Origin: Mesorhizobium sp. RMAD-H1
GTDB taxonomy: Bacteria; Pseudomonadota; Alphaproteobacteria; Rhizobiales; Rhizobiaceae
Reading direction: 5' to 3'
Length of the DNA: 64,000 nt
NCBI RefSeq assembly: GCF_014191375.1
Contig: NZ_JACHWN010000002.1
Coordinates: 372,001-436,000, forward strand
Below the pieces are notes generated by a model. That model was not told where the DNA came from. It was given only the letters and a program-made list of their open reading frames with translations, and made no database searches. This document shows, one piece after another, positions 1 to 64,000 of the stretch; position 1 is the first letter of the stretch; each line of letters begins with the position of its first letter. The position numbers and the translations under genes were made by a program.

Positions 1-1
1 C

Positions 2-799
2 AGCCGGGTCTACATCACCGATATCGGCACCGATTCGGTCGACACGATGACGGCGGCCGCCAAGCGTGTGCACGATCTCGGCTACAAGCCCGTGCCGCAT
101 TTCGCCTGCCGCCGCCTCACCACGAGGCAAGCGCTGGAAACCCGCATCCGCCGCGCTGCTGAAGAGGCCGGCGTAACCGACGTGCTCGTCATCGGCGGCG
201 GCCTCGAGCGCCCCGCGGGTGAGTTCAACTCGACCATGCAGGTTCTCGAAACCGGGCTCTTCGACCGCTACGGCATCACCGAGATGGGCGTCGCAGGCCA
301 TCCCGAGGGAAGCCCCGACTTTTCCGAAGCCGTCGCTGTCGAAGCCCTGCGCCTGAAGAAGAATTTCGGCGAGCGCACCGGCGCCAAGCTGCGCATCGTC
401 ACCCAGTTCGGCTTCGATGCGGACCATTTCATCGCCTGGGCGGAAGGCCTGCGAGAAGCCGGCATCGACCTGCCGGTGCATCTGGGCGTCGCCGGCCCGG
501 CCAAAATCACCACGCTCATCAAATATGCCGCCATGTGCGGCGTCGGCAATTCCATCACCTTCCTGAAGAAGAACGCGCTGGCGCTGACCGCGCTCGCCAC
601 CACCCACTCGCCGGAAGGCGTCGTCGGCCCGATCGAGCGGCATGTGCTGGAGAACCCGACCAGCAATATCAAGCAGATCCACGTCTTTCCCTTCGGCGGC
701 ATCAAGAAGGCTTCCGAATGGCTGGTGGAACGTGGTACGTGGAATTCCAACACTTCATCGCCCATCGCCGCCGCGCAACAAGGGAACAAACACATATGA
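2..799 (+). CDS. Methylenetetrahydrofolate reductase (MetF-like), 5' truncated by window edge
   Basis: The reading frame is open from base 2, so the true start lies to the left; 265 codons plus the stop are visible. It should interconvert 5,10-methylene-THF and 5-methyl-THF with a flavin. The visible part keeps the MetF barrel motifs GHPEG and, further on, IVTQFGFD. The stop overlaps the next start (ATGA), so it is translationally coupled to the methyl-THF:corrinoid methyltransferase. Beside that gene and a corrinoid activase it more likely oxidises methyl-THF arising from a methylated substrate than supplies methionine synthase; that direction is inferred from context. A housekeeping MetF role cannot be excluded. 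Confidence 0.88.
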   Translation, partial: SRVYITDIGTDSVDTMTAAAKRVHDLGYKPVPHFACRRLTTRQALETRIRRAAEEAGVTDVLVIGGGLERPAGEFNSTMQVLETGLFDRYGITEMGVAGHPEGSPDFSEAVAVEALRLKKNFGERTGAKLRIVTQFGFDADHFIAWAEGLREAGIDLPVHLGVAGPAKITTLIKYAAMCGVGNSITFLKKNALALTALATTHSPEGVVGPIERHVLENPTSNIKQIHVFPFGGIKKASEWLVERGTWNSNTSSPIAAAQQGNKHI

Positions 800-1770
800 C
801 CCGCACCATCGTCGCCTCCGCGACACGAGAAATCGTCATCGGTTTCGACCAGCCCTTCTGCGTGATCGGCGAGCGCATCAACCCGACGGGACGCAAGAAG
901 CTTGCCGCCGAGATGGTGGCCGGCAATTTCGAGACGGTCATCAAGGACGCGCTCGAGCAGGCAGCGGCGGGCGCGACCATGCTCGACATCAATGCCGGCG
1001 TCACCGCCGTCGATCCGAACGCGACCGAGCCGGCGCTGCTGGTGCAGACGCTGGAGATCGTGCAGGGACTGGTGGACCTGCCGCTTTCCATCGATTCCTC
1101 CGTCAGTGCCGCCATCGAGGCCGGGCTGAAAGTCGCCAAGGGCCGCCCGCTGGTCAATTCGGTGACCGGCGAGGAGGAAAAGCTGGAGATGATCCTGCCG
1201 CTCATCAAGAAATATGATGTGCCTGTCGTGGCGATCTCCAATGACGAGACCGGCATTTCAGAGGATCCGGACGTCCGTTTCGAGGTGGCGAGAAAGATTG
1301 TCCAGCGCGCCGCCGACTACGGCATTCCGGCGCATGACATCGTCGTCGATCCGCTGGTCATGCCGATCGGCGCTATGGGCACCGCCGGCCTCCAGGTCTT
1401 CCGGCTGGTGCGGCGCCTGCGCGAGGAACTCGGCGTCAACACCACCTGCGGCCTCTCCAACATCTCCTTCGGCCTGCCGCACCGCCACGGCATCAACGCC
1501 GCCTTCATCCCGATGGTGATCGCCAGCGGCATGACTTCGGCCATCATGAACCCCTGCCGCCCGCAGGAGATGGAAATGGTCCACGCCGCGAATGTCTTGA
1601 ACGGCACCGATCCCAATTGCGGCAACTGGATCATGAAATACCGCGACCACCAGCCGGTCCATGCCGCCAACGTCAATTCCGGTCAGGCGGCGGCTCCGGC
1701 AGGCGGAAACGGCGGGAATGGTAGCCGCCGCCGCGGCGGACGCGACGCCCGGCGCGGGGCCATCGCCTGA
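796..1770 (+). CDS. Methyltetrahydrofolate:corrinoid methyltransferase (pterin-binding, DHPS-like fold)
   Basis: 324 residues. It should move a methyl group between a corrinoid protein and tetrahydrofolate in the cytoplasm. The pterin-binding signature GERINPTG lies at residues 25-32, followed by the TIM-barrel strands of the AcsE/MtrH/MetH pterin-binding family (MLDINAG, LSIDSS, SNISFGLP). The C-terminal 35 residues are a Gly/Arg-rich low-complexity tail not needed by the fold. The ATG start overlaps the MTHFR stop by four bases; a longer frame upstream is an antiparallel-codon artefact. The methyl donor corrinoid protein and its MttB-type enzyme would be expected upstream, outside the window. 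Confidence 0.87.
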   Translation: MTRTIVASATREIVIGFDQPFCVIGERINPTGRKKLAAEMVAGNFETVIKDALEQAAAGATMLDINAGVTAVDPNATEPALLVQTLEIVQGLVDLPLSIDSSVSAAIEAGLKVAKGRPLVNSVTGEEEKLEMILPLIKKYDVPVVAISNDETGISEDPDVRFEVARKIVQRAADYGIPAHDIVVDPLVMPIGAMGTAGLQVFRLVRRLREELGVNTTCGLSNISFGLPHRHGINAAFIPMVIASGMTSAIMNPCRPQEMEMVHAANVLNGTDPNCGNWIMKYRDHQPVHAANVNSGQAAAPAGGNGGNGSRRRGGRDARRGAIA

Positions 1771-1875
1771 GGCATTCGGCTGCCGGCTTGAACGTCGGGG
1801 CCGCATGAATGATATGTCGGAGATGGAAGACGGGGGAGAAACGGCCCTCGTCTTTTTGCTGCAGGAGTTTCGATC

Positions 1876-3963
1876 GTGAATGCGCCAGTGAAAAGTCCCG
1901 ATGCACCGACCCGGCAGGCGCTCGTCCTTTTCATGCCCTCGGGCAAGCGCGGGCGTTTCCCGGTAGGTACGCCGATCCTTGAGGCGGCGCGGTCGCTGGG
2001 CGTCTATGTCGAAAGCGTGTGCGGCGGGCGCGCCACCTGCGGCCGCTGTCAGGTCGAGGTGCAGGAGGGTCAGTTCGCCAAGCATGGCATCACCTCCTCA
2101 AGCGACCATATCTCCGCCATCGGTCCAAAAGAACAGCGCTATGCCGAAAAGCGCGAGCTGAAGCCGGGCCGCCGCCTCTCCTGCTCCGCCACCATTGAAG
2201 GCGATCTCGTCGTCGACGTGCCGCAGGACGTCCAGGTCAACGCGCAAACCATACGCAAGGACGTCGACACCCGCATCATCGCGCGCAATCCCGCCGTTCA
2301 CATGTGCTATGTCGAGGTCGAGGAGCCGGACATGCACAAGCCGCTCGGCGATCTCGACCGGCTGAAGGCGGCGATCGAGAAGGACTGGGGTTATAAGAAC
2401 CTGCAGGTCGATGCTTACCTGCTGCCTCAAGTCCAGCAAATCCTGCGCAAGGAGAAATGGGGCGTCACCGCCGCCATCCATCAGGATGAGGAAACAGGGC
2501 GCCCGACACTGATCGCGCTCTGGCCGGGCCTGAAGAACGAGGCCTATGGCATCGCCTGCGACATCGGCTCGACCACCATCGCCATGCATCTCTCCTCGCT
2601 GCTTTCGGGCCGCACGCTGGCTTCCGCCGGCGCCTCGAACCCGCAGATCCGCTTCGGCGAGGACCTGATGAGCCGCGTCTCTTATGTCATGATGAACCCG
2701 GACGGGCGCGAGGCGATGACGCTGGCCGTGCGCGAGGCGGTGAACGGGCTGATCGACAAGGTATGCGCGGAAGGAAACATCGCCCGCGAGGATATTCTCG
2801 ACGCGGTGTTCGTCGGCAACCCGATCATGCACCACCTCTTCCTCGGCATCGACCCGACGGAGCTTGGCGGCGCGCCCTTCGCGCTCGCCGTCTCCGGCGC
2901 TGTGCATCTCAAATCCTCCGATATCGGCTTGGCCGTGAACCCCGGCACCCGCGTCTACATGCTGCCCTGCATCGCCGGCCATGTCGGCGCGGATGCCGCG
3001 GCCGCAACGCTGTCCGAAGGCCCGCACCGGCAGGACGAGATGATGCTGCTGGTCGATGTCGGCACCAATGCCGAGATCGTGCTCGGCAACCGCCAGCGCA
3101 CCGTCGCCGCCTCCTCCCCCACCGGCCCCGCCTTCGAGGGCGCGGAAATCTCGGGCGGCCAGCGCGCCGCCCCCGGCGCCATCGAGCGGGTGCGCATCGA
3201 TCCCGCAACGCTGGAGCCCAAATTCCGCATCATCGGCGTCGAGCAATGGTCGGATGAGCCGGGCTTCGCGGAAGCCGCCGCCAGGACGGGCATCACCGGC
3301 ATCTGCGGCTCTGCCATCATCGAAGTGATCGCGGAAATGTACCTGGCCGGCATCATCTCCGAGGACGGCGTGGTCGATGGCAGCCTCGCCGCCCGCTCGC
3401 CGCGCATCACCGCCAACGGCCGCACCTTCTCCTACCTGCTCCATGATGGAGCACCGCGCATCGCCATCACGCAGAACGACGTGCGCGCCATCCAGCTTGC
3501 CAAGGCCGCGCTTTATGCCGGCGTCAAGCTCCTGATGGATAAGCTCGGTATCGACCATGTCGACCAGATCCGCTTTGCCGGGGCGTTCGGCTCCTTCATC
3601 GATCCGAAATATGCGATGGTTCTGGGCCTGATCCCCGACTGCGAGCTCGAAAACGTCAAGGCGGTAGGCAATGCGGCGGGCACGGGCGCGCGCATGGCGC
3701 TGCTCAACCGCGATTACCGCCGCGAGATCGAGGAAACCGTCCGCCGCATCGAGAAGATCGAAACCGCGCTGGAGCCGAAATTCCAGGAGCATTTCGTCTA
3801 CGCCATGGCGATCCCCAACAAGGTCGATCCCTTCCCGAAGCTTTCCGCCGCGGTGAAGCTGCCCGAGCGCAAGTCCGACGGCGAAGGCTCCGCCGGCCCT
3901 GGAGACGCCACGCCCCGCCGCCGCTCGCGCGAGGAGCGGGCGGCGAGAAGGAACAGGGGTTAG
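1876..3963 (+). CDS. ASKHA-domain 2Fe-2S protein, RACo/RamA-type corrinoid activase
   Basis: 695 residues from a GTG start preceded by GCAGGAG. The N-terminal ~110 residues form a plant-type 2Fe-2S ferredoxin domain with Cys49, Cys55, Cys58 and Cys103 as ligands. The rest is the ASKHA (acetate kinase/Hsp70/actin) domain: ACDIGSTTIAMH near residue 230 and LLVDVGTNAEI near 395. Proteins of this build reduce Co(II) in inactivated corrinoid methyl carriers using ATP, so it should keep the partner corrinoid protein active. It follows the methyltransferase after a 105-base gap, likely in one operon. The tail is Arg-rich. Substrate specificity of the system cannot be read from this protein. Confidence 0.87.
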   Translation: MNAPVKSPDAPTRQALVLFMPSGKRGRFPVGTPILEAARSLGVYVESVCGGRATCGRCQVEVQEGQFAKHGITSSSDHISAIGPKEQRYAEKRELKPGRRLSCSATIEGDLVVDVPQDVQVNAQTIRKDVDTRIIARNPAVHMCYVEVEEPDMHKPLGDLDRLKAAIEKDWGYKNLQVDAYLLPQVQQILRKEKWGVTAAIHQDEETGRPTLIALWPGLKNEAYGIACDIGSTTIAMHLSSLLSGRTLASAGASNPQIRFGEDLMSRVSYVMMNPDGREAMTLAVREAVNGLIDKVCAEGNIAREDILDAVFVGNPIMHHLFLGIDPTELGGAPFALAVSGAVHLKSSDIGLAVNPGTRVYMLPCIAGHVGADAAAATLSEGPHRQDEMMLLVDVGTNAEIVLGNRQRTVAASSPTGPAFEGAEISGGQRAAPGAIERVRIDPATLEPKFRIIGVEQWSDEPGFAEAAARTGITGICGSAIIEVIAEMYLAGIISEDGVVDGSLAARSPRITANGRTFSYLLHDGAPRIAITQNDVRAIQLAKAALYAGVKLLMDKLGIDHVDQIRFAGAFGSFIDPKYAMVLGLIPDCELENVKAVGNAAGTGARMALLNRDYRREIEETVRRIEKIETALEPKFQEHFVYAMAIPNKVDPFPKLSAAVKLPERKSDGEGSAGPGDATPRRRSREERAARRNRG

Positions 3964-3996
3964 TACCCCTTTTTCCACCGTAGCGGCTATGGCACT

Positions 3997-4043
3997 GTCG
4001 AGGCATGGCTTCCAGTGCTTGTCACTGGAAGCCATGCCTCGAC
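3997..4043. repeat. Perfect 21-bp palindromic hairpin, repeat family C
   Basis: Bases 3997-4017 are an exact reverse complement of 4023-4043, with a 5-base loop. It lies between the activase gene and the ROK gene, so it could stop transcription, but it lacks a T-run. The same arm sequence recurs at 8712-8732 and, diverged, at 8908-8925, which marks it as a dispersed palindromic repeat rather than a simple terminator. Confidence 0.85.
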
Positions 4044-4154
4044 TTTTCCACCACATCGGCAGTGCAGAATTATATGCGACGGGGCGCATTATCCACCCAA
4101 TTGCCAAATCACCATCCCATCGACACCTGCCATTCTTTCTGCGATTAAACCCGC

Positions 4155-5066
4155 ATGATCACATGCTTCGACATCGGCGGCACGGCCATCAAGAGCGCGC
4201 GGGCGACCTCGCCTGATGATATTCAGGCCTTGGGCCGGGTACCCACGCCACGCGATGATTTCGAAGCTTTCGCCGCCGCCATCGGCAGGATCGCGGCGGA
4301 CGCGACGGGCAATGACCACAGCCTGATCGCGATCTCGCTCGCCGGTGTTGTCGATAGTGATAGCGGGCGCATCACCTGCGCCAACATCCCCTGCATCAAT
4401 GGCCGTCGCCTCGCCGCCGATCTCGAGGACGTGCTCAACAGGCCGGTGCTGATCGCCAATGACGCCGATTGCTTCGCATTGGCCGAAGCGGTGGCGGGCG
4501 CAGGACGCGGCCATCGTGTCGTTTTCGGCGCCATTCTGGGCAGCGGTGTCGGCGGCGGCATCGTCATCGACGGCAAGATATTGAATGGAGTGGGCGGTTT
4601 CGCCGGAGAATGGGGCCACGGGCCGATTTCCAAGACACTGGCCGGCAATCCGCCCGTCGCCATACCGCGCTTTGCCTGCGGCTGCGGCCAGACCGGATGC
4701 ATCGATGCCATATGCAGTGCCCGAGGGCTCGAAAAGCTGCACCGCCATCTCCACGGGGTCGAGGCATCGAGCACCGAGATCATCGACGCCTGGACAAGCG
4801 GCGGTGCCAAGGCCGCCCGCACCATCGATTGTCATGTCGACATCCTGTCCGACGCGCTGGCCCTCGTCGTCAATGTGGTGGGCGCATCCATCGTGCCCGT
4901 GGGCGGCGGGCTCTCCAATTCCCTGCCGCTGATCGCGCGCATCGATGCGGCCGTGCGGAGCCGCATCCTGCGCAAGACCGACGAGCCGCTGGTGGTGCAG
5001 GCGCAATGCCGCATCGAGCCGGGCCTGATAGGCGCGGGGCTGTTGGGGCTGGAACAGCCAATATGA
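4155..5066 (+). CDS. ROK-family sugar kinase (NagK-like)
   Basis: 303 residues, the usual ROK kinase length. It should phosphorylate a hexose or N-acetylated amino sugar in the cytoplasm. The phosphate-binding loop DIGGT is at residues 6-10. The ROK zinc site is present: a GEWGHGP segment supplies the histidine, and Cys175, Cys177 and Cys182 form the CxCGxxGC cluster. An internal VGGG segment begins the C-terminal nucleotide-binding half. No sugar transporter or epimerase lies beside it, so the substrate (GlcNAc, ManNAc or glucose) is unassigned. The gene stands alone between two palindromic repeats. Confidence 0.85.
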   Translation: MITCFDIGGTAIKSARATSPDDIQALGRVPTPRDDFEAFAAAIGRIAADATGNDHSLIAISLAGVVDSDSGRITCANIPCINGRRLAADLEDVLNRPVLIANDADCFALAEAVAGAGRGHRVVFGAILGSGVGGGIVIDGKILNGVGGFAGEWGHGPISKTLAGNPPVAIPRFACGCGQTGCIDAICSARGLEKLHRHLHGVEASSTEIIDAWTSGGAKAARTIDCHVDILSDALALVVNVVGASIVPVGGGLSNSLPLIARIDAAVRSRILRKTDEPLVVQAQCRIEPGLIGAGLLGLEQPI

Positions 5067-5083
5067 AACCGCCAGCGTCCGAT

Positions 5084-5242
5084 ACCCCCCTCTGCCCTGC
5101 CGGGCATCTCCCCCTCAAGGGGGGAGATTGGCTGATACTGCTCGTCGCACCTATTTTGCAACGTCTGCGATTGATGCCGAACCTCTATGATGGCGTAATC
5201 TCCCCCCTTGAGGGGGAGATGTCCGGCAGGACAGAGGGGGGT
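5084..5242. repeat. MITE-like inverted-repeat element, family A copy 1
   Basis: About 159 bp with near-perfect ~46-bp terminal inverted repeats (5084-5129 and 5197-5242) rich in C- and G-runs, around a ~67-bp unique core. It sits between the ROK gene and cutC and codes for nothing. A second copy of nearly the same length is at 31926-32088. The arms would fold into a long stable RNA hairpin if transcribed. Confidence 0.85.
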
Positions 5243-5277
5243 GAAGAGGCAACCAGAACCGTTCAAGCCATGGAAAC

Positions 5278-6003
5278 ATGGCCATGAGCCAAATTCTCCT
5301 CGAAATCTGCGTCGATGATGCGGAAGGGCTGGAAGCGGCGGTCGCAGGCGGGGCGGACCGCATAGAGCTCTGCTCGGCGCTGCAACTGGGCGGCCTCACC
5401 CCCTCGCCCGGCCTGACCGCCATCGCAGCGCGGGCAGCAGTTCCCGTCCATGCGATGATCCGCCCGCGTGCGGGAGATTTCGTCTATAGCAAAGGCGAAA
5501 TCGACCAGATGCTGCGCGATATCGATGCGGTGCGCGCGGCGGGGCTTGCCGGCGTGGTGCTCGGTGCAAGCAGGCCGGACGGCAGCCTTGACGATCATGC
5601 GCTTGCCCGGCTCAAGACACACGCCGATGGGCTCGGCACGACGCTTCATCGCGCTTTCGACCTGGTGCCCGATATCGATGAGGCCGTACGCATCGCCATT
5701 GAGGCCGGTTTCGAGCGCATCCTCACCTCCGGCCGTGCCCCGACCGCGCTTGAAGGGCTCGACGATCTGGAAAAGACCTTCGCGGCGGCTGACGGCAAAA
5801 TCACGATCATGCCCGGTGCGGGACTGACGGCGGAAAATGTCGGGAGCCTGCTCGCCCGCCTGCCCGTTGCCGAGATCCATGCCTCATGCAGCACCGTTTC
5901 TCCGGCACCAGATGAAAATATCATCCGCCTCGGCTTTGGTGATGGAATGCAGCGGAAGACAGACAAGCAGCGGGTGGCGGCGCTCAAGCAGAAGCTTGTG
6001 TAA
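5278..6003 (+). CDS. cutC: CutC family protein (copper homeostasis / TIM-barrel)
   Basis: 241 residues. It matches CutC, a cytoplasmic TIM-barrel protein first linked to copper tolerance in E. coli; its biochemical activity remains uncertain. Family features seen: an EICVDD opening, GGADRIELCSAL near residue 25, GGLTPS, a VHAMIRPRAGDFVYS stretch, and HRAFDLVPD in the middle. Two starts are possible, ATG 5278 and ATG 5284; neither has a strong ribosome site. It follows repeat element A and faces the LysR gene, with a hairpin in the gap. Confidence 0.9.
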   Translation: MAMSQILLEICVDDAEGLEAAVAGGADRIELCSALQLGGLTPSPGLTAIAARAAVPVHAMIRPRAGDFVYSKGEIDQMLRDIDAVRAAGLAGVVLGASRPDGSLDDHALARLKTHADGLGTTLHRAFDLVPDIDEAVRIAIEAGFERILTSGRAPTALEGLDDLEKTFAAADGKITIMPGAGLTAENVGSLLARLPVAEIHASCSTVSPAPDENIIRLGFGDGMQRKTDKQRVAALKQKLV

Positions 6004-6058
6004 AGGCGGGTAGTTAGAGCGACGTCTGGATTCAAAATGGAAGCGCTTTCGCTCTTTG

Positions 6059-6092
6059 ACACCCCCTCTGGCCTGCCGGCCAGAGGGGGTGT
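6059..6092. terminator. Bidirectional hairpin between convergent cutC and lysR genes
   Basis: A 15-bp perfect stem (6059-6073 and 6078-6092) with a 4-base loop lies between the cutC stop (6003) and the LysR stop (6133). Its arms resemble the outer ends of repeat family A, so it may be a shrunken copy. A T-rich stretch is weak on both sides, so intrinsic termination is plausible but not certain. Confidence 0.55.
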
Positions 6093-6132
6093 GAAGAAGC
6101 ACAGAACGGCTGGAGTTCAGCTCAACTGCCCC

Positions 6133-7035
6133 TCAAAACTTGCCCGTCCGCTGATACTTCTCGAAAATCCCGCGCAAATGTTCCGCCACCACCTGAACAT
6201 GCTGGCCGGCATCCTTGGCGACGATCATGCCGAGCTGGTAGGTGCCGAGCGGCGGCAGGCCGTGTTCCGGCCCGAGCGGGACGATCCCTTCACCCAGAAG
6301 CGTCTTGCCGAAAGGCGCGATGGCGAGATCGGAAAGGATGGCCGAGCGCTGCCCCGTGGTATGCGAGCTCATATAGGCGACACGGTATTCCCGCCCTGCC
6401 TTTTCCAGCACCTCCAGCGCATTGGCGCGCCAGACGCAGCCCTCCTCCCACATCGAGAGCGGCAGCGGGTTGCGCTCATGCGCAGTGCCGCCCTTGGCGC
6501 CGGCCCAGACCAGTTGCTCCGTCATCAGCACCTCGATATCGCTGGTCTTCAATCCTGCGTCGGAGATGTTGATCATGGTGATGTCGAGACGATGCTCGTC
6601 GATCCGCTTGCGCAGATTGACGCTCTGGTCGATGACCACATCGACGGTGACGTTCGGATGCGTCTCGGCGAAGCGCTTGAGCACGAAAGGCAGGACACAT
6701 TCGCCGATGTCGTCGGGAGATCCCAGCCGCACCACGCCCGAGACGGTCGGCGCCACGAATTTGGCCACCGCCTCGCGATTGAGCGTCAGCATGCGCCGGG
6801 CATAGCCGAGCAGCATCTCGCCATCGCTCGTCAGCGACACCGAGCGCGCGTCCCGCTCCAGAAGCGTCGTGCTGAGCGTTTCCTCCAGCTTCTTGATCTG
6901 CATCGACACGGCCGATGGCGTGCGGAACACCGCATTGGCGGCGGCAGAGAAGCTCCCCGTCTCCGCGATCATCACGAATGTCCTCAGGACATCCAGATCT
7001 AGGATCGGCAGCGGATGGTGCATCGGTGCGGTCAT
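6133..7035 (-). CDS. LysR-family transcriptional regulator
   Basis: 300 residues. An N-terminal winged helix (about residues 13-72, LDLDVLRTFVMIAETGSFS then AANAVF and SAVSMQIKKLE) is followed by the LysR effector-binding domain. It should bind DNA as a tetramer and respond to a small ligand that is not deducible here. It is divergent from the DUF1127 gene with 118 bases between starts; LysR proteins often control the divergent gene and themselves. The AT-rich gap holds TTTGATCAAATATT and TTTCGTTTGATTGAA, which could be operator half sites. That regulatory link is inference. Confidence 0.88.
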   Translation of the reverse strand: MTAPMHHPLPILDLDVLRTFVMIAETGSFSAAANAVFRTPSAVSMQIKKLEETLSTTLLERDARSVSLTSDGEMLLGYARRMLTLNREAVAKFVAPTVSGVVRLGSPDDIGECVLPFVLKRFAETHPNVTVDVVIDQSVNLRKRIDEHRLDITMINISDAGLKTSDIEVLMTEQLVWAGAKGGTAHERNPLPLSMWEEGCVWRANALEVLEKAGREYRVAYMSSHTTGQRSAILSDLAIAPFGKTLLGEGIVPLGPEHGLPPLGTYQLGMIVAKDAGQHVQVVAEHLRGIFEKYQRTGKF

Positions 7036-7153
7036 GATCGGCCTCTTTGATCAAATATTCTGAATTTATGTGTTCCTTAATTTCGTTTGATTGAACCTCA
7101 AAGCGCTCGCATAGTCAAGGTCATGAAGGGGTTGGGCATTCAGGAGAAAGACC

Positions 7154-7408
7154 ATGACCACCTATGACCATCGAGACCGCTACGAGTACAAGGAATGGCC
7201 GGACCTGTTTTCGGATGGAATCGTCCGGATGATCGAGGGTTTCGTGTCCCGGATCGCCGGAGTGTTCCGGAACAAGGCCAAATGGATCGCTGCGAAAAAG
7301 CGCGAGCGTGACACCATCCGCGCCCTGGCATGCCTGCCGGAGAATATCCGCCATGACATCGGCTGGCCCGATCTCTATGAGCGCCAGCACCGGAAGAACG
7401 GCAAATGA
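7154..7408 (+). CDS. DUF1127 domain small protein
   Basis: 84 residues, highly charged. The C-terminal third carries the DUF1127 pattern: a basic helix rich in Lys and Arg, then LACLPENIRHDIGWPD. DUF1127 proteins of alphaproteobacteria are short, Arg-rich, and in studied cases act in RNA turnover or phosphate and carbon control. The start is well supported by CAGGAGAAAG just upstream. It is divergent from the LysR regulator, a recurrent arrangement in this order. The specific role is unknown. Confidence 0.82.
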   Translation: MTTYDHRDRYEYKEWPDLFSDGIVRMIEGFVSRIAGVFRNKAKWIAAKKRERDTIRALACLPENIRHDIGWPDLYERQHRKNGK

Positions 7409-7653
7409 CGATGCCGGGGAAGAACTGACGGGCGGCATGGCTTGTTCCAGCCGCCCGTCATGCATTTTGGGTCATTACTGATTTCGTAAGACCTGCCGGT
7501 TTGCGACAGCTATTTCGTCGCACTTCCTTTTGGAATAATTCTATGGCTCAATAGTTTTACGTCTTAACTGCGCCTGAATCGCGCTGAATCATGGTTTGGT
7601 TGCGACAGAAAAAAACACCAGGTGGCAGAACGGCAGCGGGAACATTGTCAGCC

Positions 7654-8652
7654 ATGAATCAGAAAACGCTCATAAAGCGCTCCTTTGTCTTCTTTCTCGT
7701 TCCCGATTTCTCGATGATCGCTTTTGCGACCGCGATCGAGCCGCTGCGGATCGCCAACCGCATGCTGGGCTACAATGCCTATCGCTGGCGTCTCGCTTCG
7801 GTCGACGGCAAGCCTGTCCTGGCTTCGAACGGTGTCGAGTGCGCCGTCACCTCCTCGCTTGAGGATGAGCGCCGTTATCTCATCGGCGAGGAACGACCCT
7901 CGATGGTCTTCGTCTGCTCGGGCGTCAATGTCGAGAAGTTCCAGAACAAATCGGTCTTCGCCTGGCTGCGCGAGGAGTATAATCGCGGCGTGGCGGTGGG
8001 TGGGCTCTGCACCGGCGCCCATATCCTTGCCGCGGCGGGTCTTCTCTCCGGCAAGCGCTGCGCCATCCATTGGGAGAACCTGCCCGGTTTCGCCGAGGCC
8101 TTCCCCAAGGCCGATGTCTATGCCGATCTCTTCGAGGTCGACGGCAACATTCACACCTGCGCCGGCGGCACCGCCGCGCTGGACATGATGCTGAAGCTCA
8201 TCGGCGACGATTTCGACGACAATCTCGTCAACCGCGTCTGCGAGCAGGCGCTGACCGACCGGGTGCGCAACCCGCATGACCGCCAGCGCCTCCCCCTGCG
8301 TGCGCGCCTTGGCGTGCAGAACTCCAAGGTGCTGACCATCATCGAACTGATGGAGGCGAGCCTGACGGAGCCGCTCTCCCTGATCGAGGTGGCCGAGCAT
8401 GTCGGCCTGTCGCGCCGCCAGATCGAGCGCCTGTTCCGCCAGGAGATGGGCCGCTCGCCGGCACGCTACTATCTGGAAATCCGCCTCGACCGTGCCCGCC
8501 ATCTGCTCATCCAGTCCTCCATGCCCGTGGTGGAGGTGGCGGTCGCCTGCGGCTTCGTCTCCGCCTCGCATTTCTCCAAATGCTATCGCGAACTCTACGG
8601 CCGCTCGCCGCAGCAGGAGCGTGCTGAGCGCAAGCAGCCCATGGCGGCGTGA
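7654..8652 (+). CDS. GlxA-family transcriptional regulator (DJ-1/PfpI domain plus AraC HTH)
   Basis: 332 residues from ATG 7654. Residues 1-180 form a DJ-1/PfpI-like ligand domain with the GGLCTGAHILAAAGLL elbow. The last ~100 residues hold two AraC helix-turn-helix motifs (SLIEVAEHVGLSRRQIERLF and VEVAVACGFVSASHFSKCY). The frame is open 21 codons further upstream to 7591, but those residues do not resemble the family. Pseudomonas GbdR, which activates betaine and dimethylglycine catabolism, has this architecture; the dimethylglycine dehydrogenase-like gene 1.3 kb away makes a similar role attractive but unproven. Confidence 0.85.
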   Translation: MNQKTLIKRSFVFFLVPDFSMIAFATAIEPLRIANRMLGYNAYRWRLASVDGKPVLASNGVECAVTSSLEDERRYLIGEERPSMVFVCSGVNVEKFQNKSVFAWLREEYNRGVAVGGLCTGAHILAAAGLLSGKRCAIHWENLPGFAEAFPKADVYADLFEVDGNIHTCAGGTAALDMMLKLIGDDFDDNLVNRVCEQALTDRVRNPHDRQRLPLRARLGVQNSKVLTIIELMEASLTEPLSLIEVAEHVGLSRRQIERLFRQEMGRSPARYYLEIRLDRARHLLIQSSMPVVEVAVACGFVSASHFSKCYRELYGRSPQQERAERKQPMAA

Positions 8653-9031
8653 GTGTGGGCCACCTGAAGTGGCTCGCTTCGCATGAACCCCTTTCCAGTG
8701 ATGGCGATGCCGTCGAGGCATGGCTTCCAGTGGCAAACACTGGATAGCGGGGATGGAGATGATTGCGCTTTACCGCCACCCCTTCCTCAGGGGAAGAGAT
8801 TGCAACAGTTCTACTGGTAAGCGGTTGTGACAACGGAAAAAAAGATTCTCCCGGCGGAGAAGTGGAAGATTATCAGCTAGCCAAACTGCCGTCATTCCAG
8901 TGTTTGTCACTGGAATCCATGCCTCACCCTCTCCACGCTGAAAACAGTCCAGAATAGCGTCGCCCGCGATTCGGCGACGACAGGAGCCAACTCCGGACAC
9001 GCATGTCCTTGTTGCAAGCCCTATTCGCCTT
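8653..9031. repeat. 379-bp gene-free region with nested palindromic repeats
   Basis: No coding frame is credible here. Bases 8712-8744 carry the family C arm seen at 3997 followed by a short partner. Bases 8894-8916 form a 9-bp palindrome continuing into a diverged family C arm (to 8925). The two outer arms are inverted relative to one another, so 8712-8925 looks like a 214-bp unit. Inside, 8770-8870 resembles a decayed family A element (CCTCAGGGGAAGAGATT versus GATTCTCCCGGCGGAGAA). Confidence 0.6.
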
Positions 9032-9889
9032 CTACCGCCATTCCCAATCGTCCATCCGCTGCTGCCAGACGCGCTCGCCGCTCATGCAGTCGTAGGACGG
9101 CTTGGCCTGCACCTTGAGGACCGGCGGGTCTCCCGCATTGCCCGCCTGCATGGCTCCGCTTGCCGCGGGGTCCCCGGCCAGTTCAAGCATCAGCTTGCGT
9201 CGCACCGCCTCGGGAAACTGCTCCCATGAGGTGACGGGGATCATGAAGGCCCCCGGTCCCCCGATGACGCAATTGCCGTAATACTGGTCGAGATCCTTCA
9301 CGTCCCAGCCGCTGAAGAGCGACCCGCGCGTCATCAGCGGCAGGCCGTTGATGGTAATGCCCATCTCCAGCGCATCGGCCCGGGCATCGATCACCGGCCT
9401 GCCGTGATTGTTCGGCCCGTCGCCCGAAATGTCGATGATTCGCCGCTGCCCCTTGAAGCCGCTTTTGTCGAAAAGACCGGCGCTGAAATCGATCGCCGCC
9501 GAAATTGAGGTACGGCTTTGCGGCGGCGGCACTGGCTGGTCCAGTGCGGCGGCGAGTTTTTCCGCCGCTTGCTGGCTGTCCACCAGGGTCCAGGGAATGA
9601 TGACGCGATGAAAGCCGAAGCCGGCCCATTCAACGTAAGTGATCGCCACACGGCCATGGAGGCCTTCCAGAATGGCCTTGATCACCTGCGGGTGGCGGAG
9701 GGCCGCGACATAGCCGTCGCGCTGGATCTTCTGCTCGAACGGCTCCATGGACCGCGATGCATCGACGGCAAGCACCAGCTCCACATCGACCGGCAGGCGC
9801 TCCGTCGAGGCGCCGTTCTGGGCGCGCGCCGGAACCGAGGCCGTCAGGGCCACCATCATGATCAGGGCATGGATCGTCCGCAGTCCCAT
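9032..9889 (-). CDS. Secreted DUF1194 / VWFA-like protein
   Basis: 285 residues from ATG 9889. The first ~24 residues (MGLRTIHALIMM, then a hydrophobic run ending ARAQ) are a Sec signal peptide, so it should be periplasmic. The mature part begins with a von Willebrand A-like fold: VELVLAVDASRSM contains the DxSxS metal-site motif and DISGDGPNNHG follows later, as in DUF1194. Two late cysteines (in YYGNCVIGG and YDCMSG) may pair. A GTG at 9952 is open but would hide the signal peptide. Function of the family is not established; adhesion or protein-interaction roles are guesses. Confidence 0.82.
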   Translation of the reverse strand: MGLRTIHALIMMVALTASVPARAQNGASTERLPVDVELVLAVDASRSMEPFEQKIQRDGYVAALRHPQVIKAILEGLHGRVAITYVEWAGFGFHRVIIPWTLVDSQQAAEKLAAALDQPVPPPQSRTSISAAIDFSAGLFDKSGFKGQRRIIDISGDGPNNHGRPVIDARADALEMGITINGLPLMTRGSLFSGWDVKDLDQYYGNCVIGGPGAFMIPVTSWEQFPEAVRRKLMLELAGDPAASGAMQAGNAGDPPVLKVQAKPSYDCMSGERVWQQRMDDWEWR

Positions 9890-9997
9890 GCCCCATAATA
9901 GCACAGGAAATGAAAATGCCGCGGCGAAAACGCGCGCCGCGGCATCAATCACGTCCAGTTGAATGATACATTCAGTTGAACGGTGGCACCCGTGGGA

Positions 9998-12508
9998 TCA
10001 GGCCCTCAGGCGTTCATTTTCCGGATCGAACGGCGATTCCGGAATGACCGTCGCCCGGTGCAATTTGCCGAGGATCCGGATGTCGAGCTCCGTGCCGGGC
10101 GCGGAGAACTCCGGCTTGACCATGGCGAGCGCCAGGCTCTTGCCCAGACGCCAGCCATAGCCGCCATGGGTGGCGCGGCCGATCAGCTTACCGTCATGGT
10201 AGATCGGCTCCGAGCCGCGCGCATCGGCATCATGGACATCGTGCACCTCCAGCGTCACGAAATTCCACTTCAGCCCCTCCTCGCGGGCCTTCACCACCGC
10301 GTCGCGGCCGATGAACTCGCCCTTGTTGGGATGGACGAAGCGGTCGAGGCCGGATTCCAGCGCATTGTACTCAATCGAGAGTTCGCGCGGGATCAGGCGA
10401 TATGATTTCTCAACCGCCATCGCCGTCATGGCGCGAATGCCGAACGGCTTGATGCCGAACTCGGCCCCAGCCTCCATCAGAAGTTCATAGATCGTGTTCT
10501 GCTGCTCGATCGGATGATGCAGCTCCCAGCCGAGCTCGCCGACGAAATTGACGCGCAGCGCATGGGCGCTCGCCGGCCCGACACTGATCTGCCTGCCGGA
10601 AAGCCACGGGAAATCCTCATTCGCCAGGCTCGTGCGGGTCAGCTTCTGCAAGACCTTGCGGCTGTCCGGCCCGGCCAGCACGAGTACGCCCAGCATCTGC
10701 GTGATAGGCTTGAGCCGCACCGAGCCGTCCGTCGGCAGGAGCTTATAGAGATAATCGTGGTCATGGTTCTCAAAGGCGCCCGCCGAAACCAGATAGAACG
10801 AACCCGGCTTCCATTCATAAACGGTGAACTCCGAGCGCACCCCGCCGCTCTTGGTAAGCAGATGACAGAGCGCGATGCGGCCCTGCTTCTTCGGAATGCG
10901 GTTGGCGAGGATACTGTCCAGCCATGCGCGCGCGCCGGGACCGGACACTTCCATCTTGGCGAAGGCCGACATGTCGAGGAGGCCGACATTCTCGGTCACA
11001 TTCTTCACCTCGTTGCCGACATGCTCGAAATAATTCGAGCGGCGGAACGACCACAGCTCCTTCACCTTGCCGTCCGCATCGGGCTTGGGATGGTTGTGGT
11101 TCAGGAGCACATCAGGCTTGTCGAGCGTGGCGACATCGATGCCGTAGCCCTCGGGCGCGAACCAGTTGGCCCGCTCCCAGCCATAGACGGAGCCGAAGAC
11201 GGCGCCGAGCGCCTTCTGCCGGTCATAGGAGGGCGAACGCTTCAGCGGCCTTGCAGCGCCGCGCTCCTCGTCCGGATAGTGGACGGAGAAGACCTCGGCA
11301 TAGGCTTCTTCGTTCTTTTCCTTAAGGTACCCTTCCGTCGCGTAAGGGCCGAAGCGGCGCGGATCGACGCCCATCATGTCGATGGAGGGCTCGCCCTCGA
11401 CGATCCATTCGGCGAGCTGCCAGCCGGCGCCGCCTGCCGCCGTCACGCCGAAGGAATGGCCCTCATTGAGCCAGAAATTCTTGAGCCGCGGCGCGGGGCC
11501 GATGATCGGCGAACCGTCAGGCGTATAGGCGATGGCGCCGTTATAGACCTTCTTGATACCGACTTCTGCGAAGGCCGGGACACGGGCGATGGCCGTTTCG
11601 ATATAGGGCATCAGGCGCTCCAGATCCTCCTGGAAGAGCTCATATTCGCTCTCGTCGGAAGGACCGTCCACATAGCAGACCGGCGCGCCCTTTTCATAAG
11701 GCCCGAGCAGCAGGCCGCCATTCTCCTCGCGCATGTACCAGGAGGAGTCGCTCTCGCGCAGCACACCCATCTCCGGCAGGCCCTTGGCCTTGCGCTCGAG
11801 GATCGCCGGATGCGGCTCGGTGACGATATATTGATGCTCGACCGGGATCACCGGTACGTCCAGCCCGACCATCTGGCCCGTCTTGCGGGCGAAATTGCCG
11901 GTGGCGGAGATGACGTGCTCGGCAAGGATGTCGCCCTTGTCCGTCTTTACCAGCCATTGCCCGTCCGGCTGCTGCTCGATACCCGTCACCGTCGTGTTGC
12001 GATAGATCGTGGCGCCGCGATCGCGCGCGCCCTTGGCCAGCGCCTGCGTCAGGTCCGCCGGCTGGATATAGCCGTCGTCCGGATGCTGGATCGCGCCAAG
12101 AATGCCGTCCATCTCGGCGAGCGGCCAGATTTCCTTGACCTGCTCGGGCGTCAGCACCTTCACCGGCACGCCGATCGTCTCGGCCACACCGGCATAGTAC
12201 ATATATTCGTCCCAGCGATCCTTGGTGCGCGCCAGCCTGATATTGGTGCAATTGGTGAAACCGACATTCATGCCGGTTTCCTCCTGCAGTTCCTGATAGA
12301 ACTTCACCGAATATTTGTGAATCTGGCCGACGGAATAGCTCATGTTGAACAGCGGCAGGAGACCCGCCGCATGCCAGGTCGAGCCGGATGTCAGTTCCTT
12401 GCGCTCGATCAGGACGACGTCGCTCCAGCCTTTCTTCGCCAGATGGTAGAGCGTCGAAACGCCCACCACACCGCCACCGATCACCACCGCACGGGCATGG
12501 GTCTTCAT
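9998..12508 (-). CDS. Dimethylglycine/sarcosine dehydrogenase-like flavoprotein with GcvT domain
   Basis: 836 residues. The N-terminal half is a DAO-type FAD oxidoreductase: dinucleotide motif VVIGGGVVGVSTLYHLAKKG at residues 8-27 and GSTWHAAGLL, the site of covalent histidyl-FAD in this family. A linker domain follows, then a GcvT-like tetrahydrofolate-binding domain with VSGPGARAWLD and FVGELGWELHHP. Such enzymes oxidatively demethylate dimethylglycine or sarcosine and pass the one-carbon unit to THF. It stands alone on this strand. The exact amine substrate is not readable; a hairpin at 12532-12552 lies just upstream. Confidence 0.88.
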   Translation of the reverse strand: MKTHARAVVIGGGVVGVSTLYHLAKKGWSDVVLIERKELTSGSTWHAAGLLPLFNMSYSVGQIHKYSVKFYQELQEETGMNVGFTNCTNIRLARTKDRWDEYMYYAGVAETIGVPVKVLTPEQVKEIWPLAEMDGILGAIQHPDDGYIQPADLTQALAKGARDRGATIYRNTTVTGIEQQPDGQWLVKTDKGDILAEHVISATGNFARKTGQMVGLDVPVIPVEHQYIVTEPHPAILERKAKGLPEMGVLRESDSSWYMREENGGLLLGPYEKGAPVCYVDGPSDESEYELFQEDLERLMPYIETAIARVPAFAEVGIKKVYNGAIAYTPDGSPIIGPAPRLKNFWLNEGHSFGVTAAGGAGWQLAEWIVEGEPSIDMMGVDPRRFGPYATEGYLKEKNEEAYAEVFSVHYPDEERGAARPLKRSPSYDRQKALGAVFGSVYGWERANWFAPEGYGIDVATLDKPDVLLNHNHPKPDADGKVKELWSFRRSNYFEHVGNEVKNVTENVGLLDMSAFAKMEVSGPGARAWLDSILANRIPKKQGRIALCHLLTKSGGVRSEFTVYEWKPGSFYLVSAGAFENHDHDYLYKLLPTDGSVRLKPITQMLGVLVLAGPDSRKVLQKLTRTSLANEDFPWLSGRQISVGPASAHALRVNFVGELGWELHHPIEQQNTIYELLMEAGAEFGIKPFGIRAMTAMAVEKSYRLIPRELSIEYNALESGLDRFVHPNKGEFIGRDAVVKAREEGLKWNFVTLEVHDVHDADARGSEPIYHDGKLIGRATHGGYGWRLGKSLALAMVKPEFSAPGTELDIRILGKLHRATVIPESPFDPENERLRA

Positions 12509-12531
12509 ATCGTGTCATTCCCCTGAATAAG

Positions 12532-12552
12532 GCCGGGCTTGCGAGCCCGGCA
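12532..12552. other. GC-rich hairpin upstream of the dimethylglycine dehydrogenase-like gene
   Basis: GCCGGGCTT and AGCCCGGC form an 8-bp stem around a short loop, 24 bases upstream of the flavoprotein start on the minus strand. It has no T-run on either side. It could be an operator, a 5' leader structure or just a short palindrome. Confidence 0.35.
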
Positions 12553-12738
12553 TAGAGATGGATTTTTCCGCACTATGCCGAGCACCACCGCCCTTGGTAA
12601 GGCCTGTTTGCGACATGGCCACGAAATGCCGCGACGCATGTCATAGCACCGGCAATGGGGCAATGCTCTGCACATCCTTAACCCTTGCTCTTTTACCCTC
12701 CATCGCCGATGAATGGGGTGAGCGGGGGACGATTGATC

Positions 12739-14472
12739 ATGAGCAACAGGGCGATTGAAGGAAATGCGGGCGCGGACGAGAAAGCGGCATCGCTCCTGCG
12801 CCGCCTTGCCGGCGCGCCGCTCGCCTGGCTCGCGCTCGTCCTTCTCCTGCTCTGCTTGTTTCTCAGCATCCCCATCATCCTGCCGATCGGCCCGATGTAT
12901 TGGGATACCTATATCTATTTCGACGCCGCGCAGCGCATCCATAACGGCCAGATCCCCAATACCGACTTTCTGGCGCCGGTGGGCCCGCTCGCCTATTATA
13001 TCTTCGCGCTGGGGCTGAAGCTTTTCCCCGATGCCCAGCCGCTGCTGCTTGCCCAATGGATCATTCTGCTCGTCGCCGCCCCTCTCATGGCGATCGTCAT
13101 CGGGGATGTCGCCCGCAGGCGGCGCGGCATCGCCTTTGCCCTCCTCGTGCCTTTCTTGATCTTCGCCATCTGCCCGGCCAATGTGCAGTCTTTCCATTCC
13201 TATCCCGGCATGGATGGCTTCGGCATCTATAATCGCCATGCCACGCTGCTGCTTTACGTGCTGGTTTCGGCCCTCATGTTCGTGAAAGATGGCCGCCGGC
13301 TCGCCATCCTCTGCGGGCTTGCCATGCTCGCCCTTTTCCTCATCAAGGTCACCGGCTTTCTGGCAGGCGGGCTGATCGGGCTGCTGGCGCTTCTCTCGGG
13401 CCGCATCTCATGGCGCAGCGTCGTGCTGGCGGGCGCGATATTCCTCGCCATCCTTCTCTGCCTCGAACTCAACGGCCATATGATAACGGCCTATCTCGAC
13501 GAGATCGCCCTGCTCGTCCGCATGAACGAGGAGGCGCTGCTGCCGCGCTTCCTCACCGTCTTCTCCACCGATCTCGACATCATCCTGGCGAGCGCCGTTC
13601 TCATCCTCACCCTGGCCTGGACGGGGCGGAAGGCAATCCGCGCCGGCCTCGCCACCGGCGCAGACGTGAGGACGCTGCTCGACAGCAATTTCGTCTGGCT
13701 CGGCGTGGCTCTCCTCGCCGGCATCTTCTTCGAAACCCAGAATACCGGCAGCCAGGATTTCACCTTCCTCTGGCCGATCCTTCTGGCGATCTTCATCCAG
13801 TCCGCGCATGAACCCGCCTCACGGCGGCTGGCGATCACGGTGCTGATCGGGTTTGTCGTCATCCCTTCCGTTACCAAGATCGTCCACAAGACATTGCGCG
13901 CCGTCGCCGTGTCGCCGACCTATGTCGCCGCCCCTGTGAGCGATATGAAATCGCTGGGACAGATCTCCACCCGCAGGGACATCATGGAGCGGGCCCTGCT
14001 CCTGGAAAAGCATTATCGGCAATATGGCGACGCCTATAGCGACCTCTCCGGCAAAGGCCAGCTTCCGAGCTGGCAGCTCTATTCCGAGCTCGACTACCAG
14101 ATGTACTGGGTCATCTCGACCGACGAGGCGGTGAAGGCGATCAGGCGGTTCGAGGCGGCGAACGGCGTCCACCTCGCCACCATCATGAATCTCGATTTCG
14201 CCAATCCCTTCCCCTGGCTGCTCGATCGCGACGCCACGCGCCACATCCAGATCGGCGCCGATCCCTACCGCACCGTGCCGCCGCTCGACGATGCCACGCG
14301 GCGATCGATCGCGGAAACCGACGCCGTGCTCCTCCCGCATTGCCCGCTCACCACAGGCCGCCGCGCGCTTTACCGCATCTATGCCGATGCGCTGAAGGAC
14401 CGGCAGGTGGTCAAGCTCAATGATTGCTGGGATATGCTGCTGCGGCCGGGAACTGTGCCGACCACCCCTTGA
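12739..14472 (+). CDS. Polytopic membrane protein, probable GT-C glycosyltransferase
   Basis: 577 residues from ATG 12739 (GGGGGAC upstream). Hydrophobic helices start at about residue 30 and recur through residue 400, followed by a ~170-residue soluble C-terminal part. The first long loop carries YWDTYIYFDAAQRI and then TDFLAPVGPLAYY, the acidic-loop pattern of GT-C enzymes that use polyprenyl-phosphate sugars. Its end faces the aminotransferase end of the pentose-lipid cluster, 182 bases away. A role transferring the cluster's sugar on the periplasmic side is an inference; the frame at 12685 extends 18 residues upstream but has no ribosome site. Confidence 0.65.
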   Translation: MSNRAIEGNAGADEKAASLLRRLAGAPLAWLALVLLLLCLFLSIPIILPIGPMYWDTYIYFDAAQRIHNGQIPNTDFLAPVGPLAYYIFALGLKLFPDAQPLLLAQWIILLVAAPLMAIVIGDVARRRRGIAFALLVPFLIFAICPANVQSFHSYPGMDGFGIYNRHATLLLYVLVSALMFVKDGRRLAILCGLAMLALFLIKVTGFLAGGLIGLLALLSGRISWRSVVLAGAIFLAILLCLELNGHMITAYLDEIALLVRMNEEALLPRFLTVFSTDLDIILASAVLILTLAWTGRKAIRAGLATGADVRTLLDSNFVWLGVALLAGIFFETQNTGSQDFTFLWPILLAIFIQSAHEPASRRLAITVLIGFVVIPSVTKIVHKTLRAVAVSPTYVAAPVSDMKSLGQISTRRDIMERALLLEKHYRQYGDAYSDLSGKGQLPSWQLYSELDYQMYWVISTDEAVKAIRRFEAANGVHLATIMNLDFANPFPWLLDRDATRHIQIGADPYRTVPPLDDATRRSIAETDAVLLPHCPLTTGRRALYRIYADALKDRQVVKLNDCWDMLLRPGTVPTTP

Positions 14473-14499
14473 GGACGGCGCTGTTCATGTTGTGGGATC

Positions 14500-14612
14500 T
14501 GCCCCTCACCCTTACCCTCTCCCCGCAAGCGGGGCGAGGGAAGCATAGACATCGCCGCCTCTTTCTTCTCCCCGCGTGCGGGGAGAAGATGCCGGCAGGC
14601 AGATGAGGGGCA
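14500..14612. repeat. Palindromic intergenic repeat, family B copy 1 (short form)
   Basis: Starts TGCCCCTCACCCTTACCCTC, includes two internal hairpins (CCCCGCAAGCGGGG and CTTCTCCCCGCGTGCGGGGAGAAG), and ends with a diverged reverse complement of the start. It lies between two convergent genes and could end transcription from both. Longer copies flank ilvB at 50518-50671 and 52819-52976. Confidence 0.8.
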
Positions 14613-14654
14613 TTCCTATCCAGTAACTCTTCGTCAGGGAAAGCGAGTACCCCC

Positions 14655-16130
14655 CTACTTCACCTGCGCCTTGACGAAATCCTTCACGATCCGGACGATG
14701 CCGCGCGAGAGCACCTCGTCGAGCGCCGCGATGAACTGATCGACATGCGCCCTCTCGCAGATCAGGGGCGGCTCCAGCCGAACCACATTGCGGTTATATT
14801 CGGTGAAGGCCACCAGCACCCCATGGTCGCGCAGCAGATGACTGCCGATGAAGCCCGGCAGCGAGCCCTTCAGCTTGTCGTCGAGCATCGAGAGGACTGG
14901 CCGCAGCACGACAGGCACGGTCTTCGAGAAATCGTGAAACTCGAGGCCGACCATCAGCCCCTGCCCGCGCACCTCCTTGATCAGCGAAGGGTATTTCGCC
15001 TGCAGCGCTTTCAGCCGTTCGACGAGGTAGTCCCCGACCGCGGCGGAATTGTCGATCAGATGCTCGTCATAGAGCACGTTCAGCGCCTCGATGGCTGTGA
15101 TGCAGGCCTCGCCGATGCCGCCGAAGGTGGCCATGGCGTGGATCAGCGCCGTCTTCGGCGTCCCATAGGCCTTCATGTAGACCTCGCGCCGGGCGATCAT
15201 CGCCGCCATTGCGGTCTTGCCGCCGCCGAGAGATTTCGCCAGCGCCGTCACGTCGGGCACCACACCATGATGCTCAAAGGCGTAGAACCTGCCGGACCGT
15301 CCGAGCCCGCACTGCACCTCGTCGGCGACCCAGAGCACGCCGTACTGATCGCAAAGCGCCCGCAATTTCTGCCAGAATTCCGTCGGTGCGGTGATGATTC
15401 CCGCCCCGCCCTGGATCGTTTCCAACACGATGACGCCGATTTCGGGATCGGATTTGAAGGCGTTCTCGATCGCCTCGATATCGCCGAAGGGCACGCGCAC
15501 CGTATTGCCGACGAGCTGGAACTCGCCGCGATAGAGCTTGCCGTCGGTGACGTTGAGCACACCCTTGGTCTTGCCGTGGAAGGAATTCTCGGCATAGACG
15601 ACCTTCGGGCGCTTCGGTCCGGCCGCCCGCTCTGCCGCCTTCAGCGCCGCCTCCATGGCCTCCGAGCCGGAGGAGCCGAAGAACACCATGCCGAGATCGC
15701 CGGGGCTGCAGGCCGCGAGATTATGCGCAAGGGCTGCCGCATATTGCGACATGAAGGCCATCGCGATCTCGTGGCGCTTTTCCTCCTGGAAGGCCTGGCG
15801 GGCGGCGAGGATGCGCGGATGGTTGTGGCCGAAGGCGAGCGAACCGAAGCCGCCGAAGAAATCGAGGATCTTGCGGCCGTTCTGGTCGATATAATACATG
15901 CCCTCGGCGCGCTCGATCTTCACCTTGTTGAAGCCGAGCAGCTTCATGAAATGCAACTGCCCCGGATTGATATGGGCGGAAAAGAGCTCCGTCATCAGCG
16001 GCAGGTCCATGGATTTGGCCTGCTCCACCGTCAGGAGATCGGGTTTCGGCATCACCGCCGTCTCGCCCGCCGCCGCTGCCGCAGCATGGACCGGCACTTC
16101 CTTTTTCACACGCCCCACAGCCTTGTTCAT
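14655..16130 (-). CDS. Class III PLP-dependent aminotransferase
   Basis: 491 residues, in the acetylornithine/ornithine/putrescine aminotransferase superfamily. The PLP lysine lies in TALAKSLGGGKTA. Other family marks are FFGSSGSEAMEAALKAA (phosphate contact), WVADEVQCGLGRSG and the C-terminal RGQGLMVGLEF. An Ala-rich N-terminal extension of ~35 residues precedes the fold. It starts 18 bases after the epimerase stop, so it ends the minus-strand cluster. The amino acceptor is unknown; candidates are a keto or aldehyde sugar made by the cluster, or a polyamine. HpnO, which aminates a ribosyl-hopane, is in the same fold class but identity is unproven. Confidence 0.82.
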   Translation of the reverse strand: MNKAVGRVKKEVPVHAAAAAAGETAVMPKPDLLTVEQAKSMDLPLMTELFSAHINPGQLHFMKLLGFNKVKIERAEGMYYIDQNGRKILDFFGGFGSLAFGHNHPRILAARQAFQEEKRHEIAMAFMSQYAAALAHNLAACSPGDLGMVFFGSSGSEAMEAALKAAERAAGPKRPKVVYAENSFHGKTKGVLNVTDGKLYRGEFQLVGNTVRVPFGDIEAIENAFKSDPEIGVIVLETIQGGAGIITAPTEFWQKLRALCDQYGVLWVADEVQCGLGRSGRFYAFEHHGVVPDVTALAKSLGGGKTAMAAMIARREVYMKAYGTPKTALIHAMATFGGIGEACITAIEALNVLYDEHLIDNSAAVGDYLVERLKALQAKYPSLIKEVRGQGLMVGLEFHDFSKTVPVVLRPVLSMLDDKLKGSLPGFIGSHLLRDHGVLVAFTEYNRNVVRLEPPLICERAHVDQFIAALDEVLSRGIVRIVKDFVKAQVK

Positions 16131-16148
16131 CGCTGCTCCTCCCCGTTT

Positions 16149-17159
16149 CTATTCCGCCGCGAGCGGCACCATCTGTGCCACCGGTTTGCCGTCCATCTTG
16201 TTGCGATATTCCTTGTAGGCCGCGATCAGCATGTCCTCGTCGCGGAATTTCGGCTTCCATCCGAAGGCGGCAAACGCGCGTGACGTGTCCCGCACGCAAT
16301 ATTCGTCGGCGATTAGATATTGCTCTGGGTCCATCAGCGGCTTGTCCAGGCTATCCAGCAGCGCCAGCGTGCGCTTGACCGCCCAGGCGGGCGTCGGCAG
16401 CAGGATCGACTTCGAGTCGGCCTGCTTGATCAGCCCGCCCAGAAGATCGCGCACCGAAGGCGGATTGGACGAGCCGAGATTATAGGCATCGTTCGGCACG
16501 CCGTGCTCCCAGGCAAGCCTGGCGATCTCGGCGCAATCATAGACGGAGATGAACTGATAGGGGTTCTTGCCCGAACCGATCATCGGCACCGGCAGGTTGC
16601 GGTCGATCAGCTTGAACAGCTTTTCCAGGATGCCGAGGCGGCCCGGGCCTATGATCAGCCGCGGCCGCATGATCGAGATGTTCATGCCGCGCGTGCGCCA
16701 ATCGGCGGCGAGCGCCTCCGTCGCGGCCTTCGACTTGCCGTATTCGCCGAGCGGCGCGATCGGATGGTCCTCCGTCTGCGGCGACATGACGGTATGGCCA
16801 TAGACCATGTCGGTGGTGAACTGCACGAGCTTCGACGCACCTGCCCGGTCCATGGCGCTCATGATATGCGCCGCGCCGTGATAATTGACCGGCCAGAAGA
16901 AATCATGGCGCTTGGCGCGGATCTGCAGCGGCGAGAGCATCTTGGCCGCCAGATTATAGACCATGTCGTCCGGTTTCAGGCCGACCGCATTCACCTGCGC
17001 CTCGCTGGTGATGTCGCAATGGACGAACTTGGCCTTGTTGTAGTGCGGCAGGTCGCTCTTGACGATGTCGGCAACGACGACCTTCTCGCCACGGTTGACC
17101 AGATCATTTGCCAGATAGCGGCCGACGAAGCCGTCGCCGCCGAAGATGATGTGTCGCAT
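16149..17159 (-). CDS. NAD(P)-dependent epimerase/dehydratase (extended SDR)
   Basis: 336 residues. The N-terminal Rossmann motif GGDGFVGRYLAN differs from the usual GGxGFIG only in detail. The catalytic pair is YGKSK (Tyr and Lys four apart), with TTDMVYG supplying the Ser/Thr position. The C-terminal half is the variable sugar-binding domain. Within the DprE1/UbiA cluster it is the best candidate for the reductase that completes 2-epimerisation of a prenyl-linked ribose, although mycobacterial DprE2 is a classical rather than extended SDR. It lies 36-39 bases after the small transporter gene. Confidence 0.82.
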   Translation of the reverse strand: MRHIIFGGDGFVGRYLANDLVNRGEKVVVADIVKSDLPHYNKAKFVHCDITSEAQVNAVGLKPDDMVYNLAAKMLSPLQIRAKRHDFFWPVNYHGAAHIMSAMDRAGASKLVQFTTDMVYGHTVMSPQTEDHPIAPLGEYGKSKAATEALAADWRTRGMNISIMRPRLIIGPGRLGILEKLFKLIDRNLPVPMIGSGKNPYQFISVYDCAEIARLAWEHGVPNDAYNLGSSNPPSVRDLLGGLIKQADSKSILLPTPAWAVKRTLALLDSLDKPLMDPEQYLIADEYCVRDTSRAFAAFGWKPKFRDEDMLIAAYKEYRNKMDGKPVAQMVPLAAE

Positions 17160-17195
17160 GTTTCTTTCCCGCTATCCTGATGAAATCAGGCCCTG

Positions 17196-17630
17196 TTATT
17201 TCGAACCGGAATCGGTATGGGCCGCGGCGGAGGATGCCGCGCCCCCCGTCGTGCTTTCGCGCCCGCTCTGTGCGATCAGCACCGTGCCGATGCAGATGAA
17301 GGCGATGCCGGCGATCTTCAGCGTGCCGAGATCCTCCTTGAACACCGCCCACGCGAACACCGCCACCGCCACATAGGCAAGGCTCAGGAACGGATAGGCG
17401 AAGGAGAGATCGACCTTCGAGAGCACGTAGAGATGCGATGCCATCGAGATGACGAACACGGTGAGCCCGCCGAATACCCATGGGTTGAACACAATCTGGA
17501 AGATGCGCTGGACCAGCGTATCGGCACTGAAGCTGATCGGACCGAGCGAGATCATGCCGTATTTGAGCATGATCTGCGCCGCGGCATTGGTCATCACCGT
17601 GAACAGAATGAAGGGAATATATTTTGTCAT
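17196..17630 (-). CDS. Small EamA/SMR-type membrane transporter, probable lipid-linked sugar flippase
   Basis: 144 residues from ATG 17630; a GTG one codon upstream is also possible. Four hydrophobic helices are visible, about residues 5-30, 48-66, 74-94 and 100-118, then a Ser/Ala-rich tail. The size and helix pattern match small multidrug-resistance/EamA half-size proteins, including ArnE/ArnF, which flip undecaprenyl-phospho-aminoarabinose. Position between the oxidase and the epimerase suggests it moves the prenyl-phospho-pentose across the inner membrane. A drug exporter is the alternative. Confidence 0.75.
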   Translation of the reverse strand: MTKYIPFILFTVMTNAAAQIMLKYGMISLGPISFSADTLVQRIFQIVFNPWVFGGLTVFVISMASHLYVLSKVDLSFAYPFLSLAYVAVAVFAWAVFKEDLGTLKIAGIAFICIGTVLIAQSGRESTTGGAASSAAAHTDSGSK

Positions 17631-17843
17631 CACATCTTTGCCTTACCCGCCTTCAGGCTATGGCCGCTACCCGCTGCGACCTGTGCCGAAACGTTACATC
17701 GAAGAGGTTGAGAAGCCGCAAAGCGGTTATTTAAAATTCGAGCAATACGCAATTCGCGATTGCAATTGGTATTACACCTCTGCCCGGGTACCACAAGAGC
17801 ATGATCCCGGCCCAAGGTAAGGCTGCAGACCTACCGGACAAGG

Positions 17844-19160
17844 TCATGTAGCCAGAATCCCCGCCGTTCTCTGCCAGAAATTGGAGGAGAACGCCGGATC
17901 GCGCTGTTCCTCCAGTCTTCTCCACTGTGGAAACGACGCCGCGAAAGTCGCCGCCGACATCCTCTGGTCCTTGTAGGGATTGACTCGCCCTTCAGCCTCG
18001 ATCGTCAGGCGATCGAGCTCCGACAACAGCTCAAGCGTTTTTGCCCCCCGGTTGGGGAAATCGAGGGTCAGAGTATAGCCCGGCTGCGGGAATGACAAAA
18101 GCCCCGGCGAGCGGATCGTCCCGAACCGCTTCAGCACCGTCAGGAAAGAGACCTGGCCCGCCCTGCGCGTTGCTGACAGCATCGCCGGAATTGTCTCCCG
18201 CGCCTGGGCGTAGGGGATGACGCTCTGGTGCTGGTAGAGCCCCGCCGGACCATAGAGCCGGTTCCAGCCACGCAGGCTGTCGAGGGGGTAGAAGAACTGC
18301 TCGTAGCTGGAAAGATGCGGTTCCCCGCCCCGCCCCTTCAGATGATGATAGGCTGTATTGAAAAGCTTGAGGCTTGGCCGGTTCAGCGCAGAAAACGGCA
18401 ATTCGAACGGCACGCTGAGCCGTGCCGGCCTGGGGCTGGCGTTGAAATTGCTGTCTGCCGCATGGTTCCCGGTCAGAAGCAGGCCGCGCCCGGCCCGCCC
18501 GCCTTCCGCGAGCTGGTCGATCCAGGCAACCGCATATTCATTTTCCTCATCCGCCTTTTCCGCCAGCGCGAAGAACTGGTCGAGACCGGCAAAGCGCGTC
18601 ACCCGCTCCTCGACATCGAGCGAGAGAACGCGCATCAGCCTGATCCGGGCCGTCACGATCAACCCCGTCAAACCCATTCCGCCGATGGTTGCAGCGAAAA
18701 GTTCCGGATTCTGGGTGGGCGAACAGCTGCGCAACATCCCGTCCGAGCGCAGCAGCTCGAACGAGATCACATGGCAGCCGAAGGTGCCGCGGCTGTGATG
18801 ATTCTTGCCATGCACGTCATTGGCGATGGCGCCGCCCAGCGTGACGAAGCGCGTGCCCGGCGTAACGGGCAGGAAAAACCCGTGCGGCGCGGCGAAGGCG
18901 ATGATCTCGGCCAGAAGCACGCCGGCCTCCGCATCGAGAATGCCGCTTGCCGGGTCGAAGCCGCGTATCCGGCCCTTCGGGCGCATCTCGACCAGCGCCC
19001 CCCGGTCGTTGTGGCAGCTGTCGCCATAGGAGCGCCCATTGCCGAAGCCGAGCAGCGCGCCGGCACCGGCCGGGCCTTGCCGCAGCAGATGGTCGGCTTG
19101 CTGGAATGCGATAGCCTTTCGCGGCCGGCGCTCTATGCGGCCGAAGCTCTCCAGCGACAT
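17844..19160 (-). CDS. DprE1-like FAD-dependent oxidase (decaprenylphosphoryl-ribose 2'-oxidase family)
   Basis: 438 residues. A VAO-type FAD domain opens with GFGNGRSYGDSCHN near residue 38, matching GLGRSYGD of mycobacterial DprE1, followed by PVTPGTRFVTLGGAIANDVHGKNHH, here described in pieces: PVTPGTRFVTLGGAI then DVHGKNHH. The C-terminal part has LSFPQPGY and YKDQRMS, whose Lys397 matches the catalytic Lys418 of M. tuberculosis. The cysteine attacked by benzothiazinones (Cys387 there) corresponds to Thr365 here. The stop of the HAD-UbiA gene and this start share one base (TGATG), so they are translationally coupled. The enzyme should oxidise C2 of a prenyl-phospho-ribose. Confidence 0.85.
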   Translation of the reverse strand: MSLESFGRIERRPRKAIAFQQADHLLRQGPAGAGALLGFGNGRSYGDSCHNDRGALVEMRPKGRIRGFDPASGILDAEAGVLLAEIIAFAAPHGFFLPVTPGTRFVTLGGAIANDVHGKNHHSRGTFGCHVISFELLRSDGMLRSCSPTQNPELFAATIGGMGLTGLIVTARIRLMRVLSLDVEERVTRFAGLDQFFALAEKADEENEYAVAWIDQLAEGGRAGRGLLLTGNHAADSNFNASPRPARLSVPFELPFSALNRPSLKLFNTAYHHLKGRGGEPHLSSYEQFFYPLDSLRGWNRLYGPAGLYQHQSVIPYAQARETIPAMLSATRRAGQVSFLTVLKRFGTIRSPGLLSFPQPGYTLTLDFPNRGAKTLELLSELDRLTIEAEGRVNPYKDQRMSAATFAASFPQWRRLEEQRDPAFSSNFWQRTAGILAT

Positions 19161-20611
19161 CAGCGCATGCCCGCCGTCATCAGCATCGCACCGCCGATCG
19201 CGATCATCATGATGCTGCGCCAGTCGCTGAGCAGAAACACCACGGGATCCTCATGCATCTGGTCGCGATGCGCCAGGATCCATATCCGCAGATTGATGTA
19301 GAGCACGATCGGGCAGAGCGGCCAGATCATCCAGGGATAGGAATAGAGCGTCTTGACGGAATTGCTGTCGACATAAAGCGCCAGAACCAGGACCGCACCG
19401 AAGGCGGCCGCCACGCCGCTTTGCGCGATGACCGTGCGGTCAACGCCGCGATATCCCCTGCCGGCAAGTTTCTCGTTCTCTTCCGGCGGCGAATTGCTGA
19501 GTTCCACATAGCGCTTGACCAGCGCCAGCGACAGGAAAAAGAAGATCGAAAAGGCAAGCAGCCAGAACGAGCCGGGCGTCGCATTGGCGGCGGCGCCGGC
19601 GAGAAGCCGCACCGTATAGAGCCCCGCCAGCACCAGGACGTCGATGAGCAGCATACGCTTCAACGCGGCCGAATAGGCGGTCGTGACAAAGAGATAGAGC
19701 GTGAGCACCAGCATGTATTCGATCGGCAGCAGCGCGGCGATGCCATAGGAAAGCACGAGGAGCAGACCGGCGACGCCGACGCCGAACGGCACCGGCAATT
19801 CGCCGCTGGCGAAGGGTCTCTTCCGCTTGCGCGCATGCCGCCGGTCGAGCTGTACATCGAACAGATCGTTGAGGATATAGATCGACGATGCGGCCGCGCA
19901 GAAGGAAACGAAGGCGAGGAAGGTGCGCGTGAAGACATCGTGATAGAAAAGATCATGGGCGAGAATGGCCGGAACGAAGACCAGCGTGTTCTTCATCCAC
20001 TGATGCACGCGCAGCATTCTGAGGATGCTGCCAAGGCGCATCGGCGGCGCGGCGAAGAAACGGCTCACGCGATCGTCCGCGTCGCGGGACTCCCGCCACG
20101 TCCGCACCGCCCTGTCCGGCGCGACGACGATGGCCCGGCGCGCCTCGTCGAAAATGGCGATATCGGCCCGGGAATTGCCGGCATAATCGAAACCGCCCTC
20201 CCCGAAGGCTTCGACCAGCATCTTCAGCTTGGCGCCTGAGGCAAGATTGCGATAGCGATCCGTCGAATAGACCGCATCGAAGATGCCGAGATGTTTTGCC
20301 ACCGCTTCGGCGAAGGAGGTGGCTGCGGCCGTGGCGAGCACCAGCCTGCGGCCCGCCTCATGTTCCTTTTTCAGGAAGGCGAGGAAATCCTGGCGATAAG
20401 GCAGCGTTTCGGCATCGATGGCAACGCGCTCGGCGATTTCATGCTTCAGCCGGGCCTTGCCCTGCAGGGCCCAGAAAGGAAGCAGGAAGACATAGAAGAA
20501 ATTCTTCTTCAAAAGCAGGAAGATGCCTTCCCATAGAAGATCGGTGGCAATCAGTGTGCCATCCAGATCGACCGCTAGAGGTATCTTCTTATCGCTGTTG
20601 CGCGCATCCAT
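19160..20611 (-). CDS. HAD phosphatase-UbiA prenyltransferase fusion (phosphoribosyl-polyprenol synthase type)
   Basis: 483 residues from ATG 20611, preceded by TAGGAAAA. Residues 1-200 are a HAD domain with DLDGT at residues 15-19, the nucleophile motif. The second half is a UbiA prenyltransferase of about eight helices, with NDLFDVQLD near residue 247 and a second acidic loop. In mycobacteria the same two activities, 5-phosphoribosyl transfer to decaprenyl phosphate and 5'-dephosphorylation, are on separate proteins (Rv3806c and Rv3807c). The fusion and the coupled DprE1-like gene support that role. The frame runs 58 codons further up but those residues look non-coding. Confidence 0.84.
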   Translation of the reverse strand: MDARNSDKKIPLAVDLDGTLIATDLLWEGIFLLLKKNFFYVFLLPFWALQGKARLKHEIAERVAIDAETLPYRQDFLAFLKKEHEAGRRLVLATAAATSFAEAVAKHLGIFDAVYSTDRYRNLASGAKLKMLVEAFGEGGFDYAGNSRADIAIFDEARRAIVVAPDRAVRTWRESRDADDRVSRFFAAPPMRLGSILRMLRVHQWMKNTLVFVPAILAHDLFYHDVFTRTFLAFVSFCAAASSIYILNDLFDVQLDRRHARKRKRPFASGELPVPFGVGVAGLLLVLSYGIAALLPIEYMLVLTLYLFVTTAYSAALKRMLLIDVLVLAGLYTVRLLAGAAANATPGSFWLLAFSIFFFLSLALVKRYVELSNSPPEENEKLAGRGYRGVDRTVIAQSGVAAAFGAVLVLALYVDSNSVKTLYSYPWMIWPLCPIVLYINLRIWILAHRDQMHEDPVVFLLSDWRSIMMIAIGGAMLMTAGMR

Positions 20612-20907
20612 CGTTTTCCTACCCCCCAAAGCCCCCCAAGGCACTTTGCCTTCCCGGACAAGACCCGGAAAACGAAAACCGCCCGTTTCCTTGGAAGCAG
20701 GAACTGCTTTTCCCATTGAACTTGCCGGGAAGCAAGGAATGAGCGGCTCTCGTATGCACAAAGCAGGAACCGCTCTAGCAGCCATAAGAAAACGAAGGAT
20801 GAACGTCAGGGTTGAATAGCCGCGAGAGCTGTAGAACGATGTGATGCGGTAAACATGGACTTAAAATACGTCACAAGAGGCTGTGGACGCAGGCAGGCCT
20901 AAACCCT

Positions 20908-21843
20908 TTACCCTGCCGATGCCGGCTGGCGGAGATCGAGCGTCCATGTCTGCCCGACGAGATCCTTGCCGAATGAATGATGCGGCGCCTCGTCGACCAG
21001 CTGGAAACCGACCGCCTGGTAGATGCGCCGCGCGGAGACGAGCACGTCATTGGTCCAAAGGGTGAGCTTTTCATAGCCGAGCGCGCGCGCCCGCGCGATG
21101 CAGGTCTCGACCAGCCGCCTGCCGACGCCGAGCCCGCGCGCGCTTGGCTCCACATAGAGGAGCCTGAGCTTCGCCATGGCAGGATCGGAACTTTTCATCA
21201 GAAATACCGACCCGACGATGACGCCCGCCCGCTCGGCCACCCAGCCATCCTCGCGAACCGGATCGAAATGGGCGATGAAATTGCCGAATATCTCCGCAAC
21301 GAGCCCCTCATAGGTCCAGTCCCAGCCATATTCGCGATTGTAGAGGACGGCCTGGCGATGCGTGATCCACCCGATATCGCCCGGCCTGAGCCCGCGCAGC
21401 CGGATATCGGCGTGCTGCGCCTTGCCCCTGTCGAGAACGGTCCTGATGTCGTGCATCGCCGAGATGAGGCGCCCGTGGCCCTCCAGGTCGAGCGGCATCA
21501 GGATTGCTTCCATCTGCGATCGCGTGCCCTGCTCGAGCGCGGCAAACGCCTGGCGCCCGGCATCGGTCAGGGTCAGTTGCCGCCGCTTGCCATGTTCAGG
21601 GCTGACCCGGCTGCGCACCAGTCCCCGTGCGCGAAACCGCGCCACGATCCGGCTCAGATGCGCCTTGTCCATGGTGAGCGTGCGGGCGATGTCGGCCGCC
21701 GTCTGCTCGCCCCCATGCGCCAGCTCGTAGAGCACCCGGGCTTCGGCGAGCGAGAAATCGCTCTTGGAGAGATGCTCATCCAGAAGGCCGATCTCGCGCG
21801 TATAGAAGCGGTTGAAACTGCGGATCTCGTCGACAATGGTCAT
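20908..21843 (-). CDS. MarR-GNAT fusion protein
   Basis: 311 residues from ATG 21843. Residues 1-145 form a MarR winged helix (AARVLYELAHGG-like opening, QTAADIARTLTMDKAHLSRIV recognition region, then SRVSPEHGKRRQLTLTDAG wing). Residues 155-311 are a GNAT acetyltransferase with the acetyl-CoA loop LYVEPSARGLGVGRRLVE. This two-domain build is common in alphaproteobacteria; it may acetylate a small molecule and sense it, or the reverse. It stands alone with no obvious regulated neighbour. Function beyond the two folds is unknown. Confidence 0.85.
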   Translation of the reverse strand: MTIVDEIRSFNRFYTREIGLLDEHLSKSDFSLAEARVLYELAHGGEQTAADIARTLTMDKAHLSRIVARFRARGLVRSRVSPEHGKRRQLTLTDAGRQAFAALEQGTRSQMEAILMPLDLEGHGRLISAMHDIRTVLDRGKAQHADIRLRGLRPGDIGWITHRQAVLYNREYGWDWTYEGLVAEIFGNFIAHFDPVREDGWVAERAGVIVGSVFLMKSSDPAMAKLRLLYVEPSARGLGVGRRLVETCIARARALGYEKLTLWTNDVLVSARRIYQAVGFQLVDEAPHHSFGKDLVGQTWTLDLRQPASAG

Positions 21844-22044
21844 CGATGCACCCGATATCAATGTTGTGACAGACAACACTTACCGCAGGATGCGAGGCTT
21901 GAGAAGCCGTTTTCATTTCCGGCAAATTTCGGAAACGGACGAATTCCCACCAATATTGCTGTGAAAACAAAAAATTGGAGCGATTCCCGGATTCAGAACA
22001 GGAGCCGCTCCAACACAAAGACGATCTGTCTGGACTAAAAAAGC

Positions 22045-22308
22045 TTAGTTGATCTTGGCCTTGCCGCCCGTGATCTCGATGGTCTCGCTTCCCGTCAGCG
22101 CCTGTCGGTCGCCATTGGGAAAGGTGACGAAGCAGCCGGCGGGGCAGAAATCCACCGTTTCACCCGGAGCGAGCACCAGATCGTTCTTGGTCGAGCCTTC
22201 GGTGACGACCAGCGTGCGGGGTTCGCTGTCCTTGTTGACGGCACTGGCGGCGAAGGCCGGGCCGGCACTGATGACGGCAAGAAGAAATGCGGTTGCATAC
22301 CTGTTCAT
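22045..22308 (-). CDS. Small secreted protein of unknown function
   Basis: 87 residues. The first 21 residues (basic MNRYA, hydrophobic core, then GPAFAAS) are a clear signal peptide with cleavage near AFA. The mature ~66 residues are mostly beta-forming, with a CPAGC pair that could form a disulfide and a short acidic stretch. I do not recognise the family. It follows nothing on its strand closely and precedes the MscS gene by 122 bases in reverse order. Confidence 0.6.
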   Translation of the reverse strand: MNRYATAFLLAVISAGPAFAASAVNKDSEPRTLVVTEGSTKNDLVLAPGETVDFCPAGCFVTFPNGDRQALTGSETIEITGGKAKIN

Positions 22309-22430
22309 ATCATTCCCGGTGTTACCACCGCCCCCTGTGCGCGGCGGCGCCGCTGCGGATGTCCTTGGGCATTTCTGCCCGTTTCAGACATACTTATAAA
22401 GGCCGCAATCTGAACGGCAACTGAACGCAA

Positions 22431-24992
22431 TCAGATTTTTATCCGGGCGACACCGGTCTTGCCCACCACCTTTGCAGCCTCCTTCTTCTCGCCGCTGCCG
22501 GCATCGGCCTGCGGCCTTGCCCGCCGCGCGGTGATCGCGTCCGCGATGGCCTCGATGTGCTCCACGCGCAGATTGATATCGGTCTGCGGGAACGGGATCT
22601 CGATTTTCTCTTCGGCGAATTTTTCCACGATCATGAAGCGCAGATCGTTCTGCACCGTCGCAATGGAGTAGATGTCGGCCAGGAACACACGCAGTTCGAA
22701 ATCGAGCGACGAGTCGCCGAATCCCTTGAAAGCGACGAACGGTTCGGGGTTCTTGAGGACTTGCGGGTGGGAACGCCCGATTTCCATGAGTACCGCATGA
22801 ACCTTGCGCGGATCGCTGCCATAGGCCGCGCCCACCGGTATATCGACACGACCGAGCTTGTTGCGGTGCGTCCAGTTGGCGACGTTGTCGTTGATCAGCG
22901 AGGAATTGGGGACGATGATCGACTGGCGCTGGAATGTCTCCACCTCCGTGGCGCGCACGCTGATCTTCTTGACGATGCCGGCAACGCCGCCCGCTTCCAC
23001 CCAGTCGCCCACCTTGATCGGTCGCTCGACGAGAAGAATGAGGCCGGAGACGAAATTCTGCACGATATTCTGCAGGCCGAAGCCGATGCCGAGCGAAAGG
23101 CCGCCGGCGACGAGCGCCAGATTGGAGAGATTGACGCCGGCCGCCGAAACACCGATCAGCGCAGCCACCGCCAGGCCGAGATAGCCCACCACGGTGCGGA
23201 TGGAATTGCGCACGCCGGAATCGACGCGCCCCCTCGCCATGACGCTGCCGTCGAGCCAGTTCTGGAACCAGCGCGTGACGAAATAGCCGATGACGAAGAG
23301 CAGCAGCCCGGTGAAGATGCCGGTGAAGGAGACCGAGAAATTGCCGATCTGGAAGCCGGTCATCAGCCGCAGGAACCAGGTCTGCAGTTCCGACCACTGG
23401 AAGCCGAACTGCAGCAGGATCAGCGGTATGCCGATCAGCAGAACGGCAATGTTGGTGAGGATGCCCGCCACCAGCCCGAGCTGGTCGAGCGATGTCTCGT
23501 CAATGCCGAAACGCTCCTGCATGGAGCGCCCTATGGAGGTACTGCCGAAGGCATGCTCCGCGGTGATCGCCCGGGCGGTGAGGAAGCCCAGATACATCGT
23601 TACCAGAAACGCGCCATTGACGACGATCTGCTGCGAGACGAAGCGCGCCAGCCCGATATAGCCGAGCAGCGCCGCGACGATCGGGAACAGCCCCAGGCAG
23701 ATCAGGAACAGCCGCAATGCCTTGGGCCACGGCCTGACATTCCCCGTCTCCTCCTCTTCGAGCGGCTTCACCCACGCTATGGCGATGATCAGCAGCCCCA
23801 CCAGCACGGTGGCCAGCAGGCTTTTCGCAACCGTCAGCGACAGGGGCGACGCCAGGACCTGGTTGACCGTGTTTAGGAAATAATCAAGGCCGTTGATGAG
23901 CGCCGTGGTGGTGATGAGGAATGTCAGCACACGCGCCGGCTTGGGCGCGATGTGCACCAGCCGCCAGTTCGGCATGTCGGCGCACAGCACCGCCTTCGCC
24001 AGCCTGTGGATGAAATAGACGATGATGATGACGATGAACAGCGACGACAGCATGGCCGCGATGTCGGTGCGCAGCACGTTGAAATAGTTGAGAAAGAAGT
24101 AGGTCGTCCCGAGGAACACCCCGACTGCCGCCGAGGGAATGAGCGTAGACCAGAAGGCCGCGGAAAGCCGGCTCAGATAGGATGGCGTCTCGACCGTGGG
24201 ATCGCGCAAAAAGAGCTCGCCCAGAAAGCGGCGCGCACAGAAATGCAGGACAAGGGCCGCGACCAGGGCAAAGAAGGCAGCCGCCAGGAAGGATTTGAGC
24301 TTGAACGAGATGACGAAGCGCCACCAGGACGAAACCGATCGTGCGAATGTCTTCGCCTCGGAACCGGCGGCGTCCGCGACCTCGCTGCCCAGCGAATAAT
24401 TGATGTCGACGCGCTGCGACAGCGTGCGCGCGAACAGTTCGCGGCGCATCTCGCCGATCCGCTCGATCATCTGGTTGACGGTGAGGGACGTATCCTCCGT
24501 CTCTCCGATCATGGCGTTGATCTGCGCCTTTTCGGCAGCAAGCTCGTTGCGCTCGCTGGTGACGATTTCCGGCTCGGCCGGCTGGCCCGCCGCGGGCGGC
24601 GGCCCCAGCTGTTCCAGCCGCGCATTGATCTCCGCCAGCCTCGGCCGGAAGGCCAGCCCGACGCCGAGCAGCTTCTTCGCAACCTCTTCCAGCTTCAGGC
24701 GCTGGTCGACCAGCGCTTCGTCGCTGCTGGCCGCCTTGTCCATCTGGTTGGCGAGGTCGGCCGCCTGCTTCTTGAGCGAATCGATGGCAGGCCGTTCCTG
24801 CGAAATGATGCTCGGGGTGGCGGCATTCGGGACAGCGGCATTCTGGGCGAAACCATCTGCGATCGGCACCAGAAGCGCGAGAAATACCGTGAAGGCAAAC
24901 AGGAATTTCGGGAATTTACTTGAAGATGCCAAATTCGACTCGCCAGTTTTGATCCGTTTCCCGCGGGAAAGCTGCTTCCGGACCCTGTTCAT
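22431..24992 (-). CDS. Large MscS-family mechanosensitive channel with DUF3772 domain
   Basis: 853 residues. A hydrophobic segment near residue 30-50 ending in FAQN acts as a signal peptide. A long periplasmic coiled-coil region (about 60-200, DUF3772) precedes some ten membrane helices. The last ~280 residues are the MscS pore and beta domain: GFGLQNIVQNFVSGLILLVERP is typical, here cited as GFGLQNIVQNF and VSGLILLVERPIKVGDWV. It should open on hypo-osmotic tension to release solutes. The tail ends in basic residues. It is single-gene; downstream a small secreted protein lies in the same orientation. Confidence 0.9.
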   Translation of the reverse strand: MNRVRKQLSRGKRIKTGESNLASSSKFPKFLFAFTVFLALLVPIADGFAQNAAVPNAATPSIISQERPAIDSLKKQAADLANQMDKAASSDEALVDQRLKLEEVAKKLLGVGLAFRPRLAEINARLEQLGPPPAAGQPAEPEIVTSERNELAAEKAQINAMIGETEDTSLTVNQMIERIGEMRRELFARTLSQRVDINYSLGSEVADAAGSEAKTFARSVSSWWRFVISFKLKSFLAAAFFALVAALVLHFCARRFLGELFLRDPTVETPSYLSRLSAAFWSTLIPSAAVGVFLGTTYFFLNYFNVLRTDIAAMLSSLFIVIIIVYFIHRLAKAVLCADMPNWRLVHIAPKPARVLTFLITTTALINGLDYFLNTVNQVLASPLSLTVAKSLLATVLVGLLIIAIAWVKPLEEEETGNVRPWPKALRLFLICLGLFPIVAALLGYIGLARFVSQQIVVNGAFLVTMYLGFLTARAITAEHAFGSTSIGRSMQERFGIDETSLDQLGLVAGILTNIAVLLIGIPLILLQFGFQWSELQTWFLRLMTGFQIGNFSVSFTGIFTGLLLFVIGYFVTRWFQNWLDGSVMARGRVDSGVRNSIRTVVGYLGLAVAALIGVSAAGVNLSNLALVAGGLSLGIGFGLQNIVQNFVSGLILLVERPIKVGDWVEAGGVAGIVKKISVRATEVETFQRQSIIVPNSSLINDNVANWTHRNKLGRVDIPVGAAYGSDPRKVHAVLMEIGRSHPQVLKNPEPFVAFKGFGDSSLDFELRVFLADIYSIATVQNDLRFMIVEKFAEEKIEIPFPQTDINLRVEHIEAIADAITARRARPQADAGSGEKKEAAKVVGKTGVARIKI

Positions 24993-25255
24993 AGAAAACC
25001 GCTCTACCCTTCACAAGCAAAACCGGGCACAATGATGGCGTCCGACCACACGAAGACAGGCTGGAATTGCAAAGTTTATCCATAAACACCGGAGGCGGGC
25101 GATATTTTCTTGTCCCCGGGCGACCGGATGGCTAATGAGAGATTGCGATCGGTACGGTTTTCGGGCAGACCGGCATATCGTCCGGATCGTATTGACGTGA
25201 TGGCTTGGCATCCGCGAAGCCACATCCGCGAAATTGACGGGAGTTGATCGAGACA

Positions 25256-25672
25256 ATGCATTCCACCAGCGACGCGAACCAGGAAAAGCGCGGCATCACG
25301 CAGCTTTTCGCCTGCGTCCTGTGGATCGCCGCTTTCCTCCTCGCCTTTCACTGGACCTTTCTCGACGAACGGGAAGCCGAAGAGCCCCTTTCCGTCACTG
25401 CCGCCAATCCGGGCGACCTGCGCTCCCCGGCTCCGGCGAAGGAGCAATCGGCCCCGGCTCGCAACCCCATGCGGGCGGCAGCGCTTGAAGCCCTGCATTT
25501 GAAGGCGACGCCGCTCCGTCTCGACGGCGGACCGGATCCCGCCCTGTTGCCCGCACTCTTCGAAGCTGGTGTGGGAAGCGCCGGCGGCCCCCTGCTCAAC
25601 GCCGGCACGGCCCGCTTCGCCGGCATGACCGGCCATGCCTTTGCGGCGCGCGCGCCGCCAGCCGCCGCCTGA
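25256..25672 (+). CDS. Short membrane-anchored protein, unknown
   Basis: 138 residues from ATG 25256. One hydrophobic helix (about residues 18-37, LFACVLWIAAFLLAFHW) is followed by an acidic patch and then a ~95-residue Ala/Pro-rich segment with no recognisable fold. GGGAG lies 13 bases before the ATG, slightly far for a ribosome site. It ends 112 bases before secDF and may be co-transcribed with it. Compositional bias means the frame could be spurious; the helix argues for a real gene. Confidence 0.45.
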   Translation: MHSTSDANQEKRGITQLFACVLWIAAFLLAFHWTFLDEREAEEPLSVTAANPGDLRSPAPAKEQSAPARNPMRAAALEALHLKATPLRLDGGPDPALLPALFEAGVGSAGGPLLNAGTARFAGMTGHAFAARAPPAAA

Positions 25673-25784
25673 GCCACCCAGCGTGCGGAAATGCCCCTTT
25701 GAGGGGAGCTCTCTATAGAAAACCGGCGCTCGCGACTGTTCCCGCATCGGGCGCAAGCGAGTGCGATTTTACCGGATCATAAAA

Positions 25785-28313
25785 ATGCGAACTTCGAAAT
25801 GGGTCGTGGCGACCTACATTTTCATCGTTGTAATGGGCGTTCTCCTGGCACTGCCCAACCTGCTAACGCAGCAGCAACTGGCCTCGCTGCCGGGCTGGTT
25901 CCCGAAAAAGCAGGTCACGCTCGGCCTTGACCTGCGCGGCGGCTCCTACCTCGTGCTCGAGGTTGACGCCGAAAGCCTCAAGAAGGATCGCCTGCGTTCC
26001 ATGCTCGACGATGCGCGCAGCAAGCTGCGTGCCGAGCGCATCCAGCCCCAGTCGGTTCGCATCGTCGGCGACGCGGTGGTGGTCACCATCGCCGATGCCG
26101 ATCAGCGCAGCCGCGCCGAAACGGCGCTGCGCGAGCTCGTAACGCCTGTCGGCAATCCGACTTTCGGCACGACGGCCAACGATATCGACGTCACCGATAG
26201 CGGCAACCAGGTCCGCCTGACGCTGACGGAAGCCGGAATGACATACCGCCTCGACAGTGCTCTTCAGCAGAGCCTCGAGATCATCCGCCAGCGCGTCGAC
26301 CAGGTCGGTGTTGCCGAACCTTCGATCCAGCGCGTCGGCTCCGACCGTATCGTGGTTCAGCTTCCCGGCCTCCAGGACCCGGCGCAATTGCGCCAGCTCC
26401 TCGGCTCGACGGCCAAGATGACCTTCCACATGGTCGCTGACGCCAATCCGAACGATCCGCCACCCCCGGGCGTCAGCATCCTGCCGGATGCCAAGGATCC
26501 GAATATCAAATACCCGATCGAGGATCAGGTGGCGCTGGATGGCGAGAGGCTGACGGATGCGCGCGCCGGCTTCGACCCGAACACCAACGAGCCCATCGTT
26601 TCCTTCCGTTTCGACAGCGTCGGCGCGCGTCAGTTCGCCGACATCACCAGCCGGAATGTCGGCCGTCCGTTCGCCATCGTTCTCGACAACAAGGTGCTGA
26701 GCGCGCCCGTCATCCGCGAGCCGATCACGGGAGGCTCCGGCCAGATCAGCGGCAGTTTCACGGTCGAGGACACCGTCGTCCTCTCCGCCCTGCTGCGTGC
26801 GGGCGCCCTGCCCGCCCCCCTCACCGTCATCGAGGAGCGCACCGTCGGCCCGGATCTCGGCGCCGACGCCATCAAGATGGGACTTTACACCGGCATCGCC
26901 GGCTTCGTTCTGGTGGCGCTCTTCATTGTCGCGCTCTATGGCTTCTGGGGCATGATCGCCAATCTGGCGCTCCTGCTCCACACCGTCTTCACCTTCTCCG
27001 CCCTGAGCCTCATCGGCGCGACGCTGACGCTGCCCGGCATCGCCGGCATCATCCTCGGCATAGGCATCGCCGTCGATGCCAACGTGCTCATCAACGAGCG
27101 CATCAAGGAGGAAACCCGCAAGGGGCTCAACGCCATGCCGGCCCTCGACAAGGGCTTCAGGAGCGCCTACGCGACCATCGTCGACGCCAATGTGACGACA
27201 CTGATCGCCACCGGCCTGCTCTTCCTGTTCGGCACCGGCCCGGTGCGCGGCTTCGCCATCACCATGATGCTCGGCATCGCCATCTCGATGTTCTCCGACG
27301 TCACCCTCGTGCGCATGATGATGGCCTGGATCGTCCGCCGCCGGAAGCTGAAGAAGCTGGAGATCAAGCCGCTCATCAACTTCACGCCCGGAGAAACGAA
27401 TTTCAAATTCATGCGGGCGCGCTTCCTCGGCATTGGTGTTTCCATCCTTCTGTCGATCGCCTCGATCGTGCTCTTCATCAAGCCGGGTCTCAACTACGGC
27501 ATCGACTTCAAGGGCGGTATCCAGGTCGAGATCAATACGCCGCAGGCGGCCGATCTCGCCCAGTTGCGCTCGACGCTTGGCGGCCTCGGCCTCGGCGAAG
27601 TCGCATTGCAGAACATCGGTGACGCCAGCAGCGTCCTGATCCGCGTGCAGCGGCAGGACGGCGGCGAAGAGGCGCAGACGGCAGCGGTCAACAAGGTTCG
27701 CGACGCGGTCGAAAAGCTCATCCCCGGCGTCAAGATCGAGCGCACCGAAGTGGTCGGCCCGAAGGTCAGCGGTGAGCTGGCGCGCTCCGGCATCCTCGCC
27801 GTGACGCTGGCGGCCATCGCCATGCTCTTCTACATCTGGTGGCGTTTCGAATGGTTCTTCGCCCTGGGCGCCATCGCCACGCTCATTCTCGATACCACGA
27901 AGATGGTCGGCTTCTTTGCCTTGACAGGCCTCGATTTCAACCTCACGGCCATTGCCGCCCTCCTGACGATCATCGGCTATTCGGTGAACGACAAGGTGGT
28001 GGTCTATGACCGCATGCGCGAGAACATGAGGCTCTACAAGGCCAAGCCGCTGCGCGAGATCATCGACATGAGCATCAATCAGGTGCTGGCGCGCTGTATC
28101 TTCACGTCGCTGACCACCTTCCTCGCCATGCTGCCCATGGCGATCTGGGGTGGCAGCGCGGTGGAAAACTTCGCCATCCCGATGATCTTCGGCATCGTGA
28201 TCGCCACCTCGTCGTCGATCTATATCGCCGCGCCGATCCTGCTGTTGCTGGGCGACTGGTGGAAGCGCCACAAGGCCGAGCAACGCACCGACAGCGCGCT
28301 CACGCAGAACTGA
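25785..28313 (+). CDS. secDF: Protein translocase subunit SecDF (fused SecD and SecF)
   Basis: 842 residues from ATG 25785. A GTG at 25761 is in frame but adds residues unlike the family. One SecD module (VTLGLDLRGGSYLVLEV near residue 48, large periplasmic P1 domain, six helices with GIAVDANVLINERIKEE) is joined to a SecF module (LNYGIDFKGGIQVEI, SVNDKVVVYDRMREN). The complex uses proton motive force to pull secreted proteins through SecYEG. The fused form is usual in several bacterial groups and many Hyphomicrobiales. A hairpin follows the stop. Confidence 0.96.
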   Translation: MRTSKWVVATYIFIVVMGVLLALPNLLTQQQLASLPGWFPKKQVTLGLDLRGGSYLVLEVDAESLKKDRLRSMLDDARSKLRAERIQPQSVRIVGDAVVVTIADADQRSRAETALRELVTPVGNPTFGTTANDIDVTDSGNQVRLTLTEAGMTYRLDSALQQSLEIIRQRVDQVGVAEPSIQRVGSDRIVVQLPGLQDPAQLRQLLGSTAKMTFHMVADANPNDPPPPGVSILPDAKDPNIKYPIEDQVALDGERLTDARAGFDPNTNEPIVSFRFDSVGARQFADITSRNVGRPFAIVLDNKVLSAPVIREPITGGSGQISGSFTVEDTVVLSALLRAGALPAPLTVIEERTVGPDLGADAIKMGLYTGIAGFVLVALFIVALYGFWGMIANLALLLHTVFTFSALSLIGATLTLPGIAGIILGIGIAVDANVLINERIKEETRKGLNAMPALDKGFRSAYATIVDANVTTLIATGLLFLFGTGPVRGFAITMMLGIAISMFSDVTLVRMMMAWIVRRRKLKKLEIKPLINFTPGETNFKFMRARFLGIGVSILLSIASIVLFIKPGLNYGIDFKGGIQVEINTPQAADLAQLRSTLGGLGLGEVALQNIGDASSVLIRVQRQDGGEEAQTAAVNKVRDAVEKLIPGVKIERTEVVGPKVSGELARSGILAVTLAAIAMLFYIWWRFEWFFALGAIATLILDTTKMVGFFALTGLDFNLTAIAALLTIIGYSVNDKVVVYDRMRENMRLYKAKPLREIIDMSINQVLARCIFTSLTTFLAMLPMAIWGGSAVENFAIPMIFGIVIATSSSIYIAAPILLLLGDWWKRHKAEQRTDSALTQN

Positions 28314-28323
28314 CGCAGAAAGA

Positions 28324-28360
28324 GATGGCGCATCCGGGAGCGATTGCCGGATGCGCCATC
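28324..28360 (+). terminator. Hairpin after secDF
   Basis: A perfect 14-bp stem, 28324-28337 with 28347-28360, separated by 9 bases, begins 11 bases after the secDF stop. The following GATATTAAG is only weakly T-rich, so it may act by stabilising the transcript end rather than by intrinsic termination. Confidence 0.6.
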
Positions 28361-28436
28361 GATATTAAGCGATCCAGGACACCGCGCTGCCGGGGGGCGG
28401 CTCTAATGAAGGACAGGAGTTCGAGCAGCAGGCAAT

Positions 28437-29399
28437 ATGAAGCTTAAGGATTACATCTGGCCGGTAATCGGCGTCGGCGCGGTCGCCGTTTCGGCATGGC
28501 TGCTCTACAAGGAGCTGCGCAGCATATCGCTTGACGATGTGATTGACAGCCTCAATGCCATCAGCATGCACGGCTGGATGCTGGCCGCCGCCTCGGCGAT
28601 CCTGTCCTACGCAGCGCTCGCCGGTTATGACCGCATCGCGCTCCTGCATCTGAAGAAAACCATTTCCTGGCTGTTCATCGCCCTCACCTCCTTCACCACC
28701 TACGCGTTGTCGCACAATATCGGCGCCTCCGTCGTCTCGGGGGCAGTCGTGCGCTATCGCGCCTACAGCTCGCAGGGATTGACCGGCAGCGAGGTGGCTG
28801 TCCTGGTCGCCTTCTGCTCCTTCACTTTTTTTCTCGGCACCACCATCCTGAGCGGCATCGTCCTCCTGATCGAGCCCGACATCCTGCAACGCTTCAACGA
28901 GGAGATCTCTCCCAGCCTGGCGGTCGGGCTCGGGCTCCTGATGATCCTTCTGGTGCTCCTCTATGTCTTCGGCAGCTGGCTGCAGCTGCGCCCGCTGGTG
29001 ATCGGCAAGTTCCGCCTGGAATATCCGCGTCTCAGGATCGTCTGGCAGCAGCTCCTGATCGCCCCCGTCGAACTGATCGGCGCGGCAGGCATCATCTATT
29101 TCGCCCTGCCCGAGGCCGGCAATCCGGGCTTCCTTGTCGTTCTCGGCATCTTTCTCGTTTCCTTCTCCGCCGCCCTCATTTCCCATGCGCCGGGCGGGCT
29201 CGGGGTGCTGGAAATCGTTTTCCTGACCGGCCTGCCCGACATGGACCAGGCCGATGTGCTGGCGGCGCTGATCGTCTTCCGCCTGCTCTATCTGCTCATC
29301 CCCTTCGCGCTCTCGCTGTTCGTCGTGCTGATTTTCGAAAAGACGCAATTCGCGCTCCGCTGGCGCGAGAAGGATAAAGAACCGGCGGATAATCAATAA
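28437..29399 (+). CDS. YbhN/UPF0104-type integral membrane protein (LPG synthase TM-like)
   Basis: 320 residues with eight or so hydrophobic helices. It carries the marks of the MprF flippase-like domain without the C-terminal synthase: YALSHNIGASVVSGAVVRYR near residue 90-110 and SHAPGGLGVLEIVF near 250. Proteins of this family may flip or move lipids, but the substrate is undefined in most. The C-terminus is basic and cytosolic. The promoter may lie in the 123-base gap after secDF. Confidence 0.85.
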   Translation: MKLKDYIWPVIGVGAVAVSAWLLYKELRSISLDDVIDSLNAISMHGWMLAAASAILSYAALAGYDRIALLHLKKTISWLFIALTSFTTYALSHNIGASVVSGAVVRYRAYSSQGLTGSEVAVLVAFCSFTFFLGTTILSGIVLLIEPDILQRFNEEISPSLAVGLGLLMILLVLLYVFGSWLQLRPLVIGKFRLEYPRLRIVWQQLLIAPVELIGAAGIIYFALPEAGNPGFLVVLGIFLVSFSAALISHAPGGLGVLEIVFLTGLPDMDQADVLAALIVFRLLYLLIPFALSLFVVLIFEKTQFALRWREKDKEPADNQ

Positions 29400-29551
29400 T
29401 CAGAATTGCGGATCCAAATTTTTACGCCACCCGACGGTTATTAGGCGAATAGTTCTGGAAAACCACAGAATTATAGCCACTCTTTTCTTCATCTATTTAG
29501 AACTTCCGCTTAGTCTTGAACAATATTTCGAGTCTTGTTCGAGGAAGCGGC

Positions 29552-30103
29552 ATGACCACGACATTGATCATACCCGGTTACAGGGGATCGGAAACCGGCC
29601 ACTGGCAGCGCCAATGGCTCCTGGACGACCCGCAAGCCAAGGTGGTCGAGCAGGAGGATTGGGAAAACCCGGTCCTTTCCGACTGGCTGCATGTGCTGGA
29701 AGCCCATCTGGCGGAGCATCCAGGCGCCGTCCTGGTGGCCCACAGCCTGGGCTGCGTGCTGGTCACCCATCTGGCCGCCCGGCCGTCTGCGGCGCATGTG
29801 GCCGGCGCCCTGCTGGTCGCCCCCGCCGACAGCGAGAGGATGGCGCGCCAGAACGCGAAGTTCGCAAGCTTCGCTCCCCTGCCGCGCGGCGAGCTGCCTT
29901 TCCCCTCGATCGTCGTCGGCAGCCGAAATGACGAATATATGAGCTTCGCCAAGGCCGAGGCCCTTGCGAATGTCTGGGGCTCCGGCTTTGTCGATCTCGG
30001 CCATGCGGGTCATATCAACCCTGCAAGCGGATTCGGCTACTGGCCGGAAGGCCTGATCCTCACCTCATCCTTCCGCCAGCGGGCACTCGTGGCGGCGGAG
30101 TGA
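29552..30103 (+). CDS. RBBP9/YdeN-family alpha/beta serine hydrolase
   Basis: 183 residues from ATG 29552 (GAGGAAGC upstream). Family marks are the opening LIIPGYRGSETGHWQRQW, the nucleophile elbow AHSLGCV with Ser as catalytic residue, an SRNDEYM segment supplying the acid, and GHAGHIN carrying the histidine. These are small cytosolic hydrolases with mostly unknown natural substrates. It is alone on this strand and convergent with cysW. Confidence 0.85.
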   Translation: MTTTLIIPGYRGSETGHWQRQWLLDDPQAKVVEQEDWENPVLSDWLHVLEAHLAEHPGAVLVAHSLGCVLVTHLAARPSAAHVAGALLVAPADSERMARQNAKFASFAPLPRGELPFPSIVVGSRNDEYMSFAKAEALANVWGSGFVDLGHAGHINPASGFGYWPEGLILTSSFRQRALVAAE

Positions 30104-30209
30104 GAATGCTTCACTCCTGATGAAGGCTGGCGTGGACAGCGATAGCCCTTATGTCCGACCGCTGATGGAGGGCGATGTTCCGCTCGAAGCCACTTCAGAA
30201 TGAACCGCT

Positions 30210-31073
30210 CTAACCGTGCGCCTTGCGCTCCAGAAAATATTTCAGCACCAGCGTCACAATGGCGATCACCGCCAGCGTCGAGGCGGCGGCGAAGGCGCCG
30301 ACGGTGTTGTAGTCGTTGAAGAGCTGCTCCACCTGCAAAGGCAATGTGCTGGTCTTGCCGCGAATGGCGCCCGATACGATCGACGTCGCGCCGAACTCCC
30401 CCATCACACGGGCGTTGCACAGCACCGCGCCGTAAAGGAGCGCCCATTTGATGTTGGGCAGGGTGATATAGAAGAAGGTCTGCAGCCCCGTGGCGCCCAG
30501 GGTGATCGCCGCCTCCTCGTCGTCATTGCCCTGCACTTCCATCAGCGGGATGAGTTCGCGCGCCACGAACGGGCAGGTCACGAAAAGGCTGACCAGAAAG
30601 ATCGCCGGAACCGTGAACATGATCTTGATGTCATGCGCCTCTAGGAACGGCCCGAGCAGCCCTTGCGATCCATAGAGGAAGAGATAGATCACGCCCGCCA
30701 CGATCGGCGAGACGGAGAACGGGATCTCGACGAAGGTGATGAGCAGGCGCCTGCCGGGAAAGCGGAAACGCGTCACCAGCCAGGCCACGCAGATGCCGAA
30801 AACCATGTTGATCGGCACCACGACGATCGCCGTCAGCACCGTAAGCCAGATCGCATGCAGGGTCGAAGGTTCGGTGATCTCGCGCCAGAACACCTCGACA
30901 CCGCTGCCGAAGGCGTAAGTGAAGATCACCGCCAGCGGCACGCCCAGGAAGAGCGCCGAAAGCAGGATGGCGGAGAGGATCAGCACGACCTGCCAGAAGC
31001 CGCGCCTCTTCTTCTGAACGCCGGCGACCTTGGCAGCCGGGCGGCTGGCGGCCAGACTAACTACGCTCTGCAT
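30210..31073 (-). CDS. cysW: Sulfate/thiosulfate ABC transporter permease CysW
   Basis: 287 residues with about six hydrophobic helices. The permease signature EEAAITLGATGLQTFFYITLP, in pieces EEAAITLGATG and LPNIKWALLYG, couples to the ATPase; FGICVAWLVTRFRFPG and GEFGATSIVSG are typical of CysW. It pairs with CysT to form the inner-membrane channel for sulfate. Its start lies within the cysT 3' end (17-base overlap). The usual next gene, cysA, is absent. The stop codon lies inside a recurrent GAACCGCTCTAA motif. Confidence 0.93.
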   Translation of the reverse strand: MQSVVSLAASRPAAKVAGVQKKRRGFWQVVLILSAILLSALFLGVPLAVIFTYAFGSGVEVFWREITEPSTLHAIWLTVLTAIVVVPINMVFGICVAWLVTRFRFPGRRLLITFVEIPFSVSPIVAGVIYLFLYGSQGLLGPFLEAHDIKIMFTVPAIFLVSLFVTCPFVARELIPLMEVQGNDDEEAAITLGATGLQTFFYITLPNIKWALLYGAVLCNARVMGEFGATSIVSGAIRGKTSTLPLQVEQLFNDYNTVGAFAAASTLAVIAIVTLVLKYFLERKAHG

Positions 31074-31899
31074 ATCTGAGCTGCCAGGCCTGAATGAGGT
31101 TGGTGGTTAAAAGCATGAGGAAGGCCACGATCAGCATGACCATCGCCAGCGCGGCCGCCGAGGGGTAGTCGAACTCGTCGAGCCGGATGAAGACCAGGAG
31201 CGAGGTCACCTCCGTCTTGAACGGCAGATTGCCGGAGATGAAGACGATCGCCCCGAACTCGCCGAGGCTGCGGGCGAAGGAAAGCGCCGATCCCGCCAGA
31301 AAGGCCGGAAAGATCATCGGCCAGATGACATGCCGGAAGATCTGCCAGGGACGTGCGCCGAGCGTCTGCGCCGCCTGCTCCACATCATCGGAAAGATCCT
31401 CCAGCACCGGTTGCACGGTGCGGATGACGAAAGGCGCACTGGTGAAAGCCATGGCGATGGCGATGCCGAGCGGCGCATAGGCCACCTTGATGCCCATCGG
31501 CTCGAGATACTGGCCGAACCAGCCATTGCGCGAGAAGACCGTGACGAGCGCCAGGCCGGCGATCGCCGTCGGCAGGGCGAAAGGCAGATCGATCATCGCA
31601 TCGAGCAGCCTCTTGCCGGGAAACTCGTAACGCACCAGTACCCATGCGAGCAGAAGACCGAAACCGGCATTGATCAGCGTGGCGATGGCCGCGGTGCCGA
31701 GCGTGATGCGATAGGTGGCGAGCGCGCGCTCGGAGGTGACGATCGACCAGAACTCGGACCAGCCGAGACTTGCCGTCTTCAGCACCATGGCGGCAAGCGG
31801 CAGCGCCACGATGAGGACCAGATAAAGCAGCGTCACGCCCATGGTGATGCCGAAGCCGGGCAGGACGGATTTTTGCCGGGAGATTTTAACGCCTTTCAT
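31057..31899 (-). CDS. cysT: Sulfate/thiosulfate ABC transporter permease CysT
   Basis: 280 residues from ATG 31899. Six helices; DLPFALPTAIAGLALVTVF and AAQTLGARPWQIFRHVIWP are hallmark CysT segments. It forms the sulfate channel with CysW. Upstream lies repeat element A, so transcription from cysP must cross a long hairpin of repeat arms, which could lower expression of the permeases relative to the binding protein. The frame reaches 31962 but that extension is repeat-encoded. Confidence 0.93.
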   Translation of the reverse strand: MKGVKISRQKSVLPGFGITMGVTLLYLVLIVALPLAAMVLKTASLGWSEFWSIVTSERALATYRITLGTAAIATLINAGFGLLLAWVLVRYEFPGKRLLDAMIDLPFALPTAIAGLALVTVFSRNGWFGQYLEPMGIKVAYAPLGIAIAMAFTSAPFVIRTVQPVLEDLSDDVEQAAQTLGARPWQIFRHVIWPMIFPAFLAGSALSFARSLGEFGAIVFISGNLPFKTEVTSLLVFIRLDEFDYPSAAALAMVMLIVAFLMLLTTNLIQAWQLRYAERS

Positions 31900-31925
31900 A
31901 TTAGGATTGTAACGCTGGCGGGACA

Positions 31926-32088
31926 GCGCCCCCCTCTGGGCTGCCGCCCATCTCCCCCGCAAGGGGCGAGATTACTCTTTCATCGACGTACGGCGTCAAC
32001 CATGAATGTTGCAGAATGGGCAAACAGCGCGATGCCAGCCAATCTCCCCCCTTGCGGGGGAGATGTCCGGTAGGACGGAGGGGGGCGC
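31926..32088. repeat. MITE-like inverted-repeat element, family A copy 2
   Basis: 163 bp with ~48-bp terminal inverted repeats (31926-31973 and 32041-32088), built like copy 1 at 5084-5242 with a different core. It sits between cysP and cysT inside the sulfate operon. The core has a little AT-rich sequence but no coding frame of use. Confidence 0.85.
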
Positions 32089-32130
32089 CTAGAACCAGCA
32101 TTTTCATTTTAAGCGTGATTACTCTAACTT

Positions 32131-33135
32131 TCACCGCGCCGTAAACAGCTGATCCAGAATCCCGCCCTCGGCAAAGTGCTCCTCGGTCACCTTCTTCCAC
32201 CCGCCGAACGTATCCTCCACGGTTACGAGGCGGACATCCGGGAACTGCTCCTTGTACTTGGCCTTGACCGTCTCGTCATGCACGCGGTTGAAATTCTGGG
32301 CAAGGATGTCCTGCCCTTCCGGCGAATAGAGATAGTTCAGATAGGCTTCCGAGACCGCGCGCGAGCCGCGCTTGTCGACGACCTTGTCCACCACCGTTAC
32401 CGGGAATTCCGAAAGGAGACTGATAGGCGGCACGACGACATCGTATTTGTCCTTGCCGAGCTGCTTCTGCGTGCCCAGCACTTCCGCCTCGAAGGTGATC
32501 AGCACATCGCCGATGCCACGCTCGGTGAAGGTCGTGGTCGCACCACGCCCGCCGGTGTCGAAGACCGGCACATGCTGGAACAGCTTCGTGATGAACTCGC
32601 GTACCTTCGCGTCGTCATTGTTGAAGGCTTCCTTGGCGTATGCCGTGGCCGCCAGATAGGTGTAGCGGGCATTGCCCGACGTCTTCGGGTTGGGGAAGAT
32701 CACCTGCACGTCGTCACGCACGAGATCGTCCCAGTTGCGGATGTTCTTCGGGTTGCCGGCGCGCACCAGGAAGGCCGGCAGCGAATAATAGGGCGATGAA
32801 TTGTTGGGCAGGCGCGACTGCCAGTCGGCCGGAATGAGATCGCCCCGGTCGTGCAGCACCTGCACATCCGTCACCTGGTTGAAGGTGACGACATCCGCCT
32901 CCAGCCCCTCAAGGATCGAGCGCGCCTGCTTGGACGATCCGGCATGCGACTGGTTGATGGTAATGTCCTTGCCAGTCTCCGCTTTCCACCTGGCCTGGAA
33001 TGCCTTGTCGATCTGTTCATAGAGCTCGCGCCCGATGTCGTAGGAGACGTTGAGGATCTCACTCGGCTCTTCGGCGTGCGCGGGGGCCGCGCCAAGCGCC
33101 AGGGCCATCGCCGCATATAGAAAAATTTTCTTCAT
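32131..33135 (-). CDS. Sulfate-binding periplasmic protein
   Basis: 334 residues from ATG 33135, preceded by TGGAGATGG. A signal peptide covers the first ~23 residues (MKKIFLYAAMALALGAAPAH). The mature part matches periplasmic sulfate-binding proteins (CysP/Sbp): SYDIGRELYEQID, INQSHAGSSKQARSILEGL in pieces INQSHAGSSKQ, and FPNPKTSGNARYTYL. It delivers sulfate or thiosulfate to CysTW. Upstream, at 33222-33244, a short palindrome could bind a CysB-like regulator. Confidence 0.92.
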   Translation of the reverse strand: MKKIFLYAAMALALGAAPAHAEEPSEILNVSYDIGRELYEQIDKAFQARWKAETGKDITINQSHAGSSKQARSILEGLEADVVTFNQVTDVQVLHDRGDLIPADWQSRLPNNSSPYYSLPAFLVRAGNPKNIRNWDDLVRDDVQVIFPNPKTSGNARYTYLAATAYAKEAFNNDDAKVREFITKLFQHVPVFDTGGRGATTTFTERGIGDVLITFEAEVLGTQKQLGKDKYDVVVPPISLLSEFPVTVVDKVVDKRGSRAVSEAYLNYLYSPEGQDILAQNFNRVHDETVKAKYKEQFPDVRLVTVEDTFGGWKKVTEEHFAEGGILDQLFTAR

Positions 33136-33221
33136 AGACTGCCATCTCCACGGGCGCGCTTGCATAAAAGCCGCCATGTTTAAGGAAAACATGGAAAAGC
33201 AATCTAGTGCCATATGCGGCA

Positions 33222-33244
33222 AAATCAATCTAAATCATTGATTT
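33222..33244. promoter_or_regulatory. AT-rich palindrome upstream of the sulfate-binding gene
   Basis: AAATCAAT and ATTGATTT, 8 bases each, are separated by 7 bases, about 87 bases before the cysP-like start. The spacing and AT-rich half sites fit a dimeric regulator such as a LysR-type (CysB-like) protein. No regulator gene lies nearby, so the assignment is a guess. Confidence 0.35.
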
Positions 33245-33368
33245 GCATAGATAAACTATCATCCAGGCCAATCGCGAAACATCCATCATCGCCACCCGCG
33301 AAAATGGGGGTATTTTTTTCCGGGTCTGCCCAAGGAGAAGCAATCGATTTCACGAAAGAGAGGGGTTC

Positions 33369-33409
33369 GGACAAAAAGAAGGCTGGAAAGGAGCCTGCTC
33401 CGTCCAGCC
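33369..33409 (-). terminator. Rho-independent terminator of the 62-residue ORF
   Basis: On the minus strand a hairpin (33381-33409) with GGCTGGA/TCCAGCC and GGAGC/GCTCC stems is followed by a T-rich stretch (complement of 33370-33380, ACAAAAAGAA). It lies about 80 bases downstream of the small gene at 33492-33680 and ends its transcript. It also separates it from the sulfate genes. Confidence 0.75.
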
Positions 33410-33491
33410 AAGCGCGGGGCCACATCACCCGCTAGTTCCCCATTGGAATTCTCACCGCCTCATCCGATGCAATCAGCTCGGCGGGATAGCT

Positions 33492-33680
33492 TCACCAGAA
33501 GCCGCGCTGCTTCCAGCACCACAGCACGTCGTCCTGCGCGCGTTCGGTCCTGCGCTTGCGTCGTGCGGCAATCTCGTCGGTATCGTGAGCCATGGCGAAG
33601 AGAGGCCGTTCCAGACAGGCCAGAGCCCGTGCGAGGAACGCGGTGACGGGAAGAACGCTGAGTTCGTATAAGCGCGCCAT
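33492..33680 (-). CDS. Small protein of unknown function (62 residues)
   Basis: The start has a textbook ribosome site: CAAGGAGGTTGGC just before ATG 33680. The N-terminal ~30 residues are hydrophobic with charged edges, the rest is basic (ARRKRRTERAQ) ending in the aromatic CWKQRGFW. It may be membrane-associated. A hairpin with T-run follows at 33369-33409. I do not recognise a family; it does not fit DUF1127 well. It sits in a ~600-base space between the cysP and FMN reductase genes. Confidence 0.6.
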   Translation of the reverse strand: MARLYELSVLPVTAFLARALACLERPLFAMAHDTDEIAARRKRRTERAQDDVLWCWKQRGFW

Positions 33681-33865
33681 GCCAACCTCCTTGCGTCAGT
33701 CCAAAGGCCTGATTGTCGCCTCTGCGATGCCCTGTTTTCGCCACACAGGTCAAACCTTTCTTAATGATGGAGGCTTTCCCCTGATTGTCAATAAGGCCAT
33801 GGCGCTGATGGTATATAAATACGATATATATTTTGTGATGAGGCGCAGAAGACACGCCCCAGACG

Positions 33866-33899
33866 AAAAGGCCGCCCCTGCAATTTGACAGGAGCGGCC
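33866..33899 (-). terminator. Rho-independent terminator of the FMN reductase gene
   Basis: On the minus strand GGCCGCTCCTG pairs with CAGGGGCGGCC (33870-33899), one mismatch, followed by TTTTCGTC. It starts about 25 bases after the stop at 33925. Confidence 0.75.
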
Positions 33900-33924
33900 C
33901 GGAAGAAGGCGGGAACGGAAGAGA

Positions 33925-34494
33925 TCAGGCGCTGCGGATCGTCTTGAGGCCTGCTGTCCAGCGACCGAGCTCGTCAAGCACCGTGGTGGCGCTCGCCATG
34001 ATCAGATCGTTCGGCTTGAAGGCGCCCGCCTCGTCGAAGAACTGCGTGAAAGAGGGCACCGGGATGCCTTCCGGGATCGCCACCATCCTCATGTTCGAAA
34101 GCTGCAGCCGCGCGATCTGTGCCGCGCGCAGCCCTCCGGAGACGCCGGCATAGCTCAAGATGGCGGCCGCCTTGTAATGCCATTCCGATGCGAGATAGGT
34201 AACCGCATTGAAGAAGGCCGGCGGCGGCGAATAATTATATTCCGGCGTCACGAAGACGAAGGCGTCGGCGGCTTCGACGCTGGCGCTCCATTCCTTCGTA
34301 TGCTGGTTTTCATATTGCCTGAGGCGTGGATGCTTCGGCTCGTCGAAGACCGGCAGGTTGAGTTCCGCCAGATCGATCAGGACAGCATCGAACTTGCCAT
34401 GCGCCTTGGCAAAGCCATGGAACCATTCGGCGATTTTCGGTCCCTGGCGCCCCGGGCGGGTAGAGCAGATGATGATGTGAAGTTTCGGCTTCAT
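33925..34494 (-). CDS. NAD(P)H-dependent FMN reductase
   Basis: 189 residues from ATG 34494 (AGAGGAATT upstream). Flavodoxin-like fold: the opening IIICSTRPGRQGPKIAEWF binds the FMN phosphate, and TPEYNYSPPPAFFNAV binds the flavin ring. Members reduce FMN, quinones or azo dyes using NAD(P)H. It has its own terminator downstream and is separate from DedA by ~170 bases. The specific substrate is not readable. Confidence 0.88.
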   Translation of the reverse strand: MKPKLHIIICSTRPGRQGPKIAEWFHGFAKAHGKFDAVLIDLAELNLPVFDEPKHPRLRQYENQHTKEWSASVEAADAFVFVTPEYNYSPPPAFFNAVTYLASEWHYKAAAILSYAGVSGGLRAAQIARLQLSNMRMVAIPEGIPVPSFTQFFDEAGAFKPNDLIMASATTVLDELGRWTAGLKTIRSA

Positions 34495-34638
34495 CAGGCA
34501 ATTCCTCTGTCGGATTGGGATTTCCGCAGCGAAATAGCCCTCCCCCTTCCCGCCGGACAAGAAGGCACCTTGAAGTAACCGGGGCAAAAGAGACGGGGTT
34601 CAGGAGAATGTGATCACCCGGAGCAAGAGAGCAAGAAC

Positions 34639-34663
34639 CTACTGCCCTACTGCCCTATTCCCC
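34639..34663. repeat. Octamer tandem repeat just after the DedA stop
   Basis: Units CCTACTGC, CCTACTGC and CCTATTCC in tandem, ending three bases before the DedA stop codon on the minus strand. It belongs to the same octamer family as 40352-40470, 46603-46631 and 47790-47890. Confidence 0.6.
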
Positions 34664-34665
34664 AG

Positions 34666-35322
34666 TTACTCCGCCGGCGAAACCTGCACGCCCCGCCTGC
34701 GGCGCGGACGCGACCTGAACATGCGGACGCCGACGATCGAGGCGATGATGGCGAAAATGGTGACACCCACTGTTAGCCACATCAGGTCGTCGCCATTCAT
34801 GTCGGCGAAAATGCCGGCCCCCTTCCCTGCCAGCCAGCCGGGCGCGAACATCACCGGCGCCCACACGACGGCCGAGAGGACGTTGGCCGTCTGGAAACGC
34901 TTCTGGTCCATCGACATCATGCCGGCCACCAGCGGAACGGTGCAGCGGACGGGGCCGAAGAAGCGGCCGAGGAAGACGGAAGCAAAGCCGTAGCGGCGGA
35001 AATACAGCCTGGCGCGGGCGACGCCCTGCCGGTGGCGGTTGAGCGGCCATTTGTGGACGATGCTGCGCCCGACCCACCAGCCGAGAAAATAGGAGATGAT
35101 GTCGCCGATGACCGCACCGATGATGGCGCCGAGAATGACGGAAAAAGGCTCGATGATGCCGGCGCCGATCAATCCGCCGATGAGCAGCATGATGGGCGTG
35201 GCCGGAATGAACATGCCGATCAGCGCCAGCGATTCGCCGAATGCGATCACGCCGACGATCGGCCCCGCCCAGGCCCGATGCTCCGAGATGAAATGCCCAA
35301 GTTCGCCTAGAAGACTTTCCAT
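34666..35322 (-). CDS. DedA family membrane protein
   Basis: 218 residues with about five helices. Signature DedA segments are FGESLALIGMFIPATPIMLL and the RRYGFASVFLGRFFGPVR stretch. DedA proteins are polyprenyl-phosphate or phospholipid flippase-like proteins that matter for envelope integrity. The C-terminal tail is Arg-rich. The stop codon is followed immediately by octamer repeats (34639-34663, see findings). Confidence 0.87.
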   Translation of the reverse strand: MESLLGELGHFISEHRAWAGPIVGVIAFGESLALIGMFIPATPIMLLIGGLIGAGIIEPFSVILGAIIGAVIGDIISYFLGWWVGRSIVHKWPLNRHRQGVARARLYFRRYGFASVFLGRFFGPVRCTVPLVAGMMSMDQKRFQTANVLSAVVWAPVMFAPGWLAGKGAGIFADMNGDDLMWLTVGVTIFAIIASIVGVRMFRSRPRRRRGVQVSPAE

Positions 35323-35392
35323 GCGGTCCCCAATGCCATCAACACGACCTTAGCTGACAGAATTTAAGGAACTGTGCAGCGGTTTCGAAAAA

Positions 35393-35412
35393 ACCGCGGC
35401 AGGATTGCCGCG
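35393..35412. other. Hairpin upstream of DedA in a 354-base gene-poor region
   Basis: CCGCGGCA and TGCCGCGG are an 8-bp palindrome with a 4-base loop. It is the only clear structure in 35323-35526; the rest of the gap holds the small ORF at 35527 and then the tRNA. Confidence 0.45.
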
Positions 35413-35526
35413 GCTGGCGCAATTGTTGTCTTTCTAATTGTGGCAGGCAAGGATCAAACATTGATGACAAGATTACGGCACCAAGCGTGAAGCCTATTTC
35501 CGCCCTACCACGTCTTTAGGAGCCAT

Positions 35527-35673
35527 ATGGCGATCGGACGAGACGGCGGCAAGCAGAAAAGGGCCGAGCGCCAATCTTTCCGCTTTCTGAAATTTTACGC
35601 GATTGAAGGCTGGACAGGTGCGACGAGTGCGGTTATAGAACCGCTCACTTCGACGGCGCAGCGCGCCGGATGA
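35527..35673 (+). CDS. Candidate 48-residue ORF immediately upstream of tRNA-Lys
   Basis: ATG at 35527 follows AGGAG at 35518-35522, a close but usable spacing of 4 bases. The product is 48 residues: a basic N-terminus (GGKQKRAERQ), an aromatic patch (FRFLKFY) and a Thr/Ser-rich C-terminus. The stop at 35671-35673 is three bases before the tRNA. The frame is short and could be chance; no family is recognised. It could be a transcribed leader of the tRNA. Confidence 0.35.
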   Translation: MAIGRDGGKQKRAERQSFRFLKFYAIEGWTGATSAVIEPLTSTAQRAG

Positions 35674-35676
35674 GGC

Positions 35677-35752
<76 letters not shown>

Positions 35753-35951
35753 AACCATTTCACGATGGTTTGCCGCTGATACATAATCTCATTTCTATAC
35801 AGTTTTGTGATGGCGCCCGGCTTTCGGTCTGGATGCGGATCAACCATTCCGCTTAACAGCCCGATTCCCGCCGGATCGGCGGCAACGGCGCGGAATGCCG
35901 CGATTTCATGAAAGCCGCTCTGTATGGCTACAGCCGCTACGCCGGTAGCAT

Positions 35952-36878
35952 TCAGACGAACAGCGTCCCTTCCGCCACCTTTATCGCCGATCCGCCGATG
36001 CGCGCGCCCGCTATGCGCCGGTTCTCGATGTCGAGCTCCAGCCGGATGCGCGAAGGCCGCCCCATTTCCATGCCCTGCTCGATCCACAGCTGCGCCACGC
36101 CGTCCACCGGCCTGTCGAAATGGTGGATCGCCCCGGCAAAGGCGGCAACGGCCGAGCCGGTCGCCGGATCCTCATAGTGATTCCCGCCGGTCACGAACAT
36201 GCGCGCGTGGAAATCGCTGTCGAAAAGCCGCGTCTCGCGGCAATAGGCGTAGATCGGCAATTGCCGGCCATCCACCTTCGGCAGGTTTTCCCTGACGAAG
36301 ACCGTATCGACGGAGATCTTGGCCGCCGTGATCAGATTGTGCACCGGGATGAGCAGATAGGGAACGCCGCCGCTCCACACGCTCGGCACGTGATTCTCGA
36401 AGCCGATCTCATGCGTGCCCACACCCAGCGCCGCCGCGGCAACCTCCTTCTCCACCTCGATATCGAGCCTTTCGGCCAGGCGCGGCAGATCGAATTCTGC
36501 AAAAGCCCCCTTCCTGGAAAAGCCCACGCCGCAGCGCACCACGCCGATCTTCTCTTCCAGTGCGATCAGCACGTCCGCATTTTCCCCGTCGTGCCGCCTG
36601 GCCGCCAGCGCGATGGCTGTGCCCACCGTCGGATGGCCGGCGAAGGGCAGCTCGTATTCCGGCGTGAAGATGCGGATAGCGGCCGTATGGATGGGGTTTG
36701 TCGCGGAGGTGACGAAAACCGTCTCAGAGAGGTTGAACTCGCGTGCGATCGCCTGCATGCGCTTTTCGTCCAGCCCGTCCGCATCATGGACGATCGCCAG
36801 CGGATTGCCGCTCAGCGCCTCGCCGGTGAACACGTCATAGATTTCATAGGGCCGTCCGGAAGCCGGTCTCGCATCCAT
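35952..36878 (-). CDS. PhzF family isomerase/epimerase
   Basis: 308 residues. The PhzF fold has two similar halves; catalytic Glu lies in NLSETVFV near residue 50 and the turn motif ELPFAGHPTVGTAIAL follows. In the second half YEDPATGSAVAAF is typical. PhzF enzymes isomerise trans-2,3-dihydro-3-hydroxyanthranilate, but most relatives have unknown substrates and no phenazine genes are near. It ends about 200 bases from the tRNA, in a gap without other genes. Confidence 0.88.
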   Translation of the reverse strand: MDARPASGRPYEIYDVFTGEALSGNPLAIVHDADGLDEKRMQAIAREFNLSETVFVTSATNPIHTAAIRIFTPEYELPFAGHPTVGTAIALAARRHDGENADVLIALEEKIGVVRCGVGFSRKGAFAEFDLPRLAERLDIEVEKEVAAAALGVGTHEIGFENHVPSVWSGGVPYLLIPVHNLITAAKISVDTVFVRENLPKVDGRQLPIYAYCRETRLFDSDFHARMFVTGGNHYEDPATGSAVAAFAGAIHHFDRPVDGVAQLWIEQGMEMGRPSRIRLELDIENRRIAGARIGGSAIKVAEGTLFV

Positions 36879-36962
36879 GTCAAAATCTCCGTCGTTCCAG
36901 CTATACGCCGCCCCAGCATAGGCATGGCGAAGAGGGACACAATCAATGTTTTCCCGATATTA

Positions 36963-37679
36963 TCAAGCTTCGCTGAAATGCCAGTCGGCAAAGGCCCGGA
37001 CATAGCTCGGCGTCGCCTCCCCCATCTGCCCCGGACCGCTCACCTCGATGATCCGGTCGAGCTCCGGCTCGTCCTGGCCGGCAAGATGCGCCTCGATACG
37101 CGCGATCAGCGTCGCCGCATCCTCGCCGAAGCGGTAGCGGCGGAAAAGCGCGATGCTGCGATTGCCGGTCACCAGGTGGATCTTCGCTTCCTGCTCGGCA
37201 TGTGACAGGTCGAGGCCCGTTTCCTCCTGCACTTCGCGCCGGTTGTTGGCGTCGTAATCAACCAGGCCGCCGGCGATGTCGTTGTCATCGATGGAGCCGG
37301 CCGGGAAATAAATGCGTCCTCCGCCCGCATTGCTCGCCGCCATGCGCGCGGCGATCAGGCGATTGTCCGATGAAACCACCACGCCCACGCCGAAAATATG
37401 CCAGGGCCGGATAGGCTCGGGATCACGGCGCCAGTAGAGAAGCGTCTCGTAGCGCGAGCGGACGAAATCGGCATGCAGAACGCCGTCCTCGATATGCACC
37501 CGCGGCGCGAGGTAGAGCTCGCCATTGAAGAGATTGGGATTGGCGGCGATCTCATCACGCCAGTTGCGCTCGATGGCCGTCTTGTTCTTCGCGGCATAAT
37601 CCAGCACGCCCGGCACGACGCGCACCTCGACGCGATCGATCGCGACGACCGTATTTTCGGGGATTGCATCCACTGTCAT
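36963..37679 (-). CDS. NUDIX hydrolase
   Basis: 238 residues from ATG 37679. The Nudix box is GGLVDYDANNRREVQEETGLDL in two parts, GGLVDYDANN and REVQEETGLDL, within a MutT-like fold of beta strands and helices. It should hydrolyse a nucleoside diphosphate linked to another group. The ATG overlaps the stop of the upstream nuclease gene (ATGA), so the two are one translational unit. A longer frame upstream is antisense overlap with the nuclease. The substrate is unknown. Confidence 0.85.
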   Translation of the reverse strand: MTVDAIPENTVVAIDRVEVRVVPGVLDYAAKNKTAIERNWRDEIAANPNLFNGELYLAPRVHIEDGVLHADFVRSRYETLLYWRRDPEPIRPWHIFGVGVVVSSDNRLIAARMAASNAGGGRIYFPAGSIDDNDIAGGLVDYDANNRREVQEETGLDLSHAEQEAKIHLVTGNRSIALFRRYRFGEDAATLIARIEAHLAGQDEPELDRIIEVSGPGQMGEATPSYVRAFADWHFSEA

Positions 37680-38788
37680 AGGATATCCAGCGTTACGCTG
37701 ACCGGACAATGATCGCTGGCCTTCGGCCTGTCCCAGCCGGTCCTGGGATAGCGGTCCACCGCCTGGCCCTCCGGGAAAATCGTGCGCCAGGGCTGGCCCC
37801 GGCGTATGATGTCGGGAACCGCCCGGCCATTGCCGCGGCTGATCGCCGGCGACGCCAGGATGTAATCGAGCTGGCAGAGATGCCGCTCCTGCGGGCCGCG
37901 GGTGTGATAGAGCGTCCAGCGGTCCATGACCGGCCGCCGCTCCACCAGGTTTTCGGCAAACCCGTCCTGCAGCAGGATATCGACCGAGCTGACGTCCTCC
38001 CGCGCCGGCGCGAAGGCATAGCCGTTCACCTCGTCCCCGCTGATGACGATGCGCTCGCGATAATCGTTGAAGTCGCCGCAGATCAGCCACCGCTTGTGCG
38101 GCGCGCCTTCAGGCCCGAACTTCTTCTCGATGATCCGGCGCACGGCCTTCGCCTCGGCAATGCGCACCGGCATGGTCGCCATGCGCCCGTCGAGCCCATT
38201 GCGCTGGCCGGCCATCGACTTGAAATGGCAGACGAAAAGCGATAGCGGCTTGCCGCCGACGCGGATATCGAGTTCCAGGCAGTCGCGCTTGAAGATGCGC
38301 TCATGCGGCTCGATGCCGAGCGCCGCCAGGGCCGGATCGTAAAGACCGAGACCGGCATAGGTCAGATGCGCATGGCTGGTCATGGAGACGAACTCGATCG
38401 GCTGGCCGTCGCGCGTCTCCTCGCGCATCATCACCGCCACGTCGATGCCGCGGCTGTCATTGCCCTCCACCATGTATTTATGGCGATAGCGGTGCCCGAC
38501 CATCTTGAAGAGATAGCCATATTCGAAGGCGTTGAGCGCTGCGAGATTGTCCACCTCCTGCATGCAGAGGATGTCGGCACGGGCATCGGCGATGGCGAGC
38601 GCGGTCATCTGGCGGGTATCATCGGCATGGGCGATGGCCCGCGCCTGCTCGAGCAGCTTGTACTGCGCCTCGTCGTGAATCTCGAAGAGCTGAAGACTGC
38701 GATCCTGATGCAGTTCGTTCCGGAAGCCCGAGAAATCGAACCGGTGCATCAGATTTTCGACATTGAAGGTGGCGATCGTGAGGGACAT
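37676..38788 (-). CDS. Endonuclease/exonuclease/phosphatase (EEP) family protein
   Basis: 370 residues. EEP motifs are in order: TFNVENL (metal Asn) at residue 6, MQEVDN (metal Glu), GDFNDYRE (catalytic Asp/Asn) in the middle, and KASDHCPVSV (catalytic His) near the end. Such proteins hydrolyse DNA, RNA or inositol phosphates with Mg2+. It precedes the NUDIX gene with a 4-base overlap; a shared nucleotide-processing or phospholipid role is inferred only from this pairing. Confidence 0.87.
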   Translation of the reverse strand: MSLTIATFNVENLMHRFDFSGFRNELHQDRSLQLFEIHDEAQYKLLEQARAIAHADDTRQMTALAIADARADILCMQEVDNLAALNAFEYGYLFKMVGHRYRHKYMVEGNDSRGIDVAVMMREETRDGQPIEFVSMTSHAHLTYAGLGLYDPALAALGIEPHERIFKRDCLELDIRVGGKPLSLFVCHFKSMAGQRNGLDGRMATMPVRIAEAKAVRRIIEKKFGPEGAPHKRWLICGDFNDYRERIVISGDEVNGYAFAPAREDVSSVDILLQDGFAENLVERRPVMDRWTLYHTRGPQERHLCQLDYILASPAISRGNGRAVPDIIRRGQPWRTIFPEGQAVDRYPRTGWDRPKASDHCPVSVTLDIL

Positions 38789-38956
38789 GCGCCGCGGAGT
38801 GTTGCCCGCCGCGTTCGAAATGACAAGGTCCGTTGAAGAACTTTCACAGCCAACCAGCTGCCCTGCTGTTTGGATGTTCGGTTCTGGCTTTGATCCGAAG
38901 CAGATTAATCGTGTCTTTGGATGTAAATTTGCGCTCAGGTTCTATAATCGGACACC

Positions 38957-39859
38957 ATGCAGGAAGAAGCCCCCATCATATCCATAGATACATCCCTCGT
39001 CCGCCAGTTGATCACAACCCAGTTTCCTGAATGGGCGAACCTGCCGATAGATCCGGTCGAGCCGAGCGGCTGGGACAACCGCACCTTTCGTCTAGGGGAC
39101 CGCATGTCGGTCCGCCTGCCGAGCGCTGCCGCCTATGCGGCCCAGGTGGAGAAAGAGCATCGCTGGTTGCCTGAACTTTCGGGCTACCTGCCCCTGCCCA
39201 TCCCAACGCCTCTCGCGAAGGGTGCGCCGACGGAAACTTATCCCTGGCATTGGTCCGTCTATCGCTGGATCGAGGGCAGGCCAGCCGACCCGGAAACGAT
39301 CCCCGACCTCAATCAGTTTGCCCTCTCGCTTGCCCGGTTTCTTCGGGCGCTTTACCAGATCGACGCTGCTGGCGGCCCGCCGCCGGGAGAGCACAATTTT
39401 CATCGTGGAGACCCCCTCGCAGTCTATGATTCTGATACCCGTGCCGCTCTTGCCACGCTTGGGAACCGTATTGATGCGGCCGCAGCCGAAGACGTATGGA
39501 GCACAGCCCTCAACTCGCAATGGCAGGGTACGCCGGTTTGGGTCCATGGTGACATTGCCCAAGGCAACCTGCTCGTCGAGAACGGCAAGCTCTCTGCCGT
39601 CATTGATTTCGGCAGTTCGGCGGTGGGGGATCCGGCATGCGACCTTGTCATCGCCTGGATGCTGTTTTCCGGCGAAAGCCGCCACACCTTTCGCTCAGCA
39701 CTTTCCCTTGATGACGAAACCTGGTGCCGCGCTCGCGGCTGGGCTCTGTGGAAAGCTCTGATCACAGCCGCAGGACATGACAGTAACCAGCGCGAGGCCG
39801 AGAAATCATGGCGCGTCATCGAAGAGGTGCTGGCTGATCATCTGCAAGAGGGCAGATAG
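38957..39859 (+). CDS. Aminoglycoside phosphotransferase (APH)-fold kinase
   Basis: 300 residues. It shows the APH kinase core: HGDIAQGNLLV carries the catalytic Asp and Asn, and VIDFGSSAVGDPACDL holds the metal-binding DFG-like Asp. The first 90 residues form the smaller lobe (PSGWDNRTFRLGDRMSVRLP). Family members phosphorylate aminoglycosides, but chromosomal copies with this divergence in Hyphomicrobiales are usually general small-molecule kinases. No resistance genes or mobile elements are near, so a resistance role is not supported. Confidence 0.83.
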   Translation: MQEEAPIISIDTSLVRQLITTQFPEWANLPIDPVEPSGWDNRTFRLGDRMSVRLPSAAAYAAQVEKEHRWLPELSGYLPLPIPTPLAKGAPTETYPWHWSVYRWIEGRPADPETIPDLNQFALSLARFLRALYQIDAAGGPPPGEHNFHRGDPLAVYDSDTRAALATLGNRIDAAAAEDVWSTALNSQWQGTPVWVHGDIAQGNLLVENGKLSAVIDFGSSAVGDPACDLVIAWMLFSGESRHTFRSALSLDDETWCRARGWALWKALITAAGHDSNQREAEKSWRVIEEVLADHLQEGR

Positions 39860-39922
39860 CTTATGATCATTGTTTGGCATCGCCCTGCTCTGACCTTATA
39901 TATCGCTGTGAAGGATGAGATG

Positions 39923-40354
39923 ATGAATTTACCCAGACCATTCTGGACAGCGCTTCTGGCAGCAGGCTGCCTGCTGATGGCCGTCCCGGCCGCCTCGGCG
40001 ATAGAGATCCGCCAGCAATCCGGCGTTCAGCCGCTGCGGCCCGAGGGCCGGCTGATCAATGGCGGCGTCATCGGCAGCACGCGCTCCGATTCCGGCGCGC
40101 GCAAGTGCTATGGCTCGACACTCTGCCGCGAGAGCGGCACCTATTATTCGGAACAGGGCGTGCTGCACTACAGGAACGGCGATCCGATCGAGGAGCGCCG
40201 GCGCTCGCCGGGCGTGAAGGCTGGTAGCACCGGCCCCAGCATAAACCACATTCAGTGGTGCCAGAACCGCTACAACTCCTACAGGACGTCCGACAACACC
40301 TACCAGCCCTTTGCCGGCACGCGCCGCGCCTGCTCGTCGCCGTTTGGAAATTAG
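39923..40354 (+). CDS. BA14K family secreted protein
   Basis: 143 residues from ATG 39923 (AAGGA upstream; a second ATG at 39920 is possible). Signal peptide ~27 residues (MNLPRPFW to ASA). The C-terminal box with HIQWCQNRYNSYR and DNTYQPFAGTRRAC matches BA14K, a Brucella and rhizobial antigen with lectin-like or immune properties. The stop TAG is also the first bases of the octamer repeat. The mature part has a conserved CYGSTLCRESGTYYSE-like segment. Location is likely outer-membrane or periplasmic. Confidence 0.88.
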   Translation: MNLPRPFWTALLAAGCLLMAVPAASAIEIRQQSGVQPLRPEGRLINGGVIGSTRSDSGARKCYGSTLCRESGTYYSEQGVLHYRNGDPIEERRRSPGVKAGSTGPSINHIQWCQNRYNSYRTSDNTYQPFAGTRRACSSPFGN

Positions 40355-40473
40355 TGAGATAGTGAGATAGTGAGATAGTGAGATAGTGAATTTTAGATAG
40401 ATGCGCTCGACAATGAAAATATGCCGGCGCGTCCCACTATCTCACTACTCACTATTCCCTATCTCACCATTCT
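40352..40473. repeat. Octamer repeat pair between convergent BA14K and ilvC genes
   Basis: On the plus strand AGTGAGAT is repeated four and a half times from 40355, then an AT-rich core, then a mirror set (CACTATCTCACTACTCACTATTCCCTATCTCAC) to 40468. The two ends are inverted and can pair as a hairpin with G-U wobble. The repeat starts at the BA14K stop codon and ends a few bases from the ilvC stop. Confidence 0.8.
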
Positions 40474-42217
<1,744 letters not shown>

Positions 42218-42382
42218 TGCCGTACCGTACGTTACGGTTCGGCACTATGTCGAAAGCGGGGGAAGGATGCAAGGCCTTTCGATAAGGCGATGGAAATCCG
42301 GCGAAGTCGTGATGCCACGAAAATACCCGCCGCAGGCGACAGGATGCCGCTCCGATCGGCGAGGATGTGCTGGAGATTCACG

Positions 42383-42946
42383 ATGACTGATTTCACCCTT
42401 GGCAGGCTTTCCCGTGGACTGCTCGCCGGTGCCCTGCTGCTTGGTTCCGCGGGCCCGGCGTGGTGCGCCGGCTCGATCGAGCCGCTGCTCAACCTCCTCG
42501 CCGAGCGCAACGCCATTGGCGACGAGGTCGCGTTGAGCAAATGGGACAGCGGCAAGCCGGTTCAGGATGCCGCCCGCGAGGCGGTGGTGCTGTCGAATGT
42601 GCGCGAACAGGCGCCCGAATATGGGCTGGACCCGGACGATGCGGCGCGCTTTTTCGGCATGCAGATCGAATCCAACAAGCTGGTTCAGTACCAGTTGCTG
42701 GATCAATGGCGGCTGTCGGGCCGCGCGCCGGACAAGCCCCGCCCGGACCTCACCGCATTGCGCAAGCGCCTGGACCGGTTGCAGGCAGATATGCTGGACG
42801 CGCTGCAGGCCAGCGCCGAGGCACGAAAGGCGCCGGATTGTCGTGTTTCAACCGCCCGCGCCGTAAAGGCCTATGCACAAGCCCACCATCTGGACCCGGT
42901 CCACCGGATCGCGCTGGTGCGCAGCCTCGGCGATTTCTGCCGCTGA
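42383..42946 (+). CDS. Secreted AroQ-gamma chorismate mutase
   Basis: 187 residues from ATG 42383 (TGGAG upstream). A signal peptide of about 29 residues (LLAGALLLGSAGPAWCAG) directs export. The mature part matches the helical AroQ-gamma fold: LLNLLAERNAIGDEVALSKW then VREQAPEYGLDPDDAARFF and NKLVQYQLLDQW. Secreted chorismate mutases are found in pathogens, symbionts and plant nematodes, where they act outside the cytoplasm on chorismate or serve another role. Its location away from aromatic pathway genes fits that class. Confidence 0.82.
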   Translation: MTDFTLGRLSRGLLAGALLLGSAGPAWCAGSIEPLLNLLAERNAIGDEVALSKWDSGKPVQDAAREAVVLSNVREQAPEYGLDPDDAARFFGMQIESNKLVQYQLLDQWRLSGRAPDKPRPDLTALRKRLDRLQADMLDALQASAEARKAPDCRVSTARAVKAYAQAHHLDPVHRIALVRSLGDFCR

Positions 42947-42970
42947 TGCGCGGCGGCGTCCCCTTCCCGC

Positions 42971-44908
42971 TCAGATATTGACCTGGGTGCCCACCTCGAT
43001 CACGCGCCCGGTGGGGATCTGGAAATATTCCGTCGCGTCGGAGGCCGTGCGGGCCAGGAGGATGAAGAGCTTGTCCTGCCAGAGCGGCATGCCGGAATTG
43101 GGCGAGGCCTTCAGCGAGCGCCGCGACAGGAAGAAGGACGTCTTCATGATGTCGAACTGCCAGCCGAGCTTGCGGCAGATCGCCAGCGCACGCGGGATAT
43201 TGGGCTGCTCCATATAGCCGAAGGTCAGCGTCACCTGCATGAAGCGCTCGTTGTACTGCGATACCCGGGCCCTGTCGGCGGTGGCGACCCGCGGCGTCGG
43301 CGCCGTTACCACCGTCAGGATGACATTGTTCTCGTGCAGCACCTTGTAGTGCTTGAGGCTGTGCATCAACGCCGTGGGCGCGCTTTTCGGATCGCTTGTC
43401 AGGAAGACCGCGGTTCCCGGCACGATGATAGGCGGCTTCTTCGATATCTGATCGACGATCAGGTCAAGTTCCACCTCGCTCTTGCGGGTCTTCTGGAAGA
43501 GCTGCCGGCTGCCGCGCACCCAGGTCACCATGATCACCATGACAATGGCCGCCATCAGGATGGAAACCCAGCCACCCTCATGCACCTTGGCGATATTGGC
43601 GCTGAAGAATACGAGGTCGATCATGAGAAAACCCGCGGTCGCCATGCCCGCGACCGCCATCCGCCATTGCCAGATGCGGGTCATGACGATGAACAGGAGC
43701 GAGCTCGTCACGATCATGTTGCCGGTGACGGCGATGCCATAGGCCGAGGCGAGCTTGGAAGAGCTGCCGAAGCCGACCACCAGCATGATGACGGCGATGC
43801 CGAGCAGGAGATTGACGCGCGGGATATAGATCTGCCCAAGCAGCTTTGCCGATGTGTGCTGGATTTCGAGGCGCGGCAGCAGGTTGAGCTGCACCGCCTG
43901 GCGCGCAAGGGAATAGGCGCCGGTGATGACCGCCTGGCTGGCGATCACGGTCGCCGCCGTGGCAAGGAGCACCATCGGCAGCAGAGCCCAGCTCGGCATC
44001 ATCTGGAAGAAGGGGTTCGAAGCGGCCTTTCCGTGCGACAGGATGAACGCGCCCTGCCCGAAATAATTGAGGAGCAGGCAGGGAAACACGATCCACAGCC
44101 AGGCGGCGACGATCGGCTTGCGTCCGAAATGGCCGAGATCGGCATAGAGCGCCTCGGCGCCGGTGACCGCGAGAAAGATCGCGCCCACCGTCACGAAGGC
44201 GGTCACCGGGCTCTCCAGCAGGTAAGCGACGGCATAATAGGGATTGATGGCGACGAAAATCGTCGGATCGTCGAAAATGTGCCAAAGGCCGGAAAGCCCG
44301 AGCGACAGGAACCACAGCGCCGTGATCGGGCCAAAGACGGCGGAAACCTTGGCCGTGCCGAAGCGCTGCACCGAAAAGAGCGTCACCAGGATGACGATGG
44401 TGATGGGCACCACGAAGGGCGTCAGCTCGGGCGTGACGATTTCGAGCCCTTCGACCGCGGAAAGGACGGAAATGGCCGGCGTGATGACGGCGTCGCCGAA
44501 GAACAGCGCCGCGCCGCATATGCCGATGCCAAGCACGAAGCCCGGCCTGCGCCGAAAGCTCGAGCGCACCAGCGCCATCAGCGAAAGGATGCCGCCCTCG
44601 CCATTATTGTCGGCGCGCAGCACGAAGATGACGTATTTGACGGTGACGATCAGCGTCAGCGCCCAGAAGATCAGCGAAATGACGCCGAGAATATCGGAAC
44701 GCGTCAATGTCCCGTCGCCGGTTGCCGCATGCAGGCCCTCGCGGAAGGCATAGATCGGGCTCGTGCCGATATCGCCGTAGACGACGCCCAGGGCCCCCAT
44801 GAGCAGAACGCGGAAGCTGTCGCCCTCATGCCCGGTAGGCTCGGCCGCCCCGTTCTCGATGCCGGCAGTTCCGGCCTCAGGCGCGCCGCCGTTCTGCACG
44901 TTGCTCAT
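42971..44908 (-). CDS. kup: Kup-type low-affinity potassium transporter
   Basis: 645 residues from ATG 44908 (GAGGTGG upstream). Twelve or so membrane helices with family marks [18 protein letters not shown] near residue 38, [15 protein letters not shown], and [19 protein letters not shown] in pieces [11 protein letters not shown]. The last ~150 residues are a soluble C-terminal domain. It couples K+ uptake to protons. The gene is single, convergent with the chorismate mutase by 24 bases. Confidence 0.95.
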
Positions 44909-45161
44909 CACTGCCACCTCACTGCCCCGGTACTTGCTTCCCGTAACGCAACTGTCGGGCGCCATTCCTGAGGACGTGGGCGGACGCCATAGCCATATCG
45001 CACCGTAAAGACAAATGCGGATACTGCAATGCTTGCAGTAAAGCTATGCGCCGGACGAATGCCTATGATACCTCAAGCTGCGGTCGGACGGGAGCGCCAA
45101 ACGCCGGCATGTTTTCATGAAACATCCTAACATTTTGAAATGCTGCATGGTTTCCAAGGGA

Positions 45162-45908
45162 TTATGGAGTCGTCTCCAAAGCTTTCAGGAAACGCCTGAT
45201 GGTCGCCGCCATTCCATGCTCCAGCGCATCGGCCGTGAGGCCGTGACCGATCGAGACCTCCGCAAGCGCGGGAATGCGCTTGACGAGCGGCGGAAGGTTG
45301 TCGACCGTCAGGTCGTGACCGGCATTGACGCCAAGCCCCAATGCAAGCGCCGCATCGGCGGCAGCACCCAGCTTGCGCAGTTCCCCCGCCGCGGCCTTCG
45401 CCGAGGCATGCGTCGCGCCATAGGGCCCGGTATAGAGCTCGATCCGGTCCGCTCCCGTGGCTTTTGCCGCCGCAAGCCCCTTCGGATCGGGGTCGGCAAA
45501 CAGCGACACGCGGATCGCGCGCTTCTTCAACCGCGCCACAATTGGCGTCAGGAAATCGGCCTTGGTCTCGAAATCCCAGCCATGGTCAGAGGTAGACTGG
45601 GTCGGATCGTCAGGCACGAGCGTCACCTGTTCCGGCTCGTATTTCTCGACGAGTTCCAGGAAGTGCTCCGTCGGAAACCCCTCGATATTGAATTCAGCGC
45701 CAGGGAATTCATCATCGATCAATGCGCGAATCTCGCCCAGATCGGAAAAGCGGATGTGGCGCTGGTCGGGCCGCGGATGCACGGTCAGCCCGGCCGCGCC
45801 CGCATCGAGCGCGATGCGCCCGATGCCCGTAACGCTCGGCCATGGCAGGTCGCGGCGGTTGCGCAGCATGGCGACGGCGTTAAGATTGACGGAAAGTTTT
45901 GCGGTCAT
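45162..45908 (-). CDS. pdxJ: Pyridoxine 5'-phosphate synthase PdxJ
   Basis: 248 residues. The TIM-barrel enzyme joins deoxyxylulose 5-phosphate and 3-amino-1-hydroxyacetone 1-phosphate to make PNP. Family marks: [28 protein letters not shown] (catalytic His), [17 protein letters not shown] and [13 protein letters not shown]. Divergent from the STAS gene over 122 bases that contain an AT-rich palindrome (GATTTTGC/GCAAAATC, 45938-45961). Confidence 0.96.
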
Positions 45909-46030
45909 ACTGGAGCCCAACCCTGAACGGAAGCGATGATTTTGCGTTATAAAGCAAAATCCTGAAAAGTAGGAACCAGTTTCCCCCGGGAAAAACGGAA
46001 CCTGTCCGGCAGTCCAAGGTGAGGCATAGC

Positions 46031-46432
46031 ATGAGGCCAGAAACCACCATCCCCGTCGTCCGCCGCATCCCGACCAACCGGCAGGACGCGTTCGCCTTCA
46101 CCATCGAAGGCCATCTCACCAGCGCCGATGTCGAAAATGTCTACGGTCTCCTGGAAGCCGCCTATGAGCAGCACGACAGGATCGACCTTCTGGTGAAGCT
46201 CGACGGTTATGAGGGCTTCGACTGGAACGCCGCCTTCAAGGATACGACGCTCGCCATGCAGACCCGCTCGCTCAAGCACATCCGCCGTTACGCCATCGTC
46301 GGCGGGCCGACATGGGTCAATGTCTGCGCCAACATGCTCAAGCCCTTCCTTTCCATCGAGATGAAGACATTCGATTCGGCCGAGGAAGCCGAGGCCTGGG
46401 CGTGGATTGGGGCCGAGGAAGTGAAGGAGTAG
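46031..46432 (+). CDS. STAS/SpoIIAA-like domain protein
   Basis: 133 residues from ATG 46031 (AAGGTGAGG upstream). Single STAS-like domain (SpoIIAA-like family): [32 protein letters not shown] and ending in [11 protein letters not shown]. Such proteins occur in stress or membrane-related contexts of unknown action. No partner kinase or sigma regulator is beside it. It is convergent with the helicase gene. Confidence 0.8.
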
Positions 46433-46602
46433 CGGTGGGGTGGCGATATTCCGGCAAGGATCCTCAGGTCGAGCCCGAGGATGGCGGGCTGGAGAGGTTT
46501 CCGCCGAGGTTCCAACCTGGCGATTGGCGGAAAACGCCTTGCAGTTTCGGCACCATGCCCGACCCTGCTAAGGTTCCCCATCCGCAAACTGTCGGAACCT
46601 TA

Positions 46603-46631
46603 ACCTACTCCCTTATTCCCCTATTCCCCTA
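46603..46631. repeat. Octamer repeat array at the helicase stop
   Basis: Plus-strand units CCTACTCC, CTTATTCC, CCTATTCC and CCTACCTC run to the base where the helicase stop codon sits (46629-46631). A separate 8-bp inverted repeat, AAGGTTCC and GGAACCTT at 46570-46577 and 46594-46601, precedes it and could fold in the convergent gap. Confidence 0.6.
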
Positions 46632-47756
46632 CCTCACGATCGTCAGCCGCTCCGCCGCCCGGGTGATCGCCGTATAGAGCCAGCGCTCGCGCGTGTCGCG
46701 AAAGGCGAAGCTCTCGTCGAACAGCACGATCTCGTCCCATTGCGAACCCTGCGCCTTGTGGACGGTCAGCGCATAGCCATAGTCGAAATCGTCGAAACGC
46801 TTCTTGGTCTGCCACGGGACTTCCGCGTCGGGATCCTCGAACTGCGCCTTCAGAAGCTTGATCTTGGCAACGCCCCTGCCCGGCTCCTCGTCCTCCGGCG
46901 AGACCAGAAGGTTGATGCCCGGTTTCACGGTTTCCCGCGAGGAGGTCATCACTTTCCACAGCGAACCGTTGAGCAGGCCCTTGGCCGGATCGTTTCTCAG
47001 GCAGACGAGCTTGTCGCCCGCCTGCGGATAATCGGCGGTAAAGCCTTTCAGCTCGCGCAGGCGCTGATTGTAGCGTCGCCGCGTCCGGTTGGTGCCGACC
47101 AGCACCTGATCGGCCGACAGCACCAGCTCCTGCGTCACATCGGCCTTGGAAATGACCTTGGCCGTGCCATAATCGCCATAGTCGAACTCGCGGCCCTCGC
47201 GCACGTCCAGCGCCAGCCCGATGATCGGATTGTCGCGCGCCTGGCGGTGAATCTCGGTGAGCAGGAAATCCGGCTCGTGATCGGTGAAGAAGCCGCCGCC
47301 GGAGATCGGCGGCAACTGGCCGGGATCGCCCAGGACGAGGATCGGCGCGCCGAAGCTCATCAGGTCGCGCCCGAGCTGCTCGTCCACCATCGAGCATTCG
47401 TCCACGATGATGAGCTTGGCCTTGGCCACCGGGCTCTGCCGGTTGAGCGAGAAGGTCGGCGAAATGCTGGTCTTGCCCGTGGTTTCGTCTTCCACGGCCT
47501 CCTCGCCTTTCGGGCGATAGATCAGCGAGTGGAGCGTGCGCGCGTTGGTCGCGCCCTTGGAGCGCAGCACCTGCGCCGCCTTACCGGTGAAGGCGGCGAA
47601 CTGCACATCGCCATCGACATGCTCGGCGAAATAGCGCGCGAGCGTCGTCTTGCCGGTACCGGCATAGCCGAACAGCCGGAAGATCGGCCGGCGGCCTTCA
47701 TTCAACCATTGCGAGACGGCCTTGAGCGCCGCATCCTGTTGGGGAGAAAACTGCAT
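46629..47756 (-). CDS. RecD-like SF1B ATP-dependent helicase
   Basis: 375 residues. Superfamily 1B helicase motifs: Walker A GYAGTGKTT near residue 30, FTGKAAQVLR (motif Ia), LIIVDECSMVD (Walker B), LVLGDPGQLPP (motif III) and a C-terminal YALTVHKAQGSQWDEIVL. It is shorter than RecD of the RecBCD complex, resembling the stand-alone RecD-like/Dda type. The stop codon is provided by the octamer repeat, see findings. A role in replication-fork or repair unwinding is inferred from fold only. Confidence 0.87.
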   Translation of the reverse strand: MQFSPQQDAALKAVSQWLNEGRRPIFRLFGYAGTGKTTLARYFAEHVDGDVQFAAFTGKAAQVLRSKGATNARTLHSLIYRPKGEEAVEDETTGKTSISPTFSLNRQSPVAKAKLIIVDECSMVDEQLGRDLMSFGAPILVLGDPGQLPPISGGGFFTDHEPDFLLTEIHRQARDNPIIGLALDVREGREFDYGDYGTAKVISKADVTQELVLSADQVLVGTNRTRRRYNQRLRELKGFTADYPQAGDKLVCLRNDPAKGLLNGSLWKVMTSSRETVKPGINLLVSPEDEEPGRGVAKIKLLKAQFEDPDAEVPWQTKKRFDDFDYGYALTVHKAQGSQWDEIVLFDESFAFRDTRERWLYTAITRAAERLTIVR

Positions 47757-47789
47757 GGGCAGTCAATGGCAGGATTCTGGGTGAATGGG

Positions 47790-47890
47790 AAGGGAGTAAG
47801 CGGAAAGGGAGTAGGGAGTAGGGAGTAGGGAGTAGAAGAATACTGGCCTATTCCCTATTCCCTATTCCCTATTCCCTACTCCCCTACTCC
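47790..47890. repeat. Paired 7-base tandem repeat between helicase and ammonia-lyase genes
   Basis: GGGAGTA is repeated about four times in tandem (47805-47833) and faces CCTATTC/CCTACTC units (47845-47890), so the halves can pair with wobble. It overlaps the last codons of the ammonia-lyase (47876 stop) and begins after the helicase start. It is the longest member of the octamer/heptamer family. Confidence 0.75.
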
Positions 47891-48847
47891 CTTGAGCAAG
47901 TCGCAGAATTGCCCGAGATCGACATTGCCGCCGCTGATGATCACTCCCACCCGCCGCCCCTTGAGCTGCGACGCCAATTGACGCGCCCCGGCAAATCCGA
48001 GGCAGCCGGTCGGCTCTACCACCATCTTCATGCGGGAAGCGCAGAAGCGCATGGCCTCGACCAGATCGTCGTCCTTCACGGTGAGGATGTCCTCGACATC
48101 CCGCCGGATGATGGGGAAGGTCAGGTTTCCGAGCGAGGGCGTTTGTGCACCGTCGGCGATGGTCTTCGGCGTCGCGATGCGGACGATTTGGCCGGAGCGG
48201 AAGGATTGCTGCCCGTCATTGCCCGCCTCCGGCTCGACGCCGTAGATCCTGCAATCGGGCGAAAGCGCTTTCGCCGCGAGCGCGCTGCCGGCGAGAAGCC
48301 CGCCGCCGCCGAGACAGACGAACAGGGCGTCTAACCCGCCCACCTCCTCGAAAAGTTCCTTCGCCGCCGTGCCCTGGCCGGCGATGATATCAGGGTGGTC
48401 GTAGGGCGGGATCACCGTCAGCCCCTGCTCCTCCGCCAGCCGCGCGGCAATTTCGTCGCGGTCCTCCTTGTAGCGGTCATAGGTTATGACCGTCGCGCCA
48501 TAGCCACGCGTCGCCGCCATTTTCGCCACGGGCGCATCCTGCGGCATGATGATCGTTGCCGAAATGCCCAGCAGGTTTGCCGAAAGTGCGACCGCCTGCG
48601 CATGGTTGCCGGAAGAGAAGGCCAGCACGCCGGCCTTCCTCTGCCGCTCGTCGAAGCGCGAAAGCGCGTTGAAAGCTCCGCGGAACTTGAAGGCTCCGAT
48701 ACGCTGGAAATTCTCGGCCTTGAGGAAAATCTCGGCGCCAAACTCCCGGTCAAGGGTACGCGACCGCATCACCGGCGTGCGGTGCGCATGGCCTTCGATG
48801 CGGCGCGCGGCAGCAAGGACGTCGTCATAGGTCGGGAGGTTCTGCAC
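47876..48847 (-). CDS. Threonine-type ammonia-lyase (PLP, hydroxyaspartate/threonine dehydratase family)
   Basis: 323 residues, single catalytic domain without an ACT regulatory extension. PLP lysine in FQRIGAFKFRGAFN; SSGNHAQAVALSA binds the phosphate of the substrate side and CLGGGGLLAGSALA binds PLP phosphate. Could dehydrate threonine to 2-oxobutanoate, feeding the nearby IlvBN, or act on threo-3-hydroxyaspartate, a common alternative in this branch. The last residues GVGE and the stop are encoded by the repeat. It follows the LysE gene by 28 bases on the same strand. Confidence 0.8.
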   Translation of the reverse strand: MQNLPTYDDVLAAARRIEGHAHRTPVMRSRTLDREFGAEIFLKAENFQRIGAFKFRGAFNALSRFDERQRKAGVLAFSSGNHAQAVALSANLLGISATIIMPQDAPVAKMAATRGYGATVITYDRYKEDRDEIAARLAEEQGLTVIPPYDHPDIIAGQGTAAKELFEEVGGLDALFVCLGGGGLLAGSALAAKALSPDCRIYGVEPEAGNDGQQSFRSGQIVRIATPKTIADGAQTPSLGNLTFPIIRRDVEDILTVKDDDLVEAMRFCASRMKMVVEPTGCLGFAGARQLASQLKGRRVGVIISGGNVDLGQFCDLLKGVGE

Positions 48848-48875
48848 CGTCGGGGACCTTTCTTCCGGAGGAGAT

Positions 48876-49472
48876 TTATTTGAGCATCGGCCACAGGCTG
48901 GCGACCAGGAGAATCGCCATGGTGATGTTGAACCATTTAAGCCGCACCGGATCGGAAAGCCAGTTGCGCAACAGCATGCCGAAGCCCGCCCAGCTCGAAA
49001 CGCAAGGCAGGTTGACCAGAGCGAAGGCAGCCCCGACCAGCAGCACGGTCAGCACATAGCTTTCATGCGAGGTATAGGTCGCCATCGCCGTCACCGCCAT
49101 CACCCATGCCTTGGGATTGACCCACTGAAAGGCTGCCGCCTCGATGAAGCGCATCGGCCGGCCATTCGTCTCCGCTTCCCCTCCCATCGAGCGGGAGGTC
49201 GCGATCTTCCAGGCGAGATAGACGAGATAGGCGCCGCCGGCGAATTTCAGCACCGTATAAAGCAGCGGCACCGTTTCCAGAAGCGCGCCGAGGCCGAAGC
49301 CCACGCCGAGCAGGAGCGTGAGAAAGCCGACGCCGATGCCCAGCATGTGGGGAATGGTGCGCCGGAAGCCGAAATTCACGCCCGAGGCAAGCAGCATGAA
49401 ATTGTTCGGCCCCGGCGTGATCGAGGTCACGAAGGCAAAGACGACAAGCGTGAAAAAGATTTCAAGAGACAT
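48876..49472 (-). CDS. LysE family amino-acid exporter
   Basis: 198 residues from ATG 49472 (GGCAGGTGCCC upstream). Six helices; the N-terminal signature FVTSITPGPNNFMLLASGVNFG is split here as SITPGPNNFMLLASG. LysE/RhtB family proteins export amino acids when they accumulate. Between ilvN and the ammonia-lyase gene, an exporter of a branched-chain or related amino acid is plausible, but substrate is not readable. Confidence 0.87.
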   Translation of the reverse strand: MSLEIFFTLVVFAFVTSITPGPNNFMLLASGVNFGFRRTIPHMLGIGVGFLTLLLGVGFGLGALLETVPLLYTVLKFAGGAYLVYLAWKIATSRSMGGEAETNGRPMRFIEAAAFQWVNPKAWVMAVTAMATYTSHESYVLTVLLVGAAFALVNLPCVSSWAGFGMLLRNWLSDPVRLKWFNITMAILLVASLWPMLK

Positions 49473-49536
49473 GACAGGGCACCTGCCGCACACGGGATCG
49501 CGGCATCACAAAAACCGAATTCCGGGTGATGGGCGA

Positions 49537-50109
49537 CTACATCCCCTCCGGCCCGCGGTTCATCGCCGCCACGCCGGTGCGGCAGACTTCCACGAGACCC
49601 AGGGGCTTCATCATGGCGATGAACTGGTCGATCTTCACCCCCTTGCCGGTGATCTCGAAGATGAAATGCGCCGTGGTGGCGTCGATGACCTTGGCACGAA
49701 AGGCATCCGCCAGGCGCAGCACCTCGACGCGGTCCTCGCCGCTGCCCGCTACCTTGATCAGCGCCAGTTCCCGCTCGATCGGACGTTCATGGCCAAGCTC
49801 CGCCGCGCGCACCGAGAGATCGATCACCCGGTGCACCGGCACGATGCGCTCGAGCTGATGCCGGATCTGGTCGAGCACATGCGGCGTGCCGCGCGTCACG
49901 ACGGTGATGCGGGAGAGATGCTGCTCATGCTCCGTTTCCGAAACCGTAAGGCTCTCGATATTGTAGCCGCGCCCGGAGAAAAGACCGATGACCCGGGCAA
50001 GGACGCCCGGCTCGTTGTCGACCAGCACGGCAAGCGTATGGGTCTCGGGCTTCTGCGTCTCGCTGGCGATGAAATAGGCCGAGCCGGAAGCTAGATTCTG
50101 TGCGTTCAT
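49537..50109 (-). CDS. ilvN: Acetolactate synthase small (regulatory) subunit
   Basis: 190 residues. N-terminal ACT domain (residues ~24-95, THTLAVLVDNEPGVLARVIGLFSGRGYNIESL in pieces TLAVLVDNEPGVLARV and GRGYNIESL) senses valine; a C-terminal ALS_ss_C domain follows. It binds and regulates IlvB. Its start overlaps the stop of the DUF559 gene (ATGA), a most unusual operon partner, see findings. Confidence 0.95.
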   Translation of the reverse strand: MNAQNLASGSAYFIASETQKPETHTLAVLVDNEPGVLARVIGLFSGRGYNIESLTVSETEHEQHLSRITVVTRGTPHVLDQIRHQLERIVPVHRVIDLSVRAAELGHERPIERELALIKVAGSGEDRVEVLRLADAFRAKVIDATTAHFIFEITGKGVKIDQFIAMMKPLGLVEVCRTGVAAMNRGPEGM

Positions 50110-50513
50110 GGTTTGCCTCTAGAATATCCCGTAAAAATTAAGTCATTTGCTGTTGTCTCTTCGTGCAATCGCCCGTCGAGTGCAGCCACGATGGTTTCAA
50201 GGACGGCGTTGCTGTTGTTCAGCACATCCACGTTCCAGAACCGAATGACAGCGTATCCTTCTTTCTTCATGAAGATGTCGCGTCTGCGATCATATTCACT
50301 TTCAGCATGCTGGCTGCCATCCACTTCCACAACCAGTTTGCTTTCCCGGCAAACGAAATCGGCGTAATAGGGACCGATCGGAAATTGCCGGACGAATTTA
50401 TAGCCATTCAGCCGTCGGTCCTTGAGTGCCTGCCATAACTTGCGTTCAGCATCGTTATCCTGTTTTCGCAACGAACGTGCCCGCTCGGTGACAACCTTTT
50501 TAGGACCGCGCAT
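50106..50513 (-). CDS. DUF559 / Vsr-like endonuclease domain protein
   Basis: 135 residues from ATG 50513. The DUF559 core shows LWQALKDRRLNGYKFVRQFP then YYADFVCRESKLVVEVDGSQH and EGYAVIRFWNVDVLNN; these match the restriction-like/Vsr fold with Asp and Glu metal ligands (DF, EVDG). Activity could be nicking or mismatch-directed, not established for DUF559. A longer frame up to 50681 translates repeat family B and is not genuine. The gene lies between ilvB and ilvN, so branched-chain amino-acid transcription passes through it. Confidence 0.8.
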   Translation of the reverse strand: MRGPKKVVTERARSLRKQDNDAERKLWQALKDRRLNGYKFVRQFPIGPYYADFVCRESKLVVEVDGSQHAESEYDRRRDIFMKKEGYAVIRFWNVDVLNNSNAVLETIVAALDGRLHEETTANDLIFTGYSRGKP

Positions 50514-50517
50514 GGAT

Positions 50518-50671
50518 TGCCCCTCACCCTTACCCTCTCCCCGCACGCGGGGAGAGGGTACGTCAGCCTTGCTACGTCCTCCTTCTCTCCCTGCACCTGG
50601 CAGAAAAAGAAAGCGAAAACCTCCATGTCCCCCTCTCCCCGCGTGCGGGGAGAGGGTAAGGGTGAGGGGCA
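50518..50671. repeat. Palindromic repeat, family B copy 2
   Basis: 154 bp starting and ending with TGCCCCTCACCCTTACCCTC and its reverse complement, with inner hairpins (CTCTCCCCGCACGCGGGGAGAG, described by its ends CTCTCCCC and GGGGAGAG). It lies between ilvB stop and the DUF559 start. It would fold into a long hairpin and could stop or slow ilv transcription before DUF559-ilvN. Confidence 0.85.
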
Positions 50672-50701
50672 ACTGCAGCAATGCCCACGAGCAATCTTCT
50701 G

Positions 50702-52507
50702 CTACACCAGTTCCCGCCCCCTGGCGTCGATGGCGTTGGCGACGGCTTCGTCGGTCGCCTCGTCGGGCAGCAGCATCTCGTTATGCGCCTTGCCGGATGG
50801 GATCATCGGGAAGCAGTTGGCGAGGTTGGCCACACGGCAATCGAAGATCACCGGCTTCTTCACGTCGATCATTTCCTGAATAGCGTCGTCGAGATCGCCG
50901 GGCTTCTCGCAGCGAATGCCATGGCCGCCATAGGCTTCCGCCAGCTTGACGAAATCGGGCATCGCCTCGGTGTAGGAATGCGACAGCCGGTTGCCGTGCA
51001 GAAGCTGCTGCCACTGGCGCACCATGCCCATATACTGGTTGTTCAGGATGAAGATCTTGATCGGCGCCTCATATTGGATCGCCGCGCTCATCTCCTGGAT
51101 GGTCATCTGCACGGACGCGTCGCCGGCAATATCGATGACCAGCGCGTCGGGATGGGCGATCTGCACGCCCAGCGCGGCAGGCAGGCCGTAGCCCATTGTT
51201 CCAAGGCCACCCGAGGTCATCCAGTGATTGGGCGATTCGAAGCCGAAGAACTGCGCCGCCCACATCTGGTGCTGGCCTACTTCCGTGGTGATGTAGGTGT
51301 CGCGCCCCTTGGTCAGCTCATAGAGCCGCTGGATCGCATATTGCGGCATGATGATGTCCTTGTTGGGCGCATAGGCCAGCGAATTGCGCGCCCGCCATTT
51401 ATCGATCTGCGCCCACCAGTCGGCGATCGCCTGTTTCTCGGGCTTCTTCTGCGAAGCCCGCCACTGGCGCACCATGTCCTCCAGGACGCGCTCGACATCG
51501 CCGATGACGGGCACGTCGACGCGGACGGTCTTGTTGATCGAGGACGGGTCGATATCGATATGGATCTTCTTCGAGTTCGGCGAAAATGCATCGAGCCTGC
51601 CGGTGATGCGGTCGTCGAAGCGCGCGCCGATGCACAGCATGACGTCGCAATCATGCATCGTCATGTTGGCCTCATAGGTGCCGTGCATGCCGAGCATGCC
51701 CAGCCAGTTCCTGCCCGATGCCGGATAGGCGCCGAGACCCATCAGCGTCGAGGTGATGGGGAAATTGGTCAGTTCCACCAGCTCGCGCAGGAGCTGGCAT
51801 GCCTGCGGGCCGGAATTGATGACGCCGCCGCCCGAATAGATGACCGGCCGCCTGGCTGAGGTCATCAGCTCGATCGCCTGAGCGATCGCCCGCTGGTCAC
51901 CATCGACTGTCGGGCGATAGCTGGTGCGCGGCGCGGTCTGCGGCGGCGTGTACATGCCCTTGGCGAACTGGATGTCCTTCGGGATATCGACGACGACGGG
52001 GCCCGGGCGACCAGTGCTGGCCACGTGAAAAGCCTCATGCAGGATGCGGGCGAGATCGTTGACGTCCTTGACCAGCCAGTTGTGCTTGGTGCAGGGGCGC
52101 GTGATGCCGACGGTATCGCATTCCTGGAATGCATCGGAACCGATCAGCGTCGTCGGGACCTGGCCGGAAATGCAGACGAGCGGGATGGAATCCATCAGCG
52201 CATCCTGCAGCGGCGTGACGGCGTTGGTCGCCCCCGGCCCCGACGTCACCAGCATGACGCCCACCTTGCCGGTCGAGCGCGCATAGCCTTCCGCCGCATG
52301 GCCGGCGCCCTGCTCGTGACGCACGAGGATGTGCTCGACCTGGTCCTGCTGGAAGAGCTCGTCATAGATCGGCAGGACGGCGCCGCCGGGATAGCCGAAA
52401 ATATGCTTGACGCCCTGGTCGATCAGCGCCTGCACAACCATCTCGGCGCCTGTCATCTCACGTTTGCCCGTTGGTGGCGTATCTGCTTCGCGTTTTCCTG
52501 CCGTCAT
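50702..52507 (-). CDS. ilvB: Acetolactate synthase large subunit
   Basis: 601 residues. ThDP-dependent enzyme: catalytic Glu in VRHEQGAGHAAEGYARSTG, ThDP-binding GDASVQMTIQEMSAAIQY plus NNQYMGMV, and FAD-binding middle domain. It condenses two pyruvates or pyruvate with 2-oxobutanoate to acetolactate or acetohydroxybutyrate. Its start follows a leader with Ile/Leu/Val codons and an intrinsic terminator (52602-52723), so it is under attenuation. DUF559 and ilvN lie downstream. Confidence 0.96.
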   Translation of the reverse strand: MTAGKREADTPPTGKREMTGAEMVVQALIDQGVKHIFGYPGGAVLPIYDELFQQDQVEHILVRHEQGAGHAAEGYARSTGKVGVMLVTSGPGATNAVTPLQDALMDSIPLVCISGQVPTTLIGSDAFQECDTVGITRPCTKHNWLVKDVNDLARILHEAFHVASTGRPGPVVVDIPKDIQFAKGMYTPPQTAPRTSYRPTVDGDQRAIAQAIELMTSARRPVIYSGGGVINSGPQACQLLRELVELTNFPITSTLMGLGAYPASGRNWLGMLGMHGTYEANMTMHDCDVMLCIGARFDDRITGRLDAFSPNSKKIHIDIDPSSINKTVRVDVPVIGDVERVLEDMVRQWRASQKKPEKQAIADWWAQIDKWRARNSLAYAPNKDIIMPQYAIQRLYELTKGRDTYITTEVGQHQMWAAQFFGFESPNHWMTSGGLGTMGYGLPAALGVQIAHPDALVIDIAGDASVQMTIQEMSAAIQYEAPIKIFILNNQYMGMVRQWQQLLHGNRLSHSYTEAMPDFVKLAEAYGGHGIRCEKPGDLDDAIQEMIDVKKPVIFDCRVANLANCFPMIPSGKAHNEMLLPDEATDEAVANAIDARGRELV

Positions 52508-52601
52508 TGTCGTCTTTCCATCTGTCGTTTCGGCCTGCCGGTTCTGCGTTTCGTTTAGCCTAGCCGGCGAGCAATAAAGTTTCGTTTAGCTGGTTAGAGG
52601 C

Positions 52602-52627
52602 AATAAAAAAGGCCCCCGAGGGAGCCT
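52602..52627 (-). terminator. Intrinsic terminator of the ilv attenuator
   Basis: On the minus strand AGGCTCCC pairs with GGGGGCCT around a short loop and is followed by TTTTTTATT (complement of 52602-52610). It lies 34 bases after the leader stop and ~95 bases before ilvB. It ends transcripts when the leader ribosome does not stall. Confidence 0.85.
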
Positions 52628-52634
52628 GTGTGTC

Positions 52635-52682
52635 GCGCATGGGAGGCTGTCGCCGGATGGTTACACCATCCTGCCCATGCGC
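52635..52682 (-). other. Leader pause hairpin of the ilv attenuator
   Basis: GCGCATGGG (52635-52643) and CCCATGCGC (52674-52682) pair around an inner stem (GGATGGT with ACCATCC). Its 5' side on the RNA overlaps the 3' half of the leader ORF, so ribosome position can open or close it; competition with the terminator arm is expected but I cannot fully resolve the antiterminator pairing. Confidence 0.55.
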
Positions 52683-52711
52683 GCCCGTACTACGATAAGA
52701 ATTGTCTTCAT
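52661..52711 (-). CDS. ilvB leader peptide (16 residues, Ile-Leu-Ile-Val-Val run)
   Basis: The product is MKTILIVVRARMGRMV. Codons 4 to 8 encode Ile, Leu, Ile, Val and Val, the amino acids made by the pathway, so stalling at these codons would sense shortage. No ribosome site precedes the ATG. A promoter ending six bases before it (52718-52746) predicts that the transcript starts at the A of the ATG, making it leaderless. It lies just upstream of a pause hairpin and terminator. Confidence 0.85.
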   Translation of the reverse strand: MKTILIVVRARMGRMV

Positions 52712-52717
52712 GGGGGA

Positions 52718-52746
52718 ACAGTAATCGTGCAGCTCCCGCGCGTCAA
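52718..52746 (-). promoter_or_regulatory. Predicted sigma-70 promoter of the ilv leader
   Basis: On the minus strand TTGACG (52741-52746) is 17 bases from TACTGT (52718-52723). The -10 end lies 6 bases before the leader ATG, so the start site would be at or next to that ATG. Confidence 0.6.
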
Positions 52747-52818
52747 CGGCAAAAATAGCGCGAGGCTGGAATCGCTAACTTTATCTAAATACGCCACCGC
52801 TAGGTTTGGCCGCGGTGC

Positions 52819-52976
52819 TGCCCCTCACCCTTACCCTCTCCCCGTGAAAACGGGGAGAGGGAGCGTCTTCGTTGCCGCCTCTTTCTTCTTCCTCACCTGT
52901 TAGCAGGAAGAAGAAAAGCAAAGACGTCGATGCCCCCCTCTCCCCGCATGCGGGGAGAGGGTAAGGGTGAGGGGCA
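52819..52976. repeat. Palindromic repeat, family B copy 3
   Basis: 158 bp, same ends as copy 2 (TGCCCCTCACCC and its reverse complement). It lies between the ilv promoter region and the HerA-like gene, just upstream of ilvB in inverted sense. Together with copy 2 it brackets ilvB. Confidence 0.85.
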
Positions 52977-53002
52977 ATTGCAGCAAAGGTGGGGGAAAGT
53001 GG

Positions 53003-54883
53003 ATGCAGGAACAGAGCCACGTCGTCGCGCGCAATCGCACCGAAGGCTATATCATCGAATGCGACGGCGACCGCGCCACGATCGCGGCCATCGCCGGCCC
53101 GTCCGTCACCGCATCGGAAGATTATTGGGCCGTGGGCCAGCTTATTTCCGTGCGCGTCGGAGAAAACCGGCTGGTCGGCCTCATCCACAAGGTCGACATG
53201 CCGGACGCCCTCTGGAAGAAGGATGCCGACAATGTCATCCACATCCATATCGAGCTGATCGGCGAGGTGCGCTCGACGCCGGACGGGAAATCCGCCTTCT
53301 CCTCCGGCATCTCGCAATACCCGCATATGGGCGCCATTGCCCATCGCATCCGCGCCTCCGATCTTGCCGCCATCTATGCCGCGAGCGAGCGCAAGACCGT
53401 TTCGATCGGGTCGCTGACGCAGGACGACAGCATTCCCGCCCTGATCTCGGTCGACGATCTGCTTTCGCGTCACTTCGCCGTCGTCGGCACGACGGGCGTC
53501 GGCAAGTCGAGCGCGGTGACGCTCTTGTTGCGCAAGGTGGTGGCCGAGCGGCCCGATGTGCGGGTGCTGATCCTCGATCCGCACAACGAGTTCGCCACCG
53601 CCTTTCCCGATCATGCCATCGTCATCGACCCAGCCAATCTCGACCTGCCCTTCTGGATGTTCCGGCTGGAGGAATTCGCCGATGTGGTCTTCCGCGGCCG
53701 CGAGCCCAATGCAGGCGAGATGGATGCCCTCAGGGATATGATCCAGCTTGCCCGCGAGCGCTTCCGCATGGCCGACAGTCAGGCATCGCCGCTTCTGCGC
53801 CGGCGCGAGCGCGACAATCGGGCGGTCACGGCCGACACGCCGATCCCCTACCGCATCTCCGATCTCCTGGCGCTGATCAACGAGCGCACCGGACAGCTCG
53901 ACGGCAAGGCCGAGCGGCCGCATCTCAAGGCCCTGAAGGCTCGCCTGGAATCGATCATCAACGATCCGCGCTTCCGCTTCATGTTCGCCGCCTCCACCAT
54001 CGCCGACACGATGCGCCAGACCATCAGCCGCATCTTTCGCGTGCCGCAGGACGGCCGCCCGATCTGCGTCTTCCAGCTGTCCGGCCTGCCGTCGGAGGTG
54101 GTCAATGCGGTCGCCTCGGTGCTCTGCCGCCTCGCCTTCGACCTTGCGGCCTCGAGCGACGGCAATATCCAGACGCTCGTCGTCTGCGAGGAGGCGCACC
54201 GCTATATCCCCGCCGATCCGGACGCCGGCTTCTGGCCGACGCGCCAGGCCATCGCCCGCATCGCCAAGGAGGGCCGCAAATACGGCGTCTATCTCGGCGT
54301 TATCACCCAGCGTCCCGGCGAGCTCGACCCGACGATCCTGTCGCAATGCAACACCGTCTTCGCCATGCGGCTCGGCAATGAGCGCGACCAGCAGATCATC
54401 AAGGGCGCGATATCAGGCGCGGCGCGGAGCATGATCAATTTCCTGTCCTCCATCGCCAACCGCGAGGCCATCGCATTCGGCGAGGCGCTGTCGACACCGA
54501 TGCGCATGACCTTCGAGACCATTCCGGCGAGCAAGCTGCCGGGGGCGCATATGCAGGAGCAGCAGCAATTGATGCGCGCGGGCGACCGGCGGGTCTCGCT
54601 CGAAAGCGTCATCGAGCGCCTGCGCCATTTCGACAATGCCGCAACAGATCCTTCGGAGCCTTTCGATTATGAACCGGTCGTGATGGAACCCGCCGAGGAG
54701 CAGCGTCCGTCCATCCCGCCCCTCCTGCCGCTCGATCCCGATCAGCGCATGCCGCTGCCGGCGGCCGAATCCGACTGGCGCATGCGCCATGCCGAAACGC
54801 GGGAAGAGCATTTGAGGTCGATCGAGAAACAGCAGTCCCGCGCCAACGACCTCGTCCGTTCATTCCGGCACGACAGAAACTGA
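53003..54883 (+). CDS. HerA/DUF87-type ATPase
   Basis: 626 residues from ATG 53003 (GGGGGAAAG upstream). An N-terminal barrel-like HAS domain precedes a FtsK/HerA-class ATPase: Walker A VVGTTGVGKSSAVTLL near residue 165, Walker B LVVCEEAHRYIP near 395, and an arginine-rich sensor (QRPGELDPTILSQCNT). Archaeal and bacterial HerA act as DNA translocases with a NurA nuclease; no NurA gene is here, so the partner is unknown. The frame begins at 52967 but the ATG at 53003 has the ribosome site. Some HerA relatives are anti-phage proteins, which is not supported here. Confidence 0.84.
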   Translation: MQEQSHVVARNRTEGYIIECDGDRATIAAIAGPSVTASEDYWAVGQLISVRVGENRLVGLIHKVDMPDALWKKDADNVIHIHIELIGEVRSTPDGKSAFSSGISQYPHMGAIAHRIRASDLAAIYAASERKTVSIGSLTQDDSIPALISVDDLLSRHFAVVGTTGVGKSSAVTLLLRKVVAERPDVRVLILDPHNEFATAFPDHAIVIDPANLDLPFWMFRLEEFADVVFRGREPNAGEMDALRDMIQLARERFRMADSQASPLLRRRERDNRAVTADTPIPYRISDLLALINERTGQLDGKAERPHLKALKARLESIINDPRFRFMFAASTIADTMRQTISRIFRVPQDGRPICVFQLSGLPSEVVNAVASVLCRLAFDLAASSDGNIQTLVVCEEAHRYIPADPDAGFWPTRQAIARIAKEGRKYGVYLGVITQRPGELDPTILSQCNTVFAMRLGNERDQQIIKGAISGAARSMINFLSSIANREAIAFGEALSTPMRMTFETIPASKLPGAHMQEQQQLMRAGDRRVSLESVIERLRHFDNAATDPSEPFDYEPVVMEPAEEQRPSIPPLLPLDPDQRMPLPAAESDWRMRHAETREEHLRSIEKQQSRANDLVRSFRHDRN

Positions 54884-54921
54884 CATAGGCTGCTCGCTGC
54901 GGCGGAGCGAGCGGGACGCTC

Positions 54922-55713
54922 TTACACACAAACCCGGTCGCGACCCAGATTCTTCGCCTTGTAGAGCAGCTTGTCCGCCCGCCGGTAGAAATCCTGCCAG
55001 CTCTCGCGCCGGTCCCACACGGCGACGCCGATGCTCGTCGTCACCCTGAGCTGCGCCTCGTCGATCGTGAGGTTGATCTCCGAAACGGCCTTGCGGATCC
55101 GCTCGGCGAGCTTGGCCAGGAGGTCCTTGTCCATATTGGGGGCGACGACCGCGAACTCCTCGCCGCCGAGGCGCGCCACGACGTCATGATAGCGCGTATA
55201 GTCCTTGAGGCAGCGGGCCACCTCGCGCAGCACCGCATCCCCCACATCGTGCCCATAGGTGTCGTTGATCGATTTGAAATGGTCGAGATCGAGGATCATC
55301 AACCCGACCGGCTTGTTGATGCGACCGAACTGCGCCAGATATTCCCTCAGCGCCTCGTCGAAATAGCGCCGGTTCTGCATGCCCGTCAGGCCGTCCGTCA
55401 GCGCGGCATGCGCGAGTGATTCGGAGCGGGCCGAGAGGATCTGCGTCATCTCCTGCAGCTTGCCGTGATCCTGCGCCTGGATGCGGATCAGCGGATAAAT
55501 CAGGAAGACCCCGCAAAGCAGCGCGGCAACCAGGAAGAGAGCTGCGAGGAAATTGGCGTCGGCGATATAGTCGACCAGCGCGGCGATCTCCGGGTTCGCC
55601 GAAATCGGAAACAGCATGTCCAGAGCCGTCTTGACGCGATAGAGCATGATGCCCACGCCGCCCAGAAAGACGATCAGGATGAAGAATGATGTCTCCGATT
55701 TGTGAAAACGCAT
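54922..55713 (-). CDS. Membrane-bound GGDEF diguanylate cyclase
   Basis: 263 residues from ATG 55713. Two hydrophobic helices (about residues 7-27 and 50-75) form a small membrane sensor. The GGDEF domain begins near residue 105 with ALTDGLTGMQNRRYF; the active motif is GGEEF near residue 181, catalytically competent. The inhibitory RxxD site is present as RYHD five residues before GGEEF. It should make cyclic di-GMP from two GTP with feedback control. The signal it senses is unknown. Confidence 0.9.
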   Translation of the reverse strand: MRFHKSETSFFILIVFLGGVGIMLYRVKTALDMLFPISANPEIAALVDYIADANFLAALFLVAALLCGVFLIYPLIRIQAQDHGKLQEMTQILSARSESLAHAALTDGLTGMQNRRYFDEALREYLAQFGRINKPVGLMILDLDHFKSINDTYGHDVGDAVLREVARCLKDYTRYHDVVARLGGEEFAVVAPNMDKDLLAKLAERIRKAVSEINLTIDEAQLRVTTSIGVAVWDRRESWQDFYRRADKLLYKAKNLGRDRVCV

Positions 55714-55807
55714 GTGCAAGTGCCGCCCCCTGAGCCGCCACATTCAACCTGAAGGCGTTTCGGCCCCGTTAATCGCGTCATCCGAATAATCCTTGTTTGT
55801 CGCGGCG

Positions 55808-56725
55808 TCAGGAAAAAGATCGGGTCTGGTTTACATCGCGTAAAATTTGCCAGCCGGAATCGAGCTGATTGCGGAACCAGGTCATCTGCCGCTTGGCATA
55901 TTGCCGCGTAGCAAGCTTCGCCCGCTCGGATGCTTCCTCGAATGTGATCTCCCCGGCGAGCGCGGCGCCGATCTCACGCACGCCGATGGCCTTCATCGCC
56001 GGCAGCCTATCGGAAAGCTTGAGCGCGAGCAGCGCCCTGACCTCCTCGATCGCCCCCTCCCGCATCATCTGGTCGAAACGCTGGGAGATGCGTGCCGAAA
56101 GCCACTGCCTGTCCGGCAGGATGACCGCCCGGCGCGCGCTCGCCGCGTCCACCAGCGCCCTGCCCCGCTCCTTCTGCCAGTCGTAGATCGACCGCCCGGA
56201 CGATTCCATCACCTCCAGGGCCCGGACGATCCTTTGCCCGTCCGAAGGCCTGAGGATATTGGCGGCGGCGGGGTCCATGTCGCGCAGGACCCGGTGCAGC
56301 GCCGCGGCGCCTTCGGCATCGAGCCGCGCTCGCCAGCGCTCGCGCACGGCGTCCGGCACATCGGGCATCTCTGAAAGACCGCCGAGCAGTGCGCGGAAAT
56401 AGAGCCCCGTGCCGCCGACAAAGACCGGCACGCGCCCCTTGAGCTCGGGCCGGTTCAGCACCGCTTCCACATCGTCGAGCCAGCGCCCGGTCGAATAGGA
56501 TTGCGACGGCGGTACATGGCCGTAAAGATAATGCGGAACCGCCGCGAGATCCGCAGCCTGCGGCCGCGCCGTCAGGAGGTCGAGCACGTCATAGACCTGC
56601 ATGGAATCGGCATTGACGATGTAGCCGTCCCGCTCCTTGGCGAGACGCAGCGCCAGCGCCGACTTGCCGCTTGCCGTCGGTCCGGCTATCAGGATCGCGT
56701 TCTTGATCGTCACCTCACCCACCAT
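55808..56725 (-). CDS. miaA: tRNA dimethylallyltransferase
   Basis: 305 residues. P-loop [15 protein letters not shown] near residue 15, followed by [18 protein letters not shown] and the tRNA-binding insertion [12 protein letters not shown]. It attaches a dimethylallyl group to adenosine-37 of tRNAs that read UNN codons, improving translation fidelity. Its start is only 15 bases from the divergent serB start, so its promoter must lie within serB or in the shared gap. Confidence 0.95.
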
Positions 56726-56740
56726 GCCGGGAATTGCCTC

Positions 56741-57628
56741 ATGTCACTGGTCGCCACGCTCATCGCCAATCCGGCCCGTCCTGTCCTGACCACGCCGCTG
56801 GGGATTAAAGCCTCGGCGGCTGTGAATGCAACCGGACTTTACTGGCTGGCCGACGGCATCGCCTGCGACCTGGCCCTGAAAGACGGCACCGATCCGGCCG
56901 AAGCCTCTCAGCGCCTGCGCGAGGTGATCGATGGCGAGCCGGCCGATATCGTCGTGCAGGAACAGGATACAAGGCGCAAGAAGCTGCTGATCGCCGATAT
57001 GGATTCCACCATGATCGGGCAGGAATGCATCGACGAGCTGGCCGAGGAAGTGGGCCTTCGCGACCCCGTGGCGGCGATCACCGCGCGTGCCATGAATAGC
57101 GAGATCGCCTTCGAGCCGGCGCTGCGCGAGCGCGTGGCGCTCCTGAAAGGCCTGCCGCTTTCCGTCATCGACAAGGTGATCGCGAGCCGTATCACACTGA
57201 CGCCGGGCGGCGTCGAGCTGGTGCGCACCATGAAGAAGTACGGCGCCTACACCATTCTTGTATCCGGCGGCTTCACCGTCTTCACCCGGCGCATCGCCCA
57301 GATGATCGGCTTCAACGAGGACCGCGCCAACCTGCTCCTCGATGACGGCGAGCAGCTGACCGGCGAAGTGGCCGAGCCCATCCTCGGGCGCGAGGCGAAG
57401 GTGGAGTGGCTGATCGACACCTGCGAAAGGCTGGGGATAACCACCGCCGATGCCATCGCCGTCGGCGATGGCGCCAATGATCTCGGCATGCTGCAGCTTG
57501 CCGGAACCGGCGTTGCCCTCCACGCCAAGCCTGTGGTGGCCGAGCAGACGAAGATCCGCATCGACCATGGTGATCTGTCTGCCCTCCTCTACATGCAAGG
57601 TTACCGCAAGACGGATTTCGTCCCATGA
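56741..57628 (+). CDS. serB: Phosphoserine phosphatase
   Basis: 295 residues from ATG 56741. HAD phosphatase: nucleophile [21 protein letters not shown] near residue 85, [12 protein letters not shown] (Lys/Thr motif) and [18 protein letters not shown] (metal-binding Asp). The N-terminal ~75 residues are an ACT-like extension. It makes serine from phosphoserine. The divergent miaA gene is 15 bases away. The following GNAT start overlaps its stop (ATGA). Confidence 0.95.
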
Positions 57629-58188
57629 TCATCGCCGAGACCGAGCGCCTGGTCATCCGCAACTGGCAGGACCGGGACCGCGAACTCTTTCATGAGATCA
57701 ATGCCGATCCCGCGGTCATGGAGTTCTTCGGCTTCACCCGCGACCGTCAGCAATCCGACGAGCTGCTCGACAGGCTGAGGCGGAACATCGATGAAACCGG
57801 CTATGGCTTCTATGCGCTGGAGGAGCGTGCAACGGGCGCCTGCATCGGCTTCGCCGGCCTGGCTCTCACCGATCTCGAACCGTATTTTCGCAAGGGAACC
57901 GTCGAGATCGGCTGGCGGCTGGCAAGGCGCCATTGGGGCAAGGGCTATGTGACGGAAGCCGGACGCAGGCTGCTGTCCCTGGGCTTTGACGAGCGCGGGC
58001 TGGACGAAATCGTCTCCTTCGCCGTCTTCAACAATCACCGCTCCACCGCCGTCATGGAACGGCTCGGCATGAAACGCGAGCCGGCCCGTGACTTCGACCA
58101 CCCGAAGGTGAGCGACGCAACCCCGCATCTGAAGCCGCACGTCGTCTACAGCATCGAGCGGCAGGACTGGACCGGAATCAAGGAATGA
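57625..58188 (+). CDS. GNAT acetyltransferase (RimJ/RimL-like)
   Basis: 187 residues. Opens with IAETERLVIRNWQDRDRELF, typical of the RimJ/RimL ribosomal-protein acetyltransferases and of many small-molecule relatives; the acetyl-CoA loop is RRHWGKGYVTEAGRRLL. It should acetylate an alpha-amino or small substrate. It is translationally coupled to serB by ATGA overlap. The link may simply be economical packing. Confidence 0.88.
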   Translation: MIIAETERLVIRNWQDRDRELFHEINADPAVMEFFGFTRDRQQSDELLDRLRRNIDETGYGFYALEERATGACIGFAGLALTDLEPYFRKGTVEIGWRLARRHWGKGYVTEAGRRLLSLGFDERGLDEIVSFAVFNNHRSTAVMERLGMKREPARDFDHPKVSDATPHLKPHVVYSIERQDWTGIKE

Positions 58189-58391
58189 ACATTCGGCGCT
58201 AAGTGATTCGGATCGCTGACTAAAGCGCTTCAGTGTTTAACAGCCACGCGCTCCGGAGTGGGTCATCGGACCAAGTCCGATGACGACGTCAGTGAGTGCA
58301 TGCCCGCCTCCCACTGCTTCGGCCACGGAGCGGTCCCAAAGTCGAGCGATTTTCATCAAAACACGAAACGCTCTAAGCCGTCCTCCTCCGC

Positions 58392-59915
58392 CTACTCCAT
58401 CCTCACCGTAACGAAGCGCAGCTCGCCGGTCTTCGAGGCGAGCATCAGGAGCGCGTTCTTGCGCCCTTCCTTGCGCAGGCCCTCGACGCGCTTTTCCACG
58501 TCATCGGGGGATTTCACCGCCTGCTGGCCGATATCGACGATCACCTCGCCGGGCGCGATACGCTTTTCAGCCGCCGCCGAATTGGGCTCGACCTCCGTCA
58601 CCACCACGCCTTCCACCTCCGGGGCGATCTCGAAACGCGTCCGCATCGCGTCGTCGAGCGGGGCGAGCTTCATGCCCAAGACGTCGACGGACGCCGGCTT
58701 GGCCGGCTGCTCGGTGCCCTGATTGCTGCCTTCCTCGTCGGTGTTTTCTTTTGATTCCTGCTTTTCGAATTCCTCAAGGCGCCCGAGCTTGACCTTGACG
58801 GTCTGCTCCTTGCCCTTGCGGATGACGACCACCTCGACTTCCTTGCCGACCGGGCTCTCGGCCACGATGCGCGGCAGGTCGCGCGCGCTGTCGACCGGTT
58901 TCCCGTCGAATCGGATGATGACGTCGCCTGGCTGGATTTCCTTGTTTTCGACGTTGCCGCCTTCCACCAGGCCGGCGACCAGCGCACCCTTGGTCGTGTT
59001 CATCCCGAGACTTTCGGCGACATCCTCGGTAACCGGCTGGATGCGCACGCCGAGCCAGCCGCGGCGGGTCTCGCCGAATTGCTTCAGCTGGTCGATGACG
59101 CTCACCGCCATTTCAGTCGGAATGGCGAAGCCGATGCCGATCGAGCCGCCCGAAGGAGAGATGATCGCCGTATTGATGCCGATGACCTCGCCGTCCATAT
59201 TGAACAGCGGTCCGCCGGAATTGCCGCGATTGATGGCCGCGTCCGTCTGGATGAAGCTGTCATACGGGCCGGAGTTGATGTTGCGGTTGCGCGCCGAGAT
59301 GATGCCGAGCGTCACCGTGCCGCCGAGGCCGAACGGGTTGCCGATGGCCATCACCCAGTCGCCGATGCGCGCCTTTCCCGAATCACCGAATTTCAACGCC
59401 GTCAGCTTGTGCTTCGTCGGATCGATCTTGAGGACGGCCAGATCCGTCTTGGTGTCCCTGCCGAGCACCGTTGCCTTGAGCTTCGTCCCGTCGTTGAAAT
59501 TGACCTCGATCTCGTCGGCATCCGCGATGACGTGGTTGTTCGTGACGACGATGCCCTGCTCCGCGTCGATGACGAAGCCCGAGCCGAGCGATTGCACCCG
59601 GCGCGACGGCCCGCTGCCTCCGCCGCGTCCCTGCGGCCCGAAGAAATCATCGAAAAATTCCTGGAAGGGCGAACCCTCCGGCATTTGCGGCATGGGCACC
59701 TGATCGCCGCCTCCCGGTCCCTGCACGTTCTGCGCGGTGGAGACGTTCACCACCGCGTCGATCAGCCTCTGCGCAAGATCGGCCACCGATCCCGGGCCCT
59801 CGGCAGCCTGGACCGGAGTGGTCAGTGCCGGCGCGATCGCGCCGAATGCCATTGCTCCGATGGCAAGTGCCGCGATGCCGCCGCGAAGGAAGCCGGATCG
59901 AGTTCCGAAGGCCAT
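58392..59915 (-). CDS. degP: Do-family periplasmic serine protease (DegP/DegQ-like)
   Basis: 507 residues from ATG 59915 (GGAG nearby). An N-terminal hydrophobic run to PVQAAE is a signal peptide. Trypsin-like triad: His in VTNNHVIADADE (~127), Asp in TKTDLAVLKI (~157), Ser in GNSGGPLF (~232). Two PDZ domains follow (about 290-375 and 415-500). It degrades or refolds misfolded envelope proteins. It lies next to DUF2065, hflC and hflK, a shared envelope quality-control region. Confidence 0.93.
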   Translation of the reverse strand: MAFGTRSGFLRGGIAALAIGAMAFGAIAPALTTPVQAAEGPGSVADLAQRLIDAVVNVSTAQNVQGPGGGDQVPMPQMPEGSPFQEFFDDFFGPQGRGGGSGPSRRVQSLGSGFVIDAEQGIVVTNNHVIADADEIEVNFNDGTKLKATVLGRDTKTDLAVLKIDPTKHKLTALKFGDSGKARIGDWVMAIGNPFGLGGTVTLGIISARNRNINSGPYDSFIQTDAAINRGNSGGPLFNMDGEVIGINTAIISPSGGSIGIGFAIPTEMAVSVIDQLKQFGETRRGWLGVRIQPVTEDVAESLGMNTTKGALVAGLVEGGNVENKEIQPGDVIIRFDGKPVDSARDLPRIVAESPVGKEVEVVVIRKGKEQTVKVKLGRLEEFEKQESKENTDEEGSNQGTEQPAKPASVDVLGMKLAPLDDAMRTRFEIAPEVEGVVVTEVEPNSAAAEKRIAPGEVIVDIGQQAVKSPDDVEKRVEGLRKEGRKNALLMLASKTGELRFVTVRME

Positions 59916-60051
59916 GAGCGCAAACTCCGATAATATGTGTGACAAGCGGTCGGCGACGCCGCGCGCGAGGCCGCACCGATATCATTTCCCTGCCCAAAAA
60001 ATACGGCTTGTTTGCGGCCTTGAAAAGCGATCCGCGCAAGGAAAAGAGGAT

Positions 60052-60237
60052 TTATCCGCGTGCCAGCCAGACGATGACCACACCCAGGGCGATGGCCAGG
60101 ATGCCGACGATCCGCAGGACCATGTCGGGCATTTCCGCCACATCCCGCGCGAAGCGCTTGGCCAGAAAAGGAAAGCCGCCGTAGAGCAGCCCCTCGAAGA
60201 CGAAGAGCAGACCCACGGCGGCGATGAAGTCGTTCAT
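60052..60237 (-). CDS. DUF2065 small membrane protein
   Basis: 61 residues with two hydrophobic helices (about 5-22 and 40-58). It matches DUF2065, a short inner-membrane protein typically between hflC and degP in this order. Likely an accessory to the HflKC complex or to its membrane neighbourhood, a guess from location only. Confidence 0.82.
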   Translation of the reverse strand: MNDFIAAVGLLFVFEGLLYGGFPFLAKRFARDVAEMPDMVLRIVGILAIALGVVIVWLARG

Positions 60238-60250
60238 GAACGGCTACCGG

Positions 60251-61198
60251 TTATTGCGCCGGTGTGGCCGGAGTGGCCGGCGCGGCAGCCGGCGTCTCCC
60301 TGTTAATGGCCGGCACATTGCCCTGGGCGTCACGGAAATAGCGGAAGAATTCCGAATCCGGCGACAGCACCAGGGTCGTGCCCGAGGTCTCCAACGCCTG
60401 CTGGTAAGCGGCCATCGAACGGTAGAAGGCGAAGAAATCCGGATCCTTCTGGAACACTTCGGCGAAGATGCGGCTGCGATCGCCTTCGCCCTGGCCGCGC
60501 AGGATCTCCGATTCCTTGCGCGCTTCGGCGAGTATCTCCACTACCTGGCGGTCGGATACCGCACGGATGCGCTGCGCCGCTTCACGACCGCGGGCACGCA
60601 GGCGCTCGGCTTCAGCAAGACGCTCGGCCTTCATCCGGTCATAGGTCTGCTGCGAGACTTCCGCCGTGAGGTCCGTGCGGCGGATACGCACGTCGGTGAT
60701 CGTCAGCCCGAGCGAAGTGGCGTCCGCGGTCAGCTGGTCGCGCACCTCGCGCATCATGTCGCCGCGCTCTTCCGAAAGCGCCGCCTCGAAGCCGCGCTGG
60801 CCATAGACCCCGCGCAATGCCGCATCGAGACGGGTACGCAGGCGCTGCTCGGCAAGCGTCGTATTGCCAGAGACCGTCTGGCGGAAGCGCCGTGCATCGG
60901 TGATCCGGTAGACGAGGAAGGCATCGACGTCATAGAACTTGCCGCCCGAGACCTGGACGCGGATGTCGTCGAGATCGAAGCGCAGCAGGCGGTCATCGAT
61001 CAGCTGGACGGTGTCGGCGTCGAAGAAGCCGAAAGGCAGCTTGAAGTACAGGCCGGGCTGGGTCTTCACATCGACGATCTGGCCGAAGCGCAGGACGATG
61101 GCCTGCTGACGCTCGTTGACGATGAACACCGACGAGTAGAACAGGAAGGCGACGATTGCGATGATGCCCGCAATGAGGGGAAGACGGTTCTGGTTCAT
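60251..61198 (-). CDS. hflC: HflC, membrane-bound regulator of FtsH
   Basis: 315 residues from ATG 61198 (GTG at 61201 is alternative). One N-terminal membrane helix (LIAGIIAIVAFLFYSSVFIV) then an SPFH/band-7 domain (VNERQQAIVLRFGQIVDV, RRFRQTV..). It forms a ring with HflK around FtsH and modulates its proteolysis. Its start is within the hflK stop (TGATG overlap), so they are coupled. The C-terminal tail is Ala/Pro-rich. Confidence 0.94.
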   Translation of the reverse strand: MNQNRLPLIAGIIAIVAFLFYSSVFIVNERQQAIVLRFGQIVDVKTQPGLYFKLPFGFFDADTVQLIDDRLLRFDLDDIRVQVSGGKFYDVDAFLVYRITDARRFRQTVSGNTTLAEQRLRTRLDAALRGVYGQRGFEAALSEERGDMMREVRDQLTADATSLGLTITDVRIRRTDLTAEVSQQTYDRMKAERLAEAERLRARGREAAQRIRAVSDRQVVEILAEARKESEILRGQGEGDRSRIFAEVFQKDPDFFAFYRSMAAYQQALETSGTTLVLSPDSEFFRYFRDAQGNVPAINRETPAAAPATPATPAQ

Positions 61199-62346
61199 CA
61201 CTGGCTGGCTCCCCTCGTCACGCTTGCTCCTCCGGTGGTACTCCCGACGGCGCCCTCAGTCGCGCCCGCGCCGGGCGCGCGCTGGCGCATCAGCTCATTG
61301 AGCGGCAGATAGGGGACGACGCCATTGCCTGACTCGACGATAACCTTGTTGGAGCCCTTCAGGACCCGTTCCATGGCTTCGAGGAACAGGCGCTTGCGCG
61401 TGACCTCCGGCGCCTTGACATATTCGTCATAGACGGAGCTGAAGCGCTGCGCCTCACCGGTTGCCTCCTGGACGATCCGGTTCTTGTAGGCGGCCGCCTC
61501 TTCGCGGATCTGCGCGCCCTCGCCGCGTGCCGCGCCGAGTTTCTGATTCGAATACTGGTTGGCCTCTTCGACGAAACGGTCTTCGTCCTGTTCGGCGCGC
61601 TGCACCTCGTCGAACGCATCGGCCACCTCGGGTGGCGGCGCGGCGTCCTCGATGGAAACGGCATTGATCTGGATGCCGGCATTATAGTTGTCGAGCGCGT
61701 TCTGCACGATGGTGCGCACCTCATTGGCGATCGCGGCGCGGTTGTCGCGGAATACGTCCTGCGCCGGGCGACGGCCCACGACCTCGCGGATGGCGCTCTC
61801 GGAAACCTGCTGCACCATATTGTCGGGGTTTTCCACATTGAAGAGATAGGCGCGCGGGGCGACCACCTGGTAGAGCACCGAAAACTGGACGTTGACGATG
61901 TTCTGGTCGCCGGTCAGCATCAGCCCCTGCGTGGCGCCGCGTGTGCCCTGGCCGCCGATATTGATCTGCTTTTCGACGATCTGCGCCTTTTCATAGGTCT
62001 CGATCGGCCACCAATGGAAATGCAGGCCCGGCTCCGATATCTCTTCCTTCGGCACACCAAACCGCAGTTCCACGGCAAGCTCGTCCGGCTGCACGGTATA
62101 GATGCACTTGAAAAGCCAGAAGGCGAGGAGCAGAATCCCCGCCACGATATAGATGGCGTAATTGCTGCCGCCTCCGCCGGGCAGCGCCCGCTTCAGCCGG
62201 TCCTGCCCCTTGCGCAGGATATCTTCGAGATCGGGCGGTGTTCCCGGGCCGCCACGCGGGCCTTTCGGCCCCTGCCCCCATGGTCCGCCGCCATTGCCGC
62301 CACCGCCCCAAGGACCGCCGCCGCCATTCTGATTACTCCAAGGCAT
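61198..62346 (-). CDS. hflK: HflK, membrane-bound regulator of FtsH
   Basis: 382 residues from ATG 62346. The first ~65 residues are a Gly/Pro/Asn-rich region, then a single helix (YAIYIVAGILLLAFWLF) and the SPFH domain (VQPDELAVELRFGVPKEE, EDAAPPPEVADAFDEVQRAEQ). It pairs with HflC. It should be transcribed from the folA side. Low-complexity ends are common in HflK of this order. Confidence 0.94.
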   Translation of the reverse strand: MPWSNQNGGGGPWGGGGNGGGPWGQGPKGPRGGPGTPPDLEDILRKGQDRLKRALPGGGGSNYAIYIVAGILLLAFWLFKCIYTVQPDELAVELRFGVPKEEISEPGLHFHWWPIETYEKAQIVEKQINIGGQGTRGATQGLMLTGDQNIVNVQFSVLYQVVAPRAYLFNVENPDNMVQQVSESAIREVVGRRPAQDVFRDNRAAIANEVRTIVQNALDNYNAGIQINAVSIEDAAPPPEVADAFDEVQRAEQDEDRFVEEANQYSNQKLGAARGEGAQIREEAAAYKNRIVQEATGEAQRFSSVYDEYVKAPEVTRKRLFLEAMERVLKGSNKVIVESGNGVVPYLPLNELMRQRAPGAGATEGAVGSTTGGASVTRGASQ

Positions 62347-62505
62347 TCTTACCTCTCGTTCCGCACGCAAGAGGTAGCATGCGACCTCCCGGCATCGATT
62401 GATGTCTCCCGTTTATAGGGATCGTAATAGCCGCTTTCAACGCAGGCGAAGCTTTTTCGGTATTGTTTTGGCATGGCGTTGTGGTCGCAGGGGCCGCCAG
62501 GCCGT

Positions 62506-63018
62506 TCAAAGCCTCTCATAAACGGCATAACGCGTCGCGTGGCTGTCCTTCTCGCCGGCCGGCAACTCTTCCGCCGAGACCTCGCGCCAGTCCGCCGGAT
62601 CCATCGGCGGGAAATGGGTATCGCCTTCGATCCGGCCCATGACTTCCGTCAGATGGAGCCGGTGCGCCAGCGGCAGGATCTGGCGGTAGACATCGCCTCC
62701 GCCGATCACGCAGATCTCGTCCACCCCGGCGTCCTCCGCCCGCCTGCTGGCGATCGCCAGCGCCTCCTCCACCGAATGCGCCACATCTGCGCCTTCCGCC
62801 GTGAAATCCGCATCGCGGGTGACGATGATATTGGCCCGTCCCGGCAGCGGCCGCCCGATCGAGGCCCAGGTCTTGCGGCCCATCACGATCGGCTTGCCCA
62901 TGGTGATCGCCCTGAACCGCTTCATATCGCTCGACAGCCGCCATGGCAGGCCGTTGTCGCGCCCGATGACTCCGTTTTCGGAAATGGCGACGACGATGGA
63001 GATGATGGGAGAAACCAT
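62506..63018 (-). CDS. folA: Dihydrofolate reductase
   Basis: 170 residues from ATG 63018; ATG at 63045 adds 9 unlikely residues. Opens ISIVVAISENGVIGRDNGLPWRL, then MGRKTWASIGRPLPGR and CVIGGGDVYRQILP, the NADPH and folate motifs. It reduces dihydrofolate to tetrahydrofolate and is the trimethoprim target. The thyA gene that usually precedes it is not adjacent here. It lies 160 bases from hflK. Confidence 0.95.
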   Translation of the reverse strand: MVSPIISIVVAISENGVIGRDNGLPWRLSSDMKRFRAITMGKPIVMGRKTWASIGRPLPGRANIIVTRDADFTAEGADVAHSVEEALAIASRRAEDAGVDEICVIGGGDVYRQILPLAHRLHLTEVMGRIEGDTHFPPMDPADWREVSAEELPAGEKDSHATRYAVYERL

Positions 63019-63169
63019 GGAGCCCGTCCGCTTTCGCTGGGGCATGATCCCGCGCCAAGGCCGGCGTCAGCAAGAATCGCAGGCTTTCGGAGGAGATCAT
63101 GCGGCTAAGACATTCCACGAAGCTATATCGCGGCGGCAGCCAAAACGTAATGCGTGGACATGGCTTTTT

Positions 63170-64000
63170 TCACAATATCGATCCGCTGGCTTCCTCCTCA
63201 TACGCCGTCTCGACGGATGACGCGCCTTGCGCATCTTGCGCATTGAGAAGCAACCGGATCCGCTCGGCGTCGGCCGCCGTCGCAGGATTGTAGATCACCA
63301 TGCCGAGATCGGGACGGCCATCCACGGCGAAGGCCGAATATTCGAAGGCGACCGGTCCGGCGATCGGATGCAGCAGGCGTTTGACGCCTTCGCCATAGCT
63401 GCGTACGTCATTGTCGCGCCACATCGCTTCGAATTCCGGGCTGAGCCGGCAGAGATCGTCCACCAGCGCCTGCACCTCCCCCGTGGCCCCGGCGCGTGCC
63501 GCATCCGCCCTGAACGCCGCCACCACGAACCGGGCGACGCTTTCCCAATCGAACTGAACGGAGCGCACGCGCGGATTGCAGAAGATGAGGCGCAGGATGT
63601 TGCGCTCCCGGGGAGGAAGCGAGCCATAGTCGGTGAGCACCGCCGAAGCGGCACGGTTCCAGGCGACGACATCCCATGTGGCTGTCTTGACGATTGCCGG
63701 GGAGAGTTCCAGTGCATCGAGCACGCGTTGCAGCCGCGGCGTCACGCCCTCGGCCGGCTGGTAGCGCACCTCCGGCGGGCGGCCAAGGCCGAGCAGGAAG
63801 AGATGTTCGCGCTCTGCATCCGTCAGCATCAGGGCGCGCGCGATGCGGTCGAGCACATCCGCCGAGGGCGCGCCGCCCCGCCCCTGCTCCAGCCATGTGT
63901 ACCAGGTGGCGCTGACATTGGCGCGCTGCGCCACCTCCTCGCGCCTGAGCCCCGGCGTCCGCCGGCGGGTCAAAGGAATGCCGAAGGCTGCCGGATCGAG
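63170..64000 (-). CDS. XRE-type regulator with MmyB-like ligand domain, 5' truncated by window edge
   Basis: The frame is open to the last base (64000), where codons read LDPAAFGIPLTRRRTPGLRREEV; a TTG internal to it is not the true start. Visible 277 codons. The N-terminal helix-turn-helix is RRRTPGLRREEVAQRANVS then TWLEQGRG, typical of the GlxA-unrelated MmyB/XRE group, and the rest (DUF2690-like, LTDAEREHLFLLGL, ending) is a PAS-like ligand domain. It should regulate a nearby gene outside the window. Confidence 0.85.
   Translation of the reverse strand, partial: LDPAAFGIPLTRRRTPGLRREEVAQRANVSATWYTWLEQGRGGAPSADVLDRIARALMLTDAEREHLFLLGLGRPPEVRYQPAEGVTPRLQRVLDALELSPAIVKTATWDVVAWNRAASAVLTDYGSLPPRERNILRLIFCNPRVRSVQFDWESVARFVVAAFRADAARAGATGEVQALVDDLCRLSPEFEAMWRDNDVRSYGEGVKRLLHPIAGPVAFEYSAFAVDGRPDLGMVIYNPATAADAERIRLLLNAQDAQGASSVETAYEEEASGSIL

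Follow-up and report, generated by a model that had tools for sequence, protein, structure and literature searches.

The locus described here raises the question of which sugar is made when a gene set that opens like a lipid-linked arabinose pathway continues with an aminotransferase. It lies in Mesorhizobium sp. RMAD-H1, within a window (the whole stretch of DNA analysed) of 64,000 nucleotides. An earlier note on this DNA had read six open reading frames as a compact cluster for synthesis, flipping and transfer of a lipid-linked pentose, and all six were found at the coordinates it gave. Our main reading, to which we assign a probability of roughly 0.55, is that a pentofuranose carrying an amino group is built by the cluster on polyprenyl phosphate and passed to a surface acceptor. 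From what can be read in the sequence, i.e. protein families, catalytic residues, linkage and exclusivity, we infer each reaction proposed for this cluster, as well as where the amine sits, how the sugar is configured and which acceptor receives it.

The pathway would begin with a HAD phosphatase-UbiA fusion of the PPPRS-PRP type (19160-20611, minus strand; Pfam and NCBIfam matches), in which the proposed domain order was borne out (Pfam HAD at 8.9e-10, then UbiA at 7.8e-20). The protein matches NF006088/PRK08238 over its full length (630 bits, cut-off 351). Its UbiA half scores 157 bits with the phosphoribosyltransferase model PRK12324 vs. 32 bits with the quinone UbiA model, and among PDB sequences this half matches, at E<=0.001, nothing but two chains that belong to the phosphoribosyltransferase of mycobacteria (8j8j, 99.6 bits). 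The earlier concern that the domain might belong to a quinone clade is answered by these scores rather than by a full UbiA tree; on the scores, and since the host genome encodes two further UbiA-family proteins, a quinone or heme UbiA identity for the synthase was rejected. The HAD nucleophile Asp and the UbiA motifs NDxxDxxxD and RxxE are present. Positions D15, D17, N248, D249, D252, D256, R367 and E370 are near-invariant (>=97%, 107 sequences), with counterparts in D18, N247, D248, D251, D255, R366 and E369 of Citrobacter ORF15 (PMC11127046). The fusion of phosphatase and synthase is not new, being preceded by this same ORF15, which has been biochemically characterised (PMC11127046).

The ATG of the adjoining oxidase gene (17844-19160, minus strand) overlaps the stop codon of the fusion by 1 base (TGATG), which makes the translational coupling suggested earlier plausible. 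The oxidase scores 340 bits with the DprE1 model NF053785 vs. 41 bits with the next model, and 247 bits with PDB DprE1 vs. 37 bits for the next family, so that its kinship with DprE1 stood up on scores rather than on a full superfamily tree; generic lactone or glycolate oxidase identity was ruled out on the same scores. Because 340 bits lies below the curated NCBIfam cut-off of 500, we name the protein DprE1-type and not an equivalog. Sequence similarity and catalytic residues place it with DprE1: Y60, G117, H132, K134, Q334, Q336, K367 and K418 (M. tuberculosis DprE1 numbering) are retained, whereas C387 of the mycobacterial enzyme is replaced by Thr. The predicted reaction is 2'-oxidation of a lipid-linked ribofuranose. 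An entry into the pathway by a phosphoribosyl-prenol synthase-type HAD-UbiA protein and a DprE1-type oxidase, both of predicted activity and the former keeping the published catalytic positions, is thus well supported at the sequence level.

After DprE1, relatives encode a reductase like DprE2 that completes arabinose; here a class III PLP aminotransferase (14655-16130, minus strand; Aminotran_3 293 bits, 4e-87) appears to stand in DprE2's place, which would be a new step. The protein resembles PigE and putrescine aminotransferases (PDB match PigE 4ppm, 256 bits), its PLP lysine is K299 by alignment with PigE, and 200 of its 491 residues are near-invariant (85 sequences). Among 80 named DprE1 loci the aminotransferase lies within 8 kb in 70 and DprE2 within 2 kb in 6, while four have neither and none has both; loci L001-L026, with 1.5-kb flanks, are left out of the linkage counts. 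The class sample holds 36 genomes with DprE1 (own included), of which 30 loci were fetched, the 6 lowest-scoring being left out, and the 29 non-own loci counted comprise 27 with DprE2, one with the aminotransferase and one with neither. Fourteen extra DprE1 stretches (within L145-L166), picked as unlinked, DprE1-only or distant and kept outside the main counts, gave three with the aminotransferase (including the window itself and, again, the G265 locus discussed below), three with DprE2, eight with neither and none with both. DprE1 without either partner does occur (G723, G809, L101). The hint of an aminated pentose is the strongest part of the earlier reading, backed as it is by this gene-replacement evidence, the mutual exclusivity of aminotransferase and DprE2. 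The proposed arabinose-type pathway holds for the entry genes, but arabinose itself is unlikely as the product because no DprE2-like gene was found in the cluster locus (L146) or, at E<=1e-25 with 18 of 60 candidates scored, in the host genome; judged by a DprE2 reductase adjoining DprE1 or elsewhere in the genome, the cluster is not assigned to the DprE1/DprE2 arabinose pathway.

The pairing is also seen at the level of whole genomes. In a family sample of 151 genomes, 83 encode DprE1 and 80 the aminotransferase, all 80 inside the 83 (Fisher p 6.5e-40, uncorrected for kinship), and 4 encode DprE2 (E<=1e-25). Six of the aminotransferase genomes (G715, G720, G755, G761, G767 and G774) have as their only detected DprE1 a protein that falls outside the rhizobial clade and is encoded at another site, which looks like the replacement of a DprE1 that was lost; in G767 and G774 this DprE1 adjoins DprE2 and could belong to an arabinose pathway of its own. 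UbiA, SDR and aminotransferase genes all accompany DprE1 in 69 of the 80 named loci, with a gene order that varies among several arrangements, so the cluster is not a chance assembly. A plasmid record of Neorhizobium SOG26, without annotated features, carries the cluster as well.

A DprE1 tree was built from 79 selected rows: besides the window and one M. tuberculosis sequence, these were 35 named loci (out of 80), 27 loci of the class sample, 13 fetched stretches and two further loci. The 66 rows with a partner gene were used for AU tests. A single origin of all 30 aminotransferase-paired DprE1s was rejected (p-AU 1e-65), as was one clade of G265 and the other 28 paired DprE1s without Methyloprofundus (p-AU 5e-10). 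G265 belongs to a distant lineage (DprE1 40-41% identical, aminotransferase 67% identical) and its DprE1 is immediately followed by the aminotransferase, in the position that DprE2 takes beside the tree-nearest DprE1s. Judged from these sequences, the G265 lineage acquired the DprE1-aminotransferase pairing independently. A separate origin of the Methyloprofundus pairing was not significant (p-AU 0.47); three independent origins were considered and set aside, as the tree needs three changes, yet G265 alone is statistically separate. In the Methyloprofundus locus (L095), a single 11-kb MAG contig and the sole match among 151 genomes of the Methyloprofundus family, consecutive genes encode HAD-UbiA, DprE1, the aminotransferase and a membrane protein of the PMT_2 family. 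A partner-specific DprE1 pocket was another candidate: five DprE1 columns distinguish the proteins paired with the aminotransferase from those paired with DprE2 and are common within the rhizobial clade. Almost all are absent in G265 and Methyloprofundus, so they mark the clade rather than the partner, and the idea was dropped.

The reactions may be pictured as follows. Starting from PRPP on the lipid, the HAD-UbiA protein would act as polyprenyl-phosphate phosphoribosyltransferase and 5'-phosphatase, the DprE1-type oxidase would take C2' to the keto sugar, and the aminotransferase would turn the 2'-keto group into an amine, giving a 2-amino-2-deoxy-pentofuranosyl lipid without DprE2 reduction to arabinose. 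An extended, GalE-like SDR (16149-17159, minus strand; Epimerase 119 bits), predicted to act on the sugar lipid as an epimerase or oxidoreductase, has GalE-1 as its best PDB match (72 bits), the motif Y140-x3-K144 and near-invariant T115, T116, D117, Y140 and K144 (86 sequences). It would probably set another stereocentre, e.g. C3, and such epimerisation could lead to an amino sugar of lyxo or xylo configuration. The SDR looks accessory, since it is absent from the Methyloprofundus operon. The sugar lipid would then be flipped by a small SMR/EamA transporter (17196-17630, minus strand; EamA 28.2 bits), an ArnE/ArnF-like predicted flippase that stays below the cut-offs for the Arn flippases themselves (ArnF 55.7 bits, cut-off 99; ArnE 37.5 bits, cut-off 92). 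The open reading frame list gives an alternative GTG start for this gene at 17633. It is a tentative proposal, which we put slightly short of even odds, that 2-amino-2-deoxy-pentofuranose is a new lipid-linked sugar, arising when a keto sugar is transaminated on polyprenyl phosphate. The SMR, SDR and aminotransferase genes would on this view be a cassette that joins UbiA-DprE1 pairs already present in a genome and takes over from DprE2.

Transfer of the sugar outside the membrane would fall to an ArnT/AftA-like GT-C enzyme, for which the candidate is the opposed membrane protein (12739-14472, plus strand), which is predicted to work as a glycosyltransferase with the sugar lipid once it is flipped. 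At E<=0.001 neither Pfam nor NCBIfam gave a match for this protein. Its AlphaFold2 model (pLDDT 91.5, pTM 0.91; 30 sequences) shows the multi-helix GT-C fold, and Foldseek returned ArnT (5ezm, E 2e-6, prob 1.00) and the arabinosyltransferases AftA (8if8, E 1.9e-3) and AftB (9dlf, E 7.4e-3), with TM-scores of 0.37-0.43 for ArnT and AftA. The GT-C-like call of the earlier note is therefore upheld by a confidently predicted fold; likeness to ArnT is one of fold alone, and the protein, having no Pfam match, is not classed as an Arn transferase. A GT-C gene near every aminotransferase was refuted, the protein being linked in 32 of 70 aminotransferase-bearing named loci, some of which end at contig ends. 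Homology to the 547-aa Methyloprofundus protein or the 573-aa neighbour in G265 was sought and none was found. At L163, three tandem homologues adjoin a UbiA-DprE1-DprE2 set.

The cluster resembles several known systems in part. The Arn pathway provides 4-amino-4-deoxy-L-arabinose for lipid A and likewise involves an aminated pentose on polyprenyl phosphate, an SMR-type flippase and an ArnT-type GT-C, but its starting compound is UDP-glucuronate and its product a pyranose, whereas the cluster would start from PRPP on the lipid and use a class III aminotransferase. Synthase, predicted flippase and predicted GT-C are encoded together, as in three-component pentofuranose systems. Citrobacter youngae ORF12-15 share with the cluster a fused HAD-UbiA, a flippase, a GT-C and an optional GalE-like SDR that alters the pentose, but have a MATE flippase in place of SMR and a GT-C founding GT136 (PMC11127046). 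DprE1 is not described for this prototype in the abstract, sections 7 and 11 and part of section 12, and the word aminotransferase is absent from the main text (PMC11127046). The mycobacterial decaprenyl-phospho-arabinose pathway (Rv3806c, DprE1, DprE2) has in common with the cluster a UbiA phosphoribosyltransferase, a DprE1-type oxidase, an SMR-type exporter and a GT-C; it differs in having DprE2, where the cluster has an aminotransferase and a fused HAD as phosphatase (PMC11127046). In Azorhizobium and Rhizobium IRBG74, NoeC, NoeH and NoeO of the noeCHOP/noeCNHOP operons are assigned to three of four decaprenylphosphoryl arabinofuranose steps (PMC5080398). Compared by description, these too are lipid-linked pentose steps in rhizobia, but they serve arabinose for Nod factors, with NoeP taken as the transferase, and an aminotransferase is not mentioned in the portions of that paper considered here (PMC5080398). 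A literature search found no aminotransferase in such a pathway, part of it giving mostly unrelated results, and none of six aminopentofuranose names in a bacterial glycan; a term search of the Phyllobacterium trifolii lipid A paper gave no mention of pentose (PMC5644692).

The SDR could be the reducing enzyme, since it stands beside the aminotransferase in 69 of the 70 named loci. As a non-homologous stand-in for DprE2 it would yield arabinose (or xylose) first, and the aminotransferase would act later or at another carbon (a C3 keto group, or a C5 aldehyde from one of the oxidoreductases), giving a 3-amino or 5-amino pentose. Terminal amines are indeed often the product of class III aminotransferases, and Citrobacter ORF13 offers a precedent for the SDR. 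Aligned with GalE, ORF13 converts Ribf to Xylf (PMC11127046). Yet in Methyloprofundus the aminotransferase directly follows DprE1, while no cluster-type SDR (2.8-Mb genome, E<=1e-20) and no DprE2-like gene beside DprE1 were found, and in G265 the DprE2 slot is held by the aminotransferase and not by the SDR. We consider this order of events unlikely, though worth keeping in mind.

Quite improbable, in our estimate, is that a ribose or arabinose lipid pathway merely has SMR, SDR and aminotransferase as neighbours, and that these three belong to a pathway of their own, leading to a different amine or amino sugar. The three genes do make up a distinct block, which is encoded on the opposite strand in L100 and five Bosea loci, and the block lies apart from UbiA-DprE1 in several genomes (e.g. 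G724, G810). However, each of the 80 aminotransferase genomes holds DprE1, the unlinked ones included, the arrangements are several (in L145 the block is split around UbiA-DprE1), and aminotransferase and DprE2 exclude each other at the locus. An ordinary DprE1/DprE2 arabinose pathway, with another SDR of the genome as reductase and a housekeeping aminotransferase, is just as improbable: a very divergent DprE2 could have been missed, since 18 of 60 first-look SDR candidates in the host genome were scored, but the usual adjoining DprE2 (27 of 29 class-sample loci) is lacking here, and the aminotransferase is too rare for housekeeping, occurring in just 2 of the 289 genomes of the class sample and 7 of the 398 of the phylum sample, the host among them.

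DprE1 is half of an epimerase. If amination at the keto sugar is the correct reading, the DprE1 ketone is diverted by a transaminase, and a one-gene exchange turns a route to arabinose into one to an amino sugar. Bacteria would then be credited with a further sugar, the furanose equivalent of aminoarabinose, encoded in about half of the sampled genomes of the family (80 of 151), and a role would be assigned to an unnamed but highly conserved aminotransferase of many rhizobia and their relatives. The cluster would then serve as a genetic marker for locating the glycan or lipid that bears the sugar. A positively charged sugar at the surface could affect the charge of the envelope and, more speculatively, the contact of these bacteria with plants or other hosts.

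Gene calling and searches against Pfam and NCBIfam bore out the earlier note in placing all six genes of the cluster. Five lie on the minus strand, in transcription order HAD-UbiA (20611-19160), the DprE1-type oxidase (19160-17844), SMR (17630-17196), the extended SDR (17159-16149) and the class III PLP aminotransferase (16130-14655), and the GT-C-like membrane protein (12739-14472) is opposed to them. The HAD-UbiA and oxidase genes overlap by 1 base (TGATG). About 210 bases lie between the oxidase gene and the SMR-SDR-aminotransferase block, which is spaced by 36 bases (SMR/SDR) and 18 bases (SDR/aminotransferase). GC and third-position GC of the cluster are near the values of its neighbours in the window and thus give no sign of recent import; the host genome comprises 5.1 Mb in 21 contigs, and its relatives and named matches suggest that it belongs to the Rhizobiaceae. 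A MarR-type regulator fused to a GNAT acetyltransferase (20908-21879) lies between the cluster and an MscS-type channel gene, and many relatives have no match at that place. In many relatives a DUF1194 protein of unknown function, here at 9032-9952, is also encoded close to the cluster.

HAD-UbiA matches NF006088 over its full length with 630 bits (cut-off 351). Its UbiA half scores 157 bits with the phosphoribosyltransferase model versus 32 bits with quinone UbiA, and its PDB matches at E<=0.001 are mycobacterial phosphoribosyltransferase structures only; two further UbiA-family proteins in the genome each exceed 210 bits to Pfam UbiA. Near-invariant positions in 107 homologues correspond to the residues studied in ORF15, the fused Citrobacter enzyme: D18, N247, D248, D251 and D255, together with R366 and E369, at which mutants retained activity (PMC11127046). 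Residues 27-422 of the oxidase match DprE1 in the PDB with 247 bits (next family 37 bits), with Y60, G117, H132, K134, Q334, Q336, K367 and K418 (M. tuberculosis numbering) all present. At C387, the benzothiazinone target, the window oxidase has Thr. So do 28 of the 30 rows partnered with the aminotransferase, and 35 of the 36 partnered with DprE2 have Ala, so that covalent inhibition of the benzothiazinone kind is not expected. A flavoprotein survey of Brucella ovis (PMC9045290) notes one protein with DprE1 as closest structural homologue, in a passage that gives it no pathway.

The third step divides the DprE1 loci. In relatives from the Gammaproteobacteria and elsewhere, the gene that comes after DprE1 encodes a classical SDR of some 245 residues, which we call DprE2-like by its place and family. 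Annotation of Agrobacterium and Burkholderia plasmids gives UbiA, FAD-binding oxidoreductase, SDR, a second SDR/epimerase, NAD(P)/FAD-dependent oxidoreductase and GtrA. The window and its relatives have no DprE2-like gene after DprE1 and carry the SMR-SDR-aminotransferase block instead. The aminotransferase lies within 8 kb of DprE1 at 70 of the 80 named loci and DprE2 within 2 kb at 6; no locus has both, and 4 have neither. Of these four, L036 breaks off within a match to the aminotransferase, the Hoeflea genome of L066 encodes the SDR at another place, L101 holds an orphan DprE1 and the contig of L102 ends about 3.3 kb after DprE1. A set of 29 class-sample DprE1 loci (window's excluded) comprises 27 with DprE2, one with the aminotransferase and one with neither.

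In the family sample of 151 genomes, 80 carry the aminotransferase (E<=1e-100), all of them among the 83 with DprE1 (E<=1e-50; Fisher p 6.5e-40, uncorrected for kinship); genomes G588, G723 and G809 have DprE1 without it. DprE2 (E<=1e-25) was found in four, G588, G745, G767 and G774, each time adjacent to DprE1. Of these, G588 has no aminotransferase, and in G745 a further DprE1 lies near the aminotransferase. The enzyme is rare beyond the family: it occurs in 2 of 289 genomes of the class sample and 7 of 398 of the phylum sample (all seven of the same taxonomic order), the window's genome included in both counts, in 1 of 151 genomes of the Methyloprofundus family, in one of the two from the G265 order and in 1 of 72,556 plasmid records.

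Most named loci share the order HAD-UbiA, DprE1, SMR, SDR, aminotransferase. In five Bosea loci and L100 the block lies on the opposite strand next to UbiA-DprE1, with the HAD-UbiA match mainly over the UbiA part, and genome G695 (L166) is arranged likewise. HAD-UbiA stands beside the block, with DprE1 elsewhere, in G715, G720, G761 and G774; in G755, G767, G724 and G810 the stretch examined shows the block with neither UbiA nor DprE1. The sole DprE1 found in G715, G720, G755, G761, G767 and G774 lies outside the rhizobial clade of that protein, which would fit the replacement of a native copy, and in G767 and G774 it adjoins DprE2. In G774 one contig has UbiA-DprE1-DprE2 and a second has HAD-UbiA-SMR-SDR-aminotransferase with no DprE1 of its own (L157, L158); one oxidase may feed two pathways there. 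On pSymB of Sinorhizobium meliloti Ak57 (L174, 5869-7194) a solitary DprE1-type gene is flanked by a phospholipase gene and by YceI/cytochrome b genes, L101, L164 and L165 being similar. As judged by eye, Ensifer locus L070 has an apparently whole five-gene cluster in such surroundings, and the other four genes (HAD-UbiA, SMR, SDR, aminotransferase) were apparently lost in L174.

Pfam and NCBIfam gave no match to the opposed membrane protein at E<=0.001. Its confident structural model (pLDDT 91.5) finds ArnT best (E 2e-6), AftA and AftB following with weaker E-values, and TM-scores of about 0.4 or less point to a common fold class, not close kinship. Of the 70 named loci with the aminotransferase, 32 have this gene. 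Three tandem homologues, the latter two sharing 34-35% identity with the first, follow the UbiA-DprE1-DprE2 set of G588 (L163, 8727-13511), which ties this GT-C-like family to pentofuranose lipids. The SMR protein is ArnF-like, with a score under the NCBIfam cut-off. Among solved structures the extended SDR comes closest to GalE-type epimerases, and its stretch TTDMVYG does not contain the Glu found at that site in dehydratases.

Kelly et al. 2024 (PMC11127046) describe the synthase-phosphatase fusion with its flippase and GT-C enzyme, an epimerase of the SDR family for xylofuranose, and homologues of DprE1/E2 for arabinofuranose; their main text does not use the word 'aminotransferase'. The noe operon of Nod-factor arabinosylation (PMC5080398) is a rhizobial relative in function. 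A literature search, with subscription papers mostly outside its reach, found no published report of the aminotransferase branch. The aminotransferase resembles PigE and putrescine aminotransferase in the PDB, scores below the curated threshold for each of the best 25 of 69 NCBIfam models, and has 200 of 491 positions near-invariant in 85 sequences.

In the 79-row DprE1 tree the partner label (aminotransferase or DprE2) needs 3 changes. A single group of all 30 aminotransferase-partnered DprE1s is rejected (p-AU 1e-65), also without Methyloprofundus (p-AU 5e-10); without G265 it is not (p-AU 0.47), and these results support at least two independent pairings. G265 (L145) has the order SMR, SDR, UbiA, DprE1, aminotransferase, and is 40% (DprE1) and 67% (aminotransferase) identical to the window. 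Methyloprofundus, which may or may not represent a third independent pairing, has HAD-UbiA, DprE1 and aminotransferase, alike in GC, followed by a PMT_2-family membrane protein; no SDR of the window type was found in its 2.8-Mb genome (E<=1e-20).

Behind one and the same oxidase, DprE2 and the aminotransferase take each other's place, and do so in at least two lineages. This is most simply explained by a common substrate, the 2-keto sugar lipid that the oxidase would yield, which DprE2 would reduce to arabinose and the aminotransferase would aminate. In the main rival the SDR would reduce the ketone and the aminotransferase would act on another carbon. With amination of the 2-keto sugar lipid, the product would be an aminated pentofuranose on polyprenyl phosphate, for which we infer reaction, carbon, stereochemistry, SDR role and acceptor.
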